A stretch of 64,000 bases of DNA from Winogradskyella echinorum. Its GTDB lineage: Bacteria > Bacteroidota > Bacteroidia > Flavobacteriales > Flavobacteriaceae. A program made the position numbers and the translations under genes. Shown piece after piece: positions 1 through 64,000 of this stretch (its first letter is position 1; every line of letters starts with the position of its first letter). The stretch spans positions 372,001 through 436,000 of the forward strand of contig NZ_JACOQD010000001.1 in the NCBI RefSeq assembly GCF_014297365.1, in the 5' to 3' direction. The notes beneath the pieces were generated by a model. That model saw only the letters and a list, made by a program, of their open reading frames with translations. It was not told where the DNA came from and did not search any database.

Positions 1-18
1 TCAATAATTAACTATAGC

Positions 19-2649
19 TTAATTTAAACTAGCCAAACTAGCTTTTATAGTATCAATTTTAGCCAATGCGTCTGCTTCTTTTTTCTTCTCGGAAGCTACA
101 ACTTGCTCTGGTGCACCCGCAACAAAGCGCTCATTAGACAACTTCTTTTGCACAGATTTTAAAAAGCCTTCAGTGTATTTTAATTCTTCAGTAAGCTTTT
201 CAATCTCCGCTTCAACATCAATACTGCCTTCCATAGGAATAAAGTATTCGTTAGATTTTACTCTATACGTTAAGGCGCCTTCAACCGGTTCCTTAACGTA
301 ATCAAGACTTTCAAGATTTCCAAGTTTTATAATTACAGTATCAAAGGTAGCATTTACGTTTTCACTATTTAAAACTGAAAAACCAATAGCATCTTTAAAT
401 GCAATATTCTTTTGCTTTCTTATATTTCTAATTCCAGAAATGACTTCAGTAGCAAATTCAAATTCTGAGATTAAAGCCTCATTAATTGGTTTTGCCTCTG
501 GCCATTTAGCCACAATTAATGCTTCTTCTGGCGTTCTTTTATTTATAGTTTGCCATATTTCTTCCGTAATAAATGGCGTAAATGGATGAACTACTTTTAG
601 AATATCTTCAAAAATCGCCATAACAGCATTATAGGTTTTTGAATCTATTGGCTGTTTGTAAGCTGGTTTTACAATCTCTAATAACCAAGAAGCAAAATCA
701 TCATATACCAATTTATAAATTGCCATTAATGCATCAGACAATCTGTATTTACTAAAATGGTCTTCTATTTCAATTAATACTTTCTGAAACTTAGATTCAA
801 ACCACTCAATAGCTATATTACTAGACTGAGGTTGTTCTATATCTGCAACATCCCACAAATTAGTTAAATAGAATGCCGACCATATCTTGTTACCTAAACC
901 TTTTCCTTGTTGACAAAGGGCTTCATCAAACATTAAATCATTTCCGGCTGCAGAACTTAATAACAATCCTACTCTAACACCATCTGCGCTATAATCTTCA
1001 ATTAATTTTAAAGCATCTGGGGAATTCCCCAAGGATTTCGACATTTTTCGTCTTTGCTTATCTCTAACTAATCCTGTTAAATAAACATTTTGAAATGGTT
1101 TTTCGTCTTTATATTCATAACCAGCAATAATCATTCGTGCTACCCAAAAGAATAAAATATCAGGACCAGTAACTAAATCATTAGTTGGGTAATAATATTT
1201 TATGTCTTCGTTTTCCGGATTACGAATACCATCAAATACGCTCATTGGCCAAAGCCATGACGAGAACCAAGTATCTAAAGCATCAGTATCTTGTGTTAAG
1301 TCAGAAGCTTGAAGCTCGGAGTTTGAAGTTTTAACTCTTGCAAGTTTCAACGCCTCCTCAATAGATTCTGCAACTACAAAATCTTCTTTTCCATCTCCAT
1401 AGAAATACGCAGGAATTTGTTGTCCCCAAAGTAACTGACGTGAGATATTCCAATCGCGAATATTCTCCATCCAATGACGATAGGTATTTTCAAATTTCTT
1501 AGGAAATAATTTTACATCGCCAGTTTTTAAAACTGCATCAATAGCAGGTTTTGCTAAATCTTCCATTTTTAAGAACCATTGATCACTTAGTCTAGGTTCT
1601 ATAACCGCCTTTGTTCGTTCTGATGTTCCTACTTTATTAAGGTGATTTTCAGTTTTTACTAAAACACCTGTTTCTTCTAATGCTTTAGCGACTGCTTTTC
1701 TGGCTACAAAACGATCTTGACCTTCAAACTGTAATCCAAAGCTATTTAAACTTGCATCTTCATTAAAGATATCTATAACTTCTAAATTGTGTTTATCACC
1801 TAAAACTTTATCATTTTCATCGTGAGCAGGTGTTACTTTTAAACAACCTGTACCAAATTCAACATCTACATACTCATCTTCTATTATAGGAATGACACGT
1901 CCGCAAATTGGCACAATCGCCTTCTTACCTTTTAAATGGGTAAAGCGTTCATCATTTGGATTGATACAAATAGCAGTATCTCCAAAAATAGTTTCTGGTC
2001 TTGTGGTTGCAATGGTTAATTTATCATCGCTACCTTCAACTTTGTATTCTAAGTAATAGAGTAAACCTTGCTTTTCAACATGTATTACCTCTTCGTCAGA
2101 TAAGGTTGTCTTTGCTTCTGGATCCCAATTTACCATGCGGTATCCTCTGTAAATTAGTCCTTTGTTATACAAATCAACAAAAACCTTAATTACGGCTTCA
2201 GACATATCATCGTCCATGGTAAACTTGGTCCTATCCCAATCGCAAGAACAGCCTAACTTTTTAAGTTGCTCTAGGATGACTCCACCATATTCTTCTGTCC
2301 ATTCCCATGCATGTTCTAAAAACTCTTCGCGTGTTAAATCATTTTTATCAATGCCTTGTGCTTTGAGTTTAGCAACAACTTTTGCTTCAGTTGCAATAGA
2401 AGCATGGTCTGTACCTGGCACCCAACATGCATTTTTACCCAATAAACGTGCGCGACGTATTAATACATCTTGTATCGTATTATTAAGCATATGTCCCATA
2501 TGTAAAACTCCTGTTACATTTGGTGGTGGAATAACTATTGTATAAGGTTCTCTATCATCTGGCGTAGAGTGAAAATAATTGTGTTGCATCCAGTAATTAT
2601 ACCACTTGGCTTCTACTGATGATGCATTATATTTTGATGGAATATCCAT
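19..2649 (-). CDS. valS: Valine--tRNA ligase
   Basis: Charges tRNA-Val with valine in the cytoplasm, with an editing domain that removes mischarged threonine. The 876-residue product has the class I signatures: the HIGH-type motif is HMGH at residues 50-53 inside [13 protein letters not shown], and KMSKS lies at about 535-539. The last ~65 residues are charged and helical, matching the C-terminal coiled-coil arm of ValRS. Length is normal for the family (about 870-950). The gene is complete, with its stop codon 18 nt from the window edge. It is transcribed divergently from the DUF1573 gene, and a TACTTTTG promoter motif lies 31 nt upstream of the ATG. Identification is secure. Confidence 0.98.
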
Positions 2650-2679
2650 GTTTTGGTATCGTTTTTGCTATGTAACTGA

Positions 2680-2687
2680 CAAAAGTA
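2680..2687 (-). promoter_or_regulatory. Predicted -7 promoter element of valS
   Basis: On the minus strand this reads TACTTTTG, a match to the Bacteroidota -7 consensus TAnnTTTG, about 30 nt before the valS start codon. Confidence 0.5.
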
Positions 2688-2833
2688 CTTATAATTCCTT
2701 TTTTGAAAAATTATTAGTGTAAGAATATAGGTTGAAACATTATAAATTCTGTTAAATACAACGTATTAGGTCTAAATAATTTTGTTTGGAATAAAAAAGT
2801 AACTAGTTTTGAATAATCAATTTTAAAATTAAA

Positions 2834-3262
2834 ATGATGAAAAATTTAATAGCAATACTATTTGTAGGATTAATTAGTTTAGGAATTAATGCACAAGAAA
2901 AGGTAGCAAAAATCGAATTTAAGACTGAGGTCATTGATTATGGCACAATTGAGAAAGGTGCTGACGGAGTTAGAGTTTTTGAATTTACCAATACTGGTAA
3001 TGCTCCATTGATAATTTCGAGTGTTAAATCTACTTGTGGTTGTACTGTACCTAAGAAACCTAAAGGACCAATAATGCCAGGAGAAACAGGAGAAATTCAA
3101 GTAAAGTATGATACAAAAAGAGTTAATCCTATTAGAAAAACGATAACAGTTATTTCTAACGCAGACACACCAACAGTTGCACTAAAAATTAAAGGTTTAG
3201 TAATAGACCCAAGCAAGACTAGTGTTTTAGAAAAGAAAGAAAAAAGTATGATTGAGCAATAA
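2834..3262 (+). CDS. DUF1573 domain secreted protein
   Basis: A 142-residue protein with a Sec signal peptide (residues 1 to about 20, ending NAQ). The rest is a single Ig-like beta-sandwich of the DUF1573 family (ASPM/SPD2/Hydin-like). Visible hallmarks are DYGTIEKG, the F-x-x-T-N-T-G-x-x-P-L strand, and a Cys pair in STCGCTVP. Bacteroidota have many such short exported proteins, and their molecular role is not established. The gene stands alone between valS and an aminotransferase and ends at a clear terminator. A start one codon downstream is equally possible because it begins Met-Met. Confidence 0.85.
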   Translation: MMKNLIAILFVGLISLGINAQEKVAKIEFKTEVIDYGTIEKGADGVRVFEFTNTGNAPLIISSVKSTCGCTVPKKPKGPIMPGETGEIQVKYDTKRVNPIRKTITVISNADTPTVALKIKGLVIDPSKTSVLEKKEKSMIEQ

Positions 3263-3288
3263 GACTTCAATCTCATATTTATCATATT

Positions 3289-3320
3289 AATGAGCTCTTA
3301 TTTTAGGAGCTCATTTTTTT
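3289..3320 (+). terminator. Rho-independent terminator after the DUF1573 gene
   Basis: A 9-bp perfect stem (AATGAGCTC / GAGCTCATT) with a 9-nt loop, followed by a run of T residues. Confidence 0.8.
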
Positions 3321-3381
3321 ATGTTTTTTTCTTATAAACTTTAAGAATTTTCAGAACTTAGCATTTTAAAATTAAGACCAA

Positions 3382-4572
3382 ATGCCAACAATTTCAAACA
3401 AAGGCATCAACATGCCAGAATCTCCAATTAGAAAATTGGTGCCGTATGCAGAAGAAGCTCATAAACAAGGAAAAACAGTATATTATCTTAATATAGGTCA
3501 GCCAGATATAAAGACACCAAAAGTAGCTTTAGATGCTGTAAAAGTTCACTCTTTAGATATTTTAGCTTATTCGCGTTCTGAAGGTTCTGAAAATTATAGG
3601 ATAAAAATTGCTGAATATTACAAAAGAAACGATATACACGTTAACCATAACGATATCATTGTAACTACTGGAGGTAGTGAAGCACTTTTATTTGCCTTTG
3701 GAAGCATAATGGATGAGGATGATGAAATAATAATTCCAGAACCATTTTATGCCAATTACAATGGCTTTTCAACGGCTTCTGGTGTAAATGTTGTACCAGT
3801 AATATCTAAAATCGAAGATAACTTTGCCTTACCACCTATTGAGGAATTTGAAAAACTAATCACACCAAAAACTAAAGCAATTTTAATTTGTAATCCAGGT
3901 AACCCAACAGGTTATTTATACTCAAAAGAAGAAATAAAAAAACTAGCTGCTATCGTTAAAAAGCATGATTTATTTTTAATTGCAGACGAAGTTTATAGAG
4001 AGTTTGTTTATGATGGAGTTGAACACTATTCTATTTTACAAGAACCTGGTTTAGAAGAACATGCAATTATCATCGATTCTGTATCTAAACGCTATAGCAT
4101 GTGCGGAGCAAGAATTGGATATTTAGTTTCAAAAAATAAAGAAGTAATAAAAACAGCTTTAAAATTTGCGCAAGCTCGTTTAAGTCCACCTACTTTAGCT
4201 CAAATTGCAAGTGAAGCGGCTTTAGAAACTCCGCAGAGTTATTTTGATGATGTAAAAGAAGAATACGTAAAAAGAAGAAATACGCTCATTACGGAACTAG
4301 AAAAAATTGAAGGAGTAAAAGTAGCTAAACCCAATGGCGCATTTTATTGTATAGCAGAACTTCCTGTAAAAAACTCAGATGATTTTGCTAAATGGCTTTT
4401 AGAGTCTTTTGATTACAATAACAATACGGTAATGGTTGCACCTGCAGCAGGTTTCTATTCTACACCTGGAGTTGGTTTAAACCAAATACGTATTGCCTAT
4501 GTTTTAAATGAAGATAGCTTAAAAATTTCGGTTAAAATATTAGCAGAAGCACTTAAAGTTTATAAAGACTAA
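3382..4572 (+). CDS. PLP-dependent class I/II aminotransferase
   Basis: A 396-residue fold-type I aminotransferase of the aspartate/aromatic (AspC-like) group. The substrate-loop motif NIGQPDI lies near the N-terminus, and ICNPGNPTG and ADEVYREF are typical cofactor-binding motifs. The PLP lysine is K236 in SVSKRYSMCGARIG. Substrate cannot be read from sequence; aspartate, aromatic or branched-chain amino acids with 2-oxoglutarate are all possible. Its stop overlaps the murB start (TAATG), so the two genes are translationally coupled, but nothing obvious links their functions. Confidence 0.9.
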   Translation: MPTISNKGINMPESPIRKLVPYAEEAHKQGKTVYYLNIGQPDIKTPKVALDAVKVHSLDILAYSRSEGSENYRIKIAEYYKRNDIHVNHNDIIVTTGGSEALLFAFGSIMDEDDEIIIPEPFYANYNGFSTASGVNVVPVISKIEDNFALPPIEEFEKLITPKTKAILICNPGNPTGYLYSKEEIKKLAAIVKKHDLFLIADEVYREFVYDGVEHYSILQEPGLEEHAIIIDSVSKRYSMCGARIGYLVSKNKEVIKTALKFAQARLSPPTLAQIASEAALETPQSYFDDVKEEYVKRRNTLITELEKIEGVKVAKPNGAFYCIAELPVKNSDDFAKWLLESFDYNNNTVMVAPAAGFYSTPGVGLNQIRIAYVLNEDSLKISVKILAEALKVYKD

Positions 4573-5585
4573 TGACTGTATCTAAGGATGTTTCATTAAA
4601 ATCGTTTAATACATTTGGCATTGATGCCAAAGCAAAATTGTACTGCAATATTACTTCGGTAGAAGTACTTAATGAGGTTTTACAAGAACAACAGTCTAAC
4701 CCGCTATTTATTTTAGGTGGTGGTAGTAATATGCTACTGACTAAAGATATCGATGCTTTGGTACTCCATATTAACCTAATGGGTATAGAAGTTGTTAGTG
4801 AAACGGAACAAACAGTTATAGTAAAAGCTATGGCTGGTGAAAACTGGCATCAATTTGTGCTTTGGTGTTTGCAGCATAACTTTGGTGGTATAGAAAATTT
4901 ATCTTTAATTCCTGGTAATATTGGTACAGCACCAATTCAAAATATTGGAGCTTATGGTGTAGAGCTAAAAGATGTATTTTATAGTTGTGAAGCTATTAAT
5001 GTAAATGACAAATCACTAAGAACATTTACAAAAGAAGACTGCAACTTTGATTATAGAGAATCTGTTTTTAAGCAAGAATTAAAAGGAGAATATATTATAA
5101 CTAGCGTAAACCTTCAGCTTACCAAAAACAATCACAAACTAAACACAGGTTATGGTGCTATAAAAACGGAGTTAGAGGCATCCAATATAAAAACACCAAC
5201 CATACAAGATATTTCAAAAGCCGTAATAGCGATTAGACAAACTAAATTACCAGACCCTAAAGAAATAGGAAATAGTGGTAGTTTTTTTAAGAATCCTATT
5301 ATTTCTGTTGAACAGTTTAATAAACTACAAGAAAATTTCCCAGAAGTGCCTTCTTATAAAATTTCAGACAAGGAAGTTAAAGTTCCCGCTGGTTGGCTAA
5401 TTGAAACAGCTGGTTTTAAAGGCAAACGTTTTAAGGATTATGGTGTACACCAAAAACAAGCCTTAGTTTTAGTAAATTATGGCAATGCAAGTGGTAAAGA
5501 GATTTTTGAATTGGCACAACTAATACAAAAAACAGTAAAACGACTTTTTAATATTACTATTGAGACTGAAGTTAATATTATATAA
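4572..5585 (+). CDS. murB: UDP-N-acetylenolpyruvoylglucosamine reductase (MurB)
   Basis: FAD enzyme that reduces UDP-GlcNAc-enolpyruvate to UDP-MurNAc with NADPH, the second committed step of peptidoglycan synthesis. The N-terminal FAD-binding motif ILGGGSNMLL, PGNIGTAPIQNIGAYG, YRESVFK and the catalytic GNSGSFFKNP (proton-donating Ser) are visible, and the protein ends with the conserved glutamate region IETEVNII. At 337 residues it is a type I (E. coli-like) MurB. It overlaps the aminotransferase stop by one base and is followed by a strong terminator. Confidence 0.97.
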   Translation: MTVSKDVSLKSFNTFGIDAKAKLYCNITSVEVLNEVLQEQQSNPLFILGGGSNMLLTKDIDALVLHINLMGIEVVSETEQTVIVKAMAGENWHQFVLWCLQHNFGGIENLSLIPGNIGTAPIQNIGAYGVELKDVFYSCEAINVNDKSLRTFTKEDCNFDYRESVFKQELKGEYIITSVNLQLTKNNHKLNTGYGAIKTELEASNIKTPTIQDISKAVIAIRQTKLPDPKEIGNSGSFFKNPIISVEQFNKLQENFPEVPSYKISDKEVKVPAGWLIETAGFKGKRFKDYGVHQKQALVLVNYGNASGKEIFELAQLIQKTVKRLFNITIETEVNII

Positions 5586-5587
5586 AG

Positions 5588-5619
5588 CAAAAGTCACAAT
5601 CTTAGAATTGTGACTTTTG
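5588..5619 (+). terminator. Terminator after murB
   Basis: A 13-bp perfect stem (CAAAAGTCACAAT / ATTGTGACTTTTG) with a 6-nt loop, starting 2 nt after the murB stop codon. Confidence 0.75.
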
Positions 5620-5787
5620 AATTTTTAGAATAATTTTATATGAAAATGCTATTAATCAACCTCTTAAGAAGATAAAACCATTCTAATAATTTATTGTGAG
5701 CACTAGAATCTAGTGTATTTAGTTATATTTACGTTTATAAATCCATTTTGGATGTTTTGAAAATCAAAAAAATAAGATTTTAACATT

Positions 5788-6321
5788 TTGAGTATTACAC
5801 CTACAGAGCAAAAAATAATTGATTACCTAAAAAAAGGAGATCAACGTGCACTAAATTTACTATATGAAAATTATTCTAGTAGTCTATATGGTGTTATACT
5901 AAAGATAACGATTAATGAAGAAATTGCGCAAGATGCATTGCAAGAAACCTTCATAAAAGTTTGGAAAAATGCTTCAAAATACGATTCTAGTAAAGCTAAA
6001 CTATTTACTTGGTTGTTCCGCATAGCAAGGAATACTGCTATAGATAAACTAAGAAGTTTTAATAATCGTTACCAAAAAGAAGTCCAAATTGATAAATCAA
6101 ACGTATATATCTTACCAACAAACAATTTAAACCAAGATGTATTGGATATTAAAGAGCATGTTGGACGATTAGATGAAAAGTATCAAATTGTGTTAGACGC
6201 CTTATTTTTTCAAGGAATGACACAACAAGAAGCTAGTGACGAATTAGATATTCCGCTTGGTACAATTAAGTCTAGATTAAAAATAGGATTAAGAGAACTT
6301 AAAAAAGTTTATAATCCATAA
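5788..6321 (+). CDS. ECF-type RNA polymerase sigma factor
   Basis: A 177-residue sigma-70 family factor of the extracytoplasmic (SigK-like) type. Region 2 (about residues 15-85) carries ALQETFIKVWKNASKYD and WLFRIARNTAIDKLR. Region 4 (about 115-170) carries the helix-turn-helix GMTQQEASDELDIPLGTIKSRL. The start is TTG, because no ATG precedes the conserved region. The next gene, 11 nt downstream, encodes a one-TM anti-sigma factor, so activity is presumably controlled by release from the membrane partner. The inducing signal is unknown. Confidence 0.93.
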   Translation: MSITPTEQKIIDYLKKGDQRALNLLYENYSSSLYGVILKITINEEIAQDALQETFIKVWKNASKYDSSKAKLFTWLFRIARNTAIDKLRSFNNRYQKEVQIDKSNVYILPTNNLNQDVLDIKEHVGRLDEKYQIVLDALFFQGMTQQEASDELDIPLGTIKSRLKIGLRELKKVYNP

Positions 6322-6332
6322 AATTTTAAATC

Positions 6333-7127
6333 ATGGAAACAAAATTACATAACTTTTTAAAGTCTAACTTACTGAATAAGTATTTGTTAGACGAGACCTC
6401 TATTGAAGAGACTAAAGAGGTTGAACATTTTATTTCATTCTATCCTGAAGCTGCTTCGGCTTACGAAAAACTTCAAGATAATTTAGAGATTATAGCAAAA
6501 GCGGGTGCTGTAGATGTACCTAATGACATATTAGCAAACATTTTAGAATCTTTAGATGAAAAGAATGACACTAAAGTTATTCAACTTGTACAAAAGAGAA
6601 AAACACCTTGGTATAGTATTGCTGCCAGTGCAGCTGCTGTGTTATTTGCAGCTACATCTTTTATGTTATATCAAAAGAATCAAAATTTAAATGAAGAAAA
6701 CAATGTAGTAATTGAAGAGATTTTTGATTTAAGGAGCGATATTGAAAATAACAACACTAAATTAGATGAACTATCTAGAGAGTTGTTAAAATTAAACAAT
6801 CCAGATTCTAAAAAATATGTTATCAATGGTAATGAGCGTGCTAAAAATTTAAAAACTGTAGCATATATTAATCCTGTTGAAAAAACATCGATGATTGATG
6901 TTATTACATTACCTCAATTACCTGAAGAGCAGTATTACGAGATTTGGGCTGAGTTGCAAGATAGAATGGTAAACTTGGGTATCTTAGATGAGTCTGACCG
7001 TAAGTTGAAACAAATTCCATATATGGAAGATGCCTTAGCACTAAGTATTAAAATTGGTACCAAAGGAAACAATACTAATGAAAATGATACTGAAGTAGCT
7101 GAAATTTCTTTAAAAGAGAAAGACTAA
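6333..7127 (+). CDS. Membrane anti-sigma factor (RskA-like)
   Basis: A 264-residue single-pass protein. The cytoplasmic N-terminal part (1 to about 90) has the zinc-less anti-sigma pattern LLDETSIEETKEVEHFI. One TM segment lies at about 93-112 (IAASAAAVLFAATSFML). A predicted coiled coil follows at about 115-150, then a periplasmic RskA/anti-sigma-K domain recognised by LPQLPEEQYYEIWAEL and the LGILD segment. It sits 11 nt behind the ECF sigma gene and is expected to sequester that factor. The C-terminal part would sense the signal. Convergent with aquaporin across a shared terminator. Confidence 0.88.
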   Translation: METKLHNFLKSNLLNKYLLDETSIEETKEVEHFISFYPEAASAYEKLQDNLEIIAKAGAVDVPNDILANILESLDEKNDTKVIQLVQKRKTPWYSIAASAAAVLFAATSFMLYQKNQNLNEENNVVIEEIFDLRSDIENNNTKLDELSRELLKLNNPDSKKYVINGNERAKNLKTVAYINPVEKTSMIDVITLPQLPEEQYYEIWAELQDRMVNLGILDESDRKLKQIPYMEDALALSIKIGTKGNNTNENDTEVAEISLKEKD

Positions 7128-7144
7128 GTACTTTTTAGATAAAT

Positions 7145-7180
7145 AAAAAAGAGGCACATTTAAAAATGTGCCTCTTTTTT
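7145..7180. terminator. Bidirectional terminator between anti-sigma gene and aquaporin
   Basis: A 16-bp perfect stem (AAAAAAGAGGCACATT / AATGTGCCTCTTTTTT) with a 4-nt loop. The A and T tracts on the two sides allow it to serve both convergent genes. Confidence 0.9.
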
Positions 7181-7199
7181 TTGATTTAAAAATAGACAC

Positions 7200-7886
7200 C
7201 TATTCTCTTTCAAAAAGTGTTTTATGGATAATACCTCCAATAATAGCACCAGCAATTGGAGCTACCCAAAACAACCAAACTTGAGATAAATAAGCACCAT
7301 CTGCAAATAAAGCCTGACTTAAAGATCTTGCAGGATTTACAGATGTATTGGAAATAGGAATACTAATAAGATGTATTAATGTTAATCCTAAGCCAATAGC
7401 AATTGGAGCAAAACCTTTTGGAGCTCTAGCATTTGTACTTCCTAAAATAATAATTAAGAAAAATGCCGTTAGCACAACTTCTGCCACTAACACAGACATC
7501 ATACTGTAGCCATTCGGCGATAATGAATCATAACCGTTTGAAGCAAACCCGCCAACGGTTTCAAATCCAGATTTCCCAGAAATTATAAGATACAATACAC
7601 TAGCTGCTGCAATTGCACCAACAACTTGTGCTACGATATAACCAATTAAATCTTTGGCTTCAAATTTTCCACCAGCCCAAAGACCAATAGACACTGCCGG
7701 ATTAAAGTGGCCACCAGAAATATGCCCAACAGCATAAGCCATAGTTAATACAGTAAGACCAAATGCTAAAGCAACGCCTACAAATCCAATACCTAATTCT
7801 GGAAATCCGGCTGCAAATATTGCACTACCACAACCTCCAAATACCAGCCAAAATGTTCCAAAGAACTCTGCAAATAATTTTTTCAT
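7200..7886 (-). CDS. aqpZ: Aquaporin Z-type water channel
   Basis: A six-TM MIP-family channel of 228 residues. The two NPA half-helix motifs are at 62-64 (HFNPAVS) and 184-186 (SVNPARS). The selectivity-filter positions read F42, H172, T181 and R187, the narrow water-selective set of AqpZ rather than the wider glycerol-facilitator set. Length is typical (about 230). It is monocistronic on the minus strand and shares a bidirectional terminator with the anti-sigma gene. Its role is water movement across the inner membrane. Confidence 0.95.
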
Positions 7887-7993
7887 AATTGATAAATTAA
7901 TTAGTTAGTAATAAATGTTTATATAGTTATTCGACACAGCACTAAGCAGTTAAGTCACATCTAATAATGCTTATAAAATAAAAGTAAAAGCAT

Positions 7994-8001
7994 TATCTTT
8001 G
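7994..8001 (+). promoter_or_regulatory. Predicted -7 promoter element
   Basis: TATCTTTG matches TAnnTTTG and lies 21 nt before the ATG of the 67-residue Cys-rich membrane protein gene. Confidence 0.5.
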
Positions 8002-8022
8002 CATTAAATAAAGGGATTTTAA

Positions 8023-8226
8023 ATGAAATTATTACTACTCACATTAGGACTATTGGCTTTAGCCATTGCAGGTATAGCAATAAAAATATGGGCTAAAAAA
8101 GACGGTAAATTTGCTGGCACTTGTGCTAGCCAAAACCCTATGCTTAACCAAGAAGGTGAAGCTTGTGGCTTTTGCGGAAAAACACCAGACCAATATAAAG
8201 ACTGTAACGAACCTCAACACACTTAG
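8023..8226 (+). CDS. Small one-TM Cys-rich protein, possible NqrM analogue
   Basis: 67 residues: an N-terminal TM helix (about 2-24), then a short tail with exactly four cysteines (C34, C48, C51, C61) in the patterns GTCAS, ACGFCG and KDC. One TM followed by four Cys resembles the architecture of NqrM (DUF539), the iron-delivery factor needed for Na+-NQR maturation, and this window encodes a full Nqr complex. Cysteine spacing differs from the proteobacterial NqrM I know, so this is only a hypothesis. The protein could equally be a generic conserved membrane protein. It has its own promoter motif and lies 6 nt before the glycosyltransferase gene. Confidence 0.65.
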   Translation: MKLLLLTLGLLALAIAGIAIKIWAKKDGKFAGTCASQNPMLNQEGEACGFCGKTPDQYKDCNEPQHT

Positions 8227-8232
8227 GTCTTA

Positions 8233-9345
8233 ATGTTATTTCCCTCAATACTATTCTATATATTTATAGTAGTTGTTAGTATTCAAATTGGCTATTACCT
8301 TAGTTTTCTATTTTCTTTTGGTATTAAACGAGCAGAATCTCGATTAAAAAAGAACATTCCTATTTCAATCATTATTTGTGCAAAAAACGAAGCCGATAAC
8401 TTAAAGAAAAATTTACCTCTTATATTAGATCAAGAATATTCAAATTTTGAAATTGTCTTGGTAAATGATAGTTCTTCAGATGATACTCTAAAAGTTATGA
8501 AAGAATTTGAAGCCAATAGCAATAACATAAAAGTTGTAGATGTAAAAACCAATGAAACGTTTTGGGGAAATAAAAAATACGCATTAACACTTGGCATAAA
8601 AACTTCTAAATACGACTTTTTAGTATTCACTGATGCAGATTGCATACCAAAGTCTAATAAATGGCTAGCACATATTAGCGGTAATTTTTCTAATGAAAAA
8701 TCTATAGTTTTGGGTTATGGAGCCTATGCGAAAAAGAAATTTTCGCTTTTAAACAAACTCATTCGGTTTGAAACCGTAATGACTGCTCTACAGTATTTTT
8801 CTTATGCTAATCTTGGCTCTCCTTATATGGGAGTTGGTCGTAATATGGCTTATAGAAAAGATTTATTTTTTAATAATTCTGGGTTTAGTAATCATATGTC
8901 CTTAAAATCTGGTGATGACGATTTATTTATCAATGAAGTCGCGGACAAATCAAATACATCAATAAGCTATACGGTAGATAGTTTTACAATATCCGAACCT
9001 AAAACGTCTTTAATATCTTGGATTTTACAGAAAAGAAGACACATTAGTACGGCCAAATTTTATAAACTACAACATAAATTTTTCTTGGGATTATTTTACA
9101 CCTCTCAATTACTTTTTTGGGTTCTAGGAGTATTACTCATTTTATTAAATTATAATTGGCAATGGGTTGTTGCATTAGTTGTATTACGTTTTATTATTCA
9201 GCTACTTAGTTTTGGTTTTACAGCCAAAAAATTAGGAGAAGCTGATCTTATTGTTTTAACACCAATTCTAGAATTATTTTTAATTACTACACAATTAAGT
9301 ATCTTTATTGCTAATCTTATATCTAAACCAAAACATTGGAAATAA
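8233..9345 (+). CDS. Membrane-anchored family 2 glycosyltransferase
   Basis: 370 residues. An N-terminal TM helix (about 6-28) precedes a GT-A domain: IIICAKNEADNL, the nucleotide-binding D79 in LVNDSSSDD, the DxD-type motif DAD at 134-136, and a QxxRH motif (Q266, R269, H270) in place of the processive QxxRW. Two to three C-terminal TM segments follow (about 285-365). It probably transfers an activated sugar to a lipid-linked or surface glycan; donor and acceptor are unknown. It overlaps the following sigma-factor gene by 10 nt, suggesting coupled expression. Confidence 0.9.
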   Translation: MLFPSILFYIFIVVVSIQIGYYLSFLFSFGIKRAESRLKKNIPISIIICAKNEADNLKKNLPLILDQEYSNFEIVLVNDSSSDDTLKVMKEFEANSNNIKVVDVKTNETFWGNKKYALTLGIKTSKYDFLVFTDADCIPKSNKWLAHISGNFSNEKSIVLGYGAYAKKKFSLLNKLIRFETVMTALQYFSYANLGSPYMGVGRNMAYRKDLFFNNSGFSNHMSLKSGDDDLFINEVADKSNTSISYTVDSFTISEPKTSLISWILQKRRHISTAKFYKLQHKFFLGLFYTSQLLFWVLGVLLILLNYNWQWVVALVVLRFIIQLLSFGFTAKKLGEADLIVLTPILELFLITTQLSIFIANLISKPKHWK

Positions 9346-9881
9346 AAGACGCTATCAGTAAAGCTAAAAAGAATGACCAAATTGCTTTCAATTTTCTGCT
9401 AGATACATTTTGGAATGACGTTTATGCCTTTCAACTAAAGCGAACAAAAAACGAAAATGATGCTGAAGACATAACTATTCAGACCTTTTCTAAAGCTTTT
9501 GATAAGATTAAAACTTATAAAGAAGCTTATAAATTTAAGACTTGGTTAATTACTATTTCTAAAAACATCCATATAGATTTAGTAAGAAAACAAAAACAAT
9601 CTATACGAAATACATCTAAAGATAATGAAGATATTTATCTCGATATAGTTGATGACTCACCTACTCCAGAAGATAAAATTATTACAGAACAAAATTTAGC
9701 AAAACTGTTGCGCGACATCAAAAAATTAAAACCACATTATCAAGAGGTTATAAATCTTAGGTATTTTCAAGAATTGAGCTATAAAGAAATTTCTGAAGAA
9801 CTAAAGGAACCGATGAATAATGTAAAAGTTAAACTTCTTAGAGCAAAAAAACTTCTGGCTGCTATTATTACAAAGACATAA
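9336..9881 (+). CDS. ECF-type RNA polymerase sigma factor (second)
   Basis: 181 residues. Region 2 (about 10-80) shows DAEDITIQTFSKAFDKI and FKTWLITISKNIHIDLVR. Region 4 (about 115-175) shows LPHYQ-type spacing followed by LRYFQELSYKEISEEL and NNVKVKLLRAKKLL. The TTG start lies inside the 3' end of the glycosyltransferase gene (10-nt overlap), and the stop overlaps the ATG of the transporter gene by one base. No anti-sigma gene is adjacent, unlike the pair at 5.8-7.1 kb, so its control is not evident. Confidence 0.9.
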   Translation: MEIKDAISKAKKNDQIAFNFLLDTFWNDVYAFQLKRTKNENDAEDITIQTFSKAFDKIKTYKEAYKFKTWLITISKNIHIDLVRKQKQSIRNTSKDNEDIYLDIVDDSPTPEDKIITEQNLAKLLRDIKKLKPHYQEVINLRYFQELSYKEISEELKEPMNNVKVKLLRAKKLLAAIITKT

Positions 9882-11125
9882 TGCTTTCTATACTTAAAAA
9901 ATTAGGTCCAGGATTATTATTTGCAGGCGCAGCCATAGGTGTATCTCATTTGGTACAATCTACCAGAGCTGGTGCTAATTTCGGATTTGGTTTACTTTGG
10001 GCATTATTGTTAGTTAATCTATTTAAATATCCTTTTTTTCAATTTGGTCCTCGATATGCAGCGGCAACAGGTGAAAGTTTATTAGACGGTTATCTCAAAT
10101 TAGGCAAAGGTGTTTTAGTTATTTACTTTATTTTGAATTTGGCGACCATGTTTACTATTCAAACTGCGGTAACTATTGTAACAGCCGGTTTAGCAAATTC
10201 ACTTTTTGGAGATATTAGTTTTTTAAATTTTGGGATTGAAAGTATTACCAGCGTAGAAATTTGGACGGTAATTATTCTATTCATTTGTCTACTAATTCTT
10301 TTTCTAGGAAAATATAGCACCTTAGACAAACTCATTAAATTTATAATTATTGCTTTAACTATAAGCACTCTTGTCGCGGTTTGCTTTGCATTTAGTGAGT
10401 TTAATCAACCAGTATCATTTACACAGGTATTACCTGAGAATGCAACTGAAATAGCTTTTTTAATTGCTTTTATGGGTTGGATGCCTGCACCTTTAGATAT
10501 TTCAGTGTGGCATTCCATTTGGGCACTAGAAAAGAAAAAAGAGGAAGTTTCATTTACACCAAAAACCGCACTACTCGATTTTAATATTGGCTATACTGGC
10601 GCAGTTATATTAGGTGTCGCATTTTTATCCTTAGGCTATTTCGTTATGTTTAATACAGGAGAAACGTTTAGCGAAAAGGCCTCTGTTTTTTCAAATCAAT
10701 TAATCGATTTATACACCAAAAGTCTTGGCAATTGGGCATATATTCTCATTGGTATTGCCGCATTAACAACCATGTTTAGCACAACCATTACTACGTTAGA
10801 TGCCTCACCTAGAGCTATGGCAAAAAGCGTAGAATTATTAACAAAAAAAGCACTAAACAAAGGCTATTTATTTTGGATTTTAATATTGACTTTTGGTACT
10901 TTAATTATCTTTTTTGTGTTTGCATCAGAAATGGGTTTACTCATTAAAATCGCTACAATACTATCTTTTATTACTGCCCCTTTTTATGCCACTATTAATT
11001 ATAAATTAATTTCGAGTAAACACACACCAAAAGCTTGGAGGCCAACTCTAAAACTTCATGCTTTATCATGGCTTGGTATCATTTTTTTAATTGGTTTTAG
11101 TGTGTGGTATCTCACAATTCTTTAA
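9881..11125 (+). CDS. Atypical Nramp-family transporter
   Basis: A 414-residue protein with about 11 predicted TM helices and an Nramp-type start (GPGLLFAGAAIG, then STRAGANFG). The hallmark TM1 metal-binding motif DPGN is replaced by GVSH (20-23). In TM6 the motif begins MPA (M201-P202) where canonical members have MPH. Loss of the Asp and Asn ligands makes ordinary Mn2+/Fe2+ symport doubtful, and the substrate could be another ion or small molecule. The gene overlaps the sigma-factor stop by one base. Databases would probably call it a divalent metal transporter; I am sure of the fold, not the substrate. Confidence 0.85.
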   Translation: MLSILKKLGPGLLFAGAAIGVSHLVQSTRAGANFGFGLLWALLLVNLFKYPFFQFGPRYAAATGESLLDGYLKLGKGVLVIYFILNLATMFTIQTAVTIVTAGLANSLFGDISFLNFGIESITSVEIWTVIILFICLLILFLGKYSTLDKLIKFIIIALTISTLVAVCFAFSEFNQPVSFTQVLPENATEIAFLIAFMGWMPAPLDISVWHSIWALEKKKEEVSFTPKTALLDFNIGYTGAVILGVAFLSLGYFVMFNTGETFSEKASVFSNQLIDLYTKSLGNWAYILIGIAALTTMFSTTITTLDASPRAMAKSVELLTKKALNKGYLFWILILTFGTLIIFFVFASEMGLLIKIATILSFITAPFYATINYKLISSKHTPKAWRPTLKLHALSWLGIIFLIGFSVWYLTIL

Positions 11126-11147
11126 GTCTTTTTAATAATTAACTTCG

Positions 11148-11155
11148 TATCTTTG
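11148..11155 (+). promoter_or_regulatory. Predicted -7 promoter element of lipA
   Basis: TATCTTTG lies 20 nt before the lipA ATG and matches TAnnTTTG. Confidence 0.5.
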
Positions 11156-11175
11156 TTTCCTGAAATTGAAAATGA

Positions 11176-12048
11176 ATGGAAACCAAAGTTGCTTCAAATA
11201 TATTACCAGAACGTAAACCTAAATGGCTTCGTGTAAAATTACCCACGGGTAAAAAATATACCGAACTTAGAAGTTTAGTTGATAAGTACAAATTAAATAC
11301 TATTTGCACCTCAGGAAGCTGTCCTAATATGGGTGAATGTTGGGGAGAAGGCACTGCAACCTTTATGATTTTAGGAAACGTTTGTACGCGTTCTTGTGGA
11401 TTCTGTGGTGTAAAAACCGGCAGACCAGAAACCGTAGATTGGGATGAACCAGAAAAAGTAGCTCGTTCTATTAAGTTAATGCAAATTAAACATGCGGTTT
11501 TAACAAGCGTAGATAGAGATGATTTAAAGGATATGGGAAGCATTATGTGGGCAGAAACTGTAAAAGCAGTAAGACGCATGAATCCTGAAACAACATTAGA
11601 AACTCTTATACCAGATTTTCAAGGTATTGAAAAACATATAGATCGTATTATAGATGTTGCACCAGAAGTTGTGTCGCATAATATAGAAACTGTAAGACGC
11701 CTAACTCGCGAAGTTAGAATACAAGCAAAGTACGATCGCAGCATGGGTGTTTTAAAATATTTAAAACAACAAGGGCAACGTAGAACTAAATCTGGTATTA
11801 TGTTAGGTTTAGGTGAAACTCGTGAAGAAGTTATTGAAACGCTTCACGACCTTAAAGCAAATGATGTTGATGTAGTTACTATCGGTCAATATCTTCAACC
11901 AAGTAAAAAACATTTACCAGTAAAACAATTTATAAATCCAGAGCAATTTAAAGAGTATGAAGAAATTGGCTTGGATTTAGGCTTTAGACATGTAGAAAGT
12001 AGCGCATTAGTAAGATCATCTTACAAAGCCCAAAAACACATTAACTAA
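11176..12048 (+). CDS. lipA: Lipoyl synthase
   Basis: Radical SAM enzyme that inserts two sulfurs into octanoylated lipoyl domains of PDH, OGDH and the glycine cleavage system. All cluster ligands are present. The auxiliary cluster cysteines are C44, C49 and C55 ([12 protein letters not shown]), and the radical-SAM cysteines are C70, C74 and C77 (CTRSCGFC). The C-terminal RSSY motif supplies the serine ligand. 290 residues is standard. Its stop overlaps the gap start by one base (TAATG). Own promoter motif upstream. Confidence 0.97.
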
Positions 12049-13064
12049 TGATTACTGTTGCTATAAACGGCTTTGGCAGAATTGGTCGTCGTGTGTTTAG
12101 GTTAGCATTACAACATCCTCAAATTCAAGTTGTTGCTATAAATGACTTAGCAGATACTAAAACTTTAAGTCATTTATTAAAGTACGACAGTATTCATGGT
12201 GTTCTAAACGAAACCATTTCTTTTGATGATAATCATATCATTATCAACAATAAATCGATTCCTCTTTTTAATCATTCTCATCCTAATTCCATTGATTGGT
12301 CACAAGTTAATCCAGATTTTGTTATAGAATCTACGGGGAAATTTAAAACTAAAAATGAGCTTCAACATCACATAAAAAGTGGAGCTAAACGTGTTATTTT
12401 ATCCGTCCCTTCTATTGAGGATGATATTAAAACAATCGTTTTGGGTGTAAATGACCATTTGCTAGATGGTAATGAGACCATATTATCTAATGCCTCGTGT
12501 ACTACTAATAATGCGGCTCCAATGATTGCCTTAATAAAAGAGCACTTTGGTATAAAACAAGCTTATATTACAACTGTACACTCATACACTACAGACCAAA
12601 GTTTGCACGACCAACCACATCGCGATTTAAGACGAGCAAGAGCTGCTGGGCAATCTATAGTACCAACAACAACAGGAGCAGCTAAAGCTTTAACAAAAAT
12701 TTTTCCAGATTTAGCAGATGTTATTGGAGGTTGTGGCATAAGAGTACCTGTAGCAAACGGCTCATTAACGGATATTACTATAAATGTCCAAAAACCAACT
12801 ACTATAGAAGAAGTCAATTCAGTTTTTAGTAATGCCTCTACTTCTACCTTAAAAGACATTTTAGAATATACTGAAGATCCTATAGTATCTATCGATATTG
12901 TAGGAAATCCACATTCTTGTATTTTTGATGCGCAAATGACTTCCGTTATCGGCAATATGTTAAAAATAGTGGGGTGGTACGATAATGAAACTGGTTATAG
13001 TACAAGAATTTTAGACTTAATTTGCAATTTATCGGACAAAAAAGCACTTTTATCGAATAAATAA
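12048..13064 (+). CDS. gap: Glyceraldehyde-3-phosphate dehydrogenase, type I
   Basis: 338 residues. The Rossmann motif INGFGRIGRR is at 7-16, and an aspartate follows the second strand (AINDL), suggesting NAD preference. The catalytic cysteine is C151 in SNASCTTN and the paired histidine is H178 in TTVHSYTTDQ. The segment after the active site reads RVPVANGSLTDI, unlike the RVPT-N-S-V-D of the main glycolytic enzyme, so this may be a second paralogue with a gluconeogenic or erythrose-4-phosphate role. That is inference. It is coupled to lipA by a 1-base overlap. Confidence 0.93.
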   Translation: MITVAINGFGRIGRRVFRLALQHPQIQVVAINDLADTKTLSHLLKYDSIHGVLNETISFDDNHIIINNKSIPLFNHSHPNSIDWSQVNPDFVIESTGKFKTKNELQHHIKSGAKRVILSVPSIEDDIKTIVLGVNDHLLDGNETILSNASCTTNNAAPMIALIKEHFGIKQAYITTVHSYTTDQSLHDQPHRDLRRARAAGQSIVPTTTGAAKALTKIFPDLADVIGGCGIRVPVANGSLTDITINVQKPTTIEEVNSVFSNASTSTLKDILEYTEDPIVSIDIVGNPHSCIFDAQMTSVIGNMLKIVGWYDNETGYSTRILDLICNLSDKKALLSNK

Positions 13065-13065
13065 T

Positions 13066-13073
13066 TATATTTG
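13066..13073 (+). promoter_or_regulatory. Predicted -7 promoter element of the hybrid kinase gene
   Basis: TATATTTG matches TAnnTTTG and lies 21 nt before the ATG, immediately after the gap stop codon. Confidence 0.5.
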
Positions 13074-13094
13074 TTCAAATTAAAGTGAGCTGAA

Positions 13095-15335
13095 ATGTCC
13101 CGAATCAAATATTACATATTTGTTTTTTTAGCATGTTTTTGTAGTCTGATTTTCGCACAACAAGTTAGTGTAGAAGATACAGACAAGCTTGCATTAACCC
13201 TTCAAGAGTATGTTGATCAAGCCAAATTATATAGTGATCGTGGTGATTATTATAAGGCTAAAAACAATCTAGATGAAGCATTAGAGATTGCAAAAAAAAT
13301 CGATGATAAATCTAATCAAGGAAAAATCTATACAAAGATTGCAAAAGTTCAGTTCTTAGTTGGTGAAAAAAATCTAGCAACGGTTTCTCTTAATAATGCA
13401 ATTCAAATTCAGCGTGAAATTGATGACTATGGTAATCGAGCTATTAGTTATAATATTAAAGGAGTATTTCTTAGCAATAATGAAAACTATGATAAGGCCT
13501 TAGAATACTTCAATTCTGCCAATACCTTATTTGAACAAGAGAACTTAGAAGAATATATTTCTGATGTAACTTTAAATGAAGCCAAGGCTCTTATTGCTTT
13601 AAAACGTTTTGATGAAGCTAAGGTAAAGCTCGAGAAAACCATAATTATTGCTAAAAAATACGATCAAAAACGTCGTTTAAGTAGTGCATTGATACAAAGC
13701 GGTAAGGTTTCTAGTGAATTAAACAATAGTAAATTAGCATTATCTCAGGCTGAAGAAGGCTTATCTATTGCTCAATCTCATAACATAATCGAAAATATTA
13801 ATGAGGCGTACTTAACACTGAGTGATATCCACGAAAATAAAGGAGACCATTCTAATGCTTTAAATTATGTAAGAAAGCATATACAACTATCCGATTCTAT
13901 ACTCAATGTAAAACGAGAAAATTTAGCTTCTGGTATCACAGGACAAAATATCTATAACTATAAAGATGCCGAAAATGCTCAATTAAAAGAGCAAATGGAT
14001 GAAGTTACAGCAGAAAGTACTTTTACTAGAATTACAACTATTTTGAGTATCGCTTTAATTACTATACTATCACTTTTAACCTTGTCTTTATATAAAAACA
14101 ATAATATAAGATTGAGAACCAACAATATGCTTCATAAAAAGAATGATGAGCTTATTGTTGCAAAAGAAAAGGCAGAATTAGCCTCTAAGACCAAAGCTAA
14201 TTTCTTATCTACTGTAACACATGAGTTACGTACACCATTATATGCTGTTACTGGGCTTACTAATATGTTGTTAGATGAAAAGCCAAAAGAGCACCAAATA
14301 CCACACTTAAAATCATTAAAATTCTCTGGAGATTATTTATTAACTTTTATTAATGATATTCTTCAAATTAATAAAATTGAAGCAAATAAAGTTGAATTAG
14401 ACCCAGAACAATTCAACCTTAAAAACAAAATCGAAAATGTCATTTCTGCTCTGAGTAATTCTGCTAAAGACAATCAAACAGACTTACATTTCGATTATGA
14501 AGACGGTTTACCAGAAACGTATATTGGTGACCAATTAAAGATTTCCCAAATCTTAATTAACCTACTTGGTAATGCTATTAAATTCACTAAAGATGGAGAC
14601 ATCTGGGTGAGAGCGCGTAAAATTGACAAAAAAGACAAAATGTACACGCTTCGCTTTGAAATTGAAGATAATGGTATTGGTATTACAAAGGAAAAACAAG
14701 ACCATATGTTTGAGAGTTTCTCTCAAGGATCTGTACAAATCAACAGAAAATATGGTGGTACTGGTCTTGGTTTATCTATTGTAAAAGGACTTATTCAAAT
14801 TCTTAAAGGGAAAATTTACTTAAAGAGTGAGCTTGGAAAAGGCACCACATTCTTTTTTGAAATTCCTTTAGAGCATTCTGAAATTGTCGAAGAACCTAAA
14901 GTAGAAAAAATTAAAAAATCTAATAAGATGGAAGATTTGGATTTAAGCAATGTTAAAATTCTAATTGTTGAAGACAACAAAATCAATCAAATGATTACTA
15001 AAAAGATTCTTAATAAAATGGATCTGTATTGTGATGTGGTTGATAACGGCGAAGCTGCTGTTGAGCAAGTAAAAGAAACAACTTACGATGTGGTGCTAAT
15101 GGATATTCATATGCCAGGCATTAGTGGTTTAGAAGCTACCAAAATCATTAGAACTTTTGATAAAGAGCTTACCATCTTTGCACTTACAGCAGTAACTTTA
15201 GAAGACAAAATGCATGAGTTTGGTGAAGCTGGCTTTGATGATATTATCTCTAAACCGTTTAAACAAGAAGATTTTGAATCTAAGCTATATGCAGCACTTT
15301 CGGGCGAAAAAATAGTCTCTAGCTATTTTAACTAA
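13095..15335 (+). CDS. TPR hybrid sensor histidine kinase/response regulator
   Basis: 746 residues in one chain: signal peptide (1 to about 22), periplasmic TPR repeats (about 30-280), one TM helix (about 312-333), HisKA dimerisation domain with phospho-acceptor H376 in THELRTPLY, an HATPase_c domain (NLLGNAIKFT, DNGIGI, GGTGLGLSIV), and a C-terminal receiver domain with acceptor D670 in VLMDIHMPG. The output partner is not encoded next door; signal could pass on through a separate phosphotransferase or regulator. Such TPR-fronted hybrid kinases are frequent in Flavobacteriia. The 3' end overlaps the convergent lpxK by 8 nt, and no terminator is visible between them. Confidence 0.95.
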   Translation: MSRIKYYIFVFLACFCSLIFAQQVSVEDTDKLALTLQEYVDQAKLYSDRGDYYKAKNNLDEALEIAKKIDDKSNQGKIYTKIAKVQFLVGEKNLATVSLNNAIQIQREIDDYGNRAISYNIKGVFLSNNENYDKALEYFNSANTLFEQENLEEYISDVTLNEAKALIALKRFDEAKVKLEKTIIIAKKYDQKRRLSSALIQSGKVSSELNNSKLALSQAEEGLSIAQSHNIIENINEAYLTLSDIHENKGDHSNALNYVRKHIQLSDSILNVKRENLASGITGQNIYNYKDAENAQLKEQMDEVTAESTFTRITTILSIALITILSLLTLSLYKNNNIRLRTNNMLHKKNDELIVAKEKAELASKTKANFLSTVTHELRTPLYAVTGLTNMLLDEKPKEHQIPHLKSLKFSGDYLLTFINDILQINKIEANKVELDPEQFNLKNKIENVISALSNSAKDNQTDLHFDYEDGLPETYIGDQLKISQILINLLGNAIKFTKDGDIWVRARKIDKKDKMYTLRFEIEDNGIGITKEKQDHMFESFSQGSVQINRKYGGTGLGLSIVKGLIQILKGKIYLKSELGKGTTFFFEIPLEHSEIVEEPKVEKIKKSNKMEDLDLSNVKILIVEDNKINQMITKKILNKMDLYCDVVDNGEAAVEQVKETTYDVVLMDIHMPGISGLEATKIIRTFDKELTIFALTAVTLEDKMHEFGEAGFDDIISKPFKQEDFESKLYAALSGEKIVSSYFN

Positions 15336-16329
15336 CAAATGATTTTACTGTTGTATTAAATAACTCAGGTCTATCTAATTTTATTTCAATAGGTAAATAA
15401 TATAGTTTATCCTTTAGACTTCCATCATTTGATAAACGCATATAGTCTTTTTCTGTTGTAATTATTAATTCTTTAGATTTTAATTTTTCTATATCAGTAG
15501 CTTTAAAATTGTAGTGATCTCCATATTCTAAATGATCAAATTTTAACGCTTTCTCCAATAAAAACTCAACTAAGGGTTGTGCATTTGCAATACCTGTAAC
15601 TAGTGTAAAATTTGGAAGTGATTCTAAACTTATAGAATCATTTGCAGATATTACTATATCAGCATAATCAATATAACTAAAACAAACTAGTTGATGCTTT
15701 TGAATTTTTAAACGTGCAATGATAGATTTTTTTTCTTGCTCAGAAATGTTTTTAGGACATTTGGTAACCACAATGACATCTGCTCGTTTAGCTCCCGATC
15801 GCGGCTCACGCAAATTACCTGCAGGTAAGACTATATCTTTGTAGTAAAGATTATTATATGCAGTCAATAAAATATTAAAACCAGCCCTTACTTTTCTGTG
15901 TTGATATGCATCATCTAACAAAATAACTTCAGGTGGTTCTGCCATACTTCGTAGTTGTTCTATACCATTCTGTCTATTAGAATCTACTGCAACTTTAATT
16001 TCGTTTTTAAATTTATTATAAAATTGAAATGGTTCATCACCAATAGTATCTGCATTAGCATTTTCATCCGCAAATACAAAACCGTCCGTTTTTCGTTTAT
16101 AACCTCTACTTAATGTAGCAATAGATTTTTCGTTCTTCAATAACCGGATTAAATATTCAATCATTGGAGTTTTTCCTGTACCACCTGTACTAAGATTACC
16201 AACACAAATTATAGGGAAATTATACGATTTTGAAGATTTAATTCCTTTATCATAAAGTAAATTACGTAACCATGTAACCAAATAATAAATTGGCACAACA
16301 GGAAACAATATGATTCGAATGAATTTCAT
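15328..16329 (-). CDS. lpxK: Tetraacyldisaccharide 4'-kinase
   Basis: Phosphorylates the 4' position of the lipid A precursor at the inner membrane. 333 residues with an N-terminal amphipathic or membrane-associating helix (about 3-25), the Walker A GGTGKT at 49-54, and the LpxK signature DDAYQHRKVRAGFNILL. A conserved REP region (LREPRSGAKRADVIVVTKCP) follows. The gene is on the minus strand with its 3' end overlapping the hybrid kinase. Its presence shows a Gram-negative envelope with phosphorylated lipid A. Confidence 0.95.
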   Translation of the reverse strand: MKFIRIILFPVVPIYYLVTWLRNLLYDKGIKSSKSYNFPIICVGNLSTGGTGKTPMIEYLIRLLKNEKSIATLSRGYKRKTDGFVFADENANADTIGDEPFQFYNKFKNEIKVAVDSNRQNGIEQLRSMAEPPEVILLDDAYQHRKVRAGFNILLTAYNNLYYKDIVLPAGNLREPRSGAKRADVIVVTKCPKNISEQEKKSIIARLKIQKHQLVCFSYIDYADIVISANDSISLESLPNFTLVTGIANAQPLVEFLLEKALKFDHLEYGDHYNFKATDIEKLKSKELIITTEKDYMRLSNDGSLKDKLYYLPIEIKLDRPELFNTTVKSFVS

Positions 16330-16478
16330 TGCTACGAAAATATACTATTTTTCTTCTGTAAAAAACTAAATTATATTTAAGAGAAAATAAAAAAATTAGT
16401 TTCACATCAGCAACCACTTCGTTAGTCTATGATTTTTTTCATTTGATTTTTGTGAATTTCCAAACAAAAAAATTCATG

Positions 16479-16486
16479 TACTTTTG
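16479..16486 (+). promoter_or_regulatory. Predicted -7 promoter element of the Nif3-family gene
   Basis: TACTTTTG lies 16 nt before the ATG and matches TAnnTTTG. Confidence 0.5.
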
Positions 16487-16502
16487 AAACAAATACACAC
16501 TT

Positions 16503-17597
16503 ATGATTGTACAAGACGTAATTAATCACTTACATAACTTAGCTCCATTGGCTTATGCAGAAGACTTTGACAATGTAGGCCTTTTGGTAGGAGATAAAAG
16601 TCAATCCGTAACAGGTATTCTGGTTACACTAGATACGCTGGAGGCTGTAGTGGATGAAGCTATAGAAAACAATTGTAACCTAATTGTAAGCTTTCACCCT
16701 ATTATTTTTAAAGGTTTAAAAAAACTAACTGGTAAGACCTATGTTGAGCGCGTAGTAATAAAAGCCATTCAAAATAATATTGCTATTTTCTCTATTCATA
16801 CCGCTTTAGATAATGCCATTAAAGGAGTTAACTCAATTATTTGCGACCAGTTAAGCTTAATAAATAAAAAGATTTTAATTCCTCAGTCTGGCACAATTAA
16901 AAAACTACAAACGTATGTTCCAAAATCAAATGCTGAAGAATTAAGACAAGCTCTTTTTAATGCAGGTGCTGGTAATATAGGTAATTATGAATCTTGTAGT
17001 TTTAATGTAGATGGGGAAGGCACCTATTTAGGAAATGAAGAATCTAACCCTGTTATTGGTAAAAAAGGCGAATTACATACAGAAAATGAAACTGCAATTT
17101 CTGTAACCTTTAAAAAACATTTAGAATCTAAAGTTTTAAAAACCCTTTTTGACGCACACCCTTACGAAGAAGTTGCATTTGAAATTTCAACTTTAGAAAA
17201 CACTAACCAACATATTGGAATGGGAATGATAGGCGAGTTAGAAAAACCTATGAATGCCAAAGAGTGTTTACATTTTATAAAAAACAAAATGAATACCGAA
17301 TGTATAAGACATTCCGCATTGTTAGAAAAACCTATAAAAAAGATTGCTGTGCTAGGCGGTTCTGGTAGTTTTGCAATTAGCGCTGCAAAAGCTTCTGGTG
17401 CAGATCTTTTAGTCACTGCAGACCTAAAATATCACGACTTTTTCAGTGCAGAAAACGGTATTATTTTGGCAGATATTGGACATTATGAAAGCGAACAGTT
17501 CACAAAATCGTTTTTAGTAGACTATCTCTCGAAAAAAATTACTAATTTTGCAGTCATTTTATCAAAGACAAATACAAATCCGGTAAAGTATTTATAA
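16503..17597 (+). CDS. Nif3-like dinuclear metal centre protein (DUF34)
   Basis: 364 residues. The N- and C-terminal halves form the Nif3/YbgI fold with metal-binding histidines visible in SFHPIIF, IHTALD and GHYESE. Between them (about 130-235) is the PII/CutA-like insert found in longer family members (ETYV-type strand, AHPYEEVAFEI). The family forms toroidal hexamers. A role in GTP cyclohydrolase-like or metal homeostasis has been proposed, but no activity is firmly assigned. It is followed after 2 nt by the coiled-coil protein gene, an arrangement conserved with zinc-ribbon partners in many bacteria. Confidence 0.92.
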   Translation: MIVQDVINHLHNLAPLAYAEDFDNVGLLVGDKSQSVTGILVTLDTLEAVVDEAIENNCNLIVSFHPIIFKGLKKLTGKTYVERVVIKAIQNNIAIFSIHTALDNAIKGVNSIICDQLSLINKKILIPQSGTIKKLQTYVPKSNAEELRQALFNAGAGNIGNYESCSFNVDGEGTYLGNEESNPVIGKKGELHTENETAISVTFKKHLESKVLKTLFDAHPYEEVAFEISTLENTNQHIGMGMIGELEKPMNAKECLHFIKNKMNTECIRHSALLEKPIKKIAVLGGSGSFAISAAKASGADLLVTADLKYHDFFSAENGIILADIGHYESEQFTKSFLVDYLSKKITNFAVILSKTNTNPVKYL

Positions 17598-17599
17598 TT

Positions 17600-18385
17600 A
17601 TGGCAAAAAAAGCTGAAGTTTCTGTTGAAGAGCGATTAAGAGCACTATATGACTTACAATTAATTGACTCTAGAGTAGATGAAATAAGAAATGTCAGAGG
17701 TGAGCTTCCTTTAGAAGTTAGAGATTTAGAAGACGAAGTAGAAGGACTTAACACTAGAATGGAAAAGTTAAATGATAGCCTAGCTATTATTGACGATGAG
17801 ATTAAAGGAAAAAAGAACTTAATTGAAGAAGCTAAAGCTTTAATCAAAAAGTATAGTGAGCAACAAAAAAATGTTAGAAATAACAGAGAATATAACTCAT
17901 TGACTAAAGAGGTTGAATTTCAGGAATTAGAAATTCAATTAGCAGAAAAGCACATCAAGGAATTTAAAGTTCAGATTGAACAGAAAAAAGAAGTTATTTC
18001 TGAAACTAAAGATCGTTTAAAAGATCGCCAAGCACATCTTAAACATAAAAAAGGTGAGTTAAACGAAATTTTAAAGGAGACTGAAAAAGAAGAAGAAGCA
18101 CTTTTAGGAAAATCTGAAGATTTCCAAAAGAAGATTGATGAGCGTTTAGTTAAAGCATACCTTAGAATTAGACAAAACGTTAAAAATGGTTTAGCGGTTG
18201 TAGCTATAGAACGTGGAGCTTCTGGTGGATCTTTCTTTACTATTCCCCCTCAAGTACAAGTTGAGATTGCTTCTCGCAAAAAGGTAATTACTGATGAGCA
18301 TAGTGGACGTATTTTAGTTGATGCTGCATTAGCAGAAGAAGAAAAAGTAAAAATGGATAAGTTATTTGCTAAACTTAGTAAGTAA
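17600..18385 (+). CDS. Coiled-coil protein of the C4 zinc-ribbon (CT398-like) family, cysteines lost
   Basis: 261 residues. Residues 1 to about 190 are a long antiparallel coiled-coil hairpin rich in Glu and Lys. The C-terminal 202-240 segment aligns with the zf-RING_7 ribbon (conserved IPPQ-x-x-x-E-I core and GRILV), but the four zinc cysteines are absent: the first knuckle reads ERGASGGS and the second TDEHSGRI. The whole protein contains no cysteine. It therefore keeps the fold context but cannot bind zinc in the usual way. Paired with the Nif3-like gene (2-nt gap). The function of the family is not settled; proposals include handling of nucleic acid or secretion-linked roles. Confidence 0.88.
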   Translation: MAKKAEVSVEERLRALYDLQLIDSRVDEIRNVRGELPLEVRDLEDEVEGLNTRMEKLNDSLAIIDDEIKGKKNLIEEAKALIKKYSEQQKNVRNNREYNSLTKEVEFQELEIQLAEKHIKEFKVQIEQKKEVISETKDRLKDRQAHLKHKKGELNEILKETEKEEEALLGKSEDFQKKIDERLVKAYLRIRQNVKNGLAVVAIERGASGGSFFTIPPQVQVEIASRKKVITDEHSGRILVDAALAEEEKVKMDKLFAKLSK

Positions 18386-18406
18386 ATTATACATCGTAAT
18401 AGATTG

Positions 18407-18436
18407 AAGCCTTCACAATTGTGAAGGCTTTTTTAT
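18407..18436 (+). terminator. Terminator after the coiled-coil gene
   Basis: A 24-nt perfect palindrome (arms AAGCCTTCACAA / TTGTGAAGGCTT) followed by a T run. Confidence 0.85.
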
Positions 18437-18511
18437 TTTAATATAACTTTAAAGAAGATTTATATTAGGTTTAGTATTTTTAAACGACTATTTGAAAAAG
18501 AAAAAAGAATT

Positions 18512-19174
18512 ATGAAAAATTTAATTTACGTATTAAGCATCAGCCTATTTTTTAGCTGTCATAACCAAGCACAAGTCAGTGATAAACAACAAGCCGTAAT
18601 TGATGCAGAACCTGTTGCTGTTCCAATAAAAGATGGAAAAGCAAGAGCCTATTTTGCAAGTGGTTGTTTTTGGTGTGTTGAAGCTATCTTTGAAAGTGTT
18701 AAAGGAGTTGAGGAGTCTATAAGTGGTTATTCTGGCGGACACACAACAGACATTAACTATGAGAAAAGCAATACAGGCAAAACAGGCCATGCAGAAGCTG
18801 TAGAAATTATTTACGATCCAGAAGTGGTGAGCTTTGCCACCTTAGTTGATGTGTATTTTGGTTCTCAAAATCCTACACAAGTTAATGGTCAAGGACCAGA
18901 TAAAGGTTCTCAATATCGCTCTATCATCTTTTACCAAAATGCTGAACAGAAAAAAATTATTGAAGAAAAGAAAACCGCTTTAGCTAAAAAGTTGGATGCT
19001 AAAATCGCTGCAGAAGTTTACCCTTTTCAAAAATTTTATAAAGGTGAAGATTATCATCAAGATTTTGAAAAACGTAATCCAAACCAGAGTTACATAAGAG
19101 CGGTTTCTATTCCTAGATTAAATCGTTTTAAAGCCAAGTTCCCAGAATTATTAAAGGAAGACGAAAAGCATTAA
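18512..19174 (+). CDS. msrA: Peptide-methionine (S)-S-oxide reductase, lipoprotein
   Basis: 220 residues. An N-terminal lipoprotein signal (LFFSC, lipidated Cys 16) anchors the enzyme in the periplasm or outer membrane. The MsrA domain begins with the active-site motif GCFWCVE (51-57, catalytic C52) and continues with YSGG, GHAEAVE and FWGSQ/DPTQ-like segments (FGSQNPTQVNGQGPDKGSQYRS). It repairs oxidised methionine in exported proteins. A thioredoxin-like partner or MsrB is not adjacent. Complete, with a strong stem-loop behind it. Confidence 0.95.
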   Translation: MKNLIYVLSISLFFSCHNQAQVSDKQQAVIDAEPVAVPIKDGKARAYFASGCFWCVEAIFESVKGVEESISGYSGGHTTDINYEKSNTGKTGHAEAVEIIYDPEVVSFATLVDVYFGSQNPTQVNGQGPDKGSQYRSIIFYQNAEQKKIIEEKKTALAKKLDAKIAAEVYPFQKFYKGEDYHQDFEKRNPNQSYIRAVSIPRLNRFKAKFPELLKEDEKH

Positions 19175-19180
19175 TGAAAC

Positions 19181-19213
19181 AGACCTTTCAGGTTTTAAAT
19201 ACCTGAAAGGTCT
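19181..19213. terminator. Stem-loop between msrA and the convergent methyltransferase gene
   Basis: A 13-bp perfect stem (AGACCTTTCAGGT / ACCTGAAAGGTCT) with a 7-nt loop, 7 nt after msrA. There is no long T run, so termination strength is uncertain. It may also be a repeat-derived hairpin. Confidence 0.6.
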
Positions 19214-19217
19214 CAAA

Positions 19218-20018
19218 CTAAATTTTACTCGCCTTAATTTCAAAGAGCATCGGAAACAACTGATTTTTCATCTTATACATGCCATTATCCAATTTTATTA
19301 AATCTGGAAATACATCATAAGGACTTTCATCATATTCATTAAGATAATCTATTTGTAATCCTGCCTCTATGAGTGCATTTACAACTTCTGCTAATCCATG
19401 ATTCCAACCGTATTCTTTACTAACCATTTTTGAAGCTTGGTCGGCATAGGTACCTTCATACTCATCATAAATAACTTCATCTTGATTATAATGATATTTC
19501 ATTTTTGGTTCACCTTCAACATAATCAAACATCCATAAAATAGGATGAAACTCTACAATATAAAACGTTCCACCAACCTTTAAACGTTCAGCTATCATTT
19601 TAGCCCAAGGTCTTAAATCTGGTAACCAGCCAATGGTTCCGTAACTTGTAAATACAATATCAAACGTCTTAGAAACATGTTTAGAAGTGTCTAAAACATT
19701 ACAGCATATAAAATCAGCATCAAGATTTAGTTCTTCATTTAATTGCTTGGCAAGCTTTACACCCTCATCACTTAAATCCACACCAACACTTTTAGCTCCC
19801 ATTCTACTCCAACTCAGCGTATCTTGCCCAAAATGACATTGCAAATGCAATAACGACTTACCAGAAACATCTCCTAAAGCATTTAGTTCATAAGGCATCA
19901 AAGAAGTTGCTCCAGCTTTAAAAGCATCCATTTTATACATCTCACTTTCTGCATGTGCACCTACTTTCTTGTTCCAAGTCGCTTTATTTACTTCAAAATA
20001 ATTAGTGTTGTCCTCCAT
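19218..20018 (-). CDS. Class I SAM-dependent methyltransferase
   Basis: 266 residues with a Rossmann-type SAM domain: motif I is LLHLQCHFGQDTLSWSRMG (about 55-73), followed by the acidic strand end VGVDLSDEG and motif FDIVFTSYGTIGWLPDL. The C-terminal portion carries several aromatic residues. The family (Methyltransf_25/11-like, UbiE-related) acts on small molecules, and the substrate cannot be deduced. Convergent with msrA; no functional link to neighbours is seen. Confidence 0.88.
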   Translation of the reverse strand: MEDNTNYFEVNKATWNKKVGAHAESEMYKMDAFKAGATSLMPYELNALGDVSGKSLLHLQCHFGQDTLSWSRMGAKSVGVDLSDEGVKLAKQLNEELNLDADFICCNVLDTSKHVSKTFDIVFTSYGTIGWLPDLRPWAKMIAERLKVGGTFYIVEFHPILWMFDYVEGEPKMKYHYNQDEVIYDEYEGTYADQASKMVSKEYGWNHGLAEVVNALIEAGLQIDYLNEYDESPYDVFPDLIKLDNGMYKMKNQLFPMLFEIKASKI

Positions 20019-20058
20019 TGTTAGTTAATTTTGTCTCTAAATTAAAATTTCTTTTAAA

Positions 20059-20742
20059 ATGAAGTCATTATATCTAGGTCTGATTTGCTTATTATTTGTT
20101 TTTTCATGTAAATCTGAAAAGAAAGAAGCCACAATCGAAAAAGAAACTCAAGTATTAACCACTGCAGAAAAAATTGCTAATGCTCATGGTTATGAAAACT
20201 GGAAAAATGTCGAAAAAGTAGAATTCACTTTTAAAGTAGATAGGAATTCTATAAAAGGTAATGGAAGATCGTGGACATGGTATCCCAAAAAAGATAGTGT
20301 TATTATGAAAGCTGGTGAACAAATCGTAAAATTCAACAGGAACAAATTAGATAGTGTACCACCTAATGCAGATAGAAACTTTATTAACGATAAGTTTTGG
20401 GCATTTGTACCTTTTCAATTGGTTTGGGACAATACAGCAACAATTTCTCAGCCCAAAAAAGCTGAATCTCCTATACACAAAGAGCAATTAGACATGATTA
20501 CCATTTTATATGCAGACGAAGGTGGCTACACACCTGGAGATGCCTACGATATTTATTATGATGACAACTATATGATTAAAGAATGGGTATTTAGAAAAGG
20601 AAATTCCCCAGAACCCTCTTTAACCAATACATTCGAAAACTACAAAGATTTCAACGGTATTAAAATTGCAATAGATCATAAAAAAGATAATGGCAACTGG
20701 AATCTTAACTTTACAGATGTCAGTATTACCTTGGAAGACTAA
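20059..20742 (+). CDS. Conserved lipoprotein of unknown function
   Basis: 227 residues with a lipoprotein signal (FVFSC, Cys 17) and an acidic, Lys-rich spacer. A globular domain rich in aromatic residues follows (WTWYPKKDSV, FWAFVPFQLVWDN, DAYDIYYDDNYMIKEWVFRKG). I do not recognise a characterised family. The repeated beta-strand/turn pattern suggests an LolA/outer-membrane lipoprotein-like beta structure, which is only an impression. Transcribed alone, divergent from the methyltransferase, upstream of the kynurenine cluster but separated from it by a terminator. Confidence 0.75.
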   Translation: MKSLYLGLICLLFVFSCKSEKKEATIEKETQVLTTAEKIANAHGYENWKNVEKVEFTFKVDRNSIKGNGRSWTWYPKKDSVIMKAGEQIVKFNRNKLDSVPPNADRNFINDKFWAFVPFQLVWDNTATISQPKKAESPIHKEQLDMITILYADEGGYTPGDAYDIYYDDNYMIKEWVFRKGNSPEPSLTNTFENYKDFNGIKIAIDHKKDNGNWNLNFTDVSITLED

Positions 20743-20769
20743 AATTATGGCATTACTTTTGCACCCTAT

Positions 20770-20819
20770 AATGTAAGTTTCACGTCGGTCGTTACGGCTT
20801 AAAACGTATAGCTTACATT
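20770..20819. other. Structured non-coding stretch before kynU
   Basis: Outer arms AATGTAAG and CTTACATT (8 bp) enclose a GC-richer core with CGTTACGGCTTAAAACG. It is followed by a small CGCC-TTTT-GGCG hairpin at 20823-20834. It fits no gene. It could be a dispersed repeat or a small structured RNA. Confidence 0.3.
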
Positions 20820-20850
20820 TTCCGCCTTTTGGCGCCTATATATATTCTCT

Positions 20851-20878
20851 AGCGCTTTGTTTTCAAAGCGCTTTTTTT
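20851..20878 (+). terminator. Terminator upstream of the kynurenine cluster
   Basis: A 9-bp perfect stem (AGCGCTTTG / CAAAGCGCT) with a 4-nt loop and a T run. It isolates the kyn cluster from the preceding lipoprotein gene. Confidence 0.85.
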
Positions 20879-20893
20879 GTGCTTATAAATCCT

Positions 20894-20901
20894 TATTTTT
20901 G
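20894..20901 (+). promoter_or_regulatory. Predicted -7 promoter element of kynU
   Basis: TATTTTTG matches TAnnTTTG and lies 25 nt before the TTG start of kynU, just after the terminator. It probably drives the kyn cluster. Confidence 0.5.
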
Positions 20902-20926
20902 TTAGCAACCGATAAATCAATTCACT

Positions 20927-22195
20927 TTGTCCGACTACAAACTTGGTCTAGATTACGCCAAACAACAAGACGCTTTAGACGAACTATCTAGCTACAGACA
21001 GCAATTTCATATTCCAAAAGATAAAAACGGAAATGAATTAATTTACCTCTGTGGCAACTCACTAGGCTTACAACCAAAATCTACAAAGGATTACATTAAT
21101 CAAGAATTAGAAGATTGGGCAAATCTTGGTGTAGAAGGTCATACCGAAGCTAAAAACCCTTGGTTACCGTATCATGAGTTTTTAACGGAAGCTACGGCTA
21201 AATTAGTTGGAGCAAAACCTATTGAAGTCGTAACTATGAATTCGCTTACTGCGAATCTTCATTTTATGATGGTTTCGTTCTACAAACCAACAAAAGAACG
21301 ATATAAAATAGTTATAGAAAGTGATGCATTTCCATCAGACAAATATGCTGTAGAATCGCAATTGCGACATCATGGTTATGATGATAAAGAAGGTCTTATT
21401 CTTTGGAAACCTAGAGATGGTGAAGAATTATTACGATATGAAGACCTAGAAGCTATTTTAGAAGCTCATGGTAATGAAATTGCATTGGTAATGATTGGTG
21501 GTGTGAATTACTACACTGGGCAGTTTTTCGATTTTAAACGCATTACAGAACTTGGTCATAGCTATGGTTGCAAAGTCGGATTTGATTGTGCTCATGGTGC
21601 TGGAAATGTGAATTTAGATTTACACAACTCAGGAGCAGATTTTGCAGTTTGGTGTACTTATAAATATCTCAACTCAGGACCTGGAAGTCTTTCTGGTTGC
21701 TTTGTTCACGAGCGTCATGCTTACGATAAAAACTTAAATCGTTTTACAGGTTGGTGGAGTCACAATAAGCAAACACGTTTTAACATGCGACACGAGTTTG
21801 ACGTGTTGCCTGGAGCTGAAGGTTGGCAACTCAGCAATCCACCAATATTATCTATGGCAGCAATTAAAGCCTCTTTAGATATGTTTAATGATGTCGGAAT
21901 TAAGAAACTCACAGAAAAGTCTAAAAAACTTACTGGCTATTTCGAGTTCTTACTAAAGCAACTAGGCGAAGATACTATTAGAATCATTACACCAGAAAAC
22001 CCTGATGAACGTGGTTGCCAACTATCGATTCAAGTATTGAACGCAGATAAAAAATTACACGATAAACTAACCGAAGCCGGAGTTATAAGTGACTGGAGAG
22101 AACCAGATGTAATTAGATGTGCACCTGTACCATTGTATAATTCTTTTGAGGATGTTTATAGAATGGTTGAAAAAATGAAGGCTATATTAAATTAA
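20927..22195 (+). CDS. kynU: Kynureninase
   Basis: PLP enzyme that cleaves (3-hydroxy)kynurenine to (3-hydroxy)anthranilate and alanine. 422 residues, usual for bacterial KynU. The Schiff-base lysine is K246 in CTYKYLNSGPG, and YLCGNSLGLQP and GFDCAHGAGN are family motifs. The start is TTG, 25 nt after a promoter motif, with no better ATG ahead of the conserved DYAKQQDALD region. First gene of the kynurenine cluster. A palindromic repeat begins 2 nt after its stop. Confidence 0.97.
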   Translation: MSDYKLGLDYAKQQDALDELSSYRQQFHIPKDKNGNELIYLCGNSLGLQPKSTKDYINQELEDWANLGVEGHTEAKNPWLPYHEFLTEATAKLVGAKPIEVVTMNSLTANLHFMMVSFYKPTKERYKIVIESDAFPSDKYAVESQLRHHGYDDKEGLILWKPRDGEELLRYEDLEAILEAHGNEIALVMIGGVNYYTGQFFDFKRITELGHSYGCKVGFDCAHGAGNVNLDLHNSGADFAVWCTYKYLNSGPGSLSGCFVHERHAYDKNLNRFTGWWSHNKQTRFNMRHEFDVLPGAEGWQLSNPPILSMAAIKASLDMFNDVGIKKLTEKSKKLTGYFEFLLKQLGEDTIRIITPENPDERGCQLSIQVLNADKKLHDKLTEAGVISDWREPDVIRCAPVPLYNSFEDVYRMVEKMKAILN

Positions 22196-22196
22196 A

Positions 22197-22226
22197 GCCC
22201 ATCCTAACCTTCCCTGAGGGAAGGAT
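22197..22226. repeat. REP-like element, family A, copy 1 (kynU-kmo gap)
   Basis: GCCCATCCTAA followed by the palindrome CCTTCCCTGAGGGAAGG (22208-22224, 8-bp arms). Nearly identical to copy 3 at 23698-23727. Confidence 0.7.
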
Positions 22227-22246
22227 CTAATGCTTAATAAAAAAGA

Positions 22247-23710
22247 ATGAATACTAATATAAATACACGCAACAGTGAGAAAGTCTTCCCTTCTGGGGAA
22301 GATTTAGAAGGGGCTGCACAAAACATATTAATCATAGGTGCAGGTCTTTGCGGCAGCTTGCTTGCGCTTAGATTAGGACAAAGGGGCTACAACGTAACCG
22401 TTTACGAAATGCGTCCAGATTTACGTAAAACAGATATTTCTGCAGGTCGTTCTATCAATCTAGCCTTTTCAGATCGTGGTAACAAAGCCATGAAACTAGT
22501 TGGTATTGAAGACAAAGTAAAAGACTTATGTATTCCTATGAATGGTCGTATGATTCACGACAAAGAAGGCAATACCTTTTTATCTAATTATAGTGGTCGC
22601 GATTATGAATATATTAATTCTATATCGCGTGGTGATTTAAATGCTCTGCTCTTGGATGAAGCAGAAAAGCACGAAAACGTCACCATCCATTTCAATAAAA
22701 AATGTAAATCTGTTGATTTTGAAAACACCACGGCTTTATTTCAAGATTACCACACCAAAAATGAATTTATAGAAGATGCCGATTGTATTATTGCTACAGA
22801 TGGCGCAGGTTCAGCTTTGCGCAAAAGTTACTATTTAGGTAAAAAGTTTTTATTCAGTTTTTCACAAGACTATTTAACTCATGGTTACAAAGAGCTGAGT
22901 ATTCTGCCAACTGAAAATGGTGGTTACAAAACCTATAAAAATGCACTTCATATTTGGCCAAGAGGTGATTTTATGGTCATTGCATTACCAAACTTAGACG
23001 GTAGTTTTACAGTGACATTGTTCTTAAGTTACGATGAAGGTGAGTACAATTTCAACAATTTAACCACACCAGAAATTGTAACAGAATTTTTTCAAAAAGA
23101 ATTTCCTGATGCTTTGGAATTGATGCCAAATCTAATTGAAGACTTTTTTGAGAACCCAACAGCACCTTTAGGCACTGTAAAATGTTCGCCTTGGCATTAT
23201 AAAGGTAATACTTTGTTAATGGGTGATTCTGCTCATGCTATTGTTCCATTTTACGGACAAGGTATGAATGCTTCTTTTGAAGATGTTGTAGAATTTGATA
23301 AAGTCTTAAACCAAAATTTAGATAATTGGGAAGCGACTTTCGAAACCTATGAAAAAAACAGAAAGAAAGATACAGATGCCATTGCCGATTTAGCCATTGA
23401 TAATTTTCATGAAATGAAAGACCACGTAGGTCAGGCGATTTTCCAAGAAAAACGAAAAATTGAAATGATGCTCGAAAAAGAATTTCCAGAGGATTATTCT
23501 TCAAAATATAGTTTAGTTACCTTTAATGAAGATATTGGTTACAGAGAAGCGATGTTAAAAGGAAGAGCGCAAGACAAAGCAATTTTAAATATGTTAGCTG
23601 ATGGAATTATTTCAATATCAGATGACCCTAAAGATATTTTAGATAAAGTAAAAACTGAAACTGAAGCAATTTTGGAAGATGATAGAGTGGCAAAATTCGG
23701 CCCATCCTAA
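22247..23710 (+). CDS. kmo: Kynurenine 3-monooxygenase
   Basis: FAD-dependent hydroxylase converting kynurenine to 3-hydroxykynurenine with NADPH and O2. 487 residues. The FAD Rossmann motif ILIIGAGLCGSLLA starts at about residue 27, and family motifs SAGRSINLAFSDRG, ISRGDLN and LLMGDSAHAIVPFYGQGMNASFEDV (split here by a gap-free but conserved FAD region) are seen. The N-terminal 25 residues precede the usual start and are partly encoded by a palindromic REP-like repeat. No other ATG, GTG or TTG precedes the Rossmann motif, so the leader is probably real. The last three codons and the stop (GPS-stop) lie within another copy of the same repeat. Second step of the pathway, though placed after kynU. 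Confidence 0.96.
   Translation: MNTNINTRNSEKVFPSGEDLEGAAQNILIIGAGLCGSLLALRLGQRGYNVTVYEMRPDLRKTDISAGRSINLAFSDRGNKAMKLVGIEDKVKDLCIPMNGRMIHDKEGNTFLSNYSGRDYEYINSISRGDLNALLLDEAEKHENVTIHFNKKCKSVDFENTTALFQDYHTKNEFIEDADCIIATDGAGSALRKSYYLGKKFLFSFSQDYLTHGYKELSILPTENGGYKTYKNALHIWPRGDFMVIALPNLDGSFTVTLFLSYDEGEYNFNNLTTPEIVTEFFQKEFPDALELMPNLIEDFFENPTAPLGTVKCSPWHYKGNTLLMGDSAHAIVPFYGQGMNASFEDVVEFDKVLNQNLDNWEATFETYEKNRKKDTDAIADLAIDNFHEMKDHVGQAIFQEKRKIEMMLEKEFPEDYSSKYSLVTFNEDIGYREAMLKGRAQDKAILNMLADGIISISDDPKDILDKVKTETEAILEDDRVAKFGPS
22284..22315. repeat. REP-like element, family A, copy 2, inside kmo 5' end
   Basis: Inverted relative to copies 1 and 3: TCTTCCC (22284-22290), loop TTCTG, GGGAAGA (22296-22302), then TTTAGAAGGGGC. 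Its reverse complement aligns with GCCCATCCTAACCTTCCC of the other copies. It encodes roughly VFPSGEDLEGA of the KMO leader. Confidence 0.6.
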
Positions 23711-23727
23711 CCTTCCCAGAGGGAAGG
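23698..23727. repeat. REP-like element, family A, copy 3, spanning the kmo stop
   Basis: GGCCCATCCTAA is the end of kmo (Gly-Pro-Ser-stop), followed by the palindrome CCTTCCCAGAGGGAAGG (23711-23727). It matches copy 1 except in the palindrome centre. Confidence 0.65.
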
Positions 23728-23784
23728 AACTGGTACGTGCTTAAATAGGAAAATCAATTAGATTTATAACTAACAAATAAAAAA

Positions 23785-23960
23785 TTCATGCCCCAAATCA
23801 ATTGGTAGAATTGAACATCAAAATTCAGAAATAGTGAGCGAAGGAATGTAGATGCGAAGCGCAGCTTCAAGCACGGAATTCCGAAAGTGAATGTTCCGAA
23901 GGAATTTCCTATATTTTGATTGTGATTTTTGGTTCGTTTGCATCAAGGCAAATGAACAAT
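23785..23960. repeat. Candidate dispersed intergenic repeat
   Basis: A non-coding stretch of about 175 nt between kmo and the deaminase gene. It contains several short palindromes (GAAGCGCAGCTTC, CGGAATTCCG) and a tail resembling TTTGGTTCGTTTGCATCAAGGC. From memory, similar stretches recur in flavobacterial genomes, but I cannot search here. No ORF with family features is present. Confidence 0.4.
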
Positions 23961-23983
23961 AAATAAAATAACAACAAAATAAG

Positions 23984-24004
23984 ATTCTGAAACAAGTTCA
24001 GAAT
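23984..24004. repeat. REP-like hairpin upstream of the aminomuconate deaminase gene
   Basis: Arms ATTCTGAA / TTCAGAAT with a 5-nt loop, followed by GACA. This is the general form of the -AATGACA REP family also seen at 27855-27927. It lies 10 nt before the ATG of the next gene. Confidence 0.55.
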
Positions 24005-24013
24005 GACAAGAAT

Positions 24014-24448
24014 ATGAAGGAAAAAGACAATAAGGTTCCTGCTTCCGCAGGAACAGGCGTAGCACCAAGAGGAGCATACCCACACGTAAAACAAGTAGGC
24101 GATTTCATTTTCGTTTCTGGAACAAGTTCTCGCAGAGCAGACAACACCATTGCCGGAGTGGATATTATTGACGAAATGGGAACTAAAAAGTTAAACGCTT
24201 ATACCCAAACCCAAGAAGTACTAAAAAACATTGATAAGAACCTTCAAAAAGTTGGAGCAAGCTTAAAAGATGTCGTTGATGTCACCTCTTTTTTAGTAAA
24301 CATGAATGACTTTGCTGATTACAACAAGGCTTACGCTGAGTTTTTTGACAAAGAAACAGGACCAACCCGAACAACAGTAGCTGTGCATCAGTTGCCCCAT
24401 CCAGATTTAGTGGTTGAGATAAAGGTTATGGCATATAAACCAAAATAA
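24014..24448 (+). CDS. RidA-family 2-aminomuconate deaminase
   Basis: 144 residues of the YjgF/YER057c/UK114 fold with [15 protein letters not shown] near the substrate pocket and the C-terminal strand [12 protein letters not shown]. The context of HAO, ACMSD and AMSDH, and resemblance to known aminomuconate deaminases ([19 protein letters not shown]), indicate hydrolysis of 2-aminomuconate to 4-oxalocrotonate plus ammonia. Residues 1 to about 16 are a leader whose codons contain a perfect 8-bp-arm palindrome (24035-24054), so part of the N-terminus derives from a repeat. No alternative start lies before the conserved domain. A generic RidA imine deaminase is the alternative. Confidence 0.85.
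24035..24054. repeat. REP-like palindrome within the deaminase coding sequence
   Basis: GTTCCTGC (24035-24042), loop TTCC, GCAGGAAC (24047-24054). Same CCTGCnTTCGCAGG design as the inverted repeats at 27855-27927. Encodes VPASAGT of the leader. Confidence 0.6.
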
Positions 24449-24450
24449 AT

Positions 24451-25083
24451 ATGATTAAATTCTTCAGGCAAATAAGACAGAATTTCCTAACTGAAAATAA
24501 ATTCGGTAAGTACCTGTTGTATGCTATTGGAGAAATCATACTCGTTTTTATTGGCATTTTTATGGCACTTCAATTCAATAACTGGAACGAAGAAAAAAAG
24601 ATTCAAAAAAATATACAGACCACTTTAAATTTATTAAAAGACGAAATAAACACCAATAAAATGAGTATTTCTAATGTTAAGGACTATCATATTATGATTA
24701 GAGACACATTACGAAAAATCGATATGCCAAAAACGGAAGAAAACATTAATAAAGCTTTAGGCTTTTGGAGAGGCATGAGAACACCAAGGTTAAGAGATGC
24801 TGCATTTCAAACCAGTATTCAAGCTGGAGTTAGTAAAGAATTTAATCCTACATTATTAAATACGCTGAATAATTTATACACATATCAAGAGAGTTATAAC
24901 GCATTCAACACACAATCAATTCAAATATTTTTCAATGCAGACTTTACCGATGCTAAGAGTTTTGGAAAAACGATGGCAAAAGTGCAAATGACCATGAATG
25001 ATTTATATTACTATGAAAAGGAATTGACTGAGCTCTTTGATTATAATTTAAAACAAATCGATTCTTTATATAAAATAGACTAG
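24451..25083 (+). CDS. DUF6090 family membrane protein
   Basis: 210 residues. Conserved N-terminal signature KYLLYAIGEIILVFIGIFMALQFNNWNE forms one TM helix (about 22-42), flanked by basic residues on the cytoplasmic side. The remainder is a helical periplasmic domain (LLKDEINTNK). The family is abundant in Flavobacteriia, with no known activity. It sits inside the kyn cluster, 2 nt after the deaminase gene and overlapping the dehydrogenase start by one base, so it is co-transcribed. It is probably a passenger; a role in uptake or sensing of pathway compounds cannot be excluded. Confidence 0.85.
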   Translation: MIKFFRQIRQNFLTENKFGKYLLYAIGEIILVFIGIFMALQFNNWNEEKKIQKNIQTTLNLLKDEINTNKMSISNVKDYHIMIRDTLRKIDMPKTEENINKALGFWRGMRTPRLRDAAFQTSIQAGVSKEFNPTLLNTLNNLYTYQESYNAFNTQSIQIFFNADFTDAKSFGKTMAKVQMTMNDLYYYEKELTELFDYNLKQIDSLYKID

Positions 25084-26522
25084 TGAATATTCAAAACTAC
25101 ATAAACGGAAAATTCGAAAATCCAATTCAAAATAACTGGATTGACAACTACAATCCTGCAAGTGGTGCCATTTATGGGCAGATTCCAAACTCCACTAAAG
25201 AAGATGTTGAAAAAGCTTATAAAAGTGCCAAATCTGCTTTTAGACAGTGGTCAGTGACTAGTTTAGAGGAACGCAGTCGTATTTTAATTAAAATTTCTGA
25301 GTTACTAGAAGCTAACTTACAACAGTTTGCAGAAGCCGAAAGCTTAGATAACGGCAAACCCATAGCGTTAGCTAAAACTGTAGATATCCCAAGAGCAGCA
25401 AGTAATTTTAGATTCTTCGGAAATGCCATAACGCAGTTTGCTAGTGAAAGTCACGAATCCGTTGGACAACAAGCCATAAATTACACCTTACGCCAACCTA
25501 TAGGTGTTGTTGGTTGTATTAGCCCTTGGAACCTTCCGCTCTATCTCTTTACTTGGAAAATTGCGCCTGCTATTGCCGCAGGAAATTGTGTAGTAGCCAA
25601 ACCAAGCGAAGTCACTCCAATGACTGCTTTCTTATTAGGTGAAATCTGTATTGAAGCAGGTTTACCCAAAGGTGTTTTAAACATTGTGCATGGCTCAGGT
25701 ACTACTACAGGACAAGCCATTATAGAGCATCCAGATATTAAAGCCATTTCATTTACAGGAGGCACAGCTACTGGAGCGCATATTGCTAAAGTCGCTGCTC
25801 CAATGTTTAAAAAGTTATCTTTAGAATTAGGTGGAAAAAACCCGAATATCATTTTCGCTGATTGCGATTATGAGGATATGTTAAATACAACCGTTCGTTC
25901 ATCATTTGCCAATCAAGGACAAATATGTTTATGTGGAAGTCGTATTTTTGTAGAAGCTTCAATCTATGAGAAATTTAAAACCGATTTTGTAGAAAAAGTA
26001 AAAGCACTAAAAGTTGGACATCCATCAGAAAAAGATACCAATATAGGAGCCCTAGTTTCTAAACCACATCTTGAAAAAGTTAAGGAATATATTAAAATAG
26101 CCAAAGAAGAAAACGGAACGATCCTATGTGGTGGAAATGAAGTAACCGTTAAAGGTTATGAAAACGGTTACTATTTAGAGCCAACTGTTATCGAAGTTCC
26201 TAATGATGAATGCAGAGTCAACCAAGAAGAAATATTTGGCCCTGTAGTGACCATTATGCCATTTAACATGGAGGATGAAGCCCTAGAAATGGCAAACAAA
26301 GTAAAATACGGTTTATCAGCAACCCTTTGGACGAACGATTTAAAACGTACCATGAGACTAAGTAACCAATTACAAGCTGGTATTGTTTGGGTTAATACTT
26401 GGATGATGCGCGATTTACGAACACCTTTTGGCGGTGTAAAAGCATCAGGCGTTGGTCGCGAAGGCGGTTTTGAAGCCTTACGCTTTTTTACGGAAGCTAA
26501 AAATATATGTATAAAATACTAA
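25083..26522 (+). CDS. 2-Aminomuconic 6-semialdehyde dehydrogenase (ALDH family)
   Basis: 479 residues, NAD-dependent aldehyde dehydrogenase. The NAD-binding SFTGGTATG, general base in LELGGKNPN (about E248) and nucleophile C282 in NQGQICLCG are intact. Overall it matches the 2-hydroxymuconic/aminomuconic semialdehyde dehydrogenase subgroup (AMSDH, ALDH8-like), and the cluster context gives oxidation of 2-aminomuconate semialdehyde from ACMSD to 2-aminomuconate. The start is GTG sharing its G with the previous stop (TAGTG). The family call is sure; the substrate rests on context. Confidence 0.92.
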   Translation: MNIQNYINGKFENPIQNNWIDNYNPASGAIYGQIPNSTKEDVEKAYKSAKSAFRQWSVTSLEERSRILIKISELLEANLQQFAEAESLDNGKPIALAKTVDIPRAASNFRFFGNAITQFASESHESVGQQAINYTLRQPIGVVGCISPWNLPLYLFTWKIAPAIAAGNCVVAKPSEVTPMTAFLLGEICIEAGLPKGVLNIVHGSGTTTGQAIIEHPDIKAISFTGGTATGAHIAKVAAPMFKKLSLELGGKNPNIIFADCDYEDMLNTTVRSSFANQGQICLCGSRIFVEASIYEKFKTDFVEKVKALKVGHPSEKDTNIGALVSKPHLEKVKEYIKIAKEENGTILCGGNEVTVKGYENGYYLEPTVIEVPNDECRVNQEEIFGPVVTIMPFNMEDEALEMANKVKYGLSATLWTNDLKRTMRLSNQLQAGIVWVNTWMMRDLRTPFGGVKASGVGREGGFEALRFFTEAKNICIKY

Positions 26523-26533
26523 ATCTAAATATC

Positions 26534-27061
26534 ATGAAAATTAAAATTACAACACTATTATTATTTTTTGTTAGCACTTTTCTATTTGCTCAAGAAGACT
26601 GGAAAACATTCGCTAAAGACAACTTCTCAATTCAGTATCCAGCAACTTGGGAATATAGCGACCAAAAACCTCAACCCAATATTCAATTTGTATTAATGTC
26701 TGAAGAAGCTTCTCAAAATGAAGATATGTTTAGAGAAAATATAAATCTAAACACTGAAGATTTAAACGGACAAGATGTAAGTCTTAAAGATTATGCTAAA
26801 GCTGGATTAGATCAGGTATTTGCTCAAATACCTTCAGCCAAAATGATAACTAATAACGACATAAAATTAGGAGGAGAAAATGCTAAAGAAATAATTTGGT
26901 CGGCAAATCTTGGTAATGGTATATTATTAAAATTTAAGCAAGTTTTTTTACTGAAAGATGGTACCGCTTACGTCCTCACTTTTACAGCAACAGAAACTGA
27001 TTATGATAAGTATATTGTTGATGGTGAAAAAATATTATACAGTTTTAAATTCACTAATTAA
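26534..27061 (+). CDS. Secreted PsbP/DcrB-like protein
   Basis: 175 residues with a Sec signal (MKIKITTLLLFFVSTFLFAQ) followed by a single domain of the DUF1795/PsbP-like type: DNFSIQYPATWEY at the start and a C-terminal strand DGEKILYSFKF. An upstream in-frame ATG at 26507 would add nine residues overlapping the dehydrogenase; the 26534 start is preferred because it gives a clean signal peptide. Lies in the kyn cluster, directly before the SDR gene (stop TAA then ATG). Molecular function unknown. Confidence 0.8.
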   Translation: MKIKITTLLLFFVSTFLFAQEDWKTFAKDNFSIQYPATWEYSDQKPQPNIQFVLMSEEASQNEDMFRENINLNTEDLNGQDVSLKDYAKAGLDQVFAQIPSAKMITNNDIKLGGENAKEIIWSANLGNGILLKFKQVFLLKDGTAYVLTFTATETDYDKYIVDGEKILYSFKFTN

Positions 27062-27844
27062 ATGAATCTAGAATTAAACAACAAATACGCATTAGTTTGT
27101 GGTAGCACGGCTGGAATAGGAAAAGCAACAGCTTTAGCATTAGCAGAAGAAGGTGCCATAGTTACTTTAGTTGCAAGAAATGAAGAGAAGTTAAAAGCAG
27201 TACTTGCTGAATTACCTCAGCATCGTAACCATGATTATATTGTTGCAGATTTTTCTAATCCAACAGAATTACAAGCAAAAGTTGAAACTTACATTAAAGA
27301 AAATCATGGCTTTCATGTATTAGTCAATAACACAGGCGGACCAGCTGGTGGACCAGTTTTTTCTGCAAAAATTGAAGAATTTGAGAATGCATTTACACAA
27401 CATTTAAAATGTAATCATATATTGGTACAAGCTTTGGTTCCGTTTATGAAAGACCAAAATTATGGGCGAATTATAAATGTAATTTCTACATCTGTAAAAC
27501 AACCGCTAGACGGTTTAGGAGTTAGTAATACTATTCGTGGTGCAGTAGCTAATTGGAGTAAAACTTTGGCAAACGAATTAGGGCAATATGGTATTACAGT
27601 AAACAACGTTTTGCCAGGAGCCACAGGTACAGAACGCTTAAGTGAAATTATTAAAAATAAATCTGCGAAAACAGGTAAAACTGTAGAAGAGGCTGCAGAT
27701 GCTATGAAAAATGCAGTGCCAGCTAAACGTTTTGCTAAACCCGAAGAATTGGCGGATGCTATTACATTTTTAGCTAGTGAACGTGCCAGTTATATTAACG
27801 GAATTAATCTTCCTGTTGATGGAGGAAGAACAAAATCTTTGTAA
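27062..27844 (+). CDS. Atypical SDR-family protein
   Basis: 260 residues with a Rossmann fold and the dinucleotide motif GSTAGIG (14-20), followed by the NNTGG segment. At the catalytic YxxxK position it reads S-N-T-I-R (S155, R159), so the catalytic Tyr and Lys are both missing, though a Ser near 142-144 remains. This resembles the BKR-like SDR subgroup known to lack the usual tetrad. Location between the AMSDH and HAO genes suggests a role in the kynurenine route, perhaps acting on an oxalocrotonate-type intermediate, or a non-redox one. The reaction is unknown. Confidence 0.88.
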   Translation: MNLELNNKYALVCGSTAGIGKATALALAEEGAIVTLVARNEEKLKAVLAELPQHRNHDYIVADFSNPTELQAKVETYIKENHGFHVLVNNTGGPAGGPVFSAKIEEFENAFTQHLKCNHILVQALVPFMKDQNYGRIINVISTSVKQPLDGLGVSNTIRGAVANWSKTLANELGQYGITVNNVLPGATGTERLSEIIKNKSAKTGKTVEEAADAMKNAVPAKRFAKPEELADAITFLASERASYINGINLPVDGGRTKSL

Positions 27845-27854
27845 CTTTATGACT

Positions 27855-27927
27855 TGTCATTCCTGCGAAGGCAGGAATCCACAATAAATTAATGATAACA
27901 TAGATTCCTGCCTTCGCAGGAATGACA
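27855..27927. repeat. 25-bp perfect inverted repeat pair (REP-like, family B)
   Basis: Arm 27855-27879 and its exact reverse complement 27903-27927 are separated by 23 nt. Each arm is itself partly palindromic (CCTGCGAAGGCAGG / CCTGCCTTCGCAGG). It lies between the SDR and HAO genes and could fold as one long hairpin on the transcript, a possible attenuator or mRNA stabiliser. Confidence 0.85.
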
Positions 27928-27942
27928 AAAAATAACATAACC

Positions 27943-28479
27943 ATGAGCAAACTATTTCCACCTATAAATTTCAAAGAATGGATAGAAGAAAACCGTCATT
28001 TATTAAAACCACCTGTTGGTAATAAAGTCGTTTGGAAAGATGGAGATTTCATAGTTATGGTTGTTGGTGGACCAAATAGCAGAAAAGATTACCACTATAA
28101 CGAAACACCAGAATTTTTCTATCAAATAGAAGGCGATATAGTCCTAAAAGTTATTGATAAAGGGACACCAAAAGATATTCATATAAAAGAAGGAGACATT
28201 TTTCTACTACCACCTAAAGTTCCACATTCCCCACAACGAGGGGCAAACACGGTTGGTTTAGTTATAGAGTATCCCAGAGAAAAAGGTGTAAAAGATGCCT
28301 TACTTTGGTTCTGTGAAAATTGTACTACTAAATTGTATGAAGAAGATTTTACGCTAGACAATATAGAAACAGATATGCCTGTCATTTTTGATAAATATTA
28401 TGGGGATAAGGAAAAACGAAGCTGTCCTAATTGTGGAGCGGTAATGCAACCACCAAAGAAAGTACAAATTGATGAGTAA
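27943..28479 (+). CDS. 3-Hydroxyanthranilate 3,4-dioxygenase
   Basis: Ring-cleaving Fe(II) cupin that makes 2-amino-3-carboxymuconate semialdehyde. With the start at 27943 the protein has 178 residues, and the iron ligands fall at H51, E57 and H95, exactly the positions known in the Cupriavidus enzyme. The rubredoxin-like iron site of bacterial HAO is C124, C127, C161 and C164. An in-frame ATG at 27922 lies in the arm of the upstream repeat and is unlikely to be the true start. Overlaps the ACMSD gene by 8 nt. Confidence 0.96.
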   Translation: MSKLFPPINFKEWIEENRHLLKPPVGNKVVWKDGDFIVMVVGGPNSRKDYHYNETPEFFYQIEGDIVLKVIDKGTPKDIHIKEGDIFLLPPKVPHSPQRGANTVGLVIEYPREKGVKDALLWFCENCTTKLYEEDFTLDNIETDMPVIFDKYYGDKEKRSCPNCGAVMQPPKKVQIDE

Positions 28480-29557
28480 ACGCAAACTTAGAATAAACGG
28501 TCACTCACACCTTCTTCCCTATCCTGAGGAAATTCCTCAATTTATGAAAGACAAAGGTATATTTTGGGTAGATAAAGATCGAAAGTTTATGCTTCAAAAA
28601 GATTGGAATCGTCCTATTACTGATTCTAGTTTTTTCTTAGATGAGAAATTAGAATGGATGGAACGCAATAAGCTCGACCATGCTGTTGTTTTAAATTTAT
28701 CTCAACTCTACGGAAATGGCTTAAGGGTTGAAGAAATGAAGCAAGCTTTACGTTTTCAAAATGATTTTAATGCCAAAATTCAGCATAACCACCCGAATAA
28801 ATTTACTTGTGGTTTTGTTGTACATCCTGGATTTGTAAGAAGTGCTTGTTGGGAAATTGAACGATGTGTAGAAGTATTAGGTATGCAACTCTTGTGTTTA
28901 CCAACGCATTATATGGATTCTATAGGAACATGGCGTTGTATTTTTGATGAAGAAAACGAACCCATTTTTGAAATGGCCAACAAATATAATTTGGCCGTTG
29001 AGATTCATCCTTATGATGGTGAAAAATTTATAAAACTCGAAAACACTTCTTGGCGTTTTCATTTAATTTGGATGCTAGCACAATGTGGAGATGCATATCA
29101 CTTCTTAACATTAAATGGTTACCAAGACAAATATCCAAATATGAGAACTTGTTTTGCACATGGTGGACAATTAGCGCAAATTAATTTAGGAAGACGAATT
29201 CAAGGCTTTGATGGACGACCAGATTTGTTTGAAGGTAAAAGCCATCCGAGAAAAGCAGTAGGACACAAAAACATATTTTTCGACACCTTAGTACATGATA
29301 CTGGTGGACTAGAATTATTGATTAGAAATCAAGGTTCTAAGCAAGTAATTATGGGATTAGATGACCCTTATCCTTTAGGAGAAATGGAAAGCGAAAAACA
29401 ATCCTCATATCCAGGAAAAATAATAGATTTAGCAATCGAAAGAAAAATTATTACAGAAGCGGAAGGTGATGAAATCTGGGAAGACAATGTAATTCAGTGG
29501 TTATGTGGAGATGATGAAACTGCAAAGCAAAAATTAGTATCTCGCATTCTATCTTAA
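28472..29557 (+). CDS. 2-Amino-3-carboxymuconate 6-semialdehyde decarboxylase (ACMSD)
   Basis: Zinc amidohydrolase-fold decarboxylase, 361 residues from ATG 28472 (a TTG one codon earlier is possible). Metal and catalytic residues are in place: HxH at H11 and H13, H179 (EIHPYD), H230 (FAHGG) and D297 (GLDDPYPLGE), closely matching the Pseudomonas enzyme. It diverts the ring-cleaved product away from spontaneous quinolinate formation towards aminomuconate semialdehyde. Last gene of the cluster, translationally coupled to HAO by an 8-nt overlap. Confidence 0.95.
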   Translation: MSKRKLRINGHSHLLPYPEEIPQFMKDKGIFWVDKDRKFMLQKDWNRPITDSSFFLDEKLEWMERNKLDHAVVLNLSQLYGNGLRVEEMKQALRFQNDFNAKIQHNHPNKFTCGFVVHPGFVRSACWEIERCVEVLGMQLLCLPTHYMDSIGTWRCIFDEENEPIFEMANKYNLAVEIHPYDGEKFIKLENTSWRFHLIWMLAQCGDAYHFLTLNGYQDKYPNMRTCFAHGGQLAQINLGRRIQGFDGRPDLFEGKSHPRKAVGHKNIFFDTLVHDTGGLELLIRNQGSKQVIMGLDDPYPLGEMESEKQSSYPGKIIDLAIERKIITEAEGDEIWEDNVIQWLCGDDETAKQKLVSRILS

Positions 29558-29615
29558 TCACACTAATTTTCCGACAATTATTTCTATATTTAAAATCTAA
29601 TCAACTAATAAAATT

Positions 29616-29837
29616 ATGAGAAAAATAGGTACTTACATGGTAATATTCGGTGCGCTAGCAATAGTTTTAAATTTCTTTGATCGTGTACCGACAATATTAA
29701 TGTGGATTTATTCTTGGGGAGATACTGCCGCTTGGGGTATAAAAATAGGCCTTATCGTTGTTGGAGCTATTCTATTCTTTGTAGGTAAGCCAACTATTGA
29801 AGATGATGTTAAAACTGTAGAAGAATCTGCTGAATAA
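29616..29837 (+). CDS. Small two-TM membrane protein
   Basis: 73 residues with two predicted TM helices (about 5-22 and 44-59, IGLIVVGAILFFVGKP) and an acidic C-terminal tail (EDDVKTVEESAE). I do not recognise a named family. The leader KIGTYMVIFGALAIVLNFF is typical of short flavobacterial inner-membrane proteins. Function unknown; not obviously linked to either neighbour. Confidence 0.75.
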   Translation: MRKIGTYMVIFGALAIVLNFFDRVPTILMWIYSWGDTAAWGIKIGLIVVGAILFFVGKPTIEDDVKTVEESAE

Positions 29838-29866
29838 AATCATCTCATTTATTTAAATTAATTTTT

Positions 29867-30508
29867 ATGCACTTCTTGCCTGAAGATTTAGACAACTATG
29901 TTGTGCAGCACTCTGAGCAAGAGCCTGAGTTATTACAACAGTTAACTAGAGAAACATATCAAAAGGTATTACAACCCATTATGTTAAGTGGGCCATATCA
30001 AGGTCGTGTTCTTAGTATGATATCTAAATTAATAAACCCTAAGTCTATTTTAGAACTAGGTACCTTTACTGGTTATTCTACCTTGTGTTTAGCTGAAGGC
30101 TTAAAACATAATGGAGAAATTCATACTATCGATATTAATGAAGAACTCGTGGATTTTCAACGTAAATATTTTGATAAATCTGAATATGGAAAACTAATTT
30201 TTCAGCATACTGGTAGCGCATTAGATATTATTCCAACTCTAAATAAAACTTTTGATATGGTATTTATTGATGCGGACAAACCAAATTACAGTAATTACTT
30301 TCACTTAATTATTGATAAATTAAACTCAGGAGGAATTATTCTTTCAGATAATGTATTATGGCATGGAAAAGTGGTAAAACCATTACAAGAAAAAGATATT
30401 TCTACAAAAGCTGTTTTAGACTATAATACACTTCTCAAAACTGACAAACGCTTAGAAACCGTAATGCTGCCCATTAGAGATGGATTAACAATCAGTAGAA
30501 AAAAATAA
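29867..30508 (+). CDS. O-methyltransferase, caffeoyl-CoA OMT family
   Basis: 213 residues. SAM motif I is ILELGTFTGYSTLCLAEGL, the metal-site aspartate lies in MVFIDADKPNY, and ILSDNVLWHGKV and DGLTISRKK are the family C-terminal motifs. Cation-dependent O-methyltransferases of this type act on catechol-like compounds. Sitting after the kynurenine cluster, an aromatic substrate is conceivable but unproved. Ends at a bidirectional terminator facing the S8 protease gene. Confidence 0.92.
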   Translation: MHFLPEDLDNYVVQHSEQEPELLQQLTRETYQKVLQPIMLSGPYQGRVLSMISKLINPKSILELGTFTGYSTLCLAEGLKHNGEIHTIDINEELVDFQRKYFDKSEYGKLIFQHTGSALDIIPTLNKTFDMVFIDADKPNYSNYFHLIIDKLNSGGIILSDNVLWHGKVVKPLQEKDISTKAVLDYNTLLKTDKRLETVMLPIRDGLTISRKK

Positions 30509-30510
30509 AT

Positions 30511-30545
30511 AAAAAACCACTTCGTATAAATTGAAGTGGTTTTTT
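30511..30545. terminator. Bidirectional terminator between methyltransferase and protease genes
   Basis: A 13-bp perfect stem (AAAAAACCACTTC / GAAGTGGTTTTTT) with a 9-nt loop, flanked by A and T tracts. Confidence 0.9.
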
Positions 30546-30564
30546 ATTTGTAGTAAAATCTATC

Positions 30565-32067
30565 TTACTGTACTGCTTGTAAGGCATCAATATTGCCATA
30601 ACCGAAGCTACTATTTTTATAAGGATAGAATTCTGCAGATTGCTTTAATTTATTTAATACTTGTGTTCTACTCCAAGTTGGGTGTTTAGCCCATACTAAA
30701 GCAGCTATACCAGCTGTTGTTGCAGTTGCAACTGAAGAACCACCAGTATATCGACGCTGGCCATTATAAAATCCAAGAACTGGAGGAGCTTTACTAGTGT
30801 TGTTATTACCTTCCATTATAATTGTAAAGTCAATTTTACTACCACTATGGCAAGTATTGCACCGATCATAATTAGGACCATCATCCACACCAGTAACAGC
30901 AACAGTTTCGCTCATAGTCGCCGGAAAAATAACTCCAAATCCATTGGTAAAACTTGTTGATGTTCCACCTGCTGCAAAAATCAATTTCCCTTTACTATAG
31001 GCATATCTTACAGCATCTTTTATATTACCTATTGACCATACGTAACCAATAGACATAGAAATAATTTTCACATCACTTCTATTTCCTAATTGAGTTAAAG
31101 CCTTAGATACACCTTTACGCTCATGATAATCGTTTAAAAGCACATCTTCTGTAGCTCTATAAGCCACCAAATTTGAATTGTATGCAACACCAACTGGCAT
31201 TCCATTATCATTTCTTGGAGAAGCCATTGCAGATGCCATAGCCGTACCATGACCACATTTATCGTGAGGGCCATCATAATTACTAGACCACCACCAACGA
31301 GAATCTATAAACGTCCCATATTTCTGAACAAAACGACCGTTTGAGTAACCATCGTTAATCCCAGATGAATTTAGCAAGCTTTGAGATGCAGATACACCTG
31401 TATCTATTAAACCAATAGTTACACCAGAACCCGTACTATGGCTCCATGCCTGTTGAATGTTATGTTCATTAAAATGCCACGAAACTTGAGCATTATTAGG
31501 GCTAGTGGTTGTATAATGTGAAGAATTAATTGTATCCGCATTTTTATCACACCCAGAACTACTTTTGGCTTCATTAGTAGTATAGTGATTATAACCATTA
31601 GGTTCTAAATATCTTATGTTATCACTCTTTCTTAGTGCTATTACAGTTTCTATATTTTTTACTTCAACGTCAATTACTGTAATAATCTCATGTTCAACAA
31701 GTTTAAGATCTTCCTTGCTTATGTTTTCACTTTGGAGCACAGTATTTACTATAGTTCCTTTTTTTGCAGTTAATTCTGGGTCTTCCACTTCGCTAAAACT
31801 TTGTCCAGGATTACCGTAGCCTATTGTTAATACATTTTGGCCATGCATCAAGGCACTCCACAGAAAATGTTCATTTACGTCTGCCCAATTAAAATCACCT
31901 GTATTCTTAATACTTTCTCTAATTTTAGAATTAATTTCTTCAATACTTATTGGGTCTTTAGGAAATTGTACGTCTTGAGATGATGGTTCTGTAAAATGAT
32001 CGTCTTGTGTACAAGAGCTAATCGTTATTAATAGTAATAACAACACTCTAAAATGCAGTTTTTTCAT
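30565..32067 (-). CDS. Subtilisin-family (S8) secreted protease, lipoprotein
   Basis: 500 residues. A lipoprotein signal (ISSC, Cys 19) and an N-terminal prodomain-like region (about 40-160) precede the peptidase S8 domain, with the catalytic triad D222 (GLIDTGVS), H273 (CGHGTAMAS) and S445 (GGSSVATAT). Cysteines at 173, 271, 403 and 406 may form disulfides. No T9SS C-terminal domain is seen, so it is likely tethered rather than released by T9SS. It probably degrades proteins outside the cell or at the outer membrane. Confidence 0.93.
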   Translation of the reverse strand: MKKLHFRVLLLLLITISSCTQDDHFTEPSSQDVQFPKDPISIEEINSKIRESIKNTGDFNWADVNEHFLWSALMHGQNVLTIGYGNPGQSFSEVEDPELTAKKGTIVNTVLQSENISKEDLKLVEHEIITVIDVEVKNIETVIALRKSDNIRYLEPNGYNHYTTNEAKSSSGCDKNADTINSSHYTTTSPNNAQVSWHFNEHNIQQAWSHSTGSGVTIGLIDTGVSASQSLLNSSGINDGYSNGRFVQKYGTFIDSRWWWSSNYDGPHDKCGHGTAMASAMASPRNDNGMPVGVAYNSNLVAYRATEDVLLNDYHERKGVSKALTQLGNRSDVKIISMSIGYVWSIGNIKDAVRYAYSKGKLIFAAGGTSTSFTNGFGVIFPATMSETVAVTGVDDGPNYDRCNTCHSGSKIDFTIIMEGNNNTSKAPPVLGFYNGQRRYTGGSSVATATTAGIAALVWAKHPTWSRTQVLNKLKQSAEFYPYKNSSFGYGNIDALQAVQ

Positions 32068-32182
32068 TTAATAAAATTTAGATGGTTAATGTTTTTCTAA
32101 ATATATTAAATTATCACTATTTAACCTTAATGTTTTTTATGAATTCATCAATTTAAAGTATTAAATATTGATGATATAAAAA

Positions 32183-32473
32183 TTACATCTTTCTTTTTAC
32201 AGATCCTGTAAAATCTTCGAGGTCGTCTTTTATTGAATTTATTTCTTGCTGAATATCTTTAGCTGCCTCTGTATCTATGATATTACTTTCTTTTGCACTT
32301 TTAGTAACTTCGTGTTTAATATCATTGGTAGCATCTTTTAATTGTCGCATACCTTTTCCAAGGCCTCTTGCTACTTCAGGTAGTTTATCTGCACCAAAAA
32401 CCAATACTACAATAAATAGTATAAACACAATTTCGGTACCTCCGATAAATAATATTGTTGCTAGCTGTATCAC
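32183..32473 (-). CDS. tatA: Sec-independent twin-arginine translocase subunit TatA
   Basis: 96 residues from the GTG at 32473, starting MIQLATILFIGGTEI. One TM helix, then the hinge FGADKLPEVARGLGKGMRQ and a charged amphipathic tail. An ATG 36 nt further upstream would add 12 residues but would place the promoter motif TATATTTG inside the coding sequence, so GTG is preferred. The motif is only 4 nt before it, suggesting a leaderless message. TatC is not in the window. It lies behind the M1 peptidase gene with a terminator between. Confidence 0.9.
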   Translation of the reverse strand: MIQLATILFIGGTEIVFILFIVVLVFGADKLPEVARGLGKGMRQLKDATNDIKHEVTKSAKESNIIDTEAAKDIQQEINSIKDDLEDFTGSVKRKM

Positions 32474-32477
32474 TTTG

Positions 32478-32485
32478 CAAATATA
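32478..32485 (-). promoter_or_regulatory. Predicted -7 promoter element of tatA
   Basis: Minus-strand TATATTTG matches TAnnTTTG and ends 4 nt before the GTG start. A start so close implies a very short or absent 5' leader. Confidence 0.5.
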
Positions 32486-32521
32486 TAGTGACTTTATGAA
32501 TAAAACCACTAATTAAAATAA

Positions 32522-32549
32522 AAAAGCCGACTCGTTAAAGTCGGCTTAA
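32522..32549 (-). terminator. Terminator after the M1 peptidase gene
   Basis: A 9-bp perfect stem (AAGCCGACT / AGTCGGCTT on the minus strand) with a 6-nt loop, followed by a T run on the minus strand. Confidence 0.85.
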
Positions 32550-32567
32550 AAATATAATCTATACTAT

Positions 32568-34865
32568 TTAATTTTTTACTTTATTCTTAAATTTATTGAA
32601 ATCACTTTCTTTAACCTCACTAGGCCAAGAATTATTAGATGTATCTACATCTGCCGTTTCTAAATCTGGGTCTACCATAATAGAAACGATTTTTTTATCA
32701 CTAGCAATAGCCTTGCTTACCTCTTTATCATTAAGTCTCCACACTTGTGCTGGATATGTAATTTTTTCTTTAGTACCATCTTCATATGTATATTCTACAA
32801 TAAGAGGCATTACCAATCCACCTGGTTTATCAAAAGTTACTTGATAAAAATATTTAGGCGATTTTTTCATTGTCTTTCTCTCTTCTGCTGTAAAATTATC
32901 CATTATGTATTCTTTTACTGTTGGCAAATCTTCAATGGATGCATTATTTTTTGATGCATCATCATAACCTTCTTCACCTTCTTCAATAAAATACACTAGG
33001 CTATTTGGATCTCTATTATAGCGTTCTGCTAATTTTTTCCCATTTTCATTAGGAGTATTAGTTACTGCAAATTTCTTCACTTCTTTGATACCTATATCTG
33101 TATAATCCGTAGTGTAAAACCATCCTCTCCAGAACCAATCTAAATCAACGGCAGATGCATCTTCCATTGTACGGAAAAAATCTTCTGGTGTTGGGTGTTT
33201 AAACATCCAACGATTAGCATATTCTCTAAAAGAGTAGTCAAAAAGATCGCGACCCATAATAGTTTCTCTTAGTATATTTAAACCTGTTGCAGGTTTACTA
33301 TAGGCATTACTACCAAACTGATAGGTGTTTAATCCTTTTGTCATTATAGGAGCAATAAAATCTTGATTACCTCCCATATACCTTACTATGTTTTTAGCAG
33401 GTCCTCTGCGAGAAGGATACTTATCATGTCCTTTTGAAAGTGCTTTTGGATACCACTCACCAAAGTCTTGTTCTGCTACATATTGAACAAATGTATTTAA
33501 ACCTTCATCCATCCAAGTCCATTGACGCTCATCACTATTTACAATCATTGGAAAGAAATTATGTCCTACCTCATGAATGATAACACTAATCATCCCATAT
33601 TTAGTTCTATCTGAATAATTACCATCTTTATCTGGACGACCAAAGTTATAGCAAATCATAGGATATTCCATGCCCATTGGTGCGTGTACAGAGATTGCTT
33701 TATGATAAGGATAATCAAACGTCATACGAGAATACGATTTTAATGTACTCGCTACTGCTTTAGTAGACCATTGTTCCCATAATGGGTTTCCTTCTTTAGA
33801 ATACATAGAAACTGCCATAACATCTTTATCGCCAATTTTTACAGCCATCATATCCCAAAGAAATTTACGAGACGTTGCAAAACCAAAATCACGTACCATC
33901 TGAGCAGATAGTTTCCATGTTTTTTTCTTTTTACTTTTAGTCTTTTCTGTTTTTTCAGCCTCAGCTTGTGTAACAATCATAACTGGTTTATCGTAAGATT
34001 TTTTAGCTTGCTTGTAACGCTTCATCATCTCTTTTGTAAAAACCTCTTCTCTATTTGTTAAATATCCTGTACCATCTAAAATATGATCGGCTGGCACTGT
34101 AATATTTACATCAAAATCTCCAAATGGTAAAGCGAACTCATCTCGTCCCCAAAACTGAGAGTTTTGCCATCCTTCGACGTCATTATAAACAGCCATACGA
34201 GGGTAAAACTGAGCTATAACATATATTTTATTATCGTTTTCTTCAAAATACTCATAACCAGAACGACCACCTTCTGTAACGTGGTTATTGATGTTATAAT
34301 TCCATTTTATTTTAAATGAAAATTTATCGCCTGTTTTCATCGCCTTTGGTAATTCAACACGCATCATAGTACGGTTAATCATGTATGGTAAATCTTTACC
34401 ATTAACATCTCTTACATGCTCTATATTAAAACCTCTGTCTAAGGGTTCTTTTAAATAAGAACTAACTGCTCTAGAAGATGAAGTTGCAGGTGAAATTCCT
34501 GATCCACTAATTAGCGGAGTTTTAGAATCTTCAGCACGCATGTTTTGATCTAACTGCACCCATAGGTATGTTAGTTCATCTGGTGAGTTATTGGTATAAG
34601 TAATGGTTTCGTTACCAAACAATCTTGCATTTTCATCATCGATTTCTATATCCATTTTGTAATCTGCTTGTTGTTGGTAATATGCAGGACCAGGAGCACC
34701 AGAACCAGTTCTAAACATATTTGGCGTTGCAAATTCATCATACAATTGCTTGAATTTGTTTTGGTTAGTGTGACCAGGTTTACGCTCTTGCTTTTCTTCG
34801 TTTTGAGCAAATGAGCTTGCAGAAATAAATAGCAAAGCGAATAAGAAATACTTAAAAATTTTCAT
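32568..34865 (-). CDS. M1-family (gluzincin) metallopeptidase
   Basis: 765 residues with a signal peptide (1 to about 20). The zinc site is H431-E432-x-x-H435 with the third ligand E454 (MDEGLNTF), the standard HExxH-x18-E of M1 aminopeptidases, and the N-terminal beta-rich domain (NNSPDELTYLWVQLDQNM) is present. A Lys-rich linker lies at about 297-318. No T9SS domain is seen at the C-terminus. Exported, so probably periplasmic or surface peptide degradation. Several such M1 proteins per genome are usual in Flavobacteriia. Confidence 0.93.
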   Translation of the reverse strand: MKIFKYFLFALLFISASSFAQNEEKQERKPGHTNQNKFKQLYDEFATPNMFRTGSGAPGPAYYQQQADYKMDIEIDDENARLFGNETITYTNNSPDELTYLWVQLDQNMRAEDSKTPLISGSGISPATSSSRAVSSYLKEPLDRGFNIEHVRDVNGKDLPYMINRTMMRVELPKAMKTGDKFSFKIKWNYNINNHVTEGGRSGYEYFEENDNKIYVIAQFYPRMAVYNDVEGWQNSQFWGRDEFALPFGDFDVNITVPADHILDGTGYLTNREEVFTKEMMKRYKQAKKSYDKPVMIVTQAEAEKTEKTKSKKKKTWKLSAQMVRDFGFATSRKFLWDMMAVKIGDKDVMAVSMYSKEGNPLWEQWSTKAVASTLKSYSRMTFDYPYHKAISVHAPMGMEYPMICYNFGRPDKDGNYSDRTKYGMISVIIHEVGHNFFPMIVNSDERQWTWMDEGLNTFVQYVAEQDFGEWYPKALSKGHDKYPSRRGPAKNIVRYMGGNQDFIAPIMTKGLNTYQFGSNAYSKPATGLNILRETIMGRDLFDYSFREYANRWMFKHPTPEDFFRTMEDASAVDLDWFWRGWFYTTDYTDIGIKEVKKFAVTNTPNENGKKLAERYNRDPNSLVYFIEEGEEGYDDASKNNASIEDLPTVKEYIMDNFTAEERKTMKKSPKYFYQVTFDKPGGLVMPLIVEYTYEDGTKEKITYPAQVWRLNDKEVSKAIASDKKIVSIMVDPDLETADVDTSNNSWPSEVKESDFNKFKNKVKN

Positions 34866-35015
34866 GAGTTAATTTATTATTGTTTTAAAAAGGTCTTAAA
34901 AACATCTTGCTTTATAGAATAAAACCATTAATAGCTAGCAAAGATGTTTAAATTGAATTATTGATATTAAAAAATGATGCCTAAAATAACTAATTAAGAT
35001 GTCTTTAACATATTT

Positions 35016-35522
35016 TTAATTAAAGTTTAACATGCATTTATCATTGTCTGGAAGTAATAAAAAACTTCTATTTTTATCTAAAAGTTTTAGCCGTACAATG
35101 TTTTGTTGTTCTGGTAGAACGTCGAATAGAAGTGTATTTTTAACCTCTATTGATTGTATATTAGAAATGTTTTCAATTTCTAGATAACAATAGGTAATAT
35201 CCTCTTTATATTCCTTTCCTATGAACTTAAAATTTACAGATTCAGAATTTACCATAATTTTTAGCTTATCAGCAATATAACGCTTCATGTATTTCTCAAT
35301 AAGTTCCTTATTATTATCTGGTGATAGAACTATGTGTTCGTCATAACGCTCTCGTAATAGTTTTTCAAAATCATCAATAAAAATTTGACTAATTATTTGA
35401 AGCGATTTTTCTTCTTCTGAATACTGTATTTCTGTTACACTAACATAATACTCATGTTTATTAGTGGTAGCTGTAAATAGAGTAAGTAATATAAAAGTAA
35501 GTATTGTGTATAAAGCTCTCAT
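35016..35522 (-). CDS. DUF6702 family protein
   Basis: 168 residues with an N-terminal signal (about 1-18). HEYYVSVTEIQYSEEEKSLQI and IFIDDFEKLL are the recognisable conserved strands of DUF6702, a family of exported, mostly beta proteins in Bacteroidota without known function. It is often seen behind M1 peptidase or carboxypeptidase-like regulatory genes, as here (M1 gene ahead on the chromosome, two regulatory-domain paralogues upstream on the same strand). A periplasmic partner role is plausible but unproven. Confidence 0.85.
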   Translation of the reverse strand: MRALYTILTFILLTLFTATTNKHEYYVSVTEIQYSEEEKSLQIISQIFIDDFEKLLRERYDEHIVLSPDNNKELIEKYMKRYIADKLKIMVNSESVNFKFIGKEYKEDITYCYLEIENISNIQSIEVKNTLLFDVLPEQQNIVRLKLLDKNRSFLLLPDNDKCMLNFN

Positions 35523-35570
35523 GTATCTTCTACGAATATTTTAGCGTTTAATCCAAAAAGTATTCCAAAG

Positions 35571-36368
35571 TTAATCTTTAGTTACGGATTCTCTATTTTT
35601 ATTATAGGCTTTTAACTTTCTCTGCAAAAACTCTATAGCTTTTAGATCATTATTTTCTTCACATAATGCCTTAAAACCTTCATCTTCTTGGCAAAAATAG
35701 AAGTATTCATTTTTTAAATTTTCCGCTAAAGTATCTGTTCTAAAAATGGTCTTTTCATATTCTCTTCTTAATCTTGAAATGCACTTCTCCTCGTTATCTA
35801 ATGCAACAATTGCTTTTAATTTTTTTGTTCTGCCACTAATTTTATTTAAAAGTTTATGCAAATTAACTCCTGCACCTAAACCAATATAACCCATTGGACC
35901 AGCGTCTGCATCATGAAGTTTACGTTCATTTTGAGTAAGTGGCTTCCCTTTATAACCTGGAATTCCTAAATCATAAAAATTGATTTCGGTTTTGGCGTCT
36001 GAGTTTTCGAGATCAGATTCTAGGCTTCCTGTTAATATTTTGCCGACTCGCACTTCATCTAACTCATTTAAATTTTCTATAAGCACAACACTAAAGTTTC
36101 CTAAATCAAAATTAGATTGGGTAATTACTAACTCTTGGGTTTGGTATTTTACACCAGAAATAATCAATGTATCCGTAGCTTTTGCAGGAATCACAAAACT
36201 TCCATCTTCGTTAGATATCGTATATTTTGCTGCTGTTCTGTTTTGTATATGTAGACCTTCTACCTCATCATCTGCAATGACCTGACCTTTTAGGTCTTTA
36301 CGTTGGGCATTTACAACAAAAGTCATCGCTACAGCAATGAGTAGAGAAATGGCATTAATCTTTTTCAC
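35571..36368 (-). CDS. Carboxypeptidase-like regulatory domain secreted protein (paralogue 2)
   Basis: 265 residues with a signal peptide (1 to about 21, VNAQ). It starts with a carboxypeptidase regulatory-like beta-sandwich (LKGQVIADDEVEGLHIQNRT, DGSFVIPAKATDTLIISG, about 24-100), followed by a largely helical charged region (about 110-265). Overlaps the upstream paralogue by 14 nt; the two share layout and N-terminal pattern, indicating a tandem duplication. These proteins sit in the periplasm or outer membrane; binding partners are unknown. Confidence 0.85.
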   Translation of the reverse strand: MKKINAISLLIAVAMTFVVNAQRKDLKGQVIADDEVEGLHIQNRTAAKYTISNEDGSFVIPAKATDTLIISGVKYQTQELVITQSNFDLGNFSVVLIENLNELDEVRVGKILTGSLESDLENSDAKTEINFYDLGIPGYKGKPLTQNERKLHDADAGPMGYIGLGAGVNLHKLLNKISGRTKKLKAIVALDNEEKCISRLRREYEKTIFRTDTLAENLKNEYFYFCQEDEGFKALCEENNDLKAIEFLQRKLKAYNKNRESVTKD

Positions 36369-37173
36369 TCTGCAATTTTAAGAAAGATTTGCTCAACTGT
36401 GTAATACGCTCTAAAAACTGCATTTCTTTATCTTTTTCTAACAATTTATCATCAACACCTTGTTCTTCTACATAATCTGTAAATGCTTCAACTTTGTCTA
36501 ATGGAATTTTAAAATTTGAATGTATATAATTAATGCTATAGTTATCTAAAGCTTCTTTAAAAGGTGTTTTCTTTATTTCTTTTTCTGCATTGATAGCTGA
36601 TTTATCTTTATCTAGATCTACAACCTGACTGACTAAAAATCCGGCAAGGTTTACAATATTAATCATATTATCTACTCTTGGGTGATAATCATCAAAAGAA
36701 GGATTATCTATCTTAGATTTATAATCTGCGGTAAACTCAAAATCTTCAATATGATCTAGACCAAAATATATGGCGTCTAAACTTACGTTATAAGTTCTTA
36801 CATTTTCTAAATCAGCATTTAAGTTTCCTGTTAGTCCAAATGGTAATAATACAACTTCATCTAATTTGTTTACCTCTTCTACCAATATAACCGTTAATCG
36901 TTTAGATTTAATTATATCTTCTGTAATTGTAACACTAAAATCTTTAAACTGTAGTGCCCCAAACTCTATAATATCATTAACTGCAACTTTTATAACGAAT
37001 TCTCCATTTTCATCTGTCGTTGTACCTTTATTTGAGGACGTGTTATAGACTGTTACACCTTCTCTATCATCCGTGGAGACTACGATTCTTCCATCAACAG
37101 AAATTCTATTATCATCTTGACCAAAAGCCAATAATGTAAAGAGACTAAATATTGCGAGTACTATTTTTTTCAT
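36355..37173 (-). CDS. Carboxypeptidase-like regulatory domain secreted protein (paralogue 1)
   Basis: 272 residues, signal peptide 1 to about 18 (LLAFGQ). The N-terminal regulatory-like domain (VDGRIVVSTDDREGVTVYN, NGEFVIKVAVNDIIEFGAL) is followed by a helical region (about 120-272). Same architecture as the next gene on the minus strand, which it overlaps by 14 nt. The pair probably forms a module with the DUF6702 gene. Function unknown. Confidence 0.85.
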   Translation of the reverse strand: MKKIVLAIFSLFTLLAFGQDDNRISVDGRIVVSTDDREGVTVYNTSSNKGTTTDENGEFVIKVAVNDIIEFGALQFKDFSVTITEDIIKSKRLTVILVEEVNKLDEVVLLPFGLTGNLNADLENVRTYNVSLDAIYFGLDHIEDFEFTADYKSKIDNPSFDDYHPRVDNMINIVNLAGFLVSQVVDLDKDKSAINAEKEIKKTPFKEALDNYSINYIHSNFKIPLDKVEAFTDYVEEQGVDDKLLEKDKEMQFLERITQLSKSFLKLQSEKD

Positions 37174-37303
37174 GCTTTTTAATTCTTGTAATAAATTTCG
37201 GATATATTATTTAATATTCATAGAAATCTTTGTTAAATGATAAAATATAAGTTTAAAAAAGTTTGGCTTTCTTTGTAATTAGATATAATTAAAACTCTAA
37301 AAT

Positions 37304-38011
37304 TTGAAATCGATAATAATTGCTAGTACATCTACTATTCACGGAAGTGGTTATTTAGAGTATCTTTTAGATGAATTAAAACTTCATTTTAAATCCGCTA
37401 ACGAAATCCTTTTTATTCCTTACGCAAGGCCTGGTGGTATTTCTCATGATGATTACACTTCAGTTGCATCTAAAGCATTTAGCAAGATAGGCAAAACAGT
37501 AAAAGGTATACACGAATATAAAAATCCAAAAGAAGCTATCTTAAATGCCCAAGGTATATTTGTTGGTGGAGGTAACACCTTTGTTTTAGTTTCTCAATTG
37601 TATAAAAATGATGTATTATCTTCTATAAAAGATGCAATTAATGATGGTATTCCCTATTTAGGCACAAGTGCTGGAAGCAACATTTGTGGTTTAACAATGA
37701 ATACCACTAACGATATGCCAATAGTTTATCCTCCAAGTTTTAAAACTTTGGGTTTGGTGCCTTTTAATATAAACCCTCATTATTTAGACCCGATTGAAGG
37801 TAGTACACATATGGGAGAAACTAGAGAAACACGTATTAAAGAATTTCATGCATATAATACTCAGCCTGTAATTGGATTGCGTGAAGGAAGTTGGATAGAT
37901 TTTAAAAACGATACGCTCACATTAAAAGGAACTTTAGATGCTAGAATTTTTGAATACAATAAATCTCCTTATGAAATAGAAACCAATTCTGACTTAGGTT
38001 TTTTAAAGTAG
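37304..38011 (+). CDS. pepE: Dipeptidase E (S51 family)
   Basis: 235 residues. The Ser nucleophile is S122 in GTSAGSN, and the oxyanion/strand motif IFVGGGNTFVL and the histidine region INPHYLD are typical of PepE, which hydrolyses Asp-X dipeptides in the cytoplasm. Length matches E. coli PepE (229). The start is TTG; no ATG precedes the conserved IIIAST strand. Divergent from the regulatory-domain paralogues and convergent with the acetyltransferase gene, 1 nt apart. Confidence 0.92.
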   Translation: MKSIIIASTSTIHGSGYLEYLLDELKLHFKSANEILFIPYARPGGISHDDYTSVASKAFSKIGKTVKGIHEYKNPKEAILNAQGIFVGGGNTFVLVSQLYKNDVLSSIKDAINDGIPYLGTSAGSNICGLTMNTTNDMPIVYPPSFKTLGLVPFNINPHYLDPIEGSTHMGETRETRIKEFHAYNTQPVIGLREGSWIDFKNDTLTLKGTLDARIFEYNKSPYEIETNSDLGFLK

Positions 38012-38012
38012 A

Positions 38013-38438
38013 CTATAATTTCTTAAGAAAGTGATATCCTAAAATCTCAAATCCCTCATTATAATAAAATTTATGCGAAGGATAATTATGTACGTAAGTA
38101 TTTAATTCTACAGAATTACAACCTTTACCAATTACATAATTATATATCCAAGCCATAAATTGCTTACCTAGACCATTTCCTCTGTATTCTGGTTTAATAT
38201 AGACATGGTCTAATTCTACAGATTTACCCATGTAATGCCTTGTGCAGAACCACATACCAGAAACGCCAACTAAATCATCACCATCATATATAACGGCACA
38301 TTCGTAGTTTTGAATTTTCATTTCATTAAAACGCGATTTAAGTAATTCTGTGCTTACTTTACCTTCATTGAGCACGTAAAGTAAAGGGATAATTTGATCT
38401 AAATCATCATTTGAAATAATTTGAATTTGATAATTCAT
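38013..38438 (-). CDS. GNAT-family N-acetyltransferase
   Basis: 141 residues with the acetyl-CoA motif VYIKPEYRGNGLGKQFMAWI (R-x-x-G-x-G, about 85-104) and the usual N-acetyltransferase strand pattern ending EGFEILGYHFLKK. The acceptor substrate cannot be deduced. Monocistronic and convergent with pepE. Confidence 0.9.
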   Translation of the reverse strand: MNYQIQIISNDDLDQIIPLLYVLNEGKVSTELLKSRFNEMKIQNYECAVIYDGDDLVGVSGMWFCTRHYMGKSVELDHVYIKPEYRGNGLGKQFMAWIYNYVIGKGCNSVELNTYVHNYPSHKFYYNEGFEILGYHFLKKL

Positions 38439-38590
38439 ACTTAGTATTTAAAGTAATAAAAGTAAATCTTTTAAACTGTTCTTCATAACGATAAATTTTA
38501 AAAAAATGAGAATCTTTTGATTAAAACCAATGACTTTTCAATATATTTTGTGTCAAACTTTTGTAAATTGAAGCCATTAATACATTCATT

Positions 38591-39364
38591 ATGAGAAGAG
38601 GTAATTTTAAAGTCCGTATATTAATATTTGTAGCTATAGCTGCATTTGCGTTTTTAAGAAAGTGCAGCCAAGAAGAGGTTAATCCTTATACAGGAAAAAA
38701 ACAGGCAATATCATTATCACCACAAGAGGAGATAGCCATTGGTCTGCAAAGTGCACCTGGTATGGCACAACAGCATGGTGGCTTACACCCAAACACAGAA
38801 TATCAAGCTTTTGTAGATAATGTTGGCAATAAACTTATAAATAACAGTATTGCTAAACAAACACCTTATAAATATGAATTTCATTTGTTAGCAGACGAAA
38901 ACACAATTAATGCTTTTGCATTACCTGGCGGTCAAATATTTATAACCCAAGCATTATTTGCTAGACTTGAAAATGAAGATCAACTTGCAGGAGTTCTCGG
39001 CCATGAAATTGGTCATGTACTTGGTAAGCATTCTAATGAGCGTATTACAAACGCTAACTTTTGGAAAACTTTAGCAATGGGAAGTTCTGCTATTGATATG
39101 GGTGGAGTTGCACAACAAATTGGCAATGGATCACTTTTAAAGAATGGTCGTGGTGATGAATTAGAAAGTGACGAACTTGGAGTTAAATTTATGTTAGATG
39201 CAGGTTACAATCCAGAAGAAATGATTGGTGTAATGGAAATTTTAAAAGCTGCTGCAGGTCCCAATCGAGTTCCTGAGTTTCAAAGTTCTCATCCAGATCC
39301 TGAAAATAGAATTGAGAAAATAAAAGAAGCTATTAGAAATTATAGAAACAAAAAAGCGTCCTAA
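38591..39364 (+). CDS. M48-family metallopeptidase, lipoprotein-like
   Basis: 257 residues. An N-terminal hydrophobic anchor ends FLRKC (Cys 25), consistent with a lipoprotein signal or TM anchor. The zinc site is H138-E139-x-x-H142 in LGHEIGHVLGKH, with a third ligand in ELESDELGVK and an Asp/His-rich C-terminus (SSHPDPENRIEK). This is the layout of the BepA/LoiP-type periplasmic M48 proteases that act in envelope quality control. Stop codon TAA sits in the loop of a terminator. Confidence 0.93.
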   Translation: MRRGNFKVRILIFVAIAAFAFLRKCSQEEVNPYTGKKQAISLSPQEEIAIGLQSAPGMAQQHGGLHPNTEYQAFVDNVGNKLINNSIAKQTPYKYEFHLLADENTINAFALPGGQIFITQALFARLENEDQLAGVLGHEIGHVLGKHSNERITNANFWKTLAMGSSAIDMGGVAQQIGNGSLLKNGRGDELESDELGVKFMLDAGYNPEEMIGVMEILKAAAGPNRVPEFQSSHPDPENRIEKIKEAIRNYRNKKAS

Positions 39365-39374
39365 GGACGCTTTT
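39352..39374 (+). terminator. Terminator whose loop contains the M48 gene stop codon
   Basis: Arms AAAAGCGTCC and GGACGCTTTT flank TAA, the M48 stop codon, so the last codons of the gene form half the stem. Confidence 0.8.
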
Positions 39375-39406
39375 TCTAACTAACTAACTCAAATAATTGT
39401 CTACTC

Positions 39407-39802
39407 CTAGACAGTTTTCTTTTTAAATCGCTTTAAAAATTGTTCTGCATCTTTAGCCTTCGATTTTTTTGCATGACCAAGAGCTGTATAACCTAAGTCA
39501 CATGTTTTGTGGACTTCAGAGCCTGCCGTAATTAAAGCTTTTATAATTTCTACACGATTGTATTTTGCTGCATAATGTATTGGCATCATGCCATTAGATT
39601 TGGCATTAACATCTGCACCTGCTTTAATAAGCTTATTTACTTCTTCAAGATTTCCTGTTGCAACAGCTTTACATAAAGGACTTACCTCTACTGTTTTAAC
39701 AATTGCTTCTTTTTCATTAGAAGTAAAAATTTCGTTTGATGCATTTAAATTACTAATTGAAAAGCTCAATGCTAAGGCTAATACTACTACCGATTTTTTC
39801 AT
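39407..39802 (-). CDS. Secreted ankyrin-repeat protein
   Basis: 131 residues with a signal peptide (1 to about 21, NLNAS). Two clear ankyrin repeats (GNLEEVNKLIKAGADVNAKS, MPIHYAAKYNRVEIIKALITAGSE) and a third degenerate one (LGYTALGHAKKSKAKDAEQFL) follow, ending in a basic tail. Ankyrin repeats mediate protein binding. The partner is unknown. Confidence 0.88.
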   Translation of the reverse strand: MKKSVVVLALALSFSISNLNASNEIFTSNEKEAIVKTVEVSPLCKAVATGNLEEVNKLIKAGADVNAKSNGMMPIHYAAKYNRVEIIKALITAGSEVHKTCDLGYTALGHAKKSKAKDAEQFLKRFKKKTV

Positions 39803-40038
39803 GATGAAAGATTTTTAATTTAATTGATTTGTTTTTTGATATACTAAATAGACGACATATCTTTTAAAGTGTTACACTAAAAAAAGTTATATAACATTTT
39901 TTTAACGCTTTGAAAACAAATATGTTAACACTTTCACAAAACATAAGACCTACTTTATCAATTGGTTACATAAGTTTAAAATAGCGATAATGTCTTAAAT
40001 TTTTTTATCCTATAGATTTGTCATAGAGCTGTATATGT

Positions 40039-40046
40039 TATCTTTG
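40039..40046 (+). promoter_or_regulatory. Predicted -7 promoter element of gpmI
   Basis: TATCTTTG lies 19 nt before the ATG; a TTG about 18 nt further upstream fits the -33 element. Confidence 0.55.
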
Positions 40047-40065
40047 AAATTCTAAAAATTTAGAA

Positions 40066-41583
40066 ATGAACAAAAAAGTTATTTTAATGATTTTAGACGG
40101 TTGGGGAAAATCACCCGACCCTAAAGTTTCTGCTATAGACAATGCCAACACTCCATTTATAGATTCTCTATACACTAATTACCCAAGTGCTAGTTTAAGA
40201 ACAGATGGACTCCATGTTGGGTTACCAGAGGGGCAAATGGGAAATAGTGAAGTTGGACACATGAATTTAGGCGCAGGTCGTATAGTTTATCAAGACTTGG
40301 TGAAAATTAATTTAGCTGTAAAAAACAAAACACTCCAAGAGGAACAGGTTTTAAGAGACGCTTTTGAATATGCCAAAACCAATAATAAAAATGTTCACCT
40401 ATTAGGTTTGGTAAGTGATGGCGGTGTACATTCTCATATCAATCACCTATTTGGTTTACTAAATGCAACTAATGATTTTGGTTTAAATAATGTTTTTGTA
40501 CATGCATTTACGGATGGCAGAGATGTTGACCCAAAATCTGGTTACGGATTTATTTCTGCACTAGAAGAACACCTTAACAAAACATCAGGAAAATTAGCAT
40601 CTGTAACTGGCAGATATTATGCTATGGATAGAGATAAACGTTGGGAGCGTGTTAAACTAGCATATGACGCATTAGTAAATGGTGAAGGTGAAAAAACTCA
40701 AAACGTTTTAAAAACAATTAACTACAAATATGAAGAAGGCATTACAGATGAGTTTATAAAACCTCTAATTGTAACAGACAATAACGATAATCCTGTAGCA
40801 ACTATAAAAGATGATGATGTTGTTATATTTTTTAATTTTAGAACTGATCGTGGTCGTCAATTAACTGAAGCTTTATCTCAAACAGATTTTCATGAGTATA
40901 ATATGCATAAGTTAAATCTTCACTATGTGACTCTAACAAATTATGATGAAAACTTTAAAGGTATCAATGTCGTTTTCAATAAAGATAATTTAAAGGAAAC
41001 TTTGGGAGAGGTTTTAGAGAAACATAATAAGAAACAAATACGTATTGCCGAAACTGAAAAATATCCTCATGTTACGTTTTTCTTTTCTGGCGGGCAAGAA
41101 GCTCCTTTTAATGGAGAAACACGTATTCTTAGAAACTCACCAAAAGTAGCTACATACGATTTAAAACCAGAAATGAGCGCTTACGAACTAAAAGATGCTT
41201 TAATTCCAGAGTTAGAAAAAGGAGATGTTGATTTTGTTTGCTTAAATTTTGCTAATGGAGATATGGTTGGGCATACTGGTGTTATGGAAGCTGCTATAAA
41301 AGCATGTGAGGCTGTAGATCAATGTGTTAAAGCTGTTGTTACAACAGCTTTAGAAAATGATTATACTACAATTTTAATTGCAGATCATGGTAATTGTGAA
41401 ACTATGATAAATCCAGATGGCACGCCAAATACTGCGCACACAACAAATCCCGTTCCTATAATTTTAATAGACAAAGATTTAAAAGAAATAAAAGACGGAA
41501 TTTTAGGGGATATTGCACCTACAATTTTAAAGTTAATTGGTATCCCTCAGCCAAAAGCAATGACACAACACAGTCTTGTATAA
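40066..41583 (+). CDS. gpmI: 2,3-Bisphosphoglycerate-independent phosphoglycerate mutase
   Basis: 505 residues, alkaline-phosphatase-fold enzyme interconverting 2- and 3-phosphoglycerate with two manganese ions. It begins ILMILDGWG, the metal-binding serine lies in MGNSEVGHMNLGAG (about residue 63), and later metal ligands lie in LADHGN and NTAHTTNPVPI. Length is standard. It has its own promoter and is followed after 42 nt by the HAD-like gene. Central glycolysis and gluconeogenesis. Confidence 0.97.
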   Translation: MNKKVILMILDGWGKSPDPKVSAIDNANTPFIDSLYTNYPSASLRTDGLHVGLPEGQMGNSEVGHMNLGAGRIVYQDLVKINLAVKNKTLQEEQVLRDAFEYAKTNNKNVHLLGLVSDGGVHSHINHLFGLLNATNDFGLNNVFVHAFTDGRDVDPKSGYGFISALEEHLNKTSGKLASVTGRYYAMDRDKRWERVKLAYDALVNGEGEKTQNVLKTINYKYEEGITDEFIKPLIVTDNNDNPVATIKDDDVVIFFNFRTDRGRQLTEALSQTDFHEYNMHKLNLHYVTLTNYDENFKGINVVFNKDNLKETLGEVLEKHNKKQIRIAETEKYPHVTFFFSGGQEAPFNGETRILRNSPKVATYDLKPEMSAYELKDALIPELEKGDVDFVCLNFANGDMVGHTGVMEAAIKACEAVDQCVKAVVTTALENDYTTILIADHGNCETMINPDGTPNTAHTTNPVPIILIDKDLKEIKDGILGDIAPTILKLIGIPQPKAMTQHSLV

Positions 41584-41597
41584 AACGCTTAATATTG

Positions 41598-41605
41598 TAC
41601 CTTTG
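41598..41605 (+). promoter_or_regulatory. Predicted -7 promoter element of the HAD-like gene
   Basis: TACCTTTG is part of AATATTGTACCTTTGC, a 16-nt string found identically ahead of pruA. A TTG lies 19 nt upstream. Confidence 0.5.
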
Positions 41606-41625
41606 CCTCAGAATTGATTAATAGC

Positions 41626-42024
41626 ATGAATTTTCAAGATAGATTAATAATAGCAGTAGATTTCGATGGTACGATTGTAGAAGATGGGTACCCAAAAATA
41701 GGTAAAACACGTATTTTTGCTTTTGAAACCTTAAAACGATTACAACAAGATGGCCATAGATTAATTTTATGGACCTACCGAAGTGGCTCTAAACTGCAAG
41801 AAGCTGTAGATTTTTGTAAAGAAAACGGCATCGAATTTTATGCTGTTAATGCAAGTTTTCCGGAAGAAAAATTCGACTATACAAGAAGCCGTAAAATCCA
41901 TGCAGACATATTTATAGATGATCGAAATATTGGAGGTATTCTAGGTTGGGGAGAAGTTTACCAACTTATTACCAATGAAACACCAGATATAAAAAGTACT
42001 CAGAAAAAATGGTGGCAATTTTAA
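41626..42024 (+). CDS. HAD-like hydrolase (BT0820-type)
   Basis: 132 residues from ATG 41626; a TTG 12 nt upstream would add four residues. The HAD nucleophile motif is AVDFDGTIVE, the motif II threonine region is LILWTYRSG, and the acidic motif III-like IDDRNIGGI is visible. It lacks a cap domain. Small stand-alone HAD proteins of this type are found across Bacteroidota; the substrate is unknown, probably a small phosphate ester. Starts just behind gpmI with its own promoter motif. Confidence 0.88.
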   Translation: MNFQDRLIIAVDFDGTIVEDGYPKIGKTRIFAFETLKRLQQDGHRLILWTYRSGSKLQEAVDFCKENGIEFYAVNASFPEEKFDYTRSRKIHADIFIDDRNIGGILGWGEVYQLITNETPDIKSTQKKWWQF

Positions 42025-42044
42025 TTCGTATAAATAATTAAAAA

Positions 42045-42863
42045 ATGATTATTGTAAAGACATTAGAAGAAATTGAATTGATGCGCCAAAGTGCTCTTAT
42101 TGTATCTAAAACTTTAGGTATGTTGGCAAAAGAGGTTAAAGAAGGTGTAACAACAAATCATTTAGATACTATTGCTGAAGAGTTTATTAGAGATCATGGA
42201 GCTTTGCCAGGTTTTAAAGGACTTTACGACTGCCCTTCAACATTATTGTGTAGTGTAAATGAAGCCGTTGTACATGGATTACCAACAGATATCCCATTAA
42301 AAGATGGAGACATTGTCTCAATAGATTGCGGTTCGTTTATGAATGGTTTCTACGGAGATCATGCTTATACTTTTGAAATTGGCAATGTAGCTGAAGAGAC
42401 TAAAAAACTAATTCAGATTACTAAAGAGTCTCTTTATGTAGGTATCAAAGAATTAAAACTAGGAAATAGAGTTGGAGATGTAGGTTATGCAATTCAACAA
42501 TACTGTGAAAAAGAAGGTTATGGTGTTGTAAGAGAGCTAGTAGGACATGGCTTAGGACGTAAAATGCACGAAGACCCAGAAATGCCGAACTACGGAAGAC
42601 GCGGAAGAGGTAAAAAGTTTATTGAAGGTATGGTTGTTGCCATTGAGCCGATGATAAACATGGGAACGCATAAAGTGAAACAATTAAAAGATGGTTGGAC
42701 CATTGTAACTCAAGATGGAAAACCAAGTGTGCATTTTGAGCATGATGTTGCAATAGTAGACGGTAAACCAGAGATTCTTTCAACCTTTGCTTATGTGCAT
42801 GAAGCTTTAGGGATTGTATCTGATGAGGAGAATGCTTTTCGTAAGGAAGCTCTAGTGCTTTAA
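42045..42863 (+). CDS. map: Type I methionine aminopeptidase
   Basis: 272 residues; removes the initiator methionine. The pita-bread fold metal ligands are visible: D in SIDCGSF, D in GDHAYTF, H in GHGLGR, E in AIEPMINM and E in HFEHDVAI. H in VVHGLP is the substrate-side histidine. No long extension, normal length. The gene lies 20 nt behind the HAD gene; an inverted-repeat-flanked ORF follows. Confidence 0.96.
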   Translation: MIIVKTLEEIELMRQSALIVSKTLGMLAKEVKEGVTTNHLDTIAEEFIRDHGALPGFKGLYDCPSTLLCSVNEAVVHGLPTDIPLKDGDIVSIDCGSFMNGFYGDHAYTFEIGNVAEETKKLIQITKESLYVGIKELKLGNRVGDVGYAIQQYCEKEGYGVVRELVGHGLGRKMHEDPEMPNYGRRGRGKKFIEGMVVAIEPMINMGTHKVKQLKDGWTIVTQDGKPSVHFEHDVAIVDGKPEILSTFAYVHEALGIVSDEENAFRKEALVL

Positions 42864-42867
42864 GTTA

Positions 42868-42915
42868 TTACGCAGAGACCCTCAAAGTTTTCACAGAGAT
42901 CCACAGAGCGTTTTT
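42868..42915. repeat. Left flanking repeat of the GxxExxY gene
   Basis: A stretch of direct CGCAGAG / CACAGAG units containing TTTCACAGAGA, which recurs in inverted orientation right of the gene (43309-43337). Confidence 0.5.
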
Positions 42916-42931
42916 AGTTTCAATTTAAAAA

Positions 42932-43312
42932 ATGATTTACGATAAGATTACAGAAAATATTATTGGATCTGCTATTGAAGTGCACAAAGCACTTGGTCCT
43001 GGCTTGCTAGAATCTGCATATCAGGAATGTTTACTTTATGAGCTAAAATCTATAGGCTATTGTGTTAAAAGAGAAGTTTCGGTGCCTATTGTTTATAAAG
43101 ATATAAAATTAGATCATGGTTATAGAATAGATCTGCTTGTCGAAAACAAAATAGTGCTTGAATTAAAAACTGCTGAGCGTTTTACTGATGTCCATACTGC
43201 TCAAATTTTGACTTATATGAAACTAGGAAATTATCCATTAGGTTTACTATTAAACTTTAATACTAAGCTTTTAAAAAACGGAATTAAAAGATTTATTAAT
43301 GCACCTCAGTGA
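42932..43312 (+). CDS. GxxExxY-family protein
   Basis: 126 residues. The name-giving motif is GLLESAYQECL (G-x-x-E-x-x-Y, about 24-34), and the charged strand DLLVENKIVLELKTAE resembles the PD-(D/E)XK nuclease core (D-x-n-E-x-K). Function not established. The gene is bracketed by imperfect inverted copies of a CACAGAGA-type repeat, its stop lying in the right copy. That suggests a mobile or repeat-associated element inserted between map and the methyltransferase gene. No transposase is present. Confidence 0.85.
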   Translation: MIYDKITENIIGSAIEVHKALGPGLLESAYQECLLYELKSIGYCVKREVSVPIVYKDIKLDHGYRIDLLVENKIVLELKTAERFTDVHTAQILTYMKLGNYPLGLLLNFNTKLLKNGIKRFINAPQ

Positions 43313-43337
43313 ATCTTTGTGAATTCTCTGTGAAACA
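43309..43337. repeat. Right flanking repeat of the GxxExxY gene
   Basis: Its reverse complement contains TTTCACAGAGA, 11 nt identical to the left flank, followed by TCACAAAG. It covers the stop codon of the gene. Confidence 0.5.
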
Positions 43338-43348
43338 ACTTAAAAAAC

Positions 43349-44113
43349 TTGAAAAAACTTTTCAAACTAATTCTAAATATAATACCAAGACCTTTATTAA
43401 TTAGGCTTAGTTATCTCATACGTCCTATTCTTGCATTCTTTTTGAAAGGAAATAAATATACTGATCCAATAGATGGTAAAAGTTTTAGATCTTTCCTGTC
43501 TTATGGCTATGTAAAGCAGCGCGAAAACATTCTCTCACCTTCTACCCTTTCTTTAGAACGCCATAGATTATTATGGCTATATCTTAAAAACGAAACAGAC
43601 TTCTTTACGGCCGAAAAAAAACTACTTCACTTCGCACCAGAGCAGTGTTTTTTAAAACGTTTTAGAAAACTTAAAAATTTAGATTATACCACTACGGATT
43701 TATTATCTCCAATTGCAGATGTTAAGGCTGATATTTGCGACTTGCCTTTTGAGGATAATAGTTACGATGTCATTCTATGCAATCATGTCTTAGAACATAT
43801 ACCAGATGATACAAAGGCAATGCAAGAATTGTATAGAGTAATGAAGCCAGGTGGTTATGGTATATTTCAAATCCCACAAGATTTAACTCGAGCCGAAACT
43901 TTTGAAGATAATTCTATAACTGACAAAGCAGAACGCGCCAAAATTTTTGGTCAGTACGACCACGTTAGGGTTTATGGACTTGACTATTTTGATAAACTTC
44001 GTTCAATAGGTTTTAAAGTTGAAGAAGTAGATTATACCTCCCAATTAACTACGGATGATGTAGATAAATTTAGACTAGCAAAAGGCGAAATAATTCCAGT
44101 AGTATTCAAATAA
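43349..44113 (+). CDS. SAM-dependent methyltransferase (type 11-like)
   Basis: 254 residues with an N-terminal amphipathic/TM-like helix (about 5-35). The methyltransferase core reads ADICDLPFEDNSYDVILCNHVLEHIPDD, and EELYRVMKPGGYGIFQIP-type motifs follow. The conserved start LLHFAPEQCFLKRFRKL is shared with a group of flavobacterial enzymes of unknown substrate, possibly acting on quinone or lipid-like compounds near the membrane. The start is TTG. It follows the repeat-flanked gene and has no promoter motif I can assign. Confidence 0.88.
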   Translation: MKKLFKLILNIIPRPLLIRLSYLIRPILAFFLKGNKYTDPIDGKSFRSFLSYGYVKQRENILSPSTLSLERHRLLWLYLKNETDFFTAEKKLLHFAPEQCFLKRFRKLKNLDYTTTDLLSPIADVKADICDLPFEDNSYDVILCNHVLEHIPDDTKAMQELYRVMKPGGYGIFQIPQDLTRAETFEDNSITDKAERAKIFGQYDHVRVYGLDYFDKLRSIGFKVEEVDYTSQLTTDDVDKFRLAKGEIIPVVFK

Positions 44114-44213
44114 AAAAAGCTGAACCAAAACGAACAAGGCCCAACTTTTTTTGAATATTGATTAATAGCAATTATAAGACCCTAAACTTTAGCATAGGTC
44201 ACACAAAAAATCA

Positions 44214-45191
44214 CTATTCTGGGAAATTATTTAGTGTTAAAGTCTTAAGTGTCTTATTATCATCTTCATAGATAAAATAAACTTTTAATTCCTGATGTCT
44301 TTCTAAGAATTCTTCCACCTTTTTAATGCCCATAGCTTGAAATGCTGTTGCAAAACCATCTGCTGTCATACAATCCTCAGCGATTACAGAAACACTTAGA
44401 ATATTAGTTTTGGAAGGGTAACCCGTTTTAGTATTTATAATATGTGCGTAACGATTACCATTATCATCTGTTTTAAACTTTCTATACGTTCCAGATGTGG
44501 CTAATGCTTCATCTTTTAATGTTACTACTTTAGAGTAAGATTGTGTACCATCAAAATTTGGATCATCAATACCTACGGTCCAACCTTTTTTACTTTCTAA
44601 ATTTATGCCTGCAACACGCATATCTCCACCTATATCTACCAAATAATTATCAATCCCTTTAGATTGTAAATAGTTAGCTATAACATCGATACCATAGCCT
44701 TTGGCAATTGCATTAAATTCTAAATAAGATGCTTTGTTTTTTTGGATATCACCATCTACAAGACCAACTCTATTAAATCCAACATATCGCATTAAACTAT
44801 CTATAGTTGTACTATCTGTAAGAAATTTATTTTTCTCAGCCCCAAAATTCCATGCATTTACCACGTTACCAATTGTTGGGTCAAACACTCCTTCTGTTTG
44901 TCTGTAGATAATTTTAGAAGCTTTAAAAACATTTTTAAAATGCTCATCTACTTTGGTGATTTCATTTCTATTTAGTTTAGAAATATCTGACTCTGGAAGG
45001 TAGGTCGAAAGCGACTGATTGACAACATTAAATAGACTATCAAATTGTTTTTGGTAGTTAGTATTATCCTCTGAATAATATTGAATATTATATCCCGTAC
45101 CAAATATTGGACCCGAAAGTTTTATGTTTTTGGGCTCTTGCTTACATGAAAATAGCGCAATAAAAATTACAAAAACTACTGACTTCTTCAT
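44214..45191 (-). CDS. apbE: FAD:protein FMN transferase (ApbE)
   Basis: 325 residues, lipoprotein signal (ALFSC, Cys 16). It covalently attaches FMN to Thr of NqrB, NqrC and similar flavoproteins outside the inner membrane. Flavin and magnesium motifs are clear: STYLPESDISKLN, DPTIGNVVNAWNFG, LEFNAIAKGYGID, DIGGDMRVAG and the C-terminal TSGTYRK / HIINTKTGYPS / DCMTADGFATAFQAMG. Encoded 5 kb from the nqr operon on the same strand, and 1 nt after a small gene it is co-transcribed with. Partner of the nqr genes at 50.3-56.4 kb. Confidence 0.96.
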   Translation of the reverse strand: MKKSVVFVIFIALFSCKQEPKNIKLSGPIFGTGYNIQYYSEDNTNYQKQFDSLFNVVNQSLSTYLPESDISKLNRNEITKVDEHFKNVFKASKIIYRQTEGVFDPTIGNVVNAWNFGAEKNKFLTDSTTIDSLMRYVGFNRVGLVDGDIQKNKASYLEFNAIAKGYGIDVIANYLQSKGIDNYLVDIGGDMRVAGINLESKKGWTVGIDDPNFDGTQSYSKVVTLKDEALATSGTYRKFKTDDNGNRYAHIINTKTGYPSKTNILSVSVIAEDCMTADGFATAFQAMGIKKVEEFLERHQELKVYFIYEDDNKTLKTLTLNNFPE

Positions 45192-45192
45192 A

Positions 45193-45570
45193 TCAATTCA
45201 AATTCATTTCTATGACCTGGATACCATTATACTCAATAAGATAGTCTTCATTTAAATAAATGGGTAAATCTTCACCATTAGGATTACCAACACCAACACC
45301 AGCATATAATACTTTGGCATCTTTTTCATACGCATGTTTTTTAAAAGTTTCCATCCATACGACATCATAATTATTAGGATTCTCTGGAAGGATAACTGCT
45401 CTAACCACTACAAAAAAATATTGATTATTTTTATCAATACATACAAATTGAGGGTGGCGCTTTAACGTACTATTAATAGCAACAAATTCAAAACCACGAG
45501 CTTCCAAGTCTTTGCCAACATGGTTCATGGCAAGGTTATGGATTTCTTGAGGTGATAATGGTTTACTCAT
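45193..45570 (-). CDS. Conserved small protein co-encoded with apbE
   Basis: 125 residues from ATG 45570 (MSKPLSPQEIHNLAMNHVGKDLEARG). An ATG 15 nt upstream gives an extra MYLCI but would include the promoter motif TATCTTTG in the coding sequence, so the shorter form is preferred. It contains one compact alpha/beta domain with FVVVRAVI and DVVWMETFKKHA. Close homologues are, as I recall, often labelled Nqr subunit F-like in databases, but it has no ferredoxin or FAD motif and is not NqrF. Adjacent to apbE (stop 1 nt before its ATG), which suggests a role in Nqr flavinylation or assembly. Unverified. Confidence 0.75.
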   Translation of the reverse strand: MSKPLSPQEIHNLAMNHVGKDLEARGFEFVAINSTLKRHPQFVCIDKNNQYFFVVVRAVILPENPNNYDVVWMETFKKHAYEKDAKVLYAGVGVGNPNGEDLPIYLNEDYLIEYNGIQVIEMNLN

Positions 45571-45574
45571 TATG

Positions 45575-45582
45575 CAAAGATA
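45575..45582 (-). promoter_or_regulatory. Predicted -7 promoter element of the gene ahead of apbE
   Basis: Minus-strand TATCTTTG lies 4 nt before the ATG at 45570, implying a leaderless or nearly leaderless message. The upstream DUF4846 gene ends only 10 nt away. Confidence 0.55.
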
Positions 45583-45591
45583 CAAAGAAGC

Positions 45592-46458
45592 TTATTTAAA
45601 ACGCACAAATTTGGCACTACTGAAAGTGTAATTTGAAACTGGAATTACGGCATCATCTTCTAATTGATACCAAGGAGATATGGAAGCATCCTCAAGATTC
45701 TTTACTAAGTGAACACTTTGTGCTGGTGTATTTCCTTGAAACAATAAAAATAATTTTTCACCATTGTCATTTACAATTTCATCTGCAATCATTACAATAT
45801 GTCCAGGTGAACCTCCTTTTATTAGCATATCACCAATTTTTAAATCTTTAGCTTTAATAGATTTTAACTCATTAAATAAAGACAATGTACCAGAATACAT
45901 GTAGATTAAATTGAGGTATTTATAAAAATTATCTTTAGAAGCATTAGCAATAGCGGTTTTATGAAACGTTACTTTATTGCCTTTAATTTTTGGTCTGTAA
46001 CCTTCAGCATATTTTGTCCAAGAGCAATAGTGCCCAGAAGTAAATTTAAATCCTATTTCATCCTTTCTATTATTATCCCAAAGATATTCGCTACGTATTC
46101 TAATTAGAGCATCTGCACATTGTTGTAAACCATTTTTAGGCACAGGTATCTCTAAAATCCCTATATGTCCTCCTTGCCAAAAATATTCAGAATTGTCATA
46201 GTTTATGATTTTGCTTCCAAAAGGTTTCAACTTATAATTTCTTAAATACTCCTCAAAACTTCCTTTTGAGTAATCTGCACGTTTGTAACCAACCGGAACA
46301 TTAACTCTAGATTGTATTGTTAAACTATCTTTATTAATTAAGCTTGGGGTTTCTATTACTGCAACAGTCGTTTCTACTACCCTTTTTATTGGTTTTAATT
46401 GAAACGCTAAAAGTATAAGTACAGAGCATAGTAATAAAATAAGTAATCTTTTCTTCAT
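45592..46458 (-). CDS. DUF4846 family protein
   Basis: 288 residues with an N-terminal signal anchor (about 4-22). The conserved region contains GYKRADYSKGSFEEYLRNYKLKPFG-like and IRSEYLW, FKFTSGHYCSWTKYAEGYRP and GSPGHIVMIAD segments. The last, with its Gly-His and the earlier Cys-Ser-W, is suggestive of a papain-like or NlpC-type hydrolase pocket, but this is not an established assignment. Monocistronic, ahead of the apbE pair on the same strand. Confidence 0.85.
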   Translation of the reverse strand: MKKRLLILLLCSVLILLAFQLKPIKRVVETTVAVIETPSLINKDSLTIQSRVNVPVGYKRADYSKGSFEEYLRNYKLKPFGSKIINYDNSEYFWQGGHIGILEIPVPKNGLQQCADALIRIRSEYLWDNNRKDEIGFKFTSGHYCSWTKYAEGYRPKIKGNKVTFHKTAIANASKDNFYKYLNLIYMYSGTLSLFNELKSIKAKDLKIGDMLIKGGSPGHIVMIADEIVNDNGEKLFLLFQGNTPAQSVHLVKNLEDASISPWYQLEDDAVIPVSNYTFSSAKFVRFK

Positions 46459-46607
46459 ATTTATGTAAACGCATTACATATTGATTTTCTTATAAAAAGA
46501 ATCAAAATTGTGTAACTTTAGTGACTATAATCATTTTATTTATAAAACTTTAGATACTTACTTTTTAAGAACATATCTATATTACAAAACCATAATACTC
46601 TTTCATC

Positions 46608-49600
46608 ATGAAGCTAAATTATCTCTTACTAATTATTAGTCTATTATTATCAAATAGTACAGTTAAAGCACAAGAAGCTTACTTTACTTCTGATCCAACA
46701 TTATCTCCAGATGGACAAACAATTGTTTTTAGTTATGATGGAGACCTATGGAAGGTTTCATCTACTGGTGGAGAAGCATTACGCTTAACAGCCATGAGAG
46801 GAGAAGAAACATTACCTCGTATCTCACCTGATGGAAAATGGCTTGCCTTTACCGCAACACAATACGGCAACAAAGATGTTTATGTAATGCCAATTAATGG
46901 TGGAGATATTAAACAGCTCACGTTTCATGATGCTTCTGATGATGTAGATAGCTGGTCTTGGGATTCTAAAAACATTTTTTTTACATCATCCCGTTATAAT
47001 CGTTTTAGTGGTTATAAAGTAGCTATTAATGGTAATACTCCTACTAGATTATTTGAACACTATTTTAATAATGTCCATAATGTAGTAAGTCATCCAAAGA
47101 CTGGGGAAATCTTCTTTAACGAAAGTTGGGAGAGTAAAAACTTTACACATCGCAAACGCTATAAAGGAGATTATAATCCAGATATTAAATCTTACAATCC
47201 ATCCACTAAAACTTATAAAGAATATACCAGCTATAATGGTAAAGACATGTGGGCAACAATAGATGGTATGGGTAAACTATTTTTTGCATCAGACCAAGCC
47301 AATGGCGAGTATAATCTTTACACCTTTGTAGATGATAAAAAAACAGCACTAACCAATTTTAAAAGTTCAATAGGTTGGCCTCAAGTTAGCAGTCAAGGCA
47401 ATAAGGTGGTTTTCACCAATGATTATCAAATCTTTTTATATGATGTAGCAAGTAATAAAACTAAGAAACTCAACGTAATAATTAATCAAAACAATACACT
47501 TTATAAATCTCAAGACTTTAAAACAAAAAATAACATCAGCTATTTTGATGTCTCATCAGACAATAAAAAAATAGCATTTGTTTCACGTGGCGAATTATTT
47601 GTGTCAGACATTAAAGGAGAATTTATTAAAAAGCTAAACACTAATCCTAACGAGCGTGTTATTGAGGTAAAGTGGTTAAAGGATAATCGTACACTACTTT
47701 ACAACCAAACAGCTTCAGGATATACAAATTTATTTTCTATCGCTGCTGATGGAAAAGGACAAGAAAAACGCCATACTTCTGAAGCTCGTAATAATGTAAA
47801 TATTGTCTTAGATCATAAAATGAAAAATGCGGCATATATAAGTGGAAGAGATGAGCTTAGATTATTAGATTTAAGTACTCTAAAAAGCACTACAATAGTT
47901 AAAGATGAATTTTGGGCTTTGTATCCACCAACACCTCAATTTTCACCAGACAATAATTATATTCTCTATAATGCTTACCGCAATTTTGAATTAGATATTT
48001 TCACTTATCACATCCCATCAAAAGAAATCATTAATCTAACAAATACAGGTGTTAGTGAAGGGAACCCTACTTGGTCTTCGGATGGCAAGTATATTTACTT
48101 TGAGTCTAATTTAACACAGCCAAATTTCCCTAGAGGAAATGGTAACACCCATATTTATAGAATGGCTTTAGACAAATATGATGCTCCTTTTAAGACGGAC
48201 AAGTTTAACGACCTTTTTAAAGAAGATGAAAAAGAAGACAAAAAGGATAAAGATAAAGCAGAAAAGAAAGATGAAAAGTCAGAAGCAACCATTTCTGTAA
48301 TTATTAATAAAGAAGAGTTAATGGATCGTATAGAACGTATTAGTCCAGGTTTTGGGTCGCAAAATAATACCTATTTAATTACAGATGATGAAACAACCTA
48401 TGTGTATTATATCTCAAATCATGATGAAGGAAATCGAAATCTATGGAGAACCATAATAAAACCATTTGAGAACAACAAAACAGAAATAGTAGATAAAAAA
48501 CCTGCTAGATCTGGTCAATTAGTAAGTGCAAAAGGAAAGCATTATGCTATGATTAATGGTTCAATTAATAGCATGAATTTATCAAATAATAAATTAACTA
48601 AAATTGAAACAGAAGCAACGTTTCGAAAAAATTTAGTTAGTGAATTCAATCAAATGTTCCATGAGGCTTGGGCTGGTTTTGAATCTAATTTCTATGATGA
48701 AAAATTTCATGGAGAAGACTGGCAAAAACTAAGAGACAAGTATGCTAAATTTTTACCCTACTTAACCAAACGTTCTCAATTAAGACAACTTTTTAATGAC
48801 ATGTTAGGTGAGCTAAATACATCTCATTTTGGCTTTAACTCCTTCGGAAATGAAGATTCTACTTATTATGGTAGTCGAACATCTGCAATAGGAATTGTTT
48901 TTTCTAAAGACAATCCATATAAAGTAAAACGTGTAGTTTCTAAAAGCCCATCCGATGTAACAGGAAAAGATATAAAAGTTGGTGATATTCTAACTCACGT
49001 TAACGGACAAAAAGTAAATAACAATACAAATAGAGAATCTTATTTCTCTGAACCATCTATTGATAGAGAAATGCAATTAATCTTTAATAGAAATGGTAAA
49101 GACATTACAGTTAACATTCACCCTACATCTTCTGGAGCTTTAAGAGGTTTATTGTATGATGAATGGGTTGCAACAAATCAGTCTTATGTAGATAATAAAA
49201 GCAATAACACAATTGCCTATATACACATGAAAAACATGGGTGGTGGAGAACTCAATAATTTTATGAGAGAAATGGTTTCTGAAACTTATAAAAAAGATGC
49301 CTTAATATTAGATTTAAGAAATAATACAGGTGGTAATGTGCATGATGCCGTTTTACAATTTTTATCTCAAAAACCGTATTCTAAATGGAAATATAGAGAA
49401 GGTAAATTGGCACCACAACCAAATTTTGGTCCAGCAGCAAAACCAATTATTATACTTGTTAATGAGCAAACGCTTAGTGATGCAGAAGTCACCTCAGCTG
49501 GGTTTAAAGAACTAGGTTTAGGTAAAGTAATTGGTACAGAAACTTACCGTTGGATTATTTTCACTTCTGGTGCAGGTTTAGTTGATGGTTCTTTCTATCG

Positions 49601-49763
49601 CTTACCATCTTGGGGCTGCTATACCTTGAGTGGAGACAATTTAGAGTTTACAGGTGTTAAACCAGACATTTATATAAAAGAAGACTTTAAGGACAGGCTA
49701 ACAGGCAACCAACCACAATTAGATAAAGCTATTGAAGAAATAATGAATAGTTTAAAGCAATAA
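46608..49763 (+). CDS. Tricorn-like S41 protease
   Basis: 1051 residues with a signal peptide (1 to about 21). Residues about 25-520 form beta-propeller repeats of the WD40/TolB kind (LSPDGQTIVFSYDGDLWKVSSTGG, ISPDGKWLAFT). A Lys/Asp/Glu-rich linker (about 545-565) separates them from a second half with C1-like helices, a PDZ domain (about 770-830, SPSDVTGKDIKVGDILTHVNG) and the S41 peptidase. The nucleophile region ILVNEQTLSDAEVTSAGF, preceded by LILDLRNNTGGN, matches S41. Archaeal tricorn degrades proteasome products; here export signals point to periplasmic peptide processing. Confidence 0.93.
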   Translation: MKLNYLLLIISLLLSNSTVKAQEAYFTSDPTLSPDGQTIVFSYDGDLWKVSSTGGEALRLTAMRGEETLPRISPDGKWLAFTATQYGNKDVYVMPINGGDIKQLTFHDASDDVDSWSWDSKNIFFTSSRYNRFSGYKVAINGNTPTRLFEHYFNNVHNVVSHPKTGEIFFNESWESKNFTHRKRYKGDYNPDIKSYNPSTKTYKEYTSYNGKDMWATIDGMGKLFFASDQANGEYNLYTFVDDKKTALTNFKSSIGWPQVSSQGNKVVFTNDYQIFLYDVASNKTKKLNVIINQNNTLYKSQDFKTKNNISYFDVSSDNKKIAFVSRGELFVSDIKGEFIKKLNTNPNERVIEVKWLKDNRTLLYNQTASGYTNLFSIAADGKGQEKRHTSEARNNVNIVLDHKMKNAAYISGRDELRLLDLSTLKSTTIVKDEFWALYPPTPQFSPDNNYILYNAYRNFELDIFTYHIPSKEIINLTNTGVSEGNPTWSSDGKYIYFESNLTQPNFPRGNGNTHIYRMALDKYDAPFKTDKFNDLFKEDEKEDKKDKDKAEKKDEKSEATISVIINKEELMDRIERISPGFGSQNNTYLITDDETTYVYYISNHDEGNRNLWRTIIKPFENNKTEIVDKKPARSGQLVSAKGKHYAMINGSINSMNLSNNKLTKIETEATFRKNLVSEFNQMFHEAWAGFESNFYDEKFHGEDWQKLRDKYAKFLPYLTKRSQLRQLFNDMLGELNTSHFGFNSFGNEDSTYYGSRTSAIGIVFSKDNPYKVKRVVSKSPSDVTGKDIKVGDILTHVNGQKVNNNTNRESYFSEPSIDREMQLIFNRNGKDITVNIHPTSSGALRGLLYDEWVATNQSYVDNKSNNTIAYIHMKNMGGGELNNFMREMVSETYKKDALILDLRNNTGGNVHDAVLQFLSQKPYSKWKYREGKLAPQPNFGPAAKPIIILVNEQTLSDAEVTSAGFKELGLGKVIGTETYRWIIFTSGAGLVDGSFYRLPSWGCYTLSGDNLEFTGVKPDIYIKEDFKDRLTGNQPQLDKAIEEIMNSLKQ

Positions 49764-49766
49764 TCT

Positions 49767-50147
49767 ATGATTAAATTCTTCAAAAGTGTCTGTGCTTTTT
49801 TACTATTTTGCTCCATTTTGTTTAGTTGTGAAAAAAGCAATAAGCTTCCAGATCCTCTTGAAGCTGGCTGGAAAGGCCAATCCGTTTGCGAAGTATTAGA
49901 AGACAACAAAGAATTAAGAGTCCTTAAATGTACTTTCGAACCAGGTGTTGGGCACGAGAAACATTACCATAATCCACACTATGGTTACACAATTGCAGGT
50001 GGTAAATTTAAAATTACAGATACTACAGGAACCAGAGAGGTCGATGTGCCAACTGGTTATGGATTTAGCAATGATAAGGTTACATCGCATGAAGTTTTAA
50101 ATATTGGAGAAACAACTGCTGTTTTTTTAATTATGGAGTATAAATAA
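49767..50147 (+). CDS. Cupin-domain lipoprotein
   Basis: 126 residues, lipoprotein signal (ILFSC, Cys 21). The rest is a small RmlC-type cupin with the metal-site histidines in GVGHEKHYHNPHYGYTIAGG and a C-terminal H in VTSHEVLN. Could bind a metal and act as a dioxygenase or isomerase, or merely bind a ligand; the reaction is unknown. Follows the tricorn gene after 3 nt, so probably co-transcribed. Confidence 0.88.
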   Translation: MIKFFKSVCAFLLFCSILFSCEKSNKLPDPLEAGWKGQSVCEVLEDNKELRVLKCTFEPGVGHEKHYHNPHYGYTIAGGKFKITDTTGTREVDVPTGYGFSNDKVTSHEVLNIGETTAVFLIMEYK

Positions 50148-50176
50148 AAAACCAGCACTTTTTAAGTACTGGTTTT
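50148..50176 (+). terminator. Terminator after the cupin gene
   Basis: Stem AAAACCAG-C-ACTT / AAGT-A-CTGGTTTT with one mismatch, loop TTT, T tract at the 3' side. Confidence 0.7.
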
Positions 50177-50200
50177 AATATGTTTTGATTTTCGACTAAG

Positions 50201-50253
50201 AGATTGCCACACTTTGACTTCGACTACGCTCAGCCTGACAGCTCGCAATGACA
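50201..50253. repeat. REP-like element, family C
   Basis: Starts AGATTGCCAC, ends CTCGCAATGACA, and carries the core CTTCGACTACGCTCAGC at 50218-50234. 16 of 17 positions of that core recur within the nqrE coding sequence (51632-51648). Between the convergent cupin and nqrF genes. Confidence 0.6.
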
Positions 50254-50280
50254 AATCATTTGCCAAATATCGCTTAGCGA

Positions 50281-51597
50281 TTAACCACCAAAGTCATCAA
50301 ATCTAATATGCTCATCTGGGATACCGAAATCCTCACCCATTTTCTGAACAGCTTGGTTCATTAATGGAGGCCCACAGAAGTATAATTCTATATCTTCTGG
50401 TGCTTCGTGATGATTTAAATAGTTTTCTATTACACAATTATGTATAAAACCTACAAAACCATCACCTTCTTCGTCATTAATATCTTTTTTAATTTTCCAA
50501 TTATCACTTTCTAATGGTTCTGATAATGCCAAGTAGAATTTAAAGTTCGGGAAATCCTTTTCTAAGGCTCTAAAGTAATGTATATAGAATAATTCTGCTC
50601 TAGAACGTCCTCCATACCAATATGTTACTTTACGACCTGTTTTTAATGTTCTGAACAGTTGGTACAAATGCGAGCGCATCGGAGCCATACCAGCACCACC
50701 ACCAACATATAACATTTCTGAGTCAGATTCATTGATAAAAAACTCACCATAAGGTCCAGAAATAGTTACTTTATCACCAACCTTTTGATTAAATATATAA
50801 GATGAAGCGATACCAGGATTAACATCCATCCAGCCACCTTTGGCACGATCAAAAGGAGGAGTTGCAACACGTACATTTAACATAATTCGTCTTCCTTCTG
50901 CAGGATAAGAAGCCATAGAATACGCACGCTCTACGAGCTCTGTATTCTTCATCACCAATGGTCTTAAGTTAAACTTATCCCAATCAGCTTCAAATTTATT
51001 TGGTTCACCTGGATGATCTTCAGGATGTGCTGTAATATCCATATCAGAATACTTTACTTCACATTCAGGTATTTCAATTTGTATATATCCACCAGCTTTA
51101 TAGTTCATATCTTCAGGAATTTCAACTACAAATTCCTTAATAAATGTTGCTACATTATAGTTAGACACTACTGTTGCTTCCCATTTCTTAATACCAAAAA
51201 CTTCTTCAGGAATGGTAATTTCCATATCCTGCTTCACTTTTACTTGGCACGACAAACGTGCACCATGCTCTAATTCTTTTCTAGAAAAATGAGGAGTTTC
51301 GGTAGGTAAAGCTTCACCACCACCAGACAATACGTGACACTCACATTGAATACAAGTTCCACCTCCACCACAAGCAGATGGTAAGAATATTTTTTGTGCA
51401 CCTAAGGTTGTTAATAAGGTCCCACCAGAGGCTACTTCAATTTCTTTTTCACCATTTATCTTAATCTTTACTGGACCAGATGGCGACAGTTTCTGTTTTA
51501 CAAATAATAAAAGAGATACCAACAAAAGCGTTACCAATAAAAAGGCTGCTACTGTTGCTACTATAGTTCCGATTGTACTTGCGGCTAATATCATCAT
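50281..51597 (-). CDS. nqrF: Na+-translocating NADH-quinone reductase subunit F
   Basis: NADH-oxidising entry subunit of the sodium pump. 438 residues from ATG 51597 (a TTG at 51606 is the alternative). An N-terminal TM helix (about 10-33), then a [2Fe-2S] ferredoxin domain with ligands C76, C82, C85 and C117 ([11 protein letters not shown] and RLSC), then the FAD domain (RAYSMASYP) and the NADH domain ([38 protein letters not shown]). Last gene of the nqrABCDEF operon, 9 nt after nqrE. Complete. Confidence 0.97.
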
Positions 51598-51606
51598 ACT
51601 AATCAA

Positions 51607-52362
51607 TTACTTGTTTGTATTATCAGCTATGCTTAGACTACGCTCAGCACCCACTGTTTTATTTTCAGTTTCTTCTTTTTTAATGTCTTCCTTTATTACT
51701 TGGTTAACAGTAGTAGGCTCAGACGTTGGCTCTCCTTCTTCATCTCCTCCAGTTAGCATTCCTCCAAAACTCATAAATCCGATTGCCATTAAGCCCGTAA
51801 TAATAAATGTAATACCTAATCCTCTTAAAGCTGGTGGTACATTACTATATCTAATTTTTTCACGAATAGCAGCAATGGCTAAAATCGCTAAGAACCATCC
51901 TATACCAGAACCAATTCCGTAGTTTAAGGCTAAGCCTAAAGTTTCAATTTCTCTAGATTGCATAAATAACGACCCACCCAAAATGGCACAGTTTACAGCA
52001 ATTAGAGGTAAAAATATACCTAAAGAGTTATAGAGCGATGGTGAAAATTTTTCAACTATTATTTCAACTAATTGTACCATAGTTGCAATAGTTGCAATAA
52101 ACATAATGAATGATAAGAAGCTTAAGTCATAGCCTGCATATTCTTCACCTAACCATGATAAAGCACCAGGTTGTAAAATGTACTGATCTAACAACCAGTT
52201 TAAAGGTACTGTAATTGCTAAAACAAATATTACAGCAGCACCAAGACCAACGGCAGTAGATACTTTTTTAGATACAGCAAGGTAAGAACACATTCCTAAG
52301 AATGTTGCAAATACCATATTATCTATAAATATTGATTTAAAAAATAATTCTAAATGTTCCAT
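51607..52362 (-). CDS. nqrE: Na+-translocating NADH-quinone reductase subunit E, extended C-terminus
   Basis: Six-TM subunit that, with NqrD, holds the intramembrane iron centre through C25 (LGMCSYL) and C125 (AVNCAILGG). The core ends near residue 202 (GFMSFGGML), as in the ~198-residue proteobacterial form; here 49 more residues follow (acidic then basic, ending [13 protein letters not shown]). The codons for AERSLS lie in a 17-nt core shared (16/17) with the REP-like element at 50218-50234, so the tail is partly repeat-derived. It would face the cytoplasm or periplasm depending on topology. Core function is secure; the tail is of unknown use. Confidence 0.95.
51632..51648. repeat. REP-family-C core inside nqrE
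   Basis: CTTAGACTACGCTCAGC differs from the intergenic core at 50218-50234 at one position. It encodes AERSLS in the nqrE tail. Confidence 0.55.
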
Positions 52363-52370
52363 ATATTTTA

Positions 52371-52421
52371 GTTGTTTGTTGTTTGTTGTTTATTGTCAGC
52401 TTATTTGCTAACAATTAGCAA
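52371..52421. repeat. Heptanucleotide tandem repeat and hairpin in the nqrE-nqrD gap
   Basis: Three tandem GTTGTTT units (52371-52391) are followed by the hairpin TTGCTAA / TTAGCAA (52405-52421, loop CAA). This is the only sizeable gap (73 nt) inside the nqr operon. Confidence 0.6.
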
Positions 52422-52435
52422 CTTGCAACCAAATT

Positions 52436-53068
52436 TTAATCTTCTATTAAAGCTTTATTCTTTGTACGTTGTATCCAAATAATGATTCCTACAACAATAA
52501 GTGCCATAGGTGATAATAACATAAATCCGTTATTCTCATATCCTAAAGCATATAATCCTGTTTTTTCAATAGGATCACCTAATACAGGAAAACCTAGTAA
52601 AGTACCAGAACCTAGTAATTCTCTAAAGAATCCTACTATAATAAGTATTACACCATATCCTAAAGCATTACCAATACCATCTAAAAATGATCTCCATGGG
52701 CTATTACCTAAAGCAAAAGCCTCAAAACGTCCCATAATGATACAGTTTGTTATAATTAATCCAACGAATACGGATAATGTTTTACTGAGTTCGTAGGCAA
52801 AGGCTTTTAGTACCAAATCCACAATAATTACTAATGTTGCCACAACAATAAGCTGCACAATAATTCTAATTTTTGAAGGAATGATATTTCGCATTAAAGA
52901 AATAACAACATTACCAACACCAAGTACAAACAATACTGAGATAGACATCACTATTGATGCTTCTAACTCTGCTGTAATAGCTAAAGCAGAACAAATACCT
53001 AATACCTGAATTGTAATTGGATTGTTATCTGCTAATGGGTCTAATATTAATCTACTGTCTTTTCCCAT
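52436..53068 (-). CDS. nqrD: Na+-translocating NADH-quinone reductase subunit D
   Basis: 210 residues, six TM helices, homologous to NqrE. The iron-centre cysteines are C26 (GICSALA) and C109 (TNCIIMGR). Core motif GRFEAFALGN is typical of the family. Together with NqrE it transfers electrons across the membrane in the sodium-pumping complex. Starts 3 nt after nqrC's stop; a 73-nt gap precedes nqrE. Confidence 0.97.
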   Translation of the reverse strand: MGKDSRLILDPLADNNPITIQVLGICSALAITAELEASIVMSISVLFVLGVGNVVISLMRNIIPSKIRIIVQLIVVATLVIIVDLVLKAFAYELSKTLSVFVGLIITNCIIMGRFEAFALGNSPWRSFLDGIGNALGYGVILIIVGFFRELLGSGTLLGFPVLGDPIEKTGLYALGYENNGFMLLSPMALIVVGIIIWIQRTKNKALIED

Positions 53069-53071
53069 GTC

Positions 53072-53821
53072 TTAGTTTCCTTTTAAAGTTTGAAAGTAAG
53101 GTAAATACAATTTTAAATCTTTTTTAATCATTGCTGTAACACCATCTCCTGTTATCGTAGCACCCGCAATTGCATCCACTTCATTATCTGTTTTATCTTC
53201 GTTCTTTGGATCCGCATTTCCTTTAGCCACAGTGATACCCTTAAAAGCACCTCCTTCTGACAATAAATGCTCACCAATAAAGTCGTCCATAAAATAGCGT
53301 TGCTTAATGTTTGCACCTAAACCTGGTGTTTCACCTTTATGGTCAAAATAAGCTCCTTGTACAACCATATTTTTATCCAAAGCAACATAACCCCAAATAG
53401 CATCCCAAAGTCCTTTACCTCTAATTGGTGCGATATAAAATGTTTTTCCATCTTTCTCGCCAACAAATAAGGGCAAACGTCTTGTTTCGCCATTCTTAGC
53501 TTTTGCTTGTTCTTTCTTTACATCTATTAAATATGCCTGGTCATCTTCTGTTGCCGTCTTTCCTTCTACAACTAATTGTTTTTTAATGTAGTCCCCAAAA
53601 AGTTTAGGTGCGTCTTCAGTAGAAACAAAATTTGCACTTGTACCTTCATTTGCATTCACTCCCATTGCATATAGGATATTCTGTTGTTTCTCTAAACGCT
53701 CATTTTCAGTAATCATCGGTTTTAAAGATGATGCTAAAAACGCTAGTAAAGCACCCACAATTAACACCATACCAATGGCAAAAATTATAGTATATGAATT
53801 TTTATCTGTTCTTTGTTCCAT
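53072..53821 (-). CDS. nqrC: Na+-translocating NADH-quinone reductase subunit C
   Basis: 249 residues: an N-terminal TM helix (about 11-31) and a periplasmic FMN-binding domain. The FMN is expected on T222 of AGATITG (canonical SGAT-T), a target for ApbE encoded at 44.2 kb. GLWDAIWGYVALD and DHKGETPGLG are family motifs. Two nt after nqrB. Confidence 0.96.
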   Translation of the reverse strand: MEQRTDKNSYTIIFAIGMVLIVGALLAFLASSLKPMITENERLEKQQNILYAMGVNANEGTSANFVSTEDAPKLFGDYIKKQLVVEGKTATEDDQAYLIDVKKEQAKAKNGETRRLPLFVGEKDGKTFYIAPIRGKGLWDAIWGYVALDKNMVVQGAYFDHKGETPGLGANIKQRYFMDDFIGEHLLSEGGAFKGITVAKGNADPKNEDKTDNEVDAIAGATITGDGVTAMIKKDLKLYLPYFQTLKGN

Positions 53822-53823
53822 GA

Positions 53824-55050
53824 TTACGCAACTTTAGCTTTTACACGTTTCATTCTTTTCTTTACATTTCCTTGTACCACATAATGGTCAATTGTTGGCG
53901 CAAATACATTCATTAATAGAATTGCTAACATTACACCTTCTGGATATGCAGGATTAAATACACGAATCATAATAGAAATAAACCCTACTAAGAAACCATA
54001 TATCCATTTGCCCTTATTTGTTTGCGACGCTGTTACAGGATCTGTAGCCATAAATACAGTACCAAAAGCAAAACCACCAATTAGTAAATGATGCCAAAAT
54101 TCTGTACTCATTAATCCGTAAAACTTACTCGATTCTGTAATCCATCCAGAGCTAACTACACCGTTAAAGATTAAGCCCATAACTAAAGCACCTATTACAG
54201 ATGATAACATTATCCTCCAACTACCAATTTTAGTGAAGATTAAGAATAAACCACCTAATAAAATTAATAGTGTTGAAGTTTCACCCACTGAACCAGGAAT
54301 TAAACCATAAAACATATCCATGATTTCGTAACCCGCTTCTTTATTTTGTGCTAAGCTTCCTAAGATTGTTTCACCAGAAATGGCGTCTACATTTTGACCT
54401 GCTGCAATTAGTTGATCTTGTTCAACTGCTCCGTGTACCCATACTTTATCACCAGACATCCATGTTGGATAGGCAAAGAATAAAAATGCACGAATAGTTA
54501 ATGCTGGATTAAGAATATTCATTCCTGTTCCTCCAAATACCTCTTTACCAATTACAACTCCAAAAGCAACCGCAACAGCTAACATCCATAAAGGTGTATC
54601 AATTGGAACAATAAGCGGTACTAACATACCTGTAACCAAATAACCTTCTTCAACTTCATGGCTATTTTTTATAGCAAATAGTATTTCAATAGCTAAACCA
54701 ACCACGTAAGACACTATTACTAATGGAATCACCTTCCAAAATCCAACAGAAAAGTTATCTAATGTCCAAAATTCTGAACTAAAGAAACCGCCTGTAGCTT
54801 GCGTTATTTCACCAAAAGCCAAGTGGTGTTGATAACCTGCGTTGAACATACCAAAGATTAAACAAGGAATCATTGCCATTATAACAGTGTTCATTGTACG
54901 CTTTAAATCATCAGCAACTTTTATATGAGTACCATTATGTGTGGTCTCATTAGGCAAAAATAAAAATGTATGTATTGCCGAAAATGCTGGCAACCATTTT
55001 TTATCCTTATTCTTTTGTCTAAAATTGTGTAAATTTTGTTTTAAACCCAT
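53824..55050 (-). CDS. nqrB: Na+-translocating NADH-quinone reductase subunit B
   Basis: 408 residues, about nine TM helices, with riboflavin and covalent FMN sites and the quinone site. The FMN attachment motif reads S-G-E-T (T228) instead of the usual S-G-A-T, and the GSVGETS loop is intact. Conserved cytoplasmic N-terminal region (KKWLPAFSAIHTFLF). Stop-start spacing with nqrA is a 1-base overlap. Member of the sodium pump that builds a sodium-motive force. Confidence 0.96.
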   Translation of the reverse strand: MGLKQNLHNFRQKNKDKKWLPAFSAIHTFLFLPNETTHNGTHIKVADDLKRTMNTVIMAMIPCLIFGMFNAGYQHHLAFGEITQATGGFFSSEFWTLDNFSVGFWKVIPLVIVSYVVGLAIEILFAIKNSHEVEEGYLVTGMLVPLIVPIDTPLWMLAVAVAFGVVIGKEVFGGTGMNILNPALTIRAFLFFAYPTWMSGDKVWVHGAVEQDQLIAAGQNVDAISGETILGSLAQNKEAGYEIMDMFYGLIPGSVGETSTLLILLGGLFLIFTKIGSWRIMLSSVIGALVMGLIFNGVVSSGWITESSKFYGLMSTEFWHHLLIGGFAFGTVFMATDPVTASQTNKGKWIYGFLVGFISIMIRVFNPAYPEGVMLAILLMNVFAPTIDHYVVQGNVKKRMKRVKAKVA

Positions 55051-56399
55051 TATCCTATCTCTTTAAGCATTAAGTCTAATCCTTCTCTTATAATTTTTTG
55101 ATGTGGTTGTTTAGACACACAAACAAATTCTGTCAATGCAAAATCCTCTGGTGCAACTTCGTACATACCTAAAGCTTCCATTTCATCTAAATCTTGATAC
55201 ATACAAGCTTTTAGAATTTGCATAGGATATATATCTAAAGGAAATACTTCTTCGTAAGTTCCTGTAGTTACAAATGCACGGTGTTCACCATTTGTATTTG
55301 TATTTAAATCGTATTTCTTTTTTGGGCTTAACCAAGAAAAAGTTAAAGCTCTAGAAGTAGAAATCTTATTAAAAACTGGTTTGTTCCATCCAAAAAATTC
55401 ATAGTCATCACCTTCAGGAATTACAGTAATAACGTTACTATAATAATCTAAAAAACCATCTGGTTGAACATGCTTTCCTGTAAGGACATTTCCAGAGATA
55501 ATACGATCATTTCCATTTTGTTCTACACCATTATCGTAAACCATAGTTGAAACTTCAGCACCAATCAACGTTTTAAAATAACGTGGTTTTTTTACTGAAG
55601 AACCAGCAAGGGCAACAATACGCTCGGCATTAAACTTACCTGTTAATAATAGTTCTCCTATAATTACTAAGTCTTGTGCATTAACCGTCCACACAACTTC
55701 TCCTTTGTTTACAGGACTCACTTTGTTAATTAAAGTACCAACATTACCTGAAGGGTGTGGCCCAGAAACATTATAAGTGGTTGTGTTATCTAGCTTAGCC
55801 AATGGAGAATTATAACTTCCAACAGAAACATGTACTCCTCCGTCCGTTAATTTAGACAATGCAGTAACAGCTGCTTGCAACTCTGCTTCTTTACCAGCTA
55901 GTGTATAATCTAAATCAGCTGCTAAAGGTGCACTTGCATAACCAGATACAAAAATAGCTTTTGGCGATTTATCTGAATTTGCAACAACATCATAAGGACG
56001 TTGTTTAATAAATGCCCAACAACCAGATGCTAGTAAATGTGCCTTTACTTTCTCTGCGTCAGATGATAGATCAAACTTTCCATGATCTACATGTGCTTGC
56101 TCTTTATCTGCAGTTATTTTAATTGCGTCGATACGACGTCTAGGTCCACGCTGCACTTCAGTTACTTCACCAGAAACTGGAGAAACAAACTTCATTGCTT
56201 CATTATCTTTATTGTAAAACAAAGTTTCACCCGCTTTTACACGCGCACCTTCTTTTGCAACAAGTTTTGGGATAATACTGTGGAAATCTTCGGGTCTTAT
56301 AGAATAGAAATTACTAACAATAGCATTTTCCGTAGCTTTTTCGGCTTCTCCGACGAGCTTTATATCTAAACCCTTTTTAATTCTGATGTCTTTTGACAT
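55050..56399 (-). CDS. nqrA: Na+-translocating NADH-quinone reductase subunit A
   Basis: 449 residues, cytoplasmic subunit lacking TM segments, first gene of the operon. N-terminal KKGLDIKLVGEAE and the barrel-sandwich motif GARVKAGETLFYNKDN, plus PHPSGNVGTLIN, VWTVNAQDLVIIGELLLTG and GAEVSTMVYD, are NqrA signatures. It has its own promoter motif (56433-56440). Participates in quinone reduction. Confidence 0.97.
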   Translation of the reverse strand: MSKDIRIKKGLDIKLVGEAEKATENAIVSNFYSIRPEDFHSIIPKLVAKEGARVKAGETLFYNKDNEAMKFVSPVSGEVTEVQRGPRRRIDAIKITADKEQAHVDHGKFDLSSDAEKVKAHLLASGCWAFIKQRPYDVVANSDKSPKAIFVSGYASAPLAADLDYTLAGKEAELQAAVTALSKLTDGGVHVSVGSYNSPLAKLDNTTTYNVSGPHPSGNVGTLINKVSPVNKGEVVWTVNAQDLVIIGELLLTGKFNAERIVALAGSSVKKPRYFKTLIGAEVSTMVYDNGVEQNGNDRIISGNVLTGKHVQPDGFLDYYSNVITVIPEGDDYEFFGWNKPVFNKISTSRALTFSWLSPKKKYDLNTNTNGEHRAFVTTGTYEEVFPLDIYPMQILKACMYQDLDEMEALGMYEVAPEDFALTEFVCVSKQPHQKIIREGLDLMLKEIG

Positions 56400-56432
56400 A
56401 TGTATTAAAGATTAGTTATCTAAAAATCCGTG

Positions 56433-56440
56433 CAAATTTA
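56433..56440 (-). promoter_or_regulatory. Predicted -7 promoter element of the nqr operon
   Basis: Minus-strand TAAATTTG matches TAnnTTTG, 33 nt before the nqrA ATG. It presumably drives nqrABCDEF. Confidence 0.5.
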
Positions 56441-56563
56441 CGAATTAATGACCAATTATATTTTCAAATTAAAGTCAACATTTTTTATTTATAATGATTA
56501 TAAATAACCAATTGCTTTAAGGCACAGATTTTGATTATCTTTATGCACTACATAAATTTTGTA

Positions 56564-57814
56564 ATGAAAAAGAACTTTTACAACCTTATATTACTTTTAC
56601 TTACACCATCATTAATACTGTGCCAAGTGGCAGAGGTTAGCCCTCCAGACTTTATAAAAACTATCACTTTTAAAAGTAATACAACGCAAGGACAACTGCC
56701 AGTTTTAAAACTTGGAGAACCTCTTCAATTAGAATTTGATGCTTTAAATGGTAATGAAGAAGACTTTTATTATGTTATAGAACATTTTAATTTTGATTGG
56801 ACTCCTTCAACTTTAGTAAAATCTGAGTATTTAAAAGGATTAGACAACCAAAGGATTTTAACTTACAAAAACTCATTCAATACTTACCAAATATATTCGC
56901 ACTACGAATTAACGATACCAAACCAACAAACACGTGCTTTATTAAAAAGTGGTAACTACATGATTTCTATTTATGATGATTATGATGAATTGATGTTTAG
57001 TAGAAAGTTTATGATTTACGAAGATCTTGTTAATGTTGGCACATCCGTAAAACGCTCTAGAGATGTTAAAGTCATTGCAGAAAAACAATCTATTGATATA
57101 GAAATTTCTACAAATAGTGTCAATTTTAATAACCCTTTACAAACTATTAAAACCCTAATTATTCAGAATAATAATTTAAATACTGCTATTTCAGATTTAA
57201 AACCACAATATACACTAGGCAACAAACTCATCTATCGTTATGACACCGAATCTGCATTTTGGGGAGGGAACGAATATATTTATTTTGAAACTAAAGATGT
57301 TAGATCCTCAAGTTTAGGTGTTCAATTTATAGATTTAAAAGACATATATCATAGCTATTTATTTACTAATGTACCACGAAAAAACCAACCCTACACCTAC
57401 AATCCAGACATAAACGGAAACTTTTTAGTTACAGCAATAGACCAAACGGATTTAGATATTGAAGCAGACTACACAATGGTTCATTTCTCTTTATCGCACG
57501 AAGAACTAAAGGACAAAGACATTCATGTATATGGTAACTTCAATGCTTTTGCTATTGAAGATTTAACCAAAATGATATTTAATCCTGAAAGCAAACGCTA
57601 CGAATGTATTTTGCGATTAAAACAAGGGTTTTATAATTACAAATATGTTGTTGTAGATAAAGCAACTAAAGAGTTAAGTGAAGGAGTTATTAGTGGCAAC
57701 TTTTGGCAAACCGAAAACAACTATAAAGTTTTAGTTTATTACAGAGACTTAGGTGCTCGTTTTGATCGCCTTATCGGTTATGGCGAAACGTCTTCAGTAA
57801 ATATATCTAACTAA
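56564..57814 (+). CDS. T9SS plug-domain protein (DUF5103)
   Basis: 416 residues from ATG 56564 (an upstream TTG at 56531 adds 11 residues without a signal-like gain). The signal peptide ends LILCQ, and the rest is beta-rich with VSPPDFIKTITFK at the start, FNFDWTPSTLVKSEYLKGLDNQ and HVYGNFNAFAIEDLTKMIFNPE near the C-terminus. The family is annotated as the plug protein of the type IX secretion channel SprA; such a protein implies an active T9SS in this organism. Which cargo it meets is unknown. Confidence 0.88.
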   Translation: MKKNFYNLILLLLTPSLILCQVAEVSPPDFIKTITFKSNTTQGQLPVLKLGEPLQLEFDALNGNEEDFYYVIEHFNFDWTPSTLVKSEYLKGLDNQRILTYKNSFNTYQIYSHYELTIPNQQTRALLKSGNYMISIYDDYDELMFSRKFMIYEDLVNVGTSVKRSRDVKVIAEKQSIDIEISTNSVNFNNPLQTIKTLIIQNNNLNTAISDLKPQYTLGNKLIYRYDTESAFWGGNEYIYFETKDVRSSSLGVQFIDLKDIYHSYLFTNVPRKNQPYTYNPDINGNFLVTAIDQTDLDIEADYTMVHFSLSHEELKDKDIHVYGNFNAFAIEDLTKMIFNPESKRYECILRLKQGFYNYKYVVVDKATKELSEGVISGNFWQTENNYKVLVYYRDLGARFDRLIGYGETSSVNISN

Positions 57815-57885
57815 ACTGTAAGGAAAAATAACCCCTAAAGACTAAATTTCTTTTATCTTCAAATTCATTTTAAATGTTTTAAAAA

Positions 57886-59250
57886 ATGCAATATGATATA
57901 GCTCTATTTTCTGAATTATGCGACACTCTTTTTGAAGCAGAAATCAATCAGCCTGTAGCAAAACCAATTCCAACTTCAGAATTATATAATCAATTAGATT
58001 TATCATTACACAAAGAAGGAATTATTGATAAACAGCTTAAAAACACTTTAAAAACTGTAATAAAAAGCACACCTAAAACAGCTTCAAAATCATTTTTTAA
58101 TCAATTATTTGGAGGTAGAGTTGGTAAAGCGGCACTTGGAGATTTGTTGGCTGTAATGCTTAATAACAGTATGTACACTTATAAAGTTGCTGGCCCTCAA
58201 GTTGGCATTGAAAAGCAGGTGTTAAAAGCAATATGTAAATTAGCTGGTTATAAAAATGATAGTGATGGTACATTTGCGCCAGGTGGATCGATGAGCAATA
58301 TGATGGCACTTATTATGGCAAGAGACCATAAAAACGAAGCTATTAGAGCAGAAGGACTATCTAAGCAAATGACTTTATACACTTCAAAAGAATCGCACTA
58401 TTCTATTTCTAAAAATGCTGCATTAACTGGTATTGGCAGAAACCAAGTAAGACTAGTAAACACTAACTCAAAAGGCGAAATGCTCGCTGACCATTTAGAA
58501 GAATTAGTAAGTAAAGATATAAACGAAGGTTTTGAGCCTTTTTTTGTTAATGCTACAGCTGGCACAACTGTACTCGGAGCTTTTGATAATGTAGACAACA
58601 TTAGTAAAGTGTGCAAAAAATATAAGCTTTGGCTACATGTAGATGGAGCTTATTGCGGTGGAGTCATTTTTAGTTCAAAATACAAACACTTAATAAAAGG
58701 GTTAGAACATTCGGACTCATTTAGTGTAAATGCCCATAAAATGTTGGGCACACCTTTAAGTTGTTCAATTATTGTTACTCAACACAAAGCACAATTACAT
58801 CATTCATTTTCTAATGAAGCTGATTATTTATACCAGACAGATGGTGATGATTTTAATTTAGGAAAAACGTCAATGCAATGCGGGCGACGAAATGATGCTT
58901 TAAAAATTTGGACACTTTGGAAATCGGTTGGCACAAACGGCTTAGAAACAATTGTAGATAAGCAGTTTGAAATGGCAAATTTAGCACGAGACTATATAAA
59001 CAACCATAAAGATTATACCTTATATAGTTTTAATGATTCTATCTCAGTGTGTTTTAATTATAAAGGCATTCCTGCTAATGAGTTATGTACAGCTTTATAT
59101 GAGAACTCTGAACTTATGGTTGGTTTCGGAAAATTTAATAATCAAGAATTTGTGAGAATGGTGACCATAAATAGCCTTTTAGAGAAAGAAGATATTTTAG
59201 CGTTTTTTAAGACCTTAGAAACCTTTGTTTCTAATGAACTGTTAAATTAA
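57886..59250 (+). CDS. Group II PLP-dependent amino-acid decarboxylase
   Basis: 454 residues of the glutamate/aromatic/cysteine-sulfinate decarboxylase family. The PLP lysine is K285 in SVNAHKMLGTPLSC, preceded by the strand motif HVDGAYCGGV, and the N-terminal half has TFAPGGSMSNMMALIMARD. It could decarboxylate L-glutamate, L-2,4-diaminobutyrate, cysteine sulfinate or aromatic amino acids; active-site residues I can read do not decide. Monocistronic, after the plug-domain gene and with no clear partner. Confidence 0.9.
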   Translation: MQYDIALFSELCDTLFEAEINQPVAKPIPTSELYNQLDLSLHKEGIIDKQLKNTLKTVIKSTPKTASKSFFNQLFGGRVGKAALGDLLAVMLNNSMYTYKVAGPQVGIEKQVLKAICKLAGYKNDSDGTFAPGGSMSNMMALIMARDHKNEAIRAEGLSKQMTLYTSKESHYSISKNAALTGIGRNQVRLVNTNSKGEMLADHLEELVSKDINEGFEPFFVNATAGTTVLGAFDNVDNISKVCKKYKLWLHVDGAYCGGVIFSSKYKHLIKGLEHSDSFSVNAHKMLGTPLSCSIIVTQHKAQLHHSFSNEADYLYQTDGDDFNLGKTSMQCGRRNDALKIWTLWKSVGTNGLETIVDKQFEMANLARDYINNHKDYTLYSFNDSISVCFNYKGIPANELCTALYENSELMVGFGKFNNQEFVRMVTINSLLEKEDILAFFKTLETFVSNELLN

Positions 59251-59324
59251 GCTGCTTCTTAACGTTAAAATTAAGCTACATTCAAAAATTATGTTATTTT
59301 AGCATACGTTTTTTACAAAAATCA

Positions 59325-59711
59325 ATGGTACAACAAGTTACAAGCGGAATTAAAATTTCGGTAGAAACCAATTTCGAAGGCACATTTTATAAAAATTATA
59401 AAGTGCACTTTGCTTTTGGTTACAAAGTAACTATTGAAAACCAAAGTAAAGATTCTGTGCAGCTTAATACTAGACACTGGAAAATCCTAGATGCTTTAAA
59501 TAATGTAGAAATTATTGAAGGTGAAGGTGTTATTGGAAAAAAACCTGTTTTAAAACCAGGTGAATCTCATACTTATAATTCTGGTTGCTTATTATCTTCG
59601 CCTTTTGGTGCCATGAGCGGTCACTATAACATGGTGAATTTTACCAAGGCTAGTAAGTTTAAAGTCTACATACCTTCATTTAAGTTAAGTGCTCCTTTTG
59701 CACTTAACTAA
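59325..59711 (+). CDS. apaG: ApaG domain protein
   Basis: 128 residues, a single fibronectin-III-like ApaG domain: VEIEGEGVIGKKPVLKPGESHTYNSG (strands) and SPFGAMSGHYNM are the family core motifs. Known historically as a Co2+/Mg2+ efflux-associated protein; the biochemical role is unsettled. Full length as in E. coli (125). It stands alone 73 nt behind the decarboxylase gene. Confidence 0.95.
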   Translation: MVQQVTSGIKISVETNFEGTFYKNYKVHFAFGYKVTIENQSKDSVQLNTRHWKILDALNNVEIIEGEGVIGKKPVLKPGESHTYNSGCLLSSPFGAMSGHYNMVNFTKASKFKVYIPSFKLSAPFALN

Positions 59712-59743
59712 GATAATGCTATTCCGAAGAATTAGGAATCTCT

Positions 59744-60751
59744 TTATTTTTCAAAATCTTTTATAAAATTAAATCTGTATTGCTCAACACCTTGTTCAAT
59801 GTGAAAGAATCGACAGTTTGAATAATGCACAAACTGATATTCAGAATTTATATCAAAACCCGTTTTTTCTACTTTATAAATACTATCACAATCTATATTC
59901 CCATAAGGAGAAATTCTTCTAAATCTATATTCGGTTTCATTACTTAAACTATAAATCTCAAACCATGCACCTGCGGCAATTCCACCCAACCATTGAGCAT
60001 GCTCAATTTTAACAGTATTATGCTTTGGCTTTAATGTACCTACTAAACTAGGATTATATCCTTTTAACACATCTAAAAACAAACGTCTATTCTCTCTACT
60101 AACTGTAGAATTAAACTCCTTAATTTCACCTTGTTCAGAAACTAAGTAAACAAAATTTTCTGTATCAGCGATTACAACATTACCAATAGTACTTGGAGTA
60201 AACCATTTAGAATTTTGCAATTTCTTTTTTAGAATGGTATTTGTAACCGAAGCAATTAAAGTATCAGTAACAAAACGCGCACAATTACAAGCATCTTTTA
60301 TAAATGCAGCATACCTGATAAAATCGCGATGTTGCATTTTGGTGATGTGTGTTCTAGCCAAATCATAATTTACTACATTACAAACCGAAGCATATAAATT
60401 TCCATCACCATGGGTCAGTTTTGGATGTGTAGCCAAAAATTTTAAAATTTCATTTAAGTTTTTAATAGAATCATTTTCAATTTCTGCTTTTAGTGGAAAG
60501 TTTAATTCAAAATCAGTTTCCCTTCCTCTTACACGTCCATTTGGAGATGGAGTAATATACCTTCCAAAGTCATGATATTCTAAAACTCCTGTTTTCTTAT
60601 CGATTAAAACTAATGCTGCATGACCAGCTCTAACATGTTTTCTACTTCCAACAAACAAAAACCTTAAATATTTAGAGTACCACTCTTCTGCATGAGAGAC
60701 AATAGTTTCTGGATACGCAAGTGTTAAAATAAAAGCATCGTTTTTCAACAT
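59744..60751 (-). CDS. DUF6695 family protein
   Basis: 335 residues from ATG 60751 (MLKNDAFILTLAYPET); a start at 60778 would add nine hydrophobic residues. It carries conserved polar motifs HAALVLIDKKTGVLEYHDFG, HGDGNLYASVCN and DACNCARFVTDTLI. The last, with Cys and a preceding His, gives the look of a papain/NlpC-like hydrolase, but no enzyme activity is known to me. The later domain (YGNIDCDSIY) is beta-rich. Convergent with apaG. Function unknown. Confidence 0.8.
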   Translation of the reverse strand: MLKNDAFILTLAYPETIVSHAEEWYSKYLRFLFVGSRKHVRAGHAALVLIDKKTGVLEYHDFGRYITPSPNGRVRGRETDFELNFPLKAEIENDSIKNLNEILKFLATHPKLTHGDGNLYASVCNVVNYDLARTHITKMQHRDFIRYAAFIKDACNCARFVTDTLIASVTNTILKKKLQNSKWFTPSTIGNVVIADTENFVYLVSEQGEIKEFNSTVSRENRRLFLDVLKGYNPSLVGTLKPKHNTVKIEHAQWLGGIAAGAWFEIYSLSNETEYRFRRISPYGNIDCDSIYKVEKTGFDINSEYQFVHYSNCRFFHIEQGVEQYRFNFIKDFEK

Positions 60752-60848
60752 AAAAGAATAAAAAATTAAAAGCAGCAACTTACAAAAATTATCTTTCTCT
60801 CTTCACATAACTATAACGTTTCAAATTAATAAGATATCATAAATATTG

Positions 60849-60856
60849 TACCTTTG
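60849..60856 (+). promoter_or_regulatory. Predicted -7 promoter element of pruA
   Basis: TACCTTTG in AATATTGTACCTTTGC, the same 16-nt string as in front of the HAD-like gene (41591-41606). 36 nt before the ATG. Confidence 0.5.
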
Positions 60857-60892
60857 CACTTTCAAAATTCAAACTAAAAAACAATATATATT

Positions 60893-62518
60893 ATGGGAAA
60901 AGGATTCTTTAATGTACCTGTAGCAGTTAATGAGCCAGTAAAATCTTACGCACCTGGATCACCTGAACGTAAAGCTGTATCTGAAACATATAAAGCAATG
61001 TTTAACAGTAAGGTTGAAGTCCCAATGTACATAAATGGTGAAGATGTAAAAACTGGTAATACCAGGACTATGTCTCCACCACACGATCACCAACATATTG
61101 TAGGTGAATACCATATAGCTGAGCAAAAACATGTAGATGCTGCAATTGCAACTGCTTTAGAAGCTCGTAAAGAATGGTCTCAAATGCCATGGGAACAACG
61201 TGCAGGTATTTTCTTAAAGGCTGCTGAATTAATCGCAGGCCCTTATAGAGCAAAGATCAACGCAGCAACAATGATTGCACAATCTAAAACTATTCACCAA
61301 GCAGAAATTGATGCAGCTTGTGAGTTTATAGATTTCTTACGCTTTAATGTTCAGTTTATGACGGACATTTACATGGAACAACCAGAAAGTACAAGTGATG
61401 CATGGAACAGAGTAGAATACAGACCTCTTGAAGGTTTTACTTATGCTGTAACACCATTTAACTTTACGGCTATCGCAGGAAACTTACCAGCATGTATGGC
61501 GTTAATGGGTAATGTTGTTGTATGGAAACCAAGTGACAGCCAAGTGTATTCTGCTAAAATCATTATGGACGTTTTTAAAGAAGCCGGAGTACCAGCTGGT
61601 GTTATTAATGTTGTTTTTGGTGACCCTGTAATGATTACAAATACAGTATTAGCTAGCCCAGATTTTTCTGGTTTACATTTCACTGGTTCTACATTTATTT
61701 TTAAAGAACTGTGGAAACAAATCGGTGAGAATATTCATAACTACAAAACCTACCCAAGAATTGTTGGTGAAACAGGTGGAAAAGATTTTATAGTAGCACA
61801 CAAATCAGCAAATGCAAAACAAGTTGCTACAGCTATTGCTCGTGGAGCTTTTGAGTTTCAAGGACAAAAATGTAGTGCAGCTTCAAGAGCTTATATTCCT
61901 AAAGGTATTTGGACAGATGTGAAGCAATATTTATTAGAAGATATTAAGTCTTTTAAAATGGGATCTCCAGAAGATATGAGCAATTTTATTACTGCTGTTA
62001 TACACGAAGGTTCTTTTGATAAATTGGCAAAATATATCGATGGTGCTAAAGCAGATAGTGATGCCGAAATAATTGCTGGTGGTAATTACGATAAATCAAA
62101 AGGTTACTTTATAGAACCTACTGTAATTGTAACAACTAGTCCTAAATATACAACGATGTGTACTGAACTTTTTGGTCCAGTGATTACAATATATGTTTAC
62201 GAAGATGATGCTTATTCTGAAACTTTAAAACTTGTTGATGAAACTAGCGAATATGCTTTAACAGGTGCAATTTTATCAACTGATCGTTATGCAGTTGAAG
62301 AAGCTACTAAGGCTTTACAAAACTCAGCAGGAAACTTTTATATTAATGACAAGCCAACTGGTGCCGTTGTTGGTCAACAACCATTTGGTGGAGCACGAGC
62401 TTCTGGTACAAACGACAAAGCTGGTAGTGCACAAAATTTGTTACGTTGGGTATCTCCAAGATTAATTAAGGAAACCTTTGTAACTCCAACAGACTACAGA
62501 TATCCTTTTTTAGGTTAA
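60893..62518 (+). CDS. pruA: L-glutamate gamma-semialdehyde dehydrogenase (P5C dehydrogenase)
   Basis: 541 residues, the type typical of Bacteroidota and eukaryotic ALDH4. It oxidises glutamate semialdehyde from proline to glutamate with NAD. Catalytic C327 in FEFQGQKCSAASRA, general base in GETGGKDF, and family motifs TPFNFTAIAGNLP and FTGSTFIFK are present. Complete with its own promoter and terminator. The proline dehydrogenase gene is not adjacent. Confidence 0.97.
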   Translation: MGKGFFNVPVAVNEPVKSYAPGSPERKAVSETYKAMFNSKVEVPMYINGEDVKTGNTRTMSPPHDHQHIVGEYHIAEQKHVDAAIATALEARKEWSQMPWEQRAGIFLKAAELIAGPYRAKINAATMIAQSKTIHQAEIDAACEFIDFLRFNVQFMTDIYMEQPESTSDAWNRVEYRPLEGFTYAVTPFNFTAIAGNLPACMALMGNVVVWKPSDSQVYSAKIIMDVFKEAGVPAGVINVVFGDPVMITNTVLASPDFSGLHFTGSTFIFKELWKQIGENIHNYKTYPRIVGETGGKDFIVAHKSANAKQVATAIARGAFEFQGQKCSAASRAYIPKGIWTDVKQYLLEDIKSFKMGSPEDMSNFITAVIHEGSFDKLAKYIDGAKADSDAEIIAGGNYDKSKGYFIEPTVIVTTSPKYTTMCTELFGPVITIYVYEDDAYSETLKLVDETSEYALTGAILSTDRYAVEEATKALQNSAGNFYINDKPTGAVVGQQPFGGARASGTNDKAGSAQNLLRWVSPRLIKETFVTPTDYRYPFLG

Positions 62519-62540
62519 AACCTATAATTAATTGATAATT

Positions 62541-62580
62541 AAATCCTTATTAGCACTATGCTTTTAAGGATTTTTTTTGT
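62541..62580 (+). terminator. Terminator after pruA
   Basis: A 9-bp perfect stem (AAATCCTTA / TAAGGATTT), 15-nt loop, followed by a T run. Confidence 0.8.
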
Positions 62581-62664
62581 TTTTAAGGGAATTGACGTTA
62601 AAAAAAATCAATATAGAAACTAAAGTTTGTATCTTTTAATTCTATTAATTAAAATTCTACAGCC

Positions 62665-64000
62665 ATGAAAAAAAACTACGTTTTACTACTATTGCTTTTT
62701 CCATTTCTTTTAATAGCACAAACAACTTTTACTTCCACTTTTACTACAGATCTGTCTGCATATGGTGAATTGACGAGTTATCCTGGTGAAGGAGAATATC
62801 AAATTTTTCTTAGTGCAGATAACATTTTAGACAAACCCATTTTTTTAATTGATGGCTTTGACCCTGGAGATTCAAGAAATATTACTAGCATATATAATCT
62901 CTTAAATTTCACAGGAACTTCTGGCTCGCAAAACTTAGCAGATCTATTACGTGCTGAAGGTTTTGATGTTGTTGTATTAAATTTTCCTACATATATAAGA
63001 ATGGCTGATGGAGCCACCATCGATGGCGGCGCAGATTTTATGGAACGTAATGCAATGGTATTGGTAGAATTAATTAATATTATTAATACAGATAAAGCCG
63101 CTAATAGCCCAGAGCAAAATGTAATTATTGGACCGAGTATGGGAGGAATAATAGCTCGGTACGCCCTAAACTATATGGAAAATCAGAGTTTAGATGCAGA
63201 TACGAGGCTTTATATTTCTTTTGATTCACCTCATTATGGTGCTAACGTACCTATTGGCTTACAACATCAATTGAACTTTTTAGCCTATAATGAAACTAGT
63301 GCAGTGGCAGAAATACAGCCAATAATTAATGGTTTGCTAAACTCACCAGCGGCAAAACAACTATTGACAGATCATTTAGAAGCTCATTTATCTGGTGTAG
63401 ATTTAGTTACTTTTAACCCAACGCTAACCTTGCCAATAGCCCATCCTTTTAGAACAGTATTTGAAACGAATATTAATTCGTTAACACCATCTGGATTTCC
63501 AGAAACGACACGTAATGTATCTATAATTAATGGCAGTGGCATTAATAATTCATACTTTGCTGTAGGCAATACTGGACCAACTGTTACGAATGGATATTCA
63601 GTAATGAACACCACTTTAAATGTACCCATAGGAATATTCACAGCTGATATAAATATAGAAGTCAATTTTACACCTGCCGCTGGTACGACAAATACAGCTA
63701 GTAGTATTTCAATTCAATTATTTAGCACTGAAATTGACGGCTCAGTAGCAAACAGTGAGGCGTTTTCGTATTCTGATGGTATAGATTCAGCACCAGGCGG
63801 ACTATTTGATTTATCTGGAATAACTGGAGGTATAGGTGGTGCTGGTGGTATCGCTGAAGATTTTACAAACGCTCTCAATATTGATAAATTTAATTTTATA
63901 CCATCTATAAGTGCGTTAGCCATAGAGTTTACCGATAATGAAATTAATTGGCATCACAACATAAACCTAACCACTGATATTACGCCATTTGACAATATAT
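62665..64000 (+). CDS. Secreted alpha/beta-hydrolase-like protein, 3' truncated by window end
   Basis: The frame is open from ATG 62665 to the end of the window (445 codons read without a stop); the end lies outside. Residues 1 to about 19 are a signal peptide (KNYVLLLLLLFPFLLIAQ). A lipase/alpha-beta-hydrolase core follows, with the oxyanion/acid-like strand KPIFLIDGFDPGDSRN and the nucleophile elbow GPSMGG (Ser 158). After about residue 270 the sequence becomes Gly/Ser/Thr-rich and beta-like. Large secreted proteins of this sort in flavobacteria often end in a T9SS C-terminal domain, but that cannot be seen here. Confidence 0.8.
   Translation, partial: MKKNYVLLLLLFPFLLIAQTTFTSTFTTDLSAYGELTSYPGEGEYQIFLSADNILDKPIFLIDGFDPGDSRNITSIYNLLNFTGTSGSQNLADLLRAEGFDVVVLNFPTYIRMADGATIDGGADFMERNAMVLVELINIINTDKAANSPEQNVIIGPSMGGIIARYALNYMENQSLDADTRLYISFDSPHYGANVPIGLQHQLNFLAYNETSAVAEIQPIINGLLNSPAAKQLLTDHLEAHLSGVDLVTFNPTLTLPIAHPFRTVFETNINSLTPSGFPETTRNVSIINGSGINNSYFAVGNTGPTVTNGYSVMNTTLNVPIGIFTADINIEVNFTPAAGTTNTASSISIQLFSTEIDGSVANSEAFSYSDGIDSAPGGLFDLSGITGGIGGAGGIAEDFTNALNIDKFNFIPSISALAIEFTDNEINWHHNINLTTDITPFDNI

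Follow-up and report, generated by a model that had tools for sequence, protein, structure and literature searches.

Several kinds of small palindromic repeat are known to contribute to bacterial proteins or to form paired structures. The Rickettsia palindromic elements (RPEs) are described, in the passages of a survey on which we draw (PMC3733652), as palindromes that lie in frame in genes for functional proteins, both at the termini and inside. Passages of the same survey (Di Nocera 2013, PMC3733652) treat the GTAG- and CGTC-tagged REPs, some of which lie inside open reading frames and many at their ends, where GTAG termini often give the stop codon; CGTC repeats are reported there from five phyla including Bacteroidetes. 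REPINs are outlined, in part of the account of Bertels and Rainey (2011, PMC3116915), as inverted doublets of REPs with a short spacer and a predicted hairpin. Excerpts of two further sources present small mobile repeats that give in-frame protein parts, namely the enterobacterial RU elements (PMC2759123) and the QMITEs of Coxiella, the latter at the 3' end of genes that are functional (PMC5896051). A search of the open-access literature on palindromic repeats in Bacteroidetes and in proteins returned no title on the family described here.

The present locus belongs to a Winogradskyella genome (Flavobacteriaceae) of 3.78 Mb and lies in a region of the window (the whole stretch of DNA that was analysed, 64,000 nucleotides long, in which coordinates are given below) that contains kynU, kmo and ridA. 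Its features are as follows.

20927..22195, plus strand: kynU (kynureninase), open reading frame; TIGR01814 at 452 bits against a cut-off of 246; ends just 5' of copy 1.
22193..22241, plus strand: copy 1, left arm of a REPIN-like pair in the kynU-kmo gap; covariance model, 57.7 bits, E 6e-11.
22193..22318, unstranded: copies 1 and 2 as a REPIN-like inverted pair; inward orientation, RNA fold; the kmo start codon lies inside the spacer.
22247..23710 with the stop included, plus strand: kmo (kynurenine 3-monooxygenase), 487 amino acids, open reading frame; FAD_binding_3.
22271..22315 (model match 22268-22318), minus strand: copy 2, right arm, kmo codons 9-23 (NSEKVFPSGEDLEGA); 40.4 bits, E 4e-7.
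23696..23744, plus strand: copy 3, single element at the kmo 3' end; covariance model, 57.1 bits, E 9e-11.
24014..24448, plus strand: ridA (Rid-family deaminase), open reading frame; TIGR00004 at E 3e-20 and 72.7 bits, below the curated cut-off of 106.

The start codon of kynU is uncertain, the open reading frame list giving a TTG. A fourth, partial model match at 22208-22224 (E 0.78) is copy 1 seen on the opposite strand. Within the 80 best named loci, the KMOs from Winogradskyella share 85-91% identity with the KMO protein of the window, and ten solved kynurenine 3-monooxygenase sequences match this protein, the best at E 4e-95. As these matches start only at residue 13-25, most of the N-terminal leader of KMO is without a counterpart in the ten solved sequences. 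The original prediction had placed three copies of one palindrome family beside and within kmo, and the covariance model finds all three where they were claimed to be. The inverted copy 2 does encode part of the leader: on the kmo strand it reads AAC AGT GAG AAA GTC TTC CCT TCT GGG GAA GAT TTA GAA GGG GCT, giving residues 9-23 of the protein (N S E K V F P S G E D L E G A). Copy 3, as was also claimed, supplies the end of the gene (GGC CCA TCC TAA), namely most of the codon for Gly485 followed by Pro486, Ser487 and the TAA stop at 23708-23710. The statement that no alternative start precedes the FAD motif is equally borne out, as codons 2-37 contain no ATG, GTG, TTG or CTG and the motif, GAGLCG, begins at residue 31. 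Overall, the earlier reading of the repeats as captured protein ends is supported.

The core palindrome of the family, CTTCCC-N(2-8)-GGGAAG, occurs at 12 sites in the genome and its reversed control pattern at none. The covariance model, fuller than this pattern and built from 14 sequences that include the three window copies, has 20 matches in the same genome (E up to 0.05). The repeat is thus present elsewhere, and one ground for refuting the earlier reading falls away. Element matches number from 0 to 40 per genome in 41 genomes, counted with stricter filters than were used in the scan of 92 loci described below. The consensus, AAGCCCATCCTAACCTTCCCAGAGGGAAGGAACT followed by a looser tail, carries neither a GTAG nor a CGTC tag. 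Some other palindromes in the surveyed loci begin with TGTCA and resemble the CGTC kind by look. The stem of the element has seven pairs, three of which show changes on both sides, and 98% of its cells are paired. Its covariation score is 0.328 against 0.175, with none of 500 shuffles as high and the same result for cells paired; two of the five pairing measures do not rise above the shuffles (both-side-changed pairs, 118 of 500 as high; pair types, 500 of 500). A search of Rfam gave no match at the element in 20800-24400 and one sub-threshold match elsewhere, and a known RNA family was rejected as its identity.

The scan yielded 150 model matches in 92 loci of eight genomes, a non-random sample consisting mostly of the best matches listed from seven relatives together with 12 of the genome's own loci. 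Among all 150 matches, 42 of the 43 neighbouring pairs within 220 bp point inwards and one is '++'. Copies 1 and 2 are separated by 27 nt between matches, which is the commonest spacing (five of 41 pairs), and the RNA fold of this one doublet, a single predicted hairpin, has an energy of -35.9 kcal/mol (z -3.4), equalled by none of 200 shuffles. This pair has the organisation of a REPIN, and copy 3 is a separate single element. The earlier description of copy 1 as lying in the kynU-kmo gap stands with its model match, but the treatment of copies 1 and 2 as separate does not, since they are the two arms of one inverted pair. The Y1 transposase profile (PF01797) has no match in the host genome; it has matches in 26 of 60 genomes of the genus, in 16 of these only at E above 1e-8, and near 12 Y1-transposase loci of the genus there is one weak element match (E 0.08). 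A RAYT in the host genome was on these grounds rejected as the mover. Another family seems to be represented in the window, at 27836-27946, by a complete REPIN-like unit in which two TCATTCCTGCGAAGGCAGGAATC elements are inverted relative to each other with 23 nt between them. The stretch at 23790-23960, 3' of kmo (AATTGAACATCAAAATTCAGAAATAGTGAGCGAAGG...), is perhaps another interspersed repeat; by eye, it is like stretches before kmo in G057, G032, G052, G005, G019 and others.

Comparison with relatives ties the leader to the repeat. In eight of the 56 parsed KMOs of the genus, the nearest ATG lies 25-28 codons before the ILIIGAG strand, and all eight have the palindrome there; in the other 48 the ATG is 6-8 codons before this strand in 47 and 13 in one. 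The proposal that the leader varies with the repeat thus agrees with all eight long-start proteins. The statement that ordinary KMOs lack the leader holds for the 48, but some relatives have it, together with the repeat. Over 101 distinct KMO cores from the genus and from named genomes, 34 of 135 having been collapsed as identical to another, 14 carry the leader, including L151 (Hyunsoonleella), L096 (a Lacinutrix MAG) and L162. Among named species, W. jejuensis, W. ouciana and W. vidalii have KMOs with the leader and W. wandonensis has one without. The leader lies in frame immediately ahead of Gln-Asn-Ile, which is Gln-Asp-Ile in G050, with 0, 3 or 6 nucleotides added; all 14 leaders keep an open frame, those of G011 and L162 included, although their palindromes have decayed. 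G017 (L064) and L130 were left unparsed by the FAD-motif pattern, and G056, in which kmo is split over two contigs, was left out. On the tree of all cores the leader is scattered, its label needing 13 changes against a shuffled mean of 13.4, with at least 7 forced. On the Winogradskyella subset tree, whose rows are the G genomes and L085 without other named genomes, it is found in nine of 51 rows and needs eight changes (8.5 when shuffled, with no fewer than 6 forced). This subset tree, the comparison of leader with gene divergence and the core-window comparison exclude six divergent KMOs (63-64% identical).

The 3' end of kmo follows the repeat in a similar pattern, as had been suggested, but more weakly. 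The Gly-Pro-Ser-stop ending comes from the element in G000, and by eye a copy or remnant starts just past the ordinary kmo stop in G055, G003, G031, G057, G034 and G029. The KMO of G011 ends Ile-Pro-Ser-stop (CCATCCTAA); because no clear palindrome follows, derivation of this end from the element is only probable. An AlphaFold model of KMO, made with 37 sequences, has a pLDDT of 59 with residues 1-22 below 50; the leader is not confidently folded in it, and the model is too poor to say more. Codon selection in the leader is weak, with pN/pS at 0.59 against 0.71 and 0.82 in the other frames over 45 nt only, an underpowered comparison, so that sequence alone is no proof that the leader is translated.

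The junction into which the pair falls is tight in many relatives that have no leader. The two genes overlap by 4, 8 or 11 nt in 26 of the 87 distinct no-leader loci, 83 of which were measured. By eye, the left arm follows kynU in G000, ends it in G050 (SPS-stop) and extends it in G031, L085, L103 and L114 (KPILTFP...); no left arm was seen by eye at the kynU end in G040, L096 and L162. In many other genomes a different palindrome occupies the kynU-kmo gap, for example inverted pairs of the CTCGAGCGCAGTCGAG or TTCCTGCGAAGGCAGGAA type.

The element is not confined to kmo. The survey of reading frames, like the comparison of arm distances below, rests on 144 of the 150 matches, six weak ones having been left out, and 24 of the 144 lie inside open frames of at least 150 amino acids with at least 10 residues on each side. 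The element is found in open frames of genes for Pfam-matched proteins, ten of which have family-level Pfam assignments. It forms an apparent N-terminal extension in a HemW-like radical SAM enzyme, HisH, an amidohydrolase, MurC, MurD and PaaD, and an inner segment in E1, E2, IcmF, IleRS and an alpha-2-macroglobulin-like protein. The names IcmF, HemW, HisH, IleRS and murG are those that we presume from motifs, IcmF and murG standing outside the Pfam-matched ten. Translation could also begin internally in the leaders of HemW, HisH, MurC and the amidohydrolase, all of which have TTG codons, and in several further frames an ATG directly follows the arm, which need not then be included. The inner segments of E1, E2, IcmF and IleRS would have to be translated if the domains that follow are to be produced. 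Away from kmo the left arm gives tails of the form xPS-stop or PILTFPKGRN-stop, and the right arm gives N-terminal extensions. In L009 a copy at 1484-1533 ends exactly at an apparent start (KFLPSGKTEDG before MKQYHD); the gene that follows is presumably that of thymidylate synthase.

Several of these sites could be followed across species. Among 57 genomes that matched MurC, 30 loci were read and 11 have the leader (ten by script and G056 by eye). These leaders differ by 0.16 and the genes by 0.21, with a correlation of 0.40, which suggests, less clearly than at kmo, that they are younger than their genes. On the MurC tree they cluster, needing five changes against 8.6 when shuffled, with four of 500 shuffles as low (G056 counted as without leader). 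The reading of IcmF, E1 and E2 covered the best 30 among 57-59 genomes with a match; in most of these the pattern used missed or misread the E2 linker. At the E1 loop (loci L225-L254) and the E2 linker (loci L195-L224) other palindromes replace one another at the same site across Winogradskyella species. Two loops of IcmF (loci L165-L194) carry peptides from different palindromes, the second holding further ones, one of them in the host genome. Solved structures match E1 (E up to 1e-30) only behind residue 354 and do not cover the insert. The N-terminus of ridA is built in a comparable way, its part KVPASAGTG (24014-24060) coming from a CCTGCTTCCGCAGG palindrome of the CCTGC...GCAGG kind with its core at 24038-24051. 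RidA leaders of this look are scattered over 26 of 95 distinct N-termini, and in 19 of these the CCTG...CAGG palindrome is clear in the DNA. A GATTCTGAAACAAGTTCAGAATGACA palindrome directly precedes the ridA start, at 23984-24011; a nearly identical sequence is read as EILKQVQND in the host IcmF frame.

We consider it probable that a small non-autonomous REPIN-like element inserted at the kynU-kmo junction and that one arm became fused to KMO as its leader. That the palindromes are chance, or an artefact of assembly or annotation, might be entertained for elements so short, but the 12 core sites against none for the control, the three window matches at E 4e-7 or better and the same leader in several other assemblies leave this with practically no probability, and chance was rejected. 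It is also very improbable that the leader is an untranslated 5' hairpin and that KMO starts after the arm at a non-canonical codon such as ATA. The 48 leaderless proteins of the genus, which start near the FAD strand, would fit this reading, as would the caution, in part of a survey, that REPs in the 5' ends of open reading frames may be untranslated (PMC3733652); against it, no ATG, GTG, TTG or CTG is available before codon 38, the frame has stayed open in every leader including those with decayed palindromes, and the same arms are found within the frames of E1, E2, IcmF and IleRS. We infer that the KMO leader is translated. The age of the insertion is a further question. A single old insertion, inherited vertically within Winogradskyella with many losses and no recurrent gain, would accord with the finding that all nine Winogradskyella kmo right arms form one subtype: each has its closest counterpart in another kmo arm, at 1-4 edits, and sampled elements elsewhere come no closer than 7 edits. 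Same-genome elements were sampled for four of the nine leader genomes, and in these the nearest is 8-12 edits from the kmo arm; simple insertion from the resident pool, independently in each genome, was accordingly rejected as a full account. The kmo-arm motif GGGGAAGATTTAGANGGGGCT (up to two mismatches) was found once, at kmo, in each of the eight leader genomes searched, and in three others of 60 as one match each with two mismatches; the reversed control also matches, because the motif is nearly a mirror image. One subtype, with its motif almost confined to kmo, makes a single origin of the arm sequence at this locus likely, and the clustering of the MurC leaders on their own tree is in keeping with the reading of one old insertion. 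The divergence of the leaders is difficult to reconcile with great age, however. The 45 nt of the nine Winogradskyella leaders differ by 0.10 on average against 0.196 for the genes, without correlation (r about 0), and fourfold sites of the leader-carrying kmo genes differ at 2628 of 4674 (0.56). Third positions differ by 0.139 in the leader and by at least 0.217 in every 15-codon window of the core, and one core window in 445 has a nucleotide difference as low as that of the leader, although at the amino-acid level the leader (0.181) diverges more than the core does on average (0.124). On these figures the leaders seem to be younger than the genes to which they are fused, their divergence being lower and uncorrelated with that of the gene, and to be unprotected by selection on the protein sequence, the amino-acid difference being above the core mean. 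In the close relatives G034 and G011 the leader difference (0.089) is greater than that of the gene (0.059). With the sister comparison given below, these values make a single old insertion unlikely in our view.

The alternative that leaders were spread by ordinary recombination at kynU-kmo, with flank mismatches corrected to the recipient or with a very short tract, would account for one kmo-specific subtype in scattered species and for leaders that look younger than their genes. The evidence from sister species is divided. G050, with the leader, and G021, with no leader and an overlapping junction, are sisters (support 100/100), and over the 30 nt directly after the leader they agree at 29, compared with 0.70-0.80 for four other leader genomes; this counts against both recombination and a single old insertion. 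At nucleotides 31-60, identity to G050 is 0.77 for G021 and 0.80 for G029. Over 84 nt at its kynU end, G050 is at least as close to G000 (0.75) as to its sister (0.73), which recombination would allow. Over the first 30 nt in the other three pairs, the sister scores 0.83 against 0.93 for G055 and 0.90 for G034 (G031/G048), 0.87 against 0.87 for G000 (G029/G039) and 0.83 against 0.87 for G034 (G040/G016), so that a short donor flank is compatible with three of the four. The first 30 nt favour the sister in G050/G021 alone, and this one leader/no-leader pair of the four points to precise insertion. Against recombination, leader genomes resemble one another beside the leader no more than they resemble other genomes over the first eight codons (0.816 leader to leader, 0.819 leader to other) and hardly more over the first 30 (0.803 and 0.791), and the kept kynU ends and gap lengths vary among them. 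Transfer with long kmo flanks was rejected, flank identity not being raised between leader genomes and G050 agreeing with G021 as described; recombination of the restricted kind remains a reasonable candidate that falls short of being probable. The right arms of L096 and L103 lie 11 edits from the kmo arms of Winogradskyella but 8 and 6 edits, respectively, from elements elsewhere, a pattern that points to insertion having occurred separately at this codon in other genera. We infer that the kmo leader was gained more than once, fairly recently, in different species. A more specific version of REPIN-like insertion is that a right arm particular to kmo, with perhaps another particular to murC, recently reached one and the same codon of its gene in several species, as a locus-specific mobile part that brought along hardly any flank or none, and that REPIN-like elements keep supplying ends and loops to core enzymes in Flavobacteriaceae. 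We offer this tentatively, as possible but somewhat doubtful.

On the proposed explanation, a REPIN-like element, its two inverted arms each about 45 nt long and parted by a short spacer, would have inserted at the tightly packed kynU-kmo junction and would have separated the two genes. The left arm would end the upstream gene, because one of its frames has a TAA and another is soon closed. The right arm would be open in the frame used, so that a start codon in the spacer could serve the downstream gene. Insertions would survive where an arm reads through without a stop in a tolerant place (N-terminus, C-terminus, loop or linker); inside genes, those that are stop-free, in frame and in such places would alone persist. 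If tolerated insertions survive in this way, the KMO leader is probably a passenger that is now needed for initiation, and not a functional domain. For annotation, this suggests that such leaders are probably real if the gene offers no alternative start codon, and that closely packed junctions such as kynU-kmo and the one before murC attract palindromic leaders.

Comparison with the described systems separates what is familiar from what is not. That palindromes decorate proteins is already known from the Rickettsia RPEs and from REPs. By description, the host element is like the RPEs in also lying in frame in genes for Pfam-matched proteins; it differs in belonging to a free-living member of the Bacteroidota, in forming inward pairs and in being present or absent at the same codon between species. 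Its inverted doublets with short spacer and predicted hairpin resemble REPINs, but the host genome is without a RAYT (Y1) match and some of its arms lie in coding frames. From the tagged REPs it is distinguished by a consensus without either tag. The RU elements and QMITEs are set apart by description, having other hosts and, in the portions of those sources on which we draw, no account of a paired leader and tail arrangement. The palindrome family, the host group, the arrangement in which a left arm ends one gene and a right arm starts the next, and the presence or absence at the same codon between species are new here, as far as the open-access literature searched shows. The comparison thus carries the entry of mobile palindromes into coding sequence to free-living bacteria and to core metabolic and cell-wall enzymes, with sister species to compare, and it makes the origin of new protein ends directly testable, as dozens of relatives provide the same enzyme, some with the insert and others lacking it.
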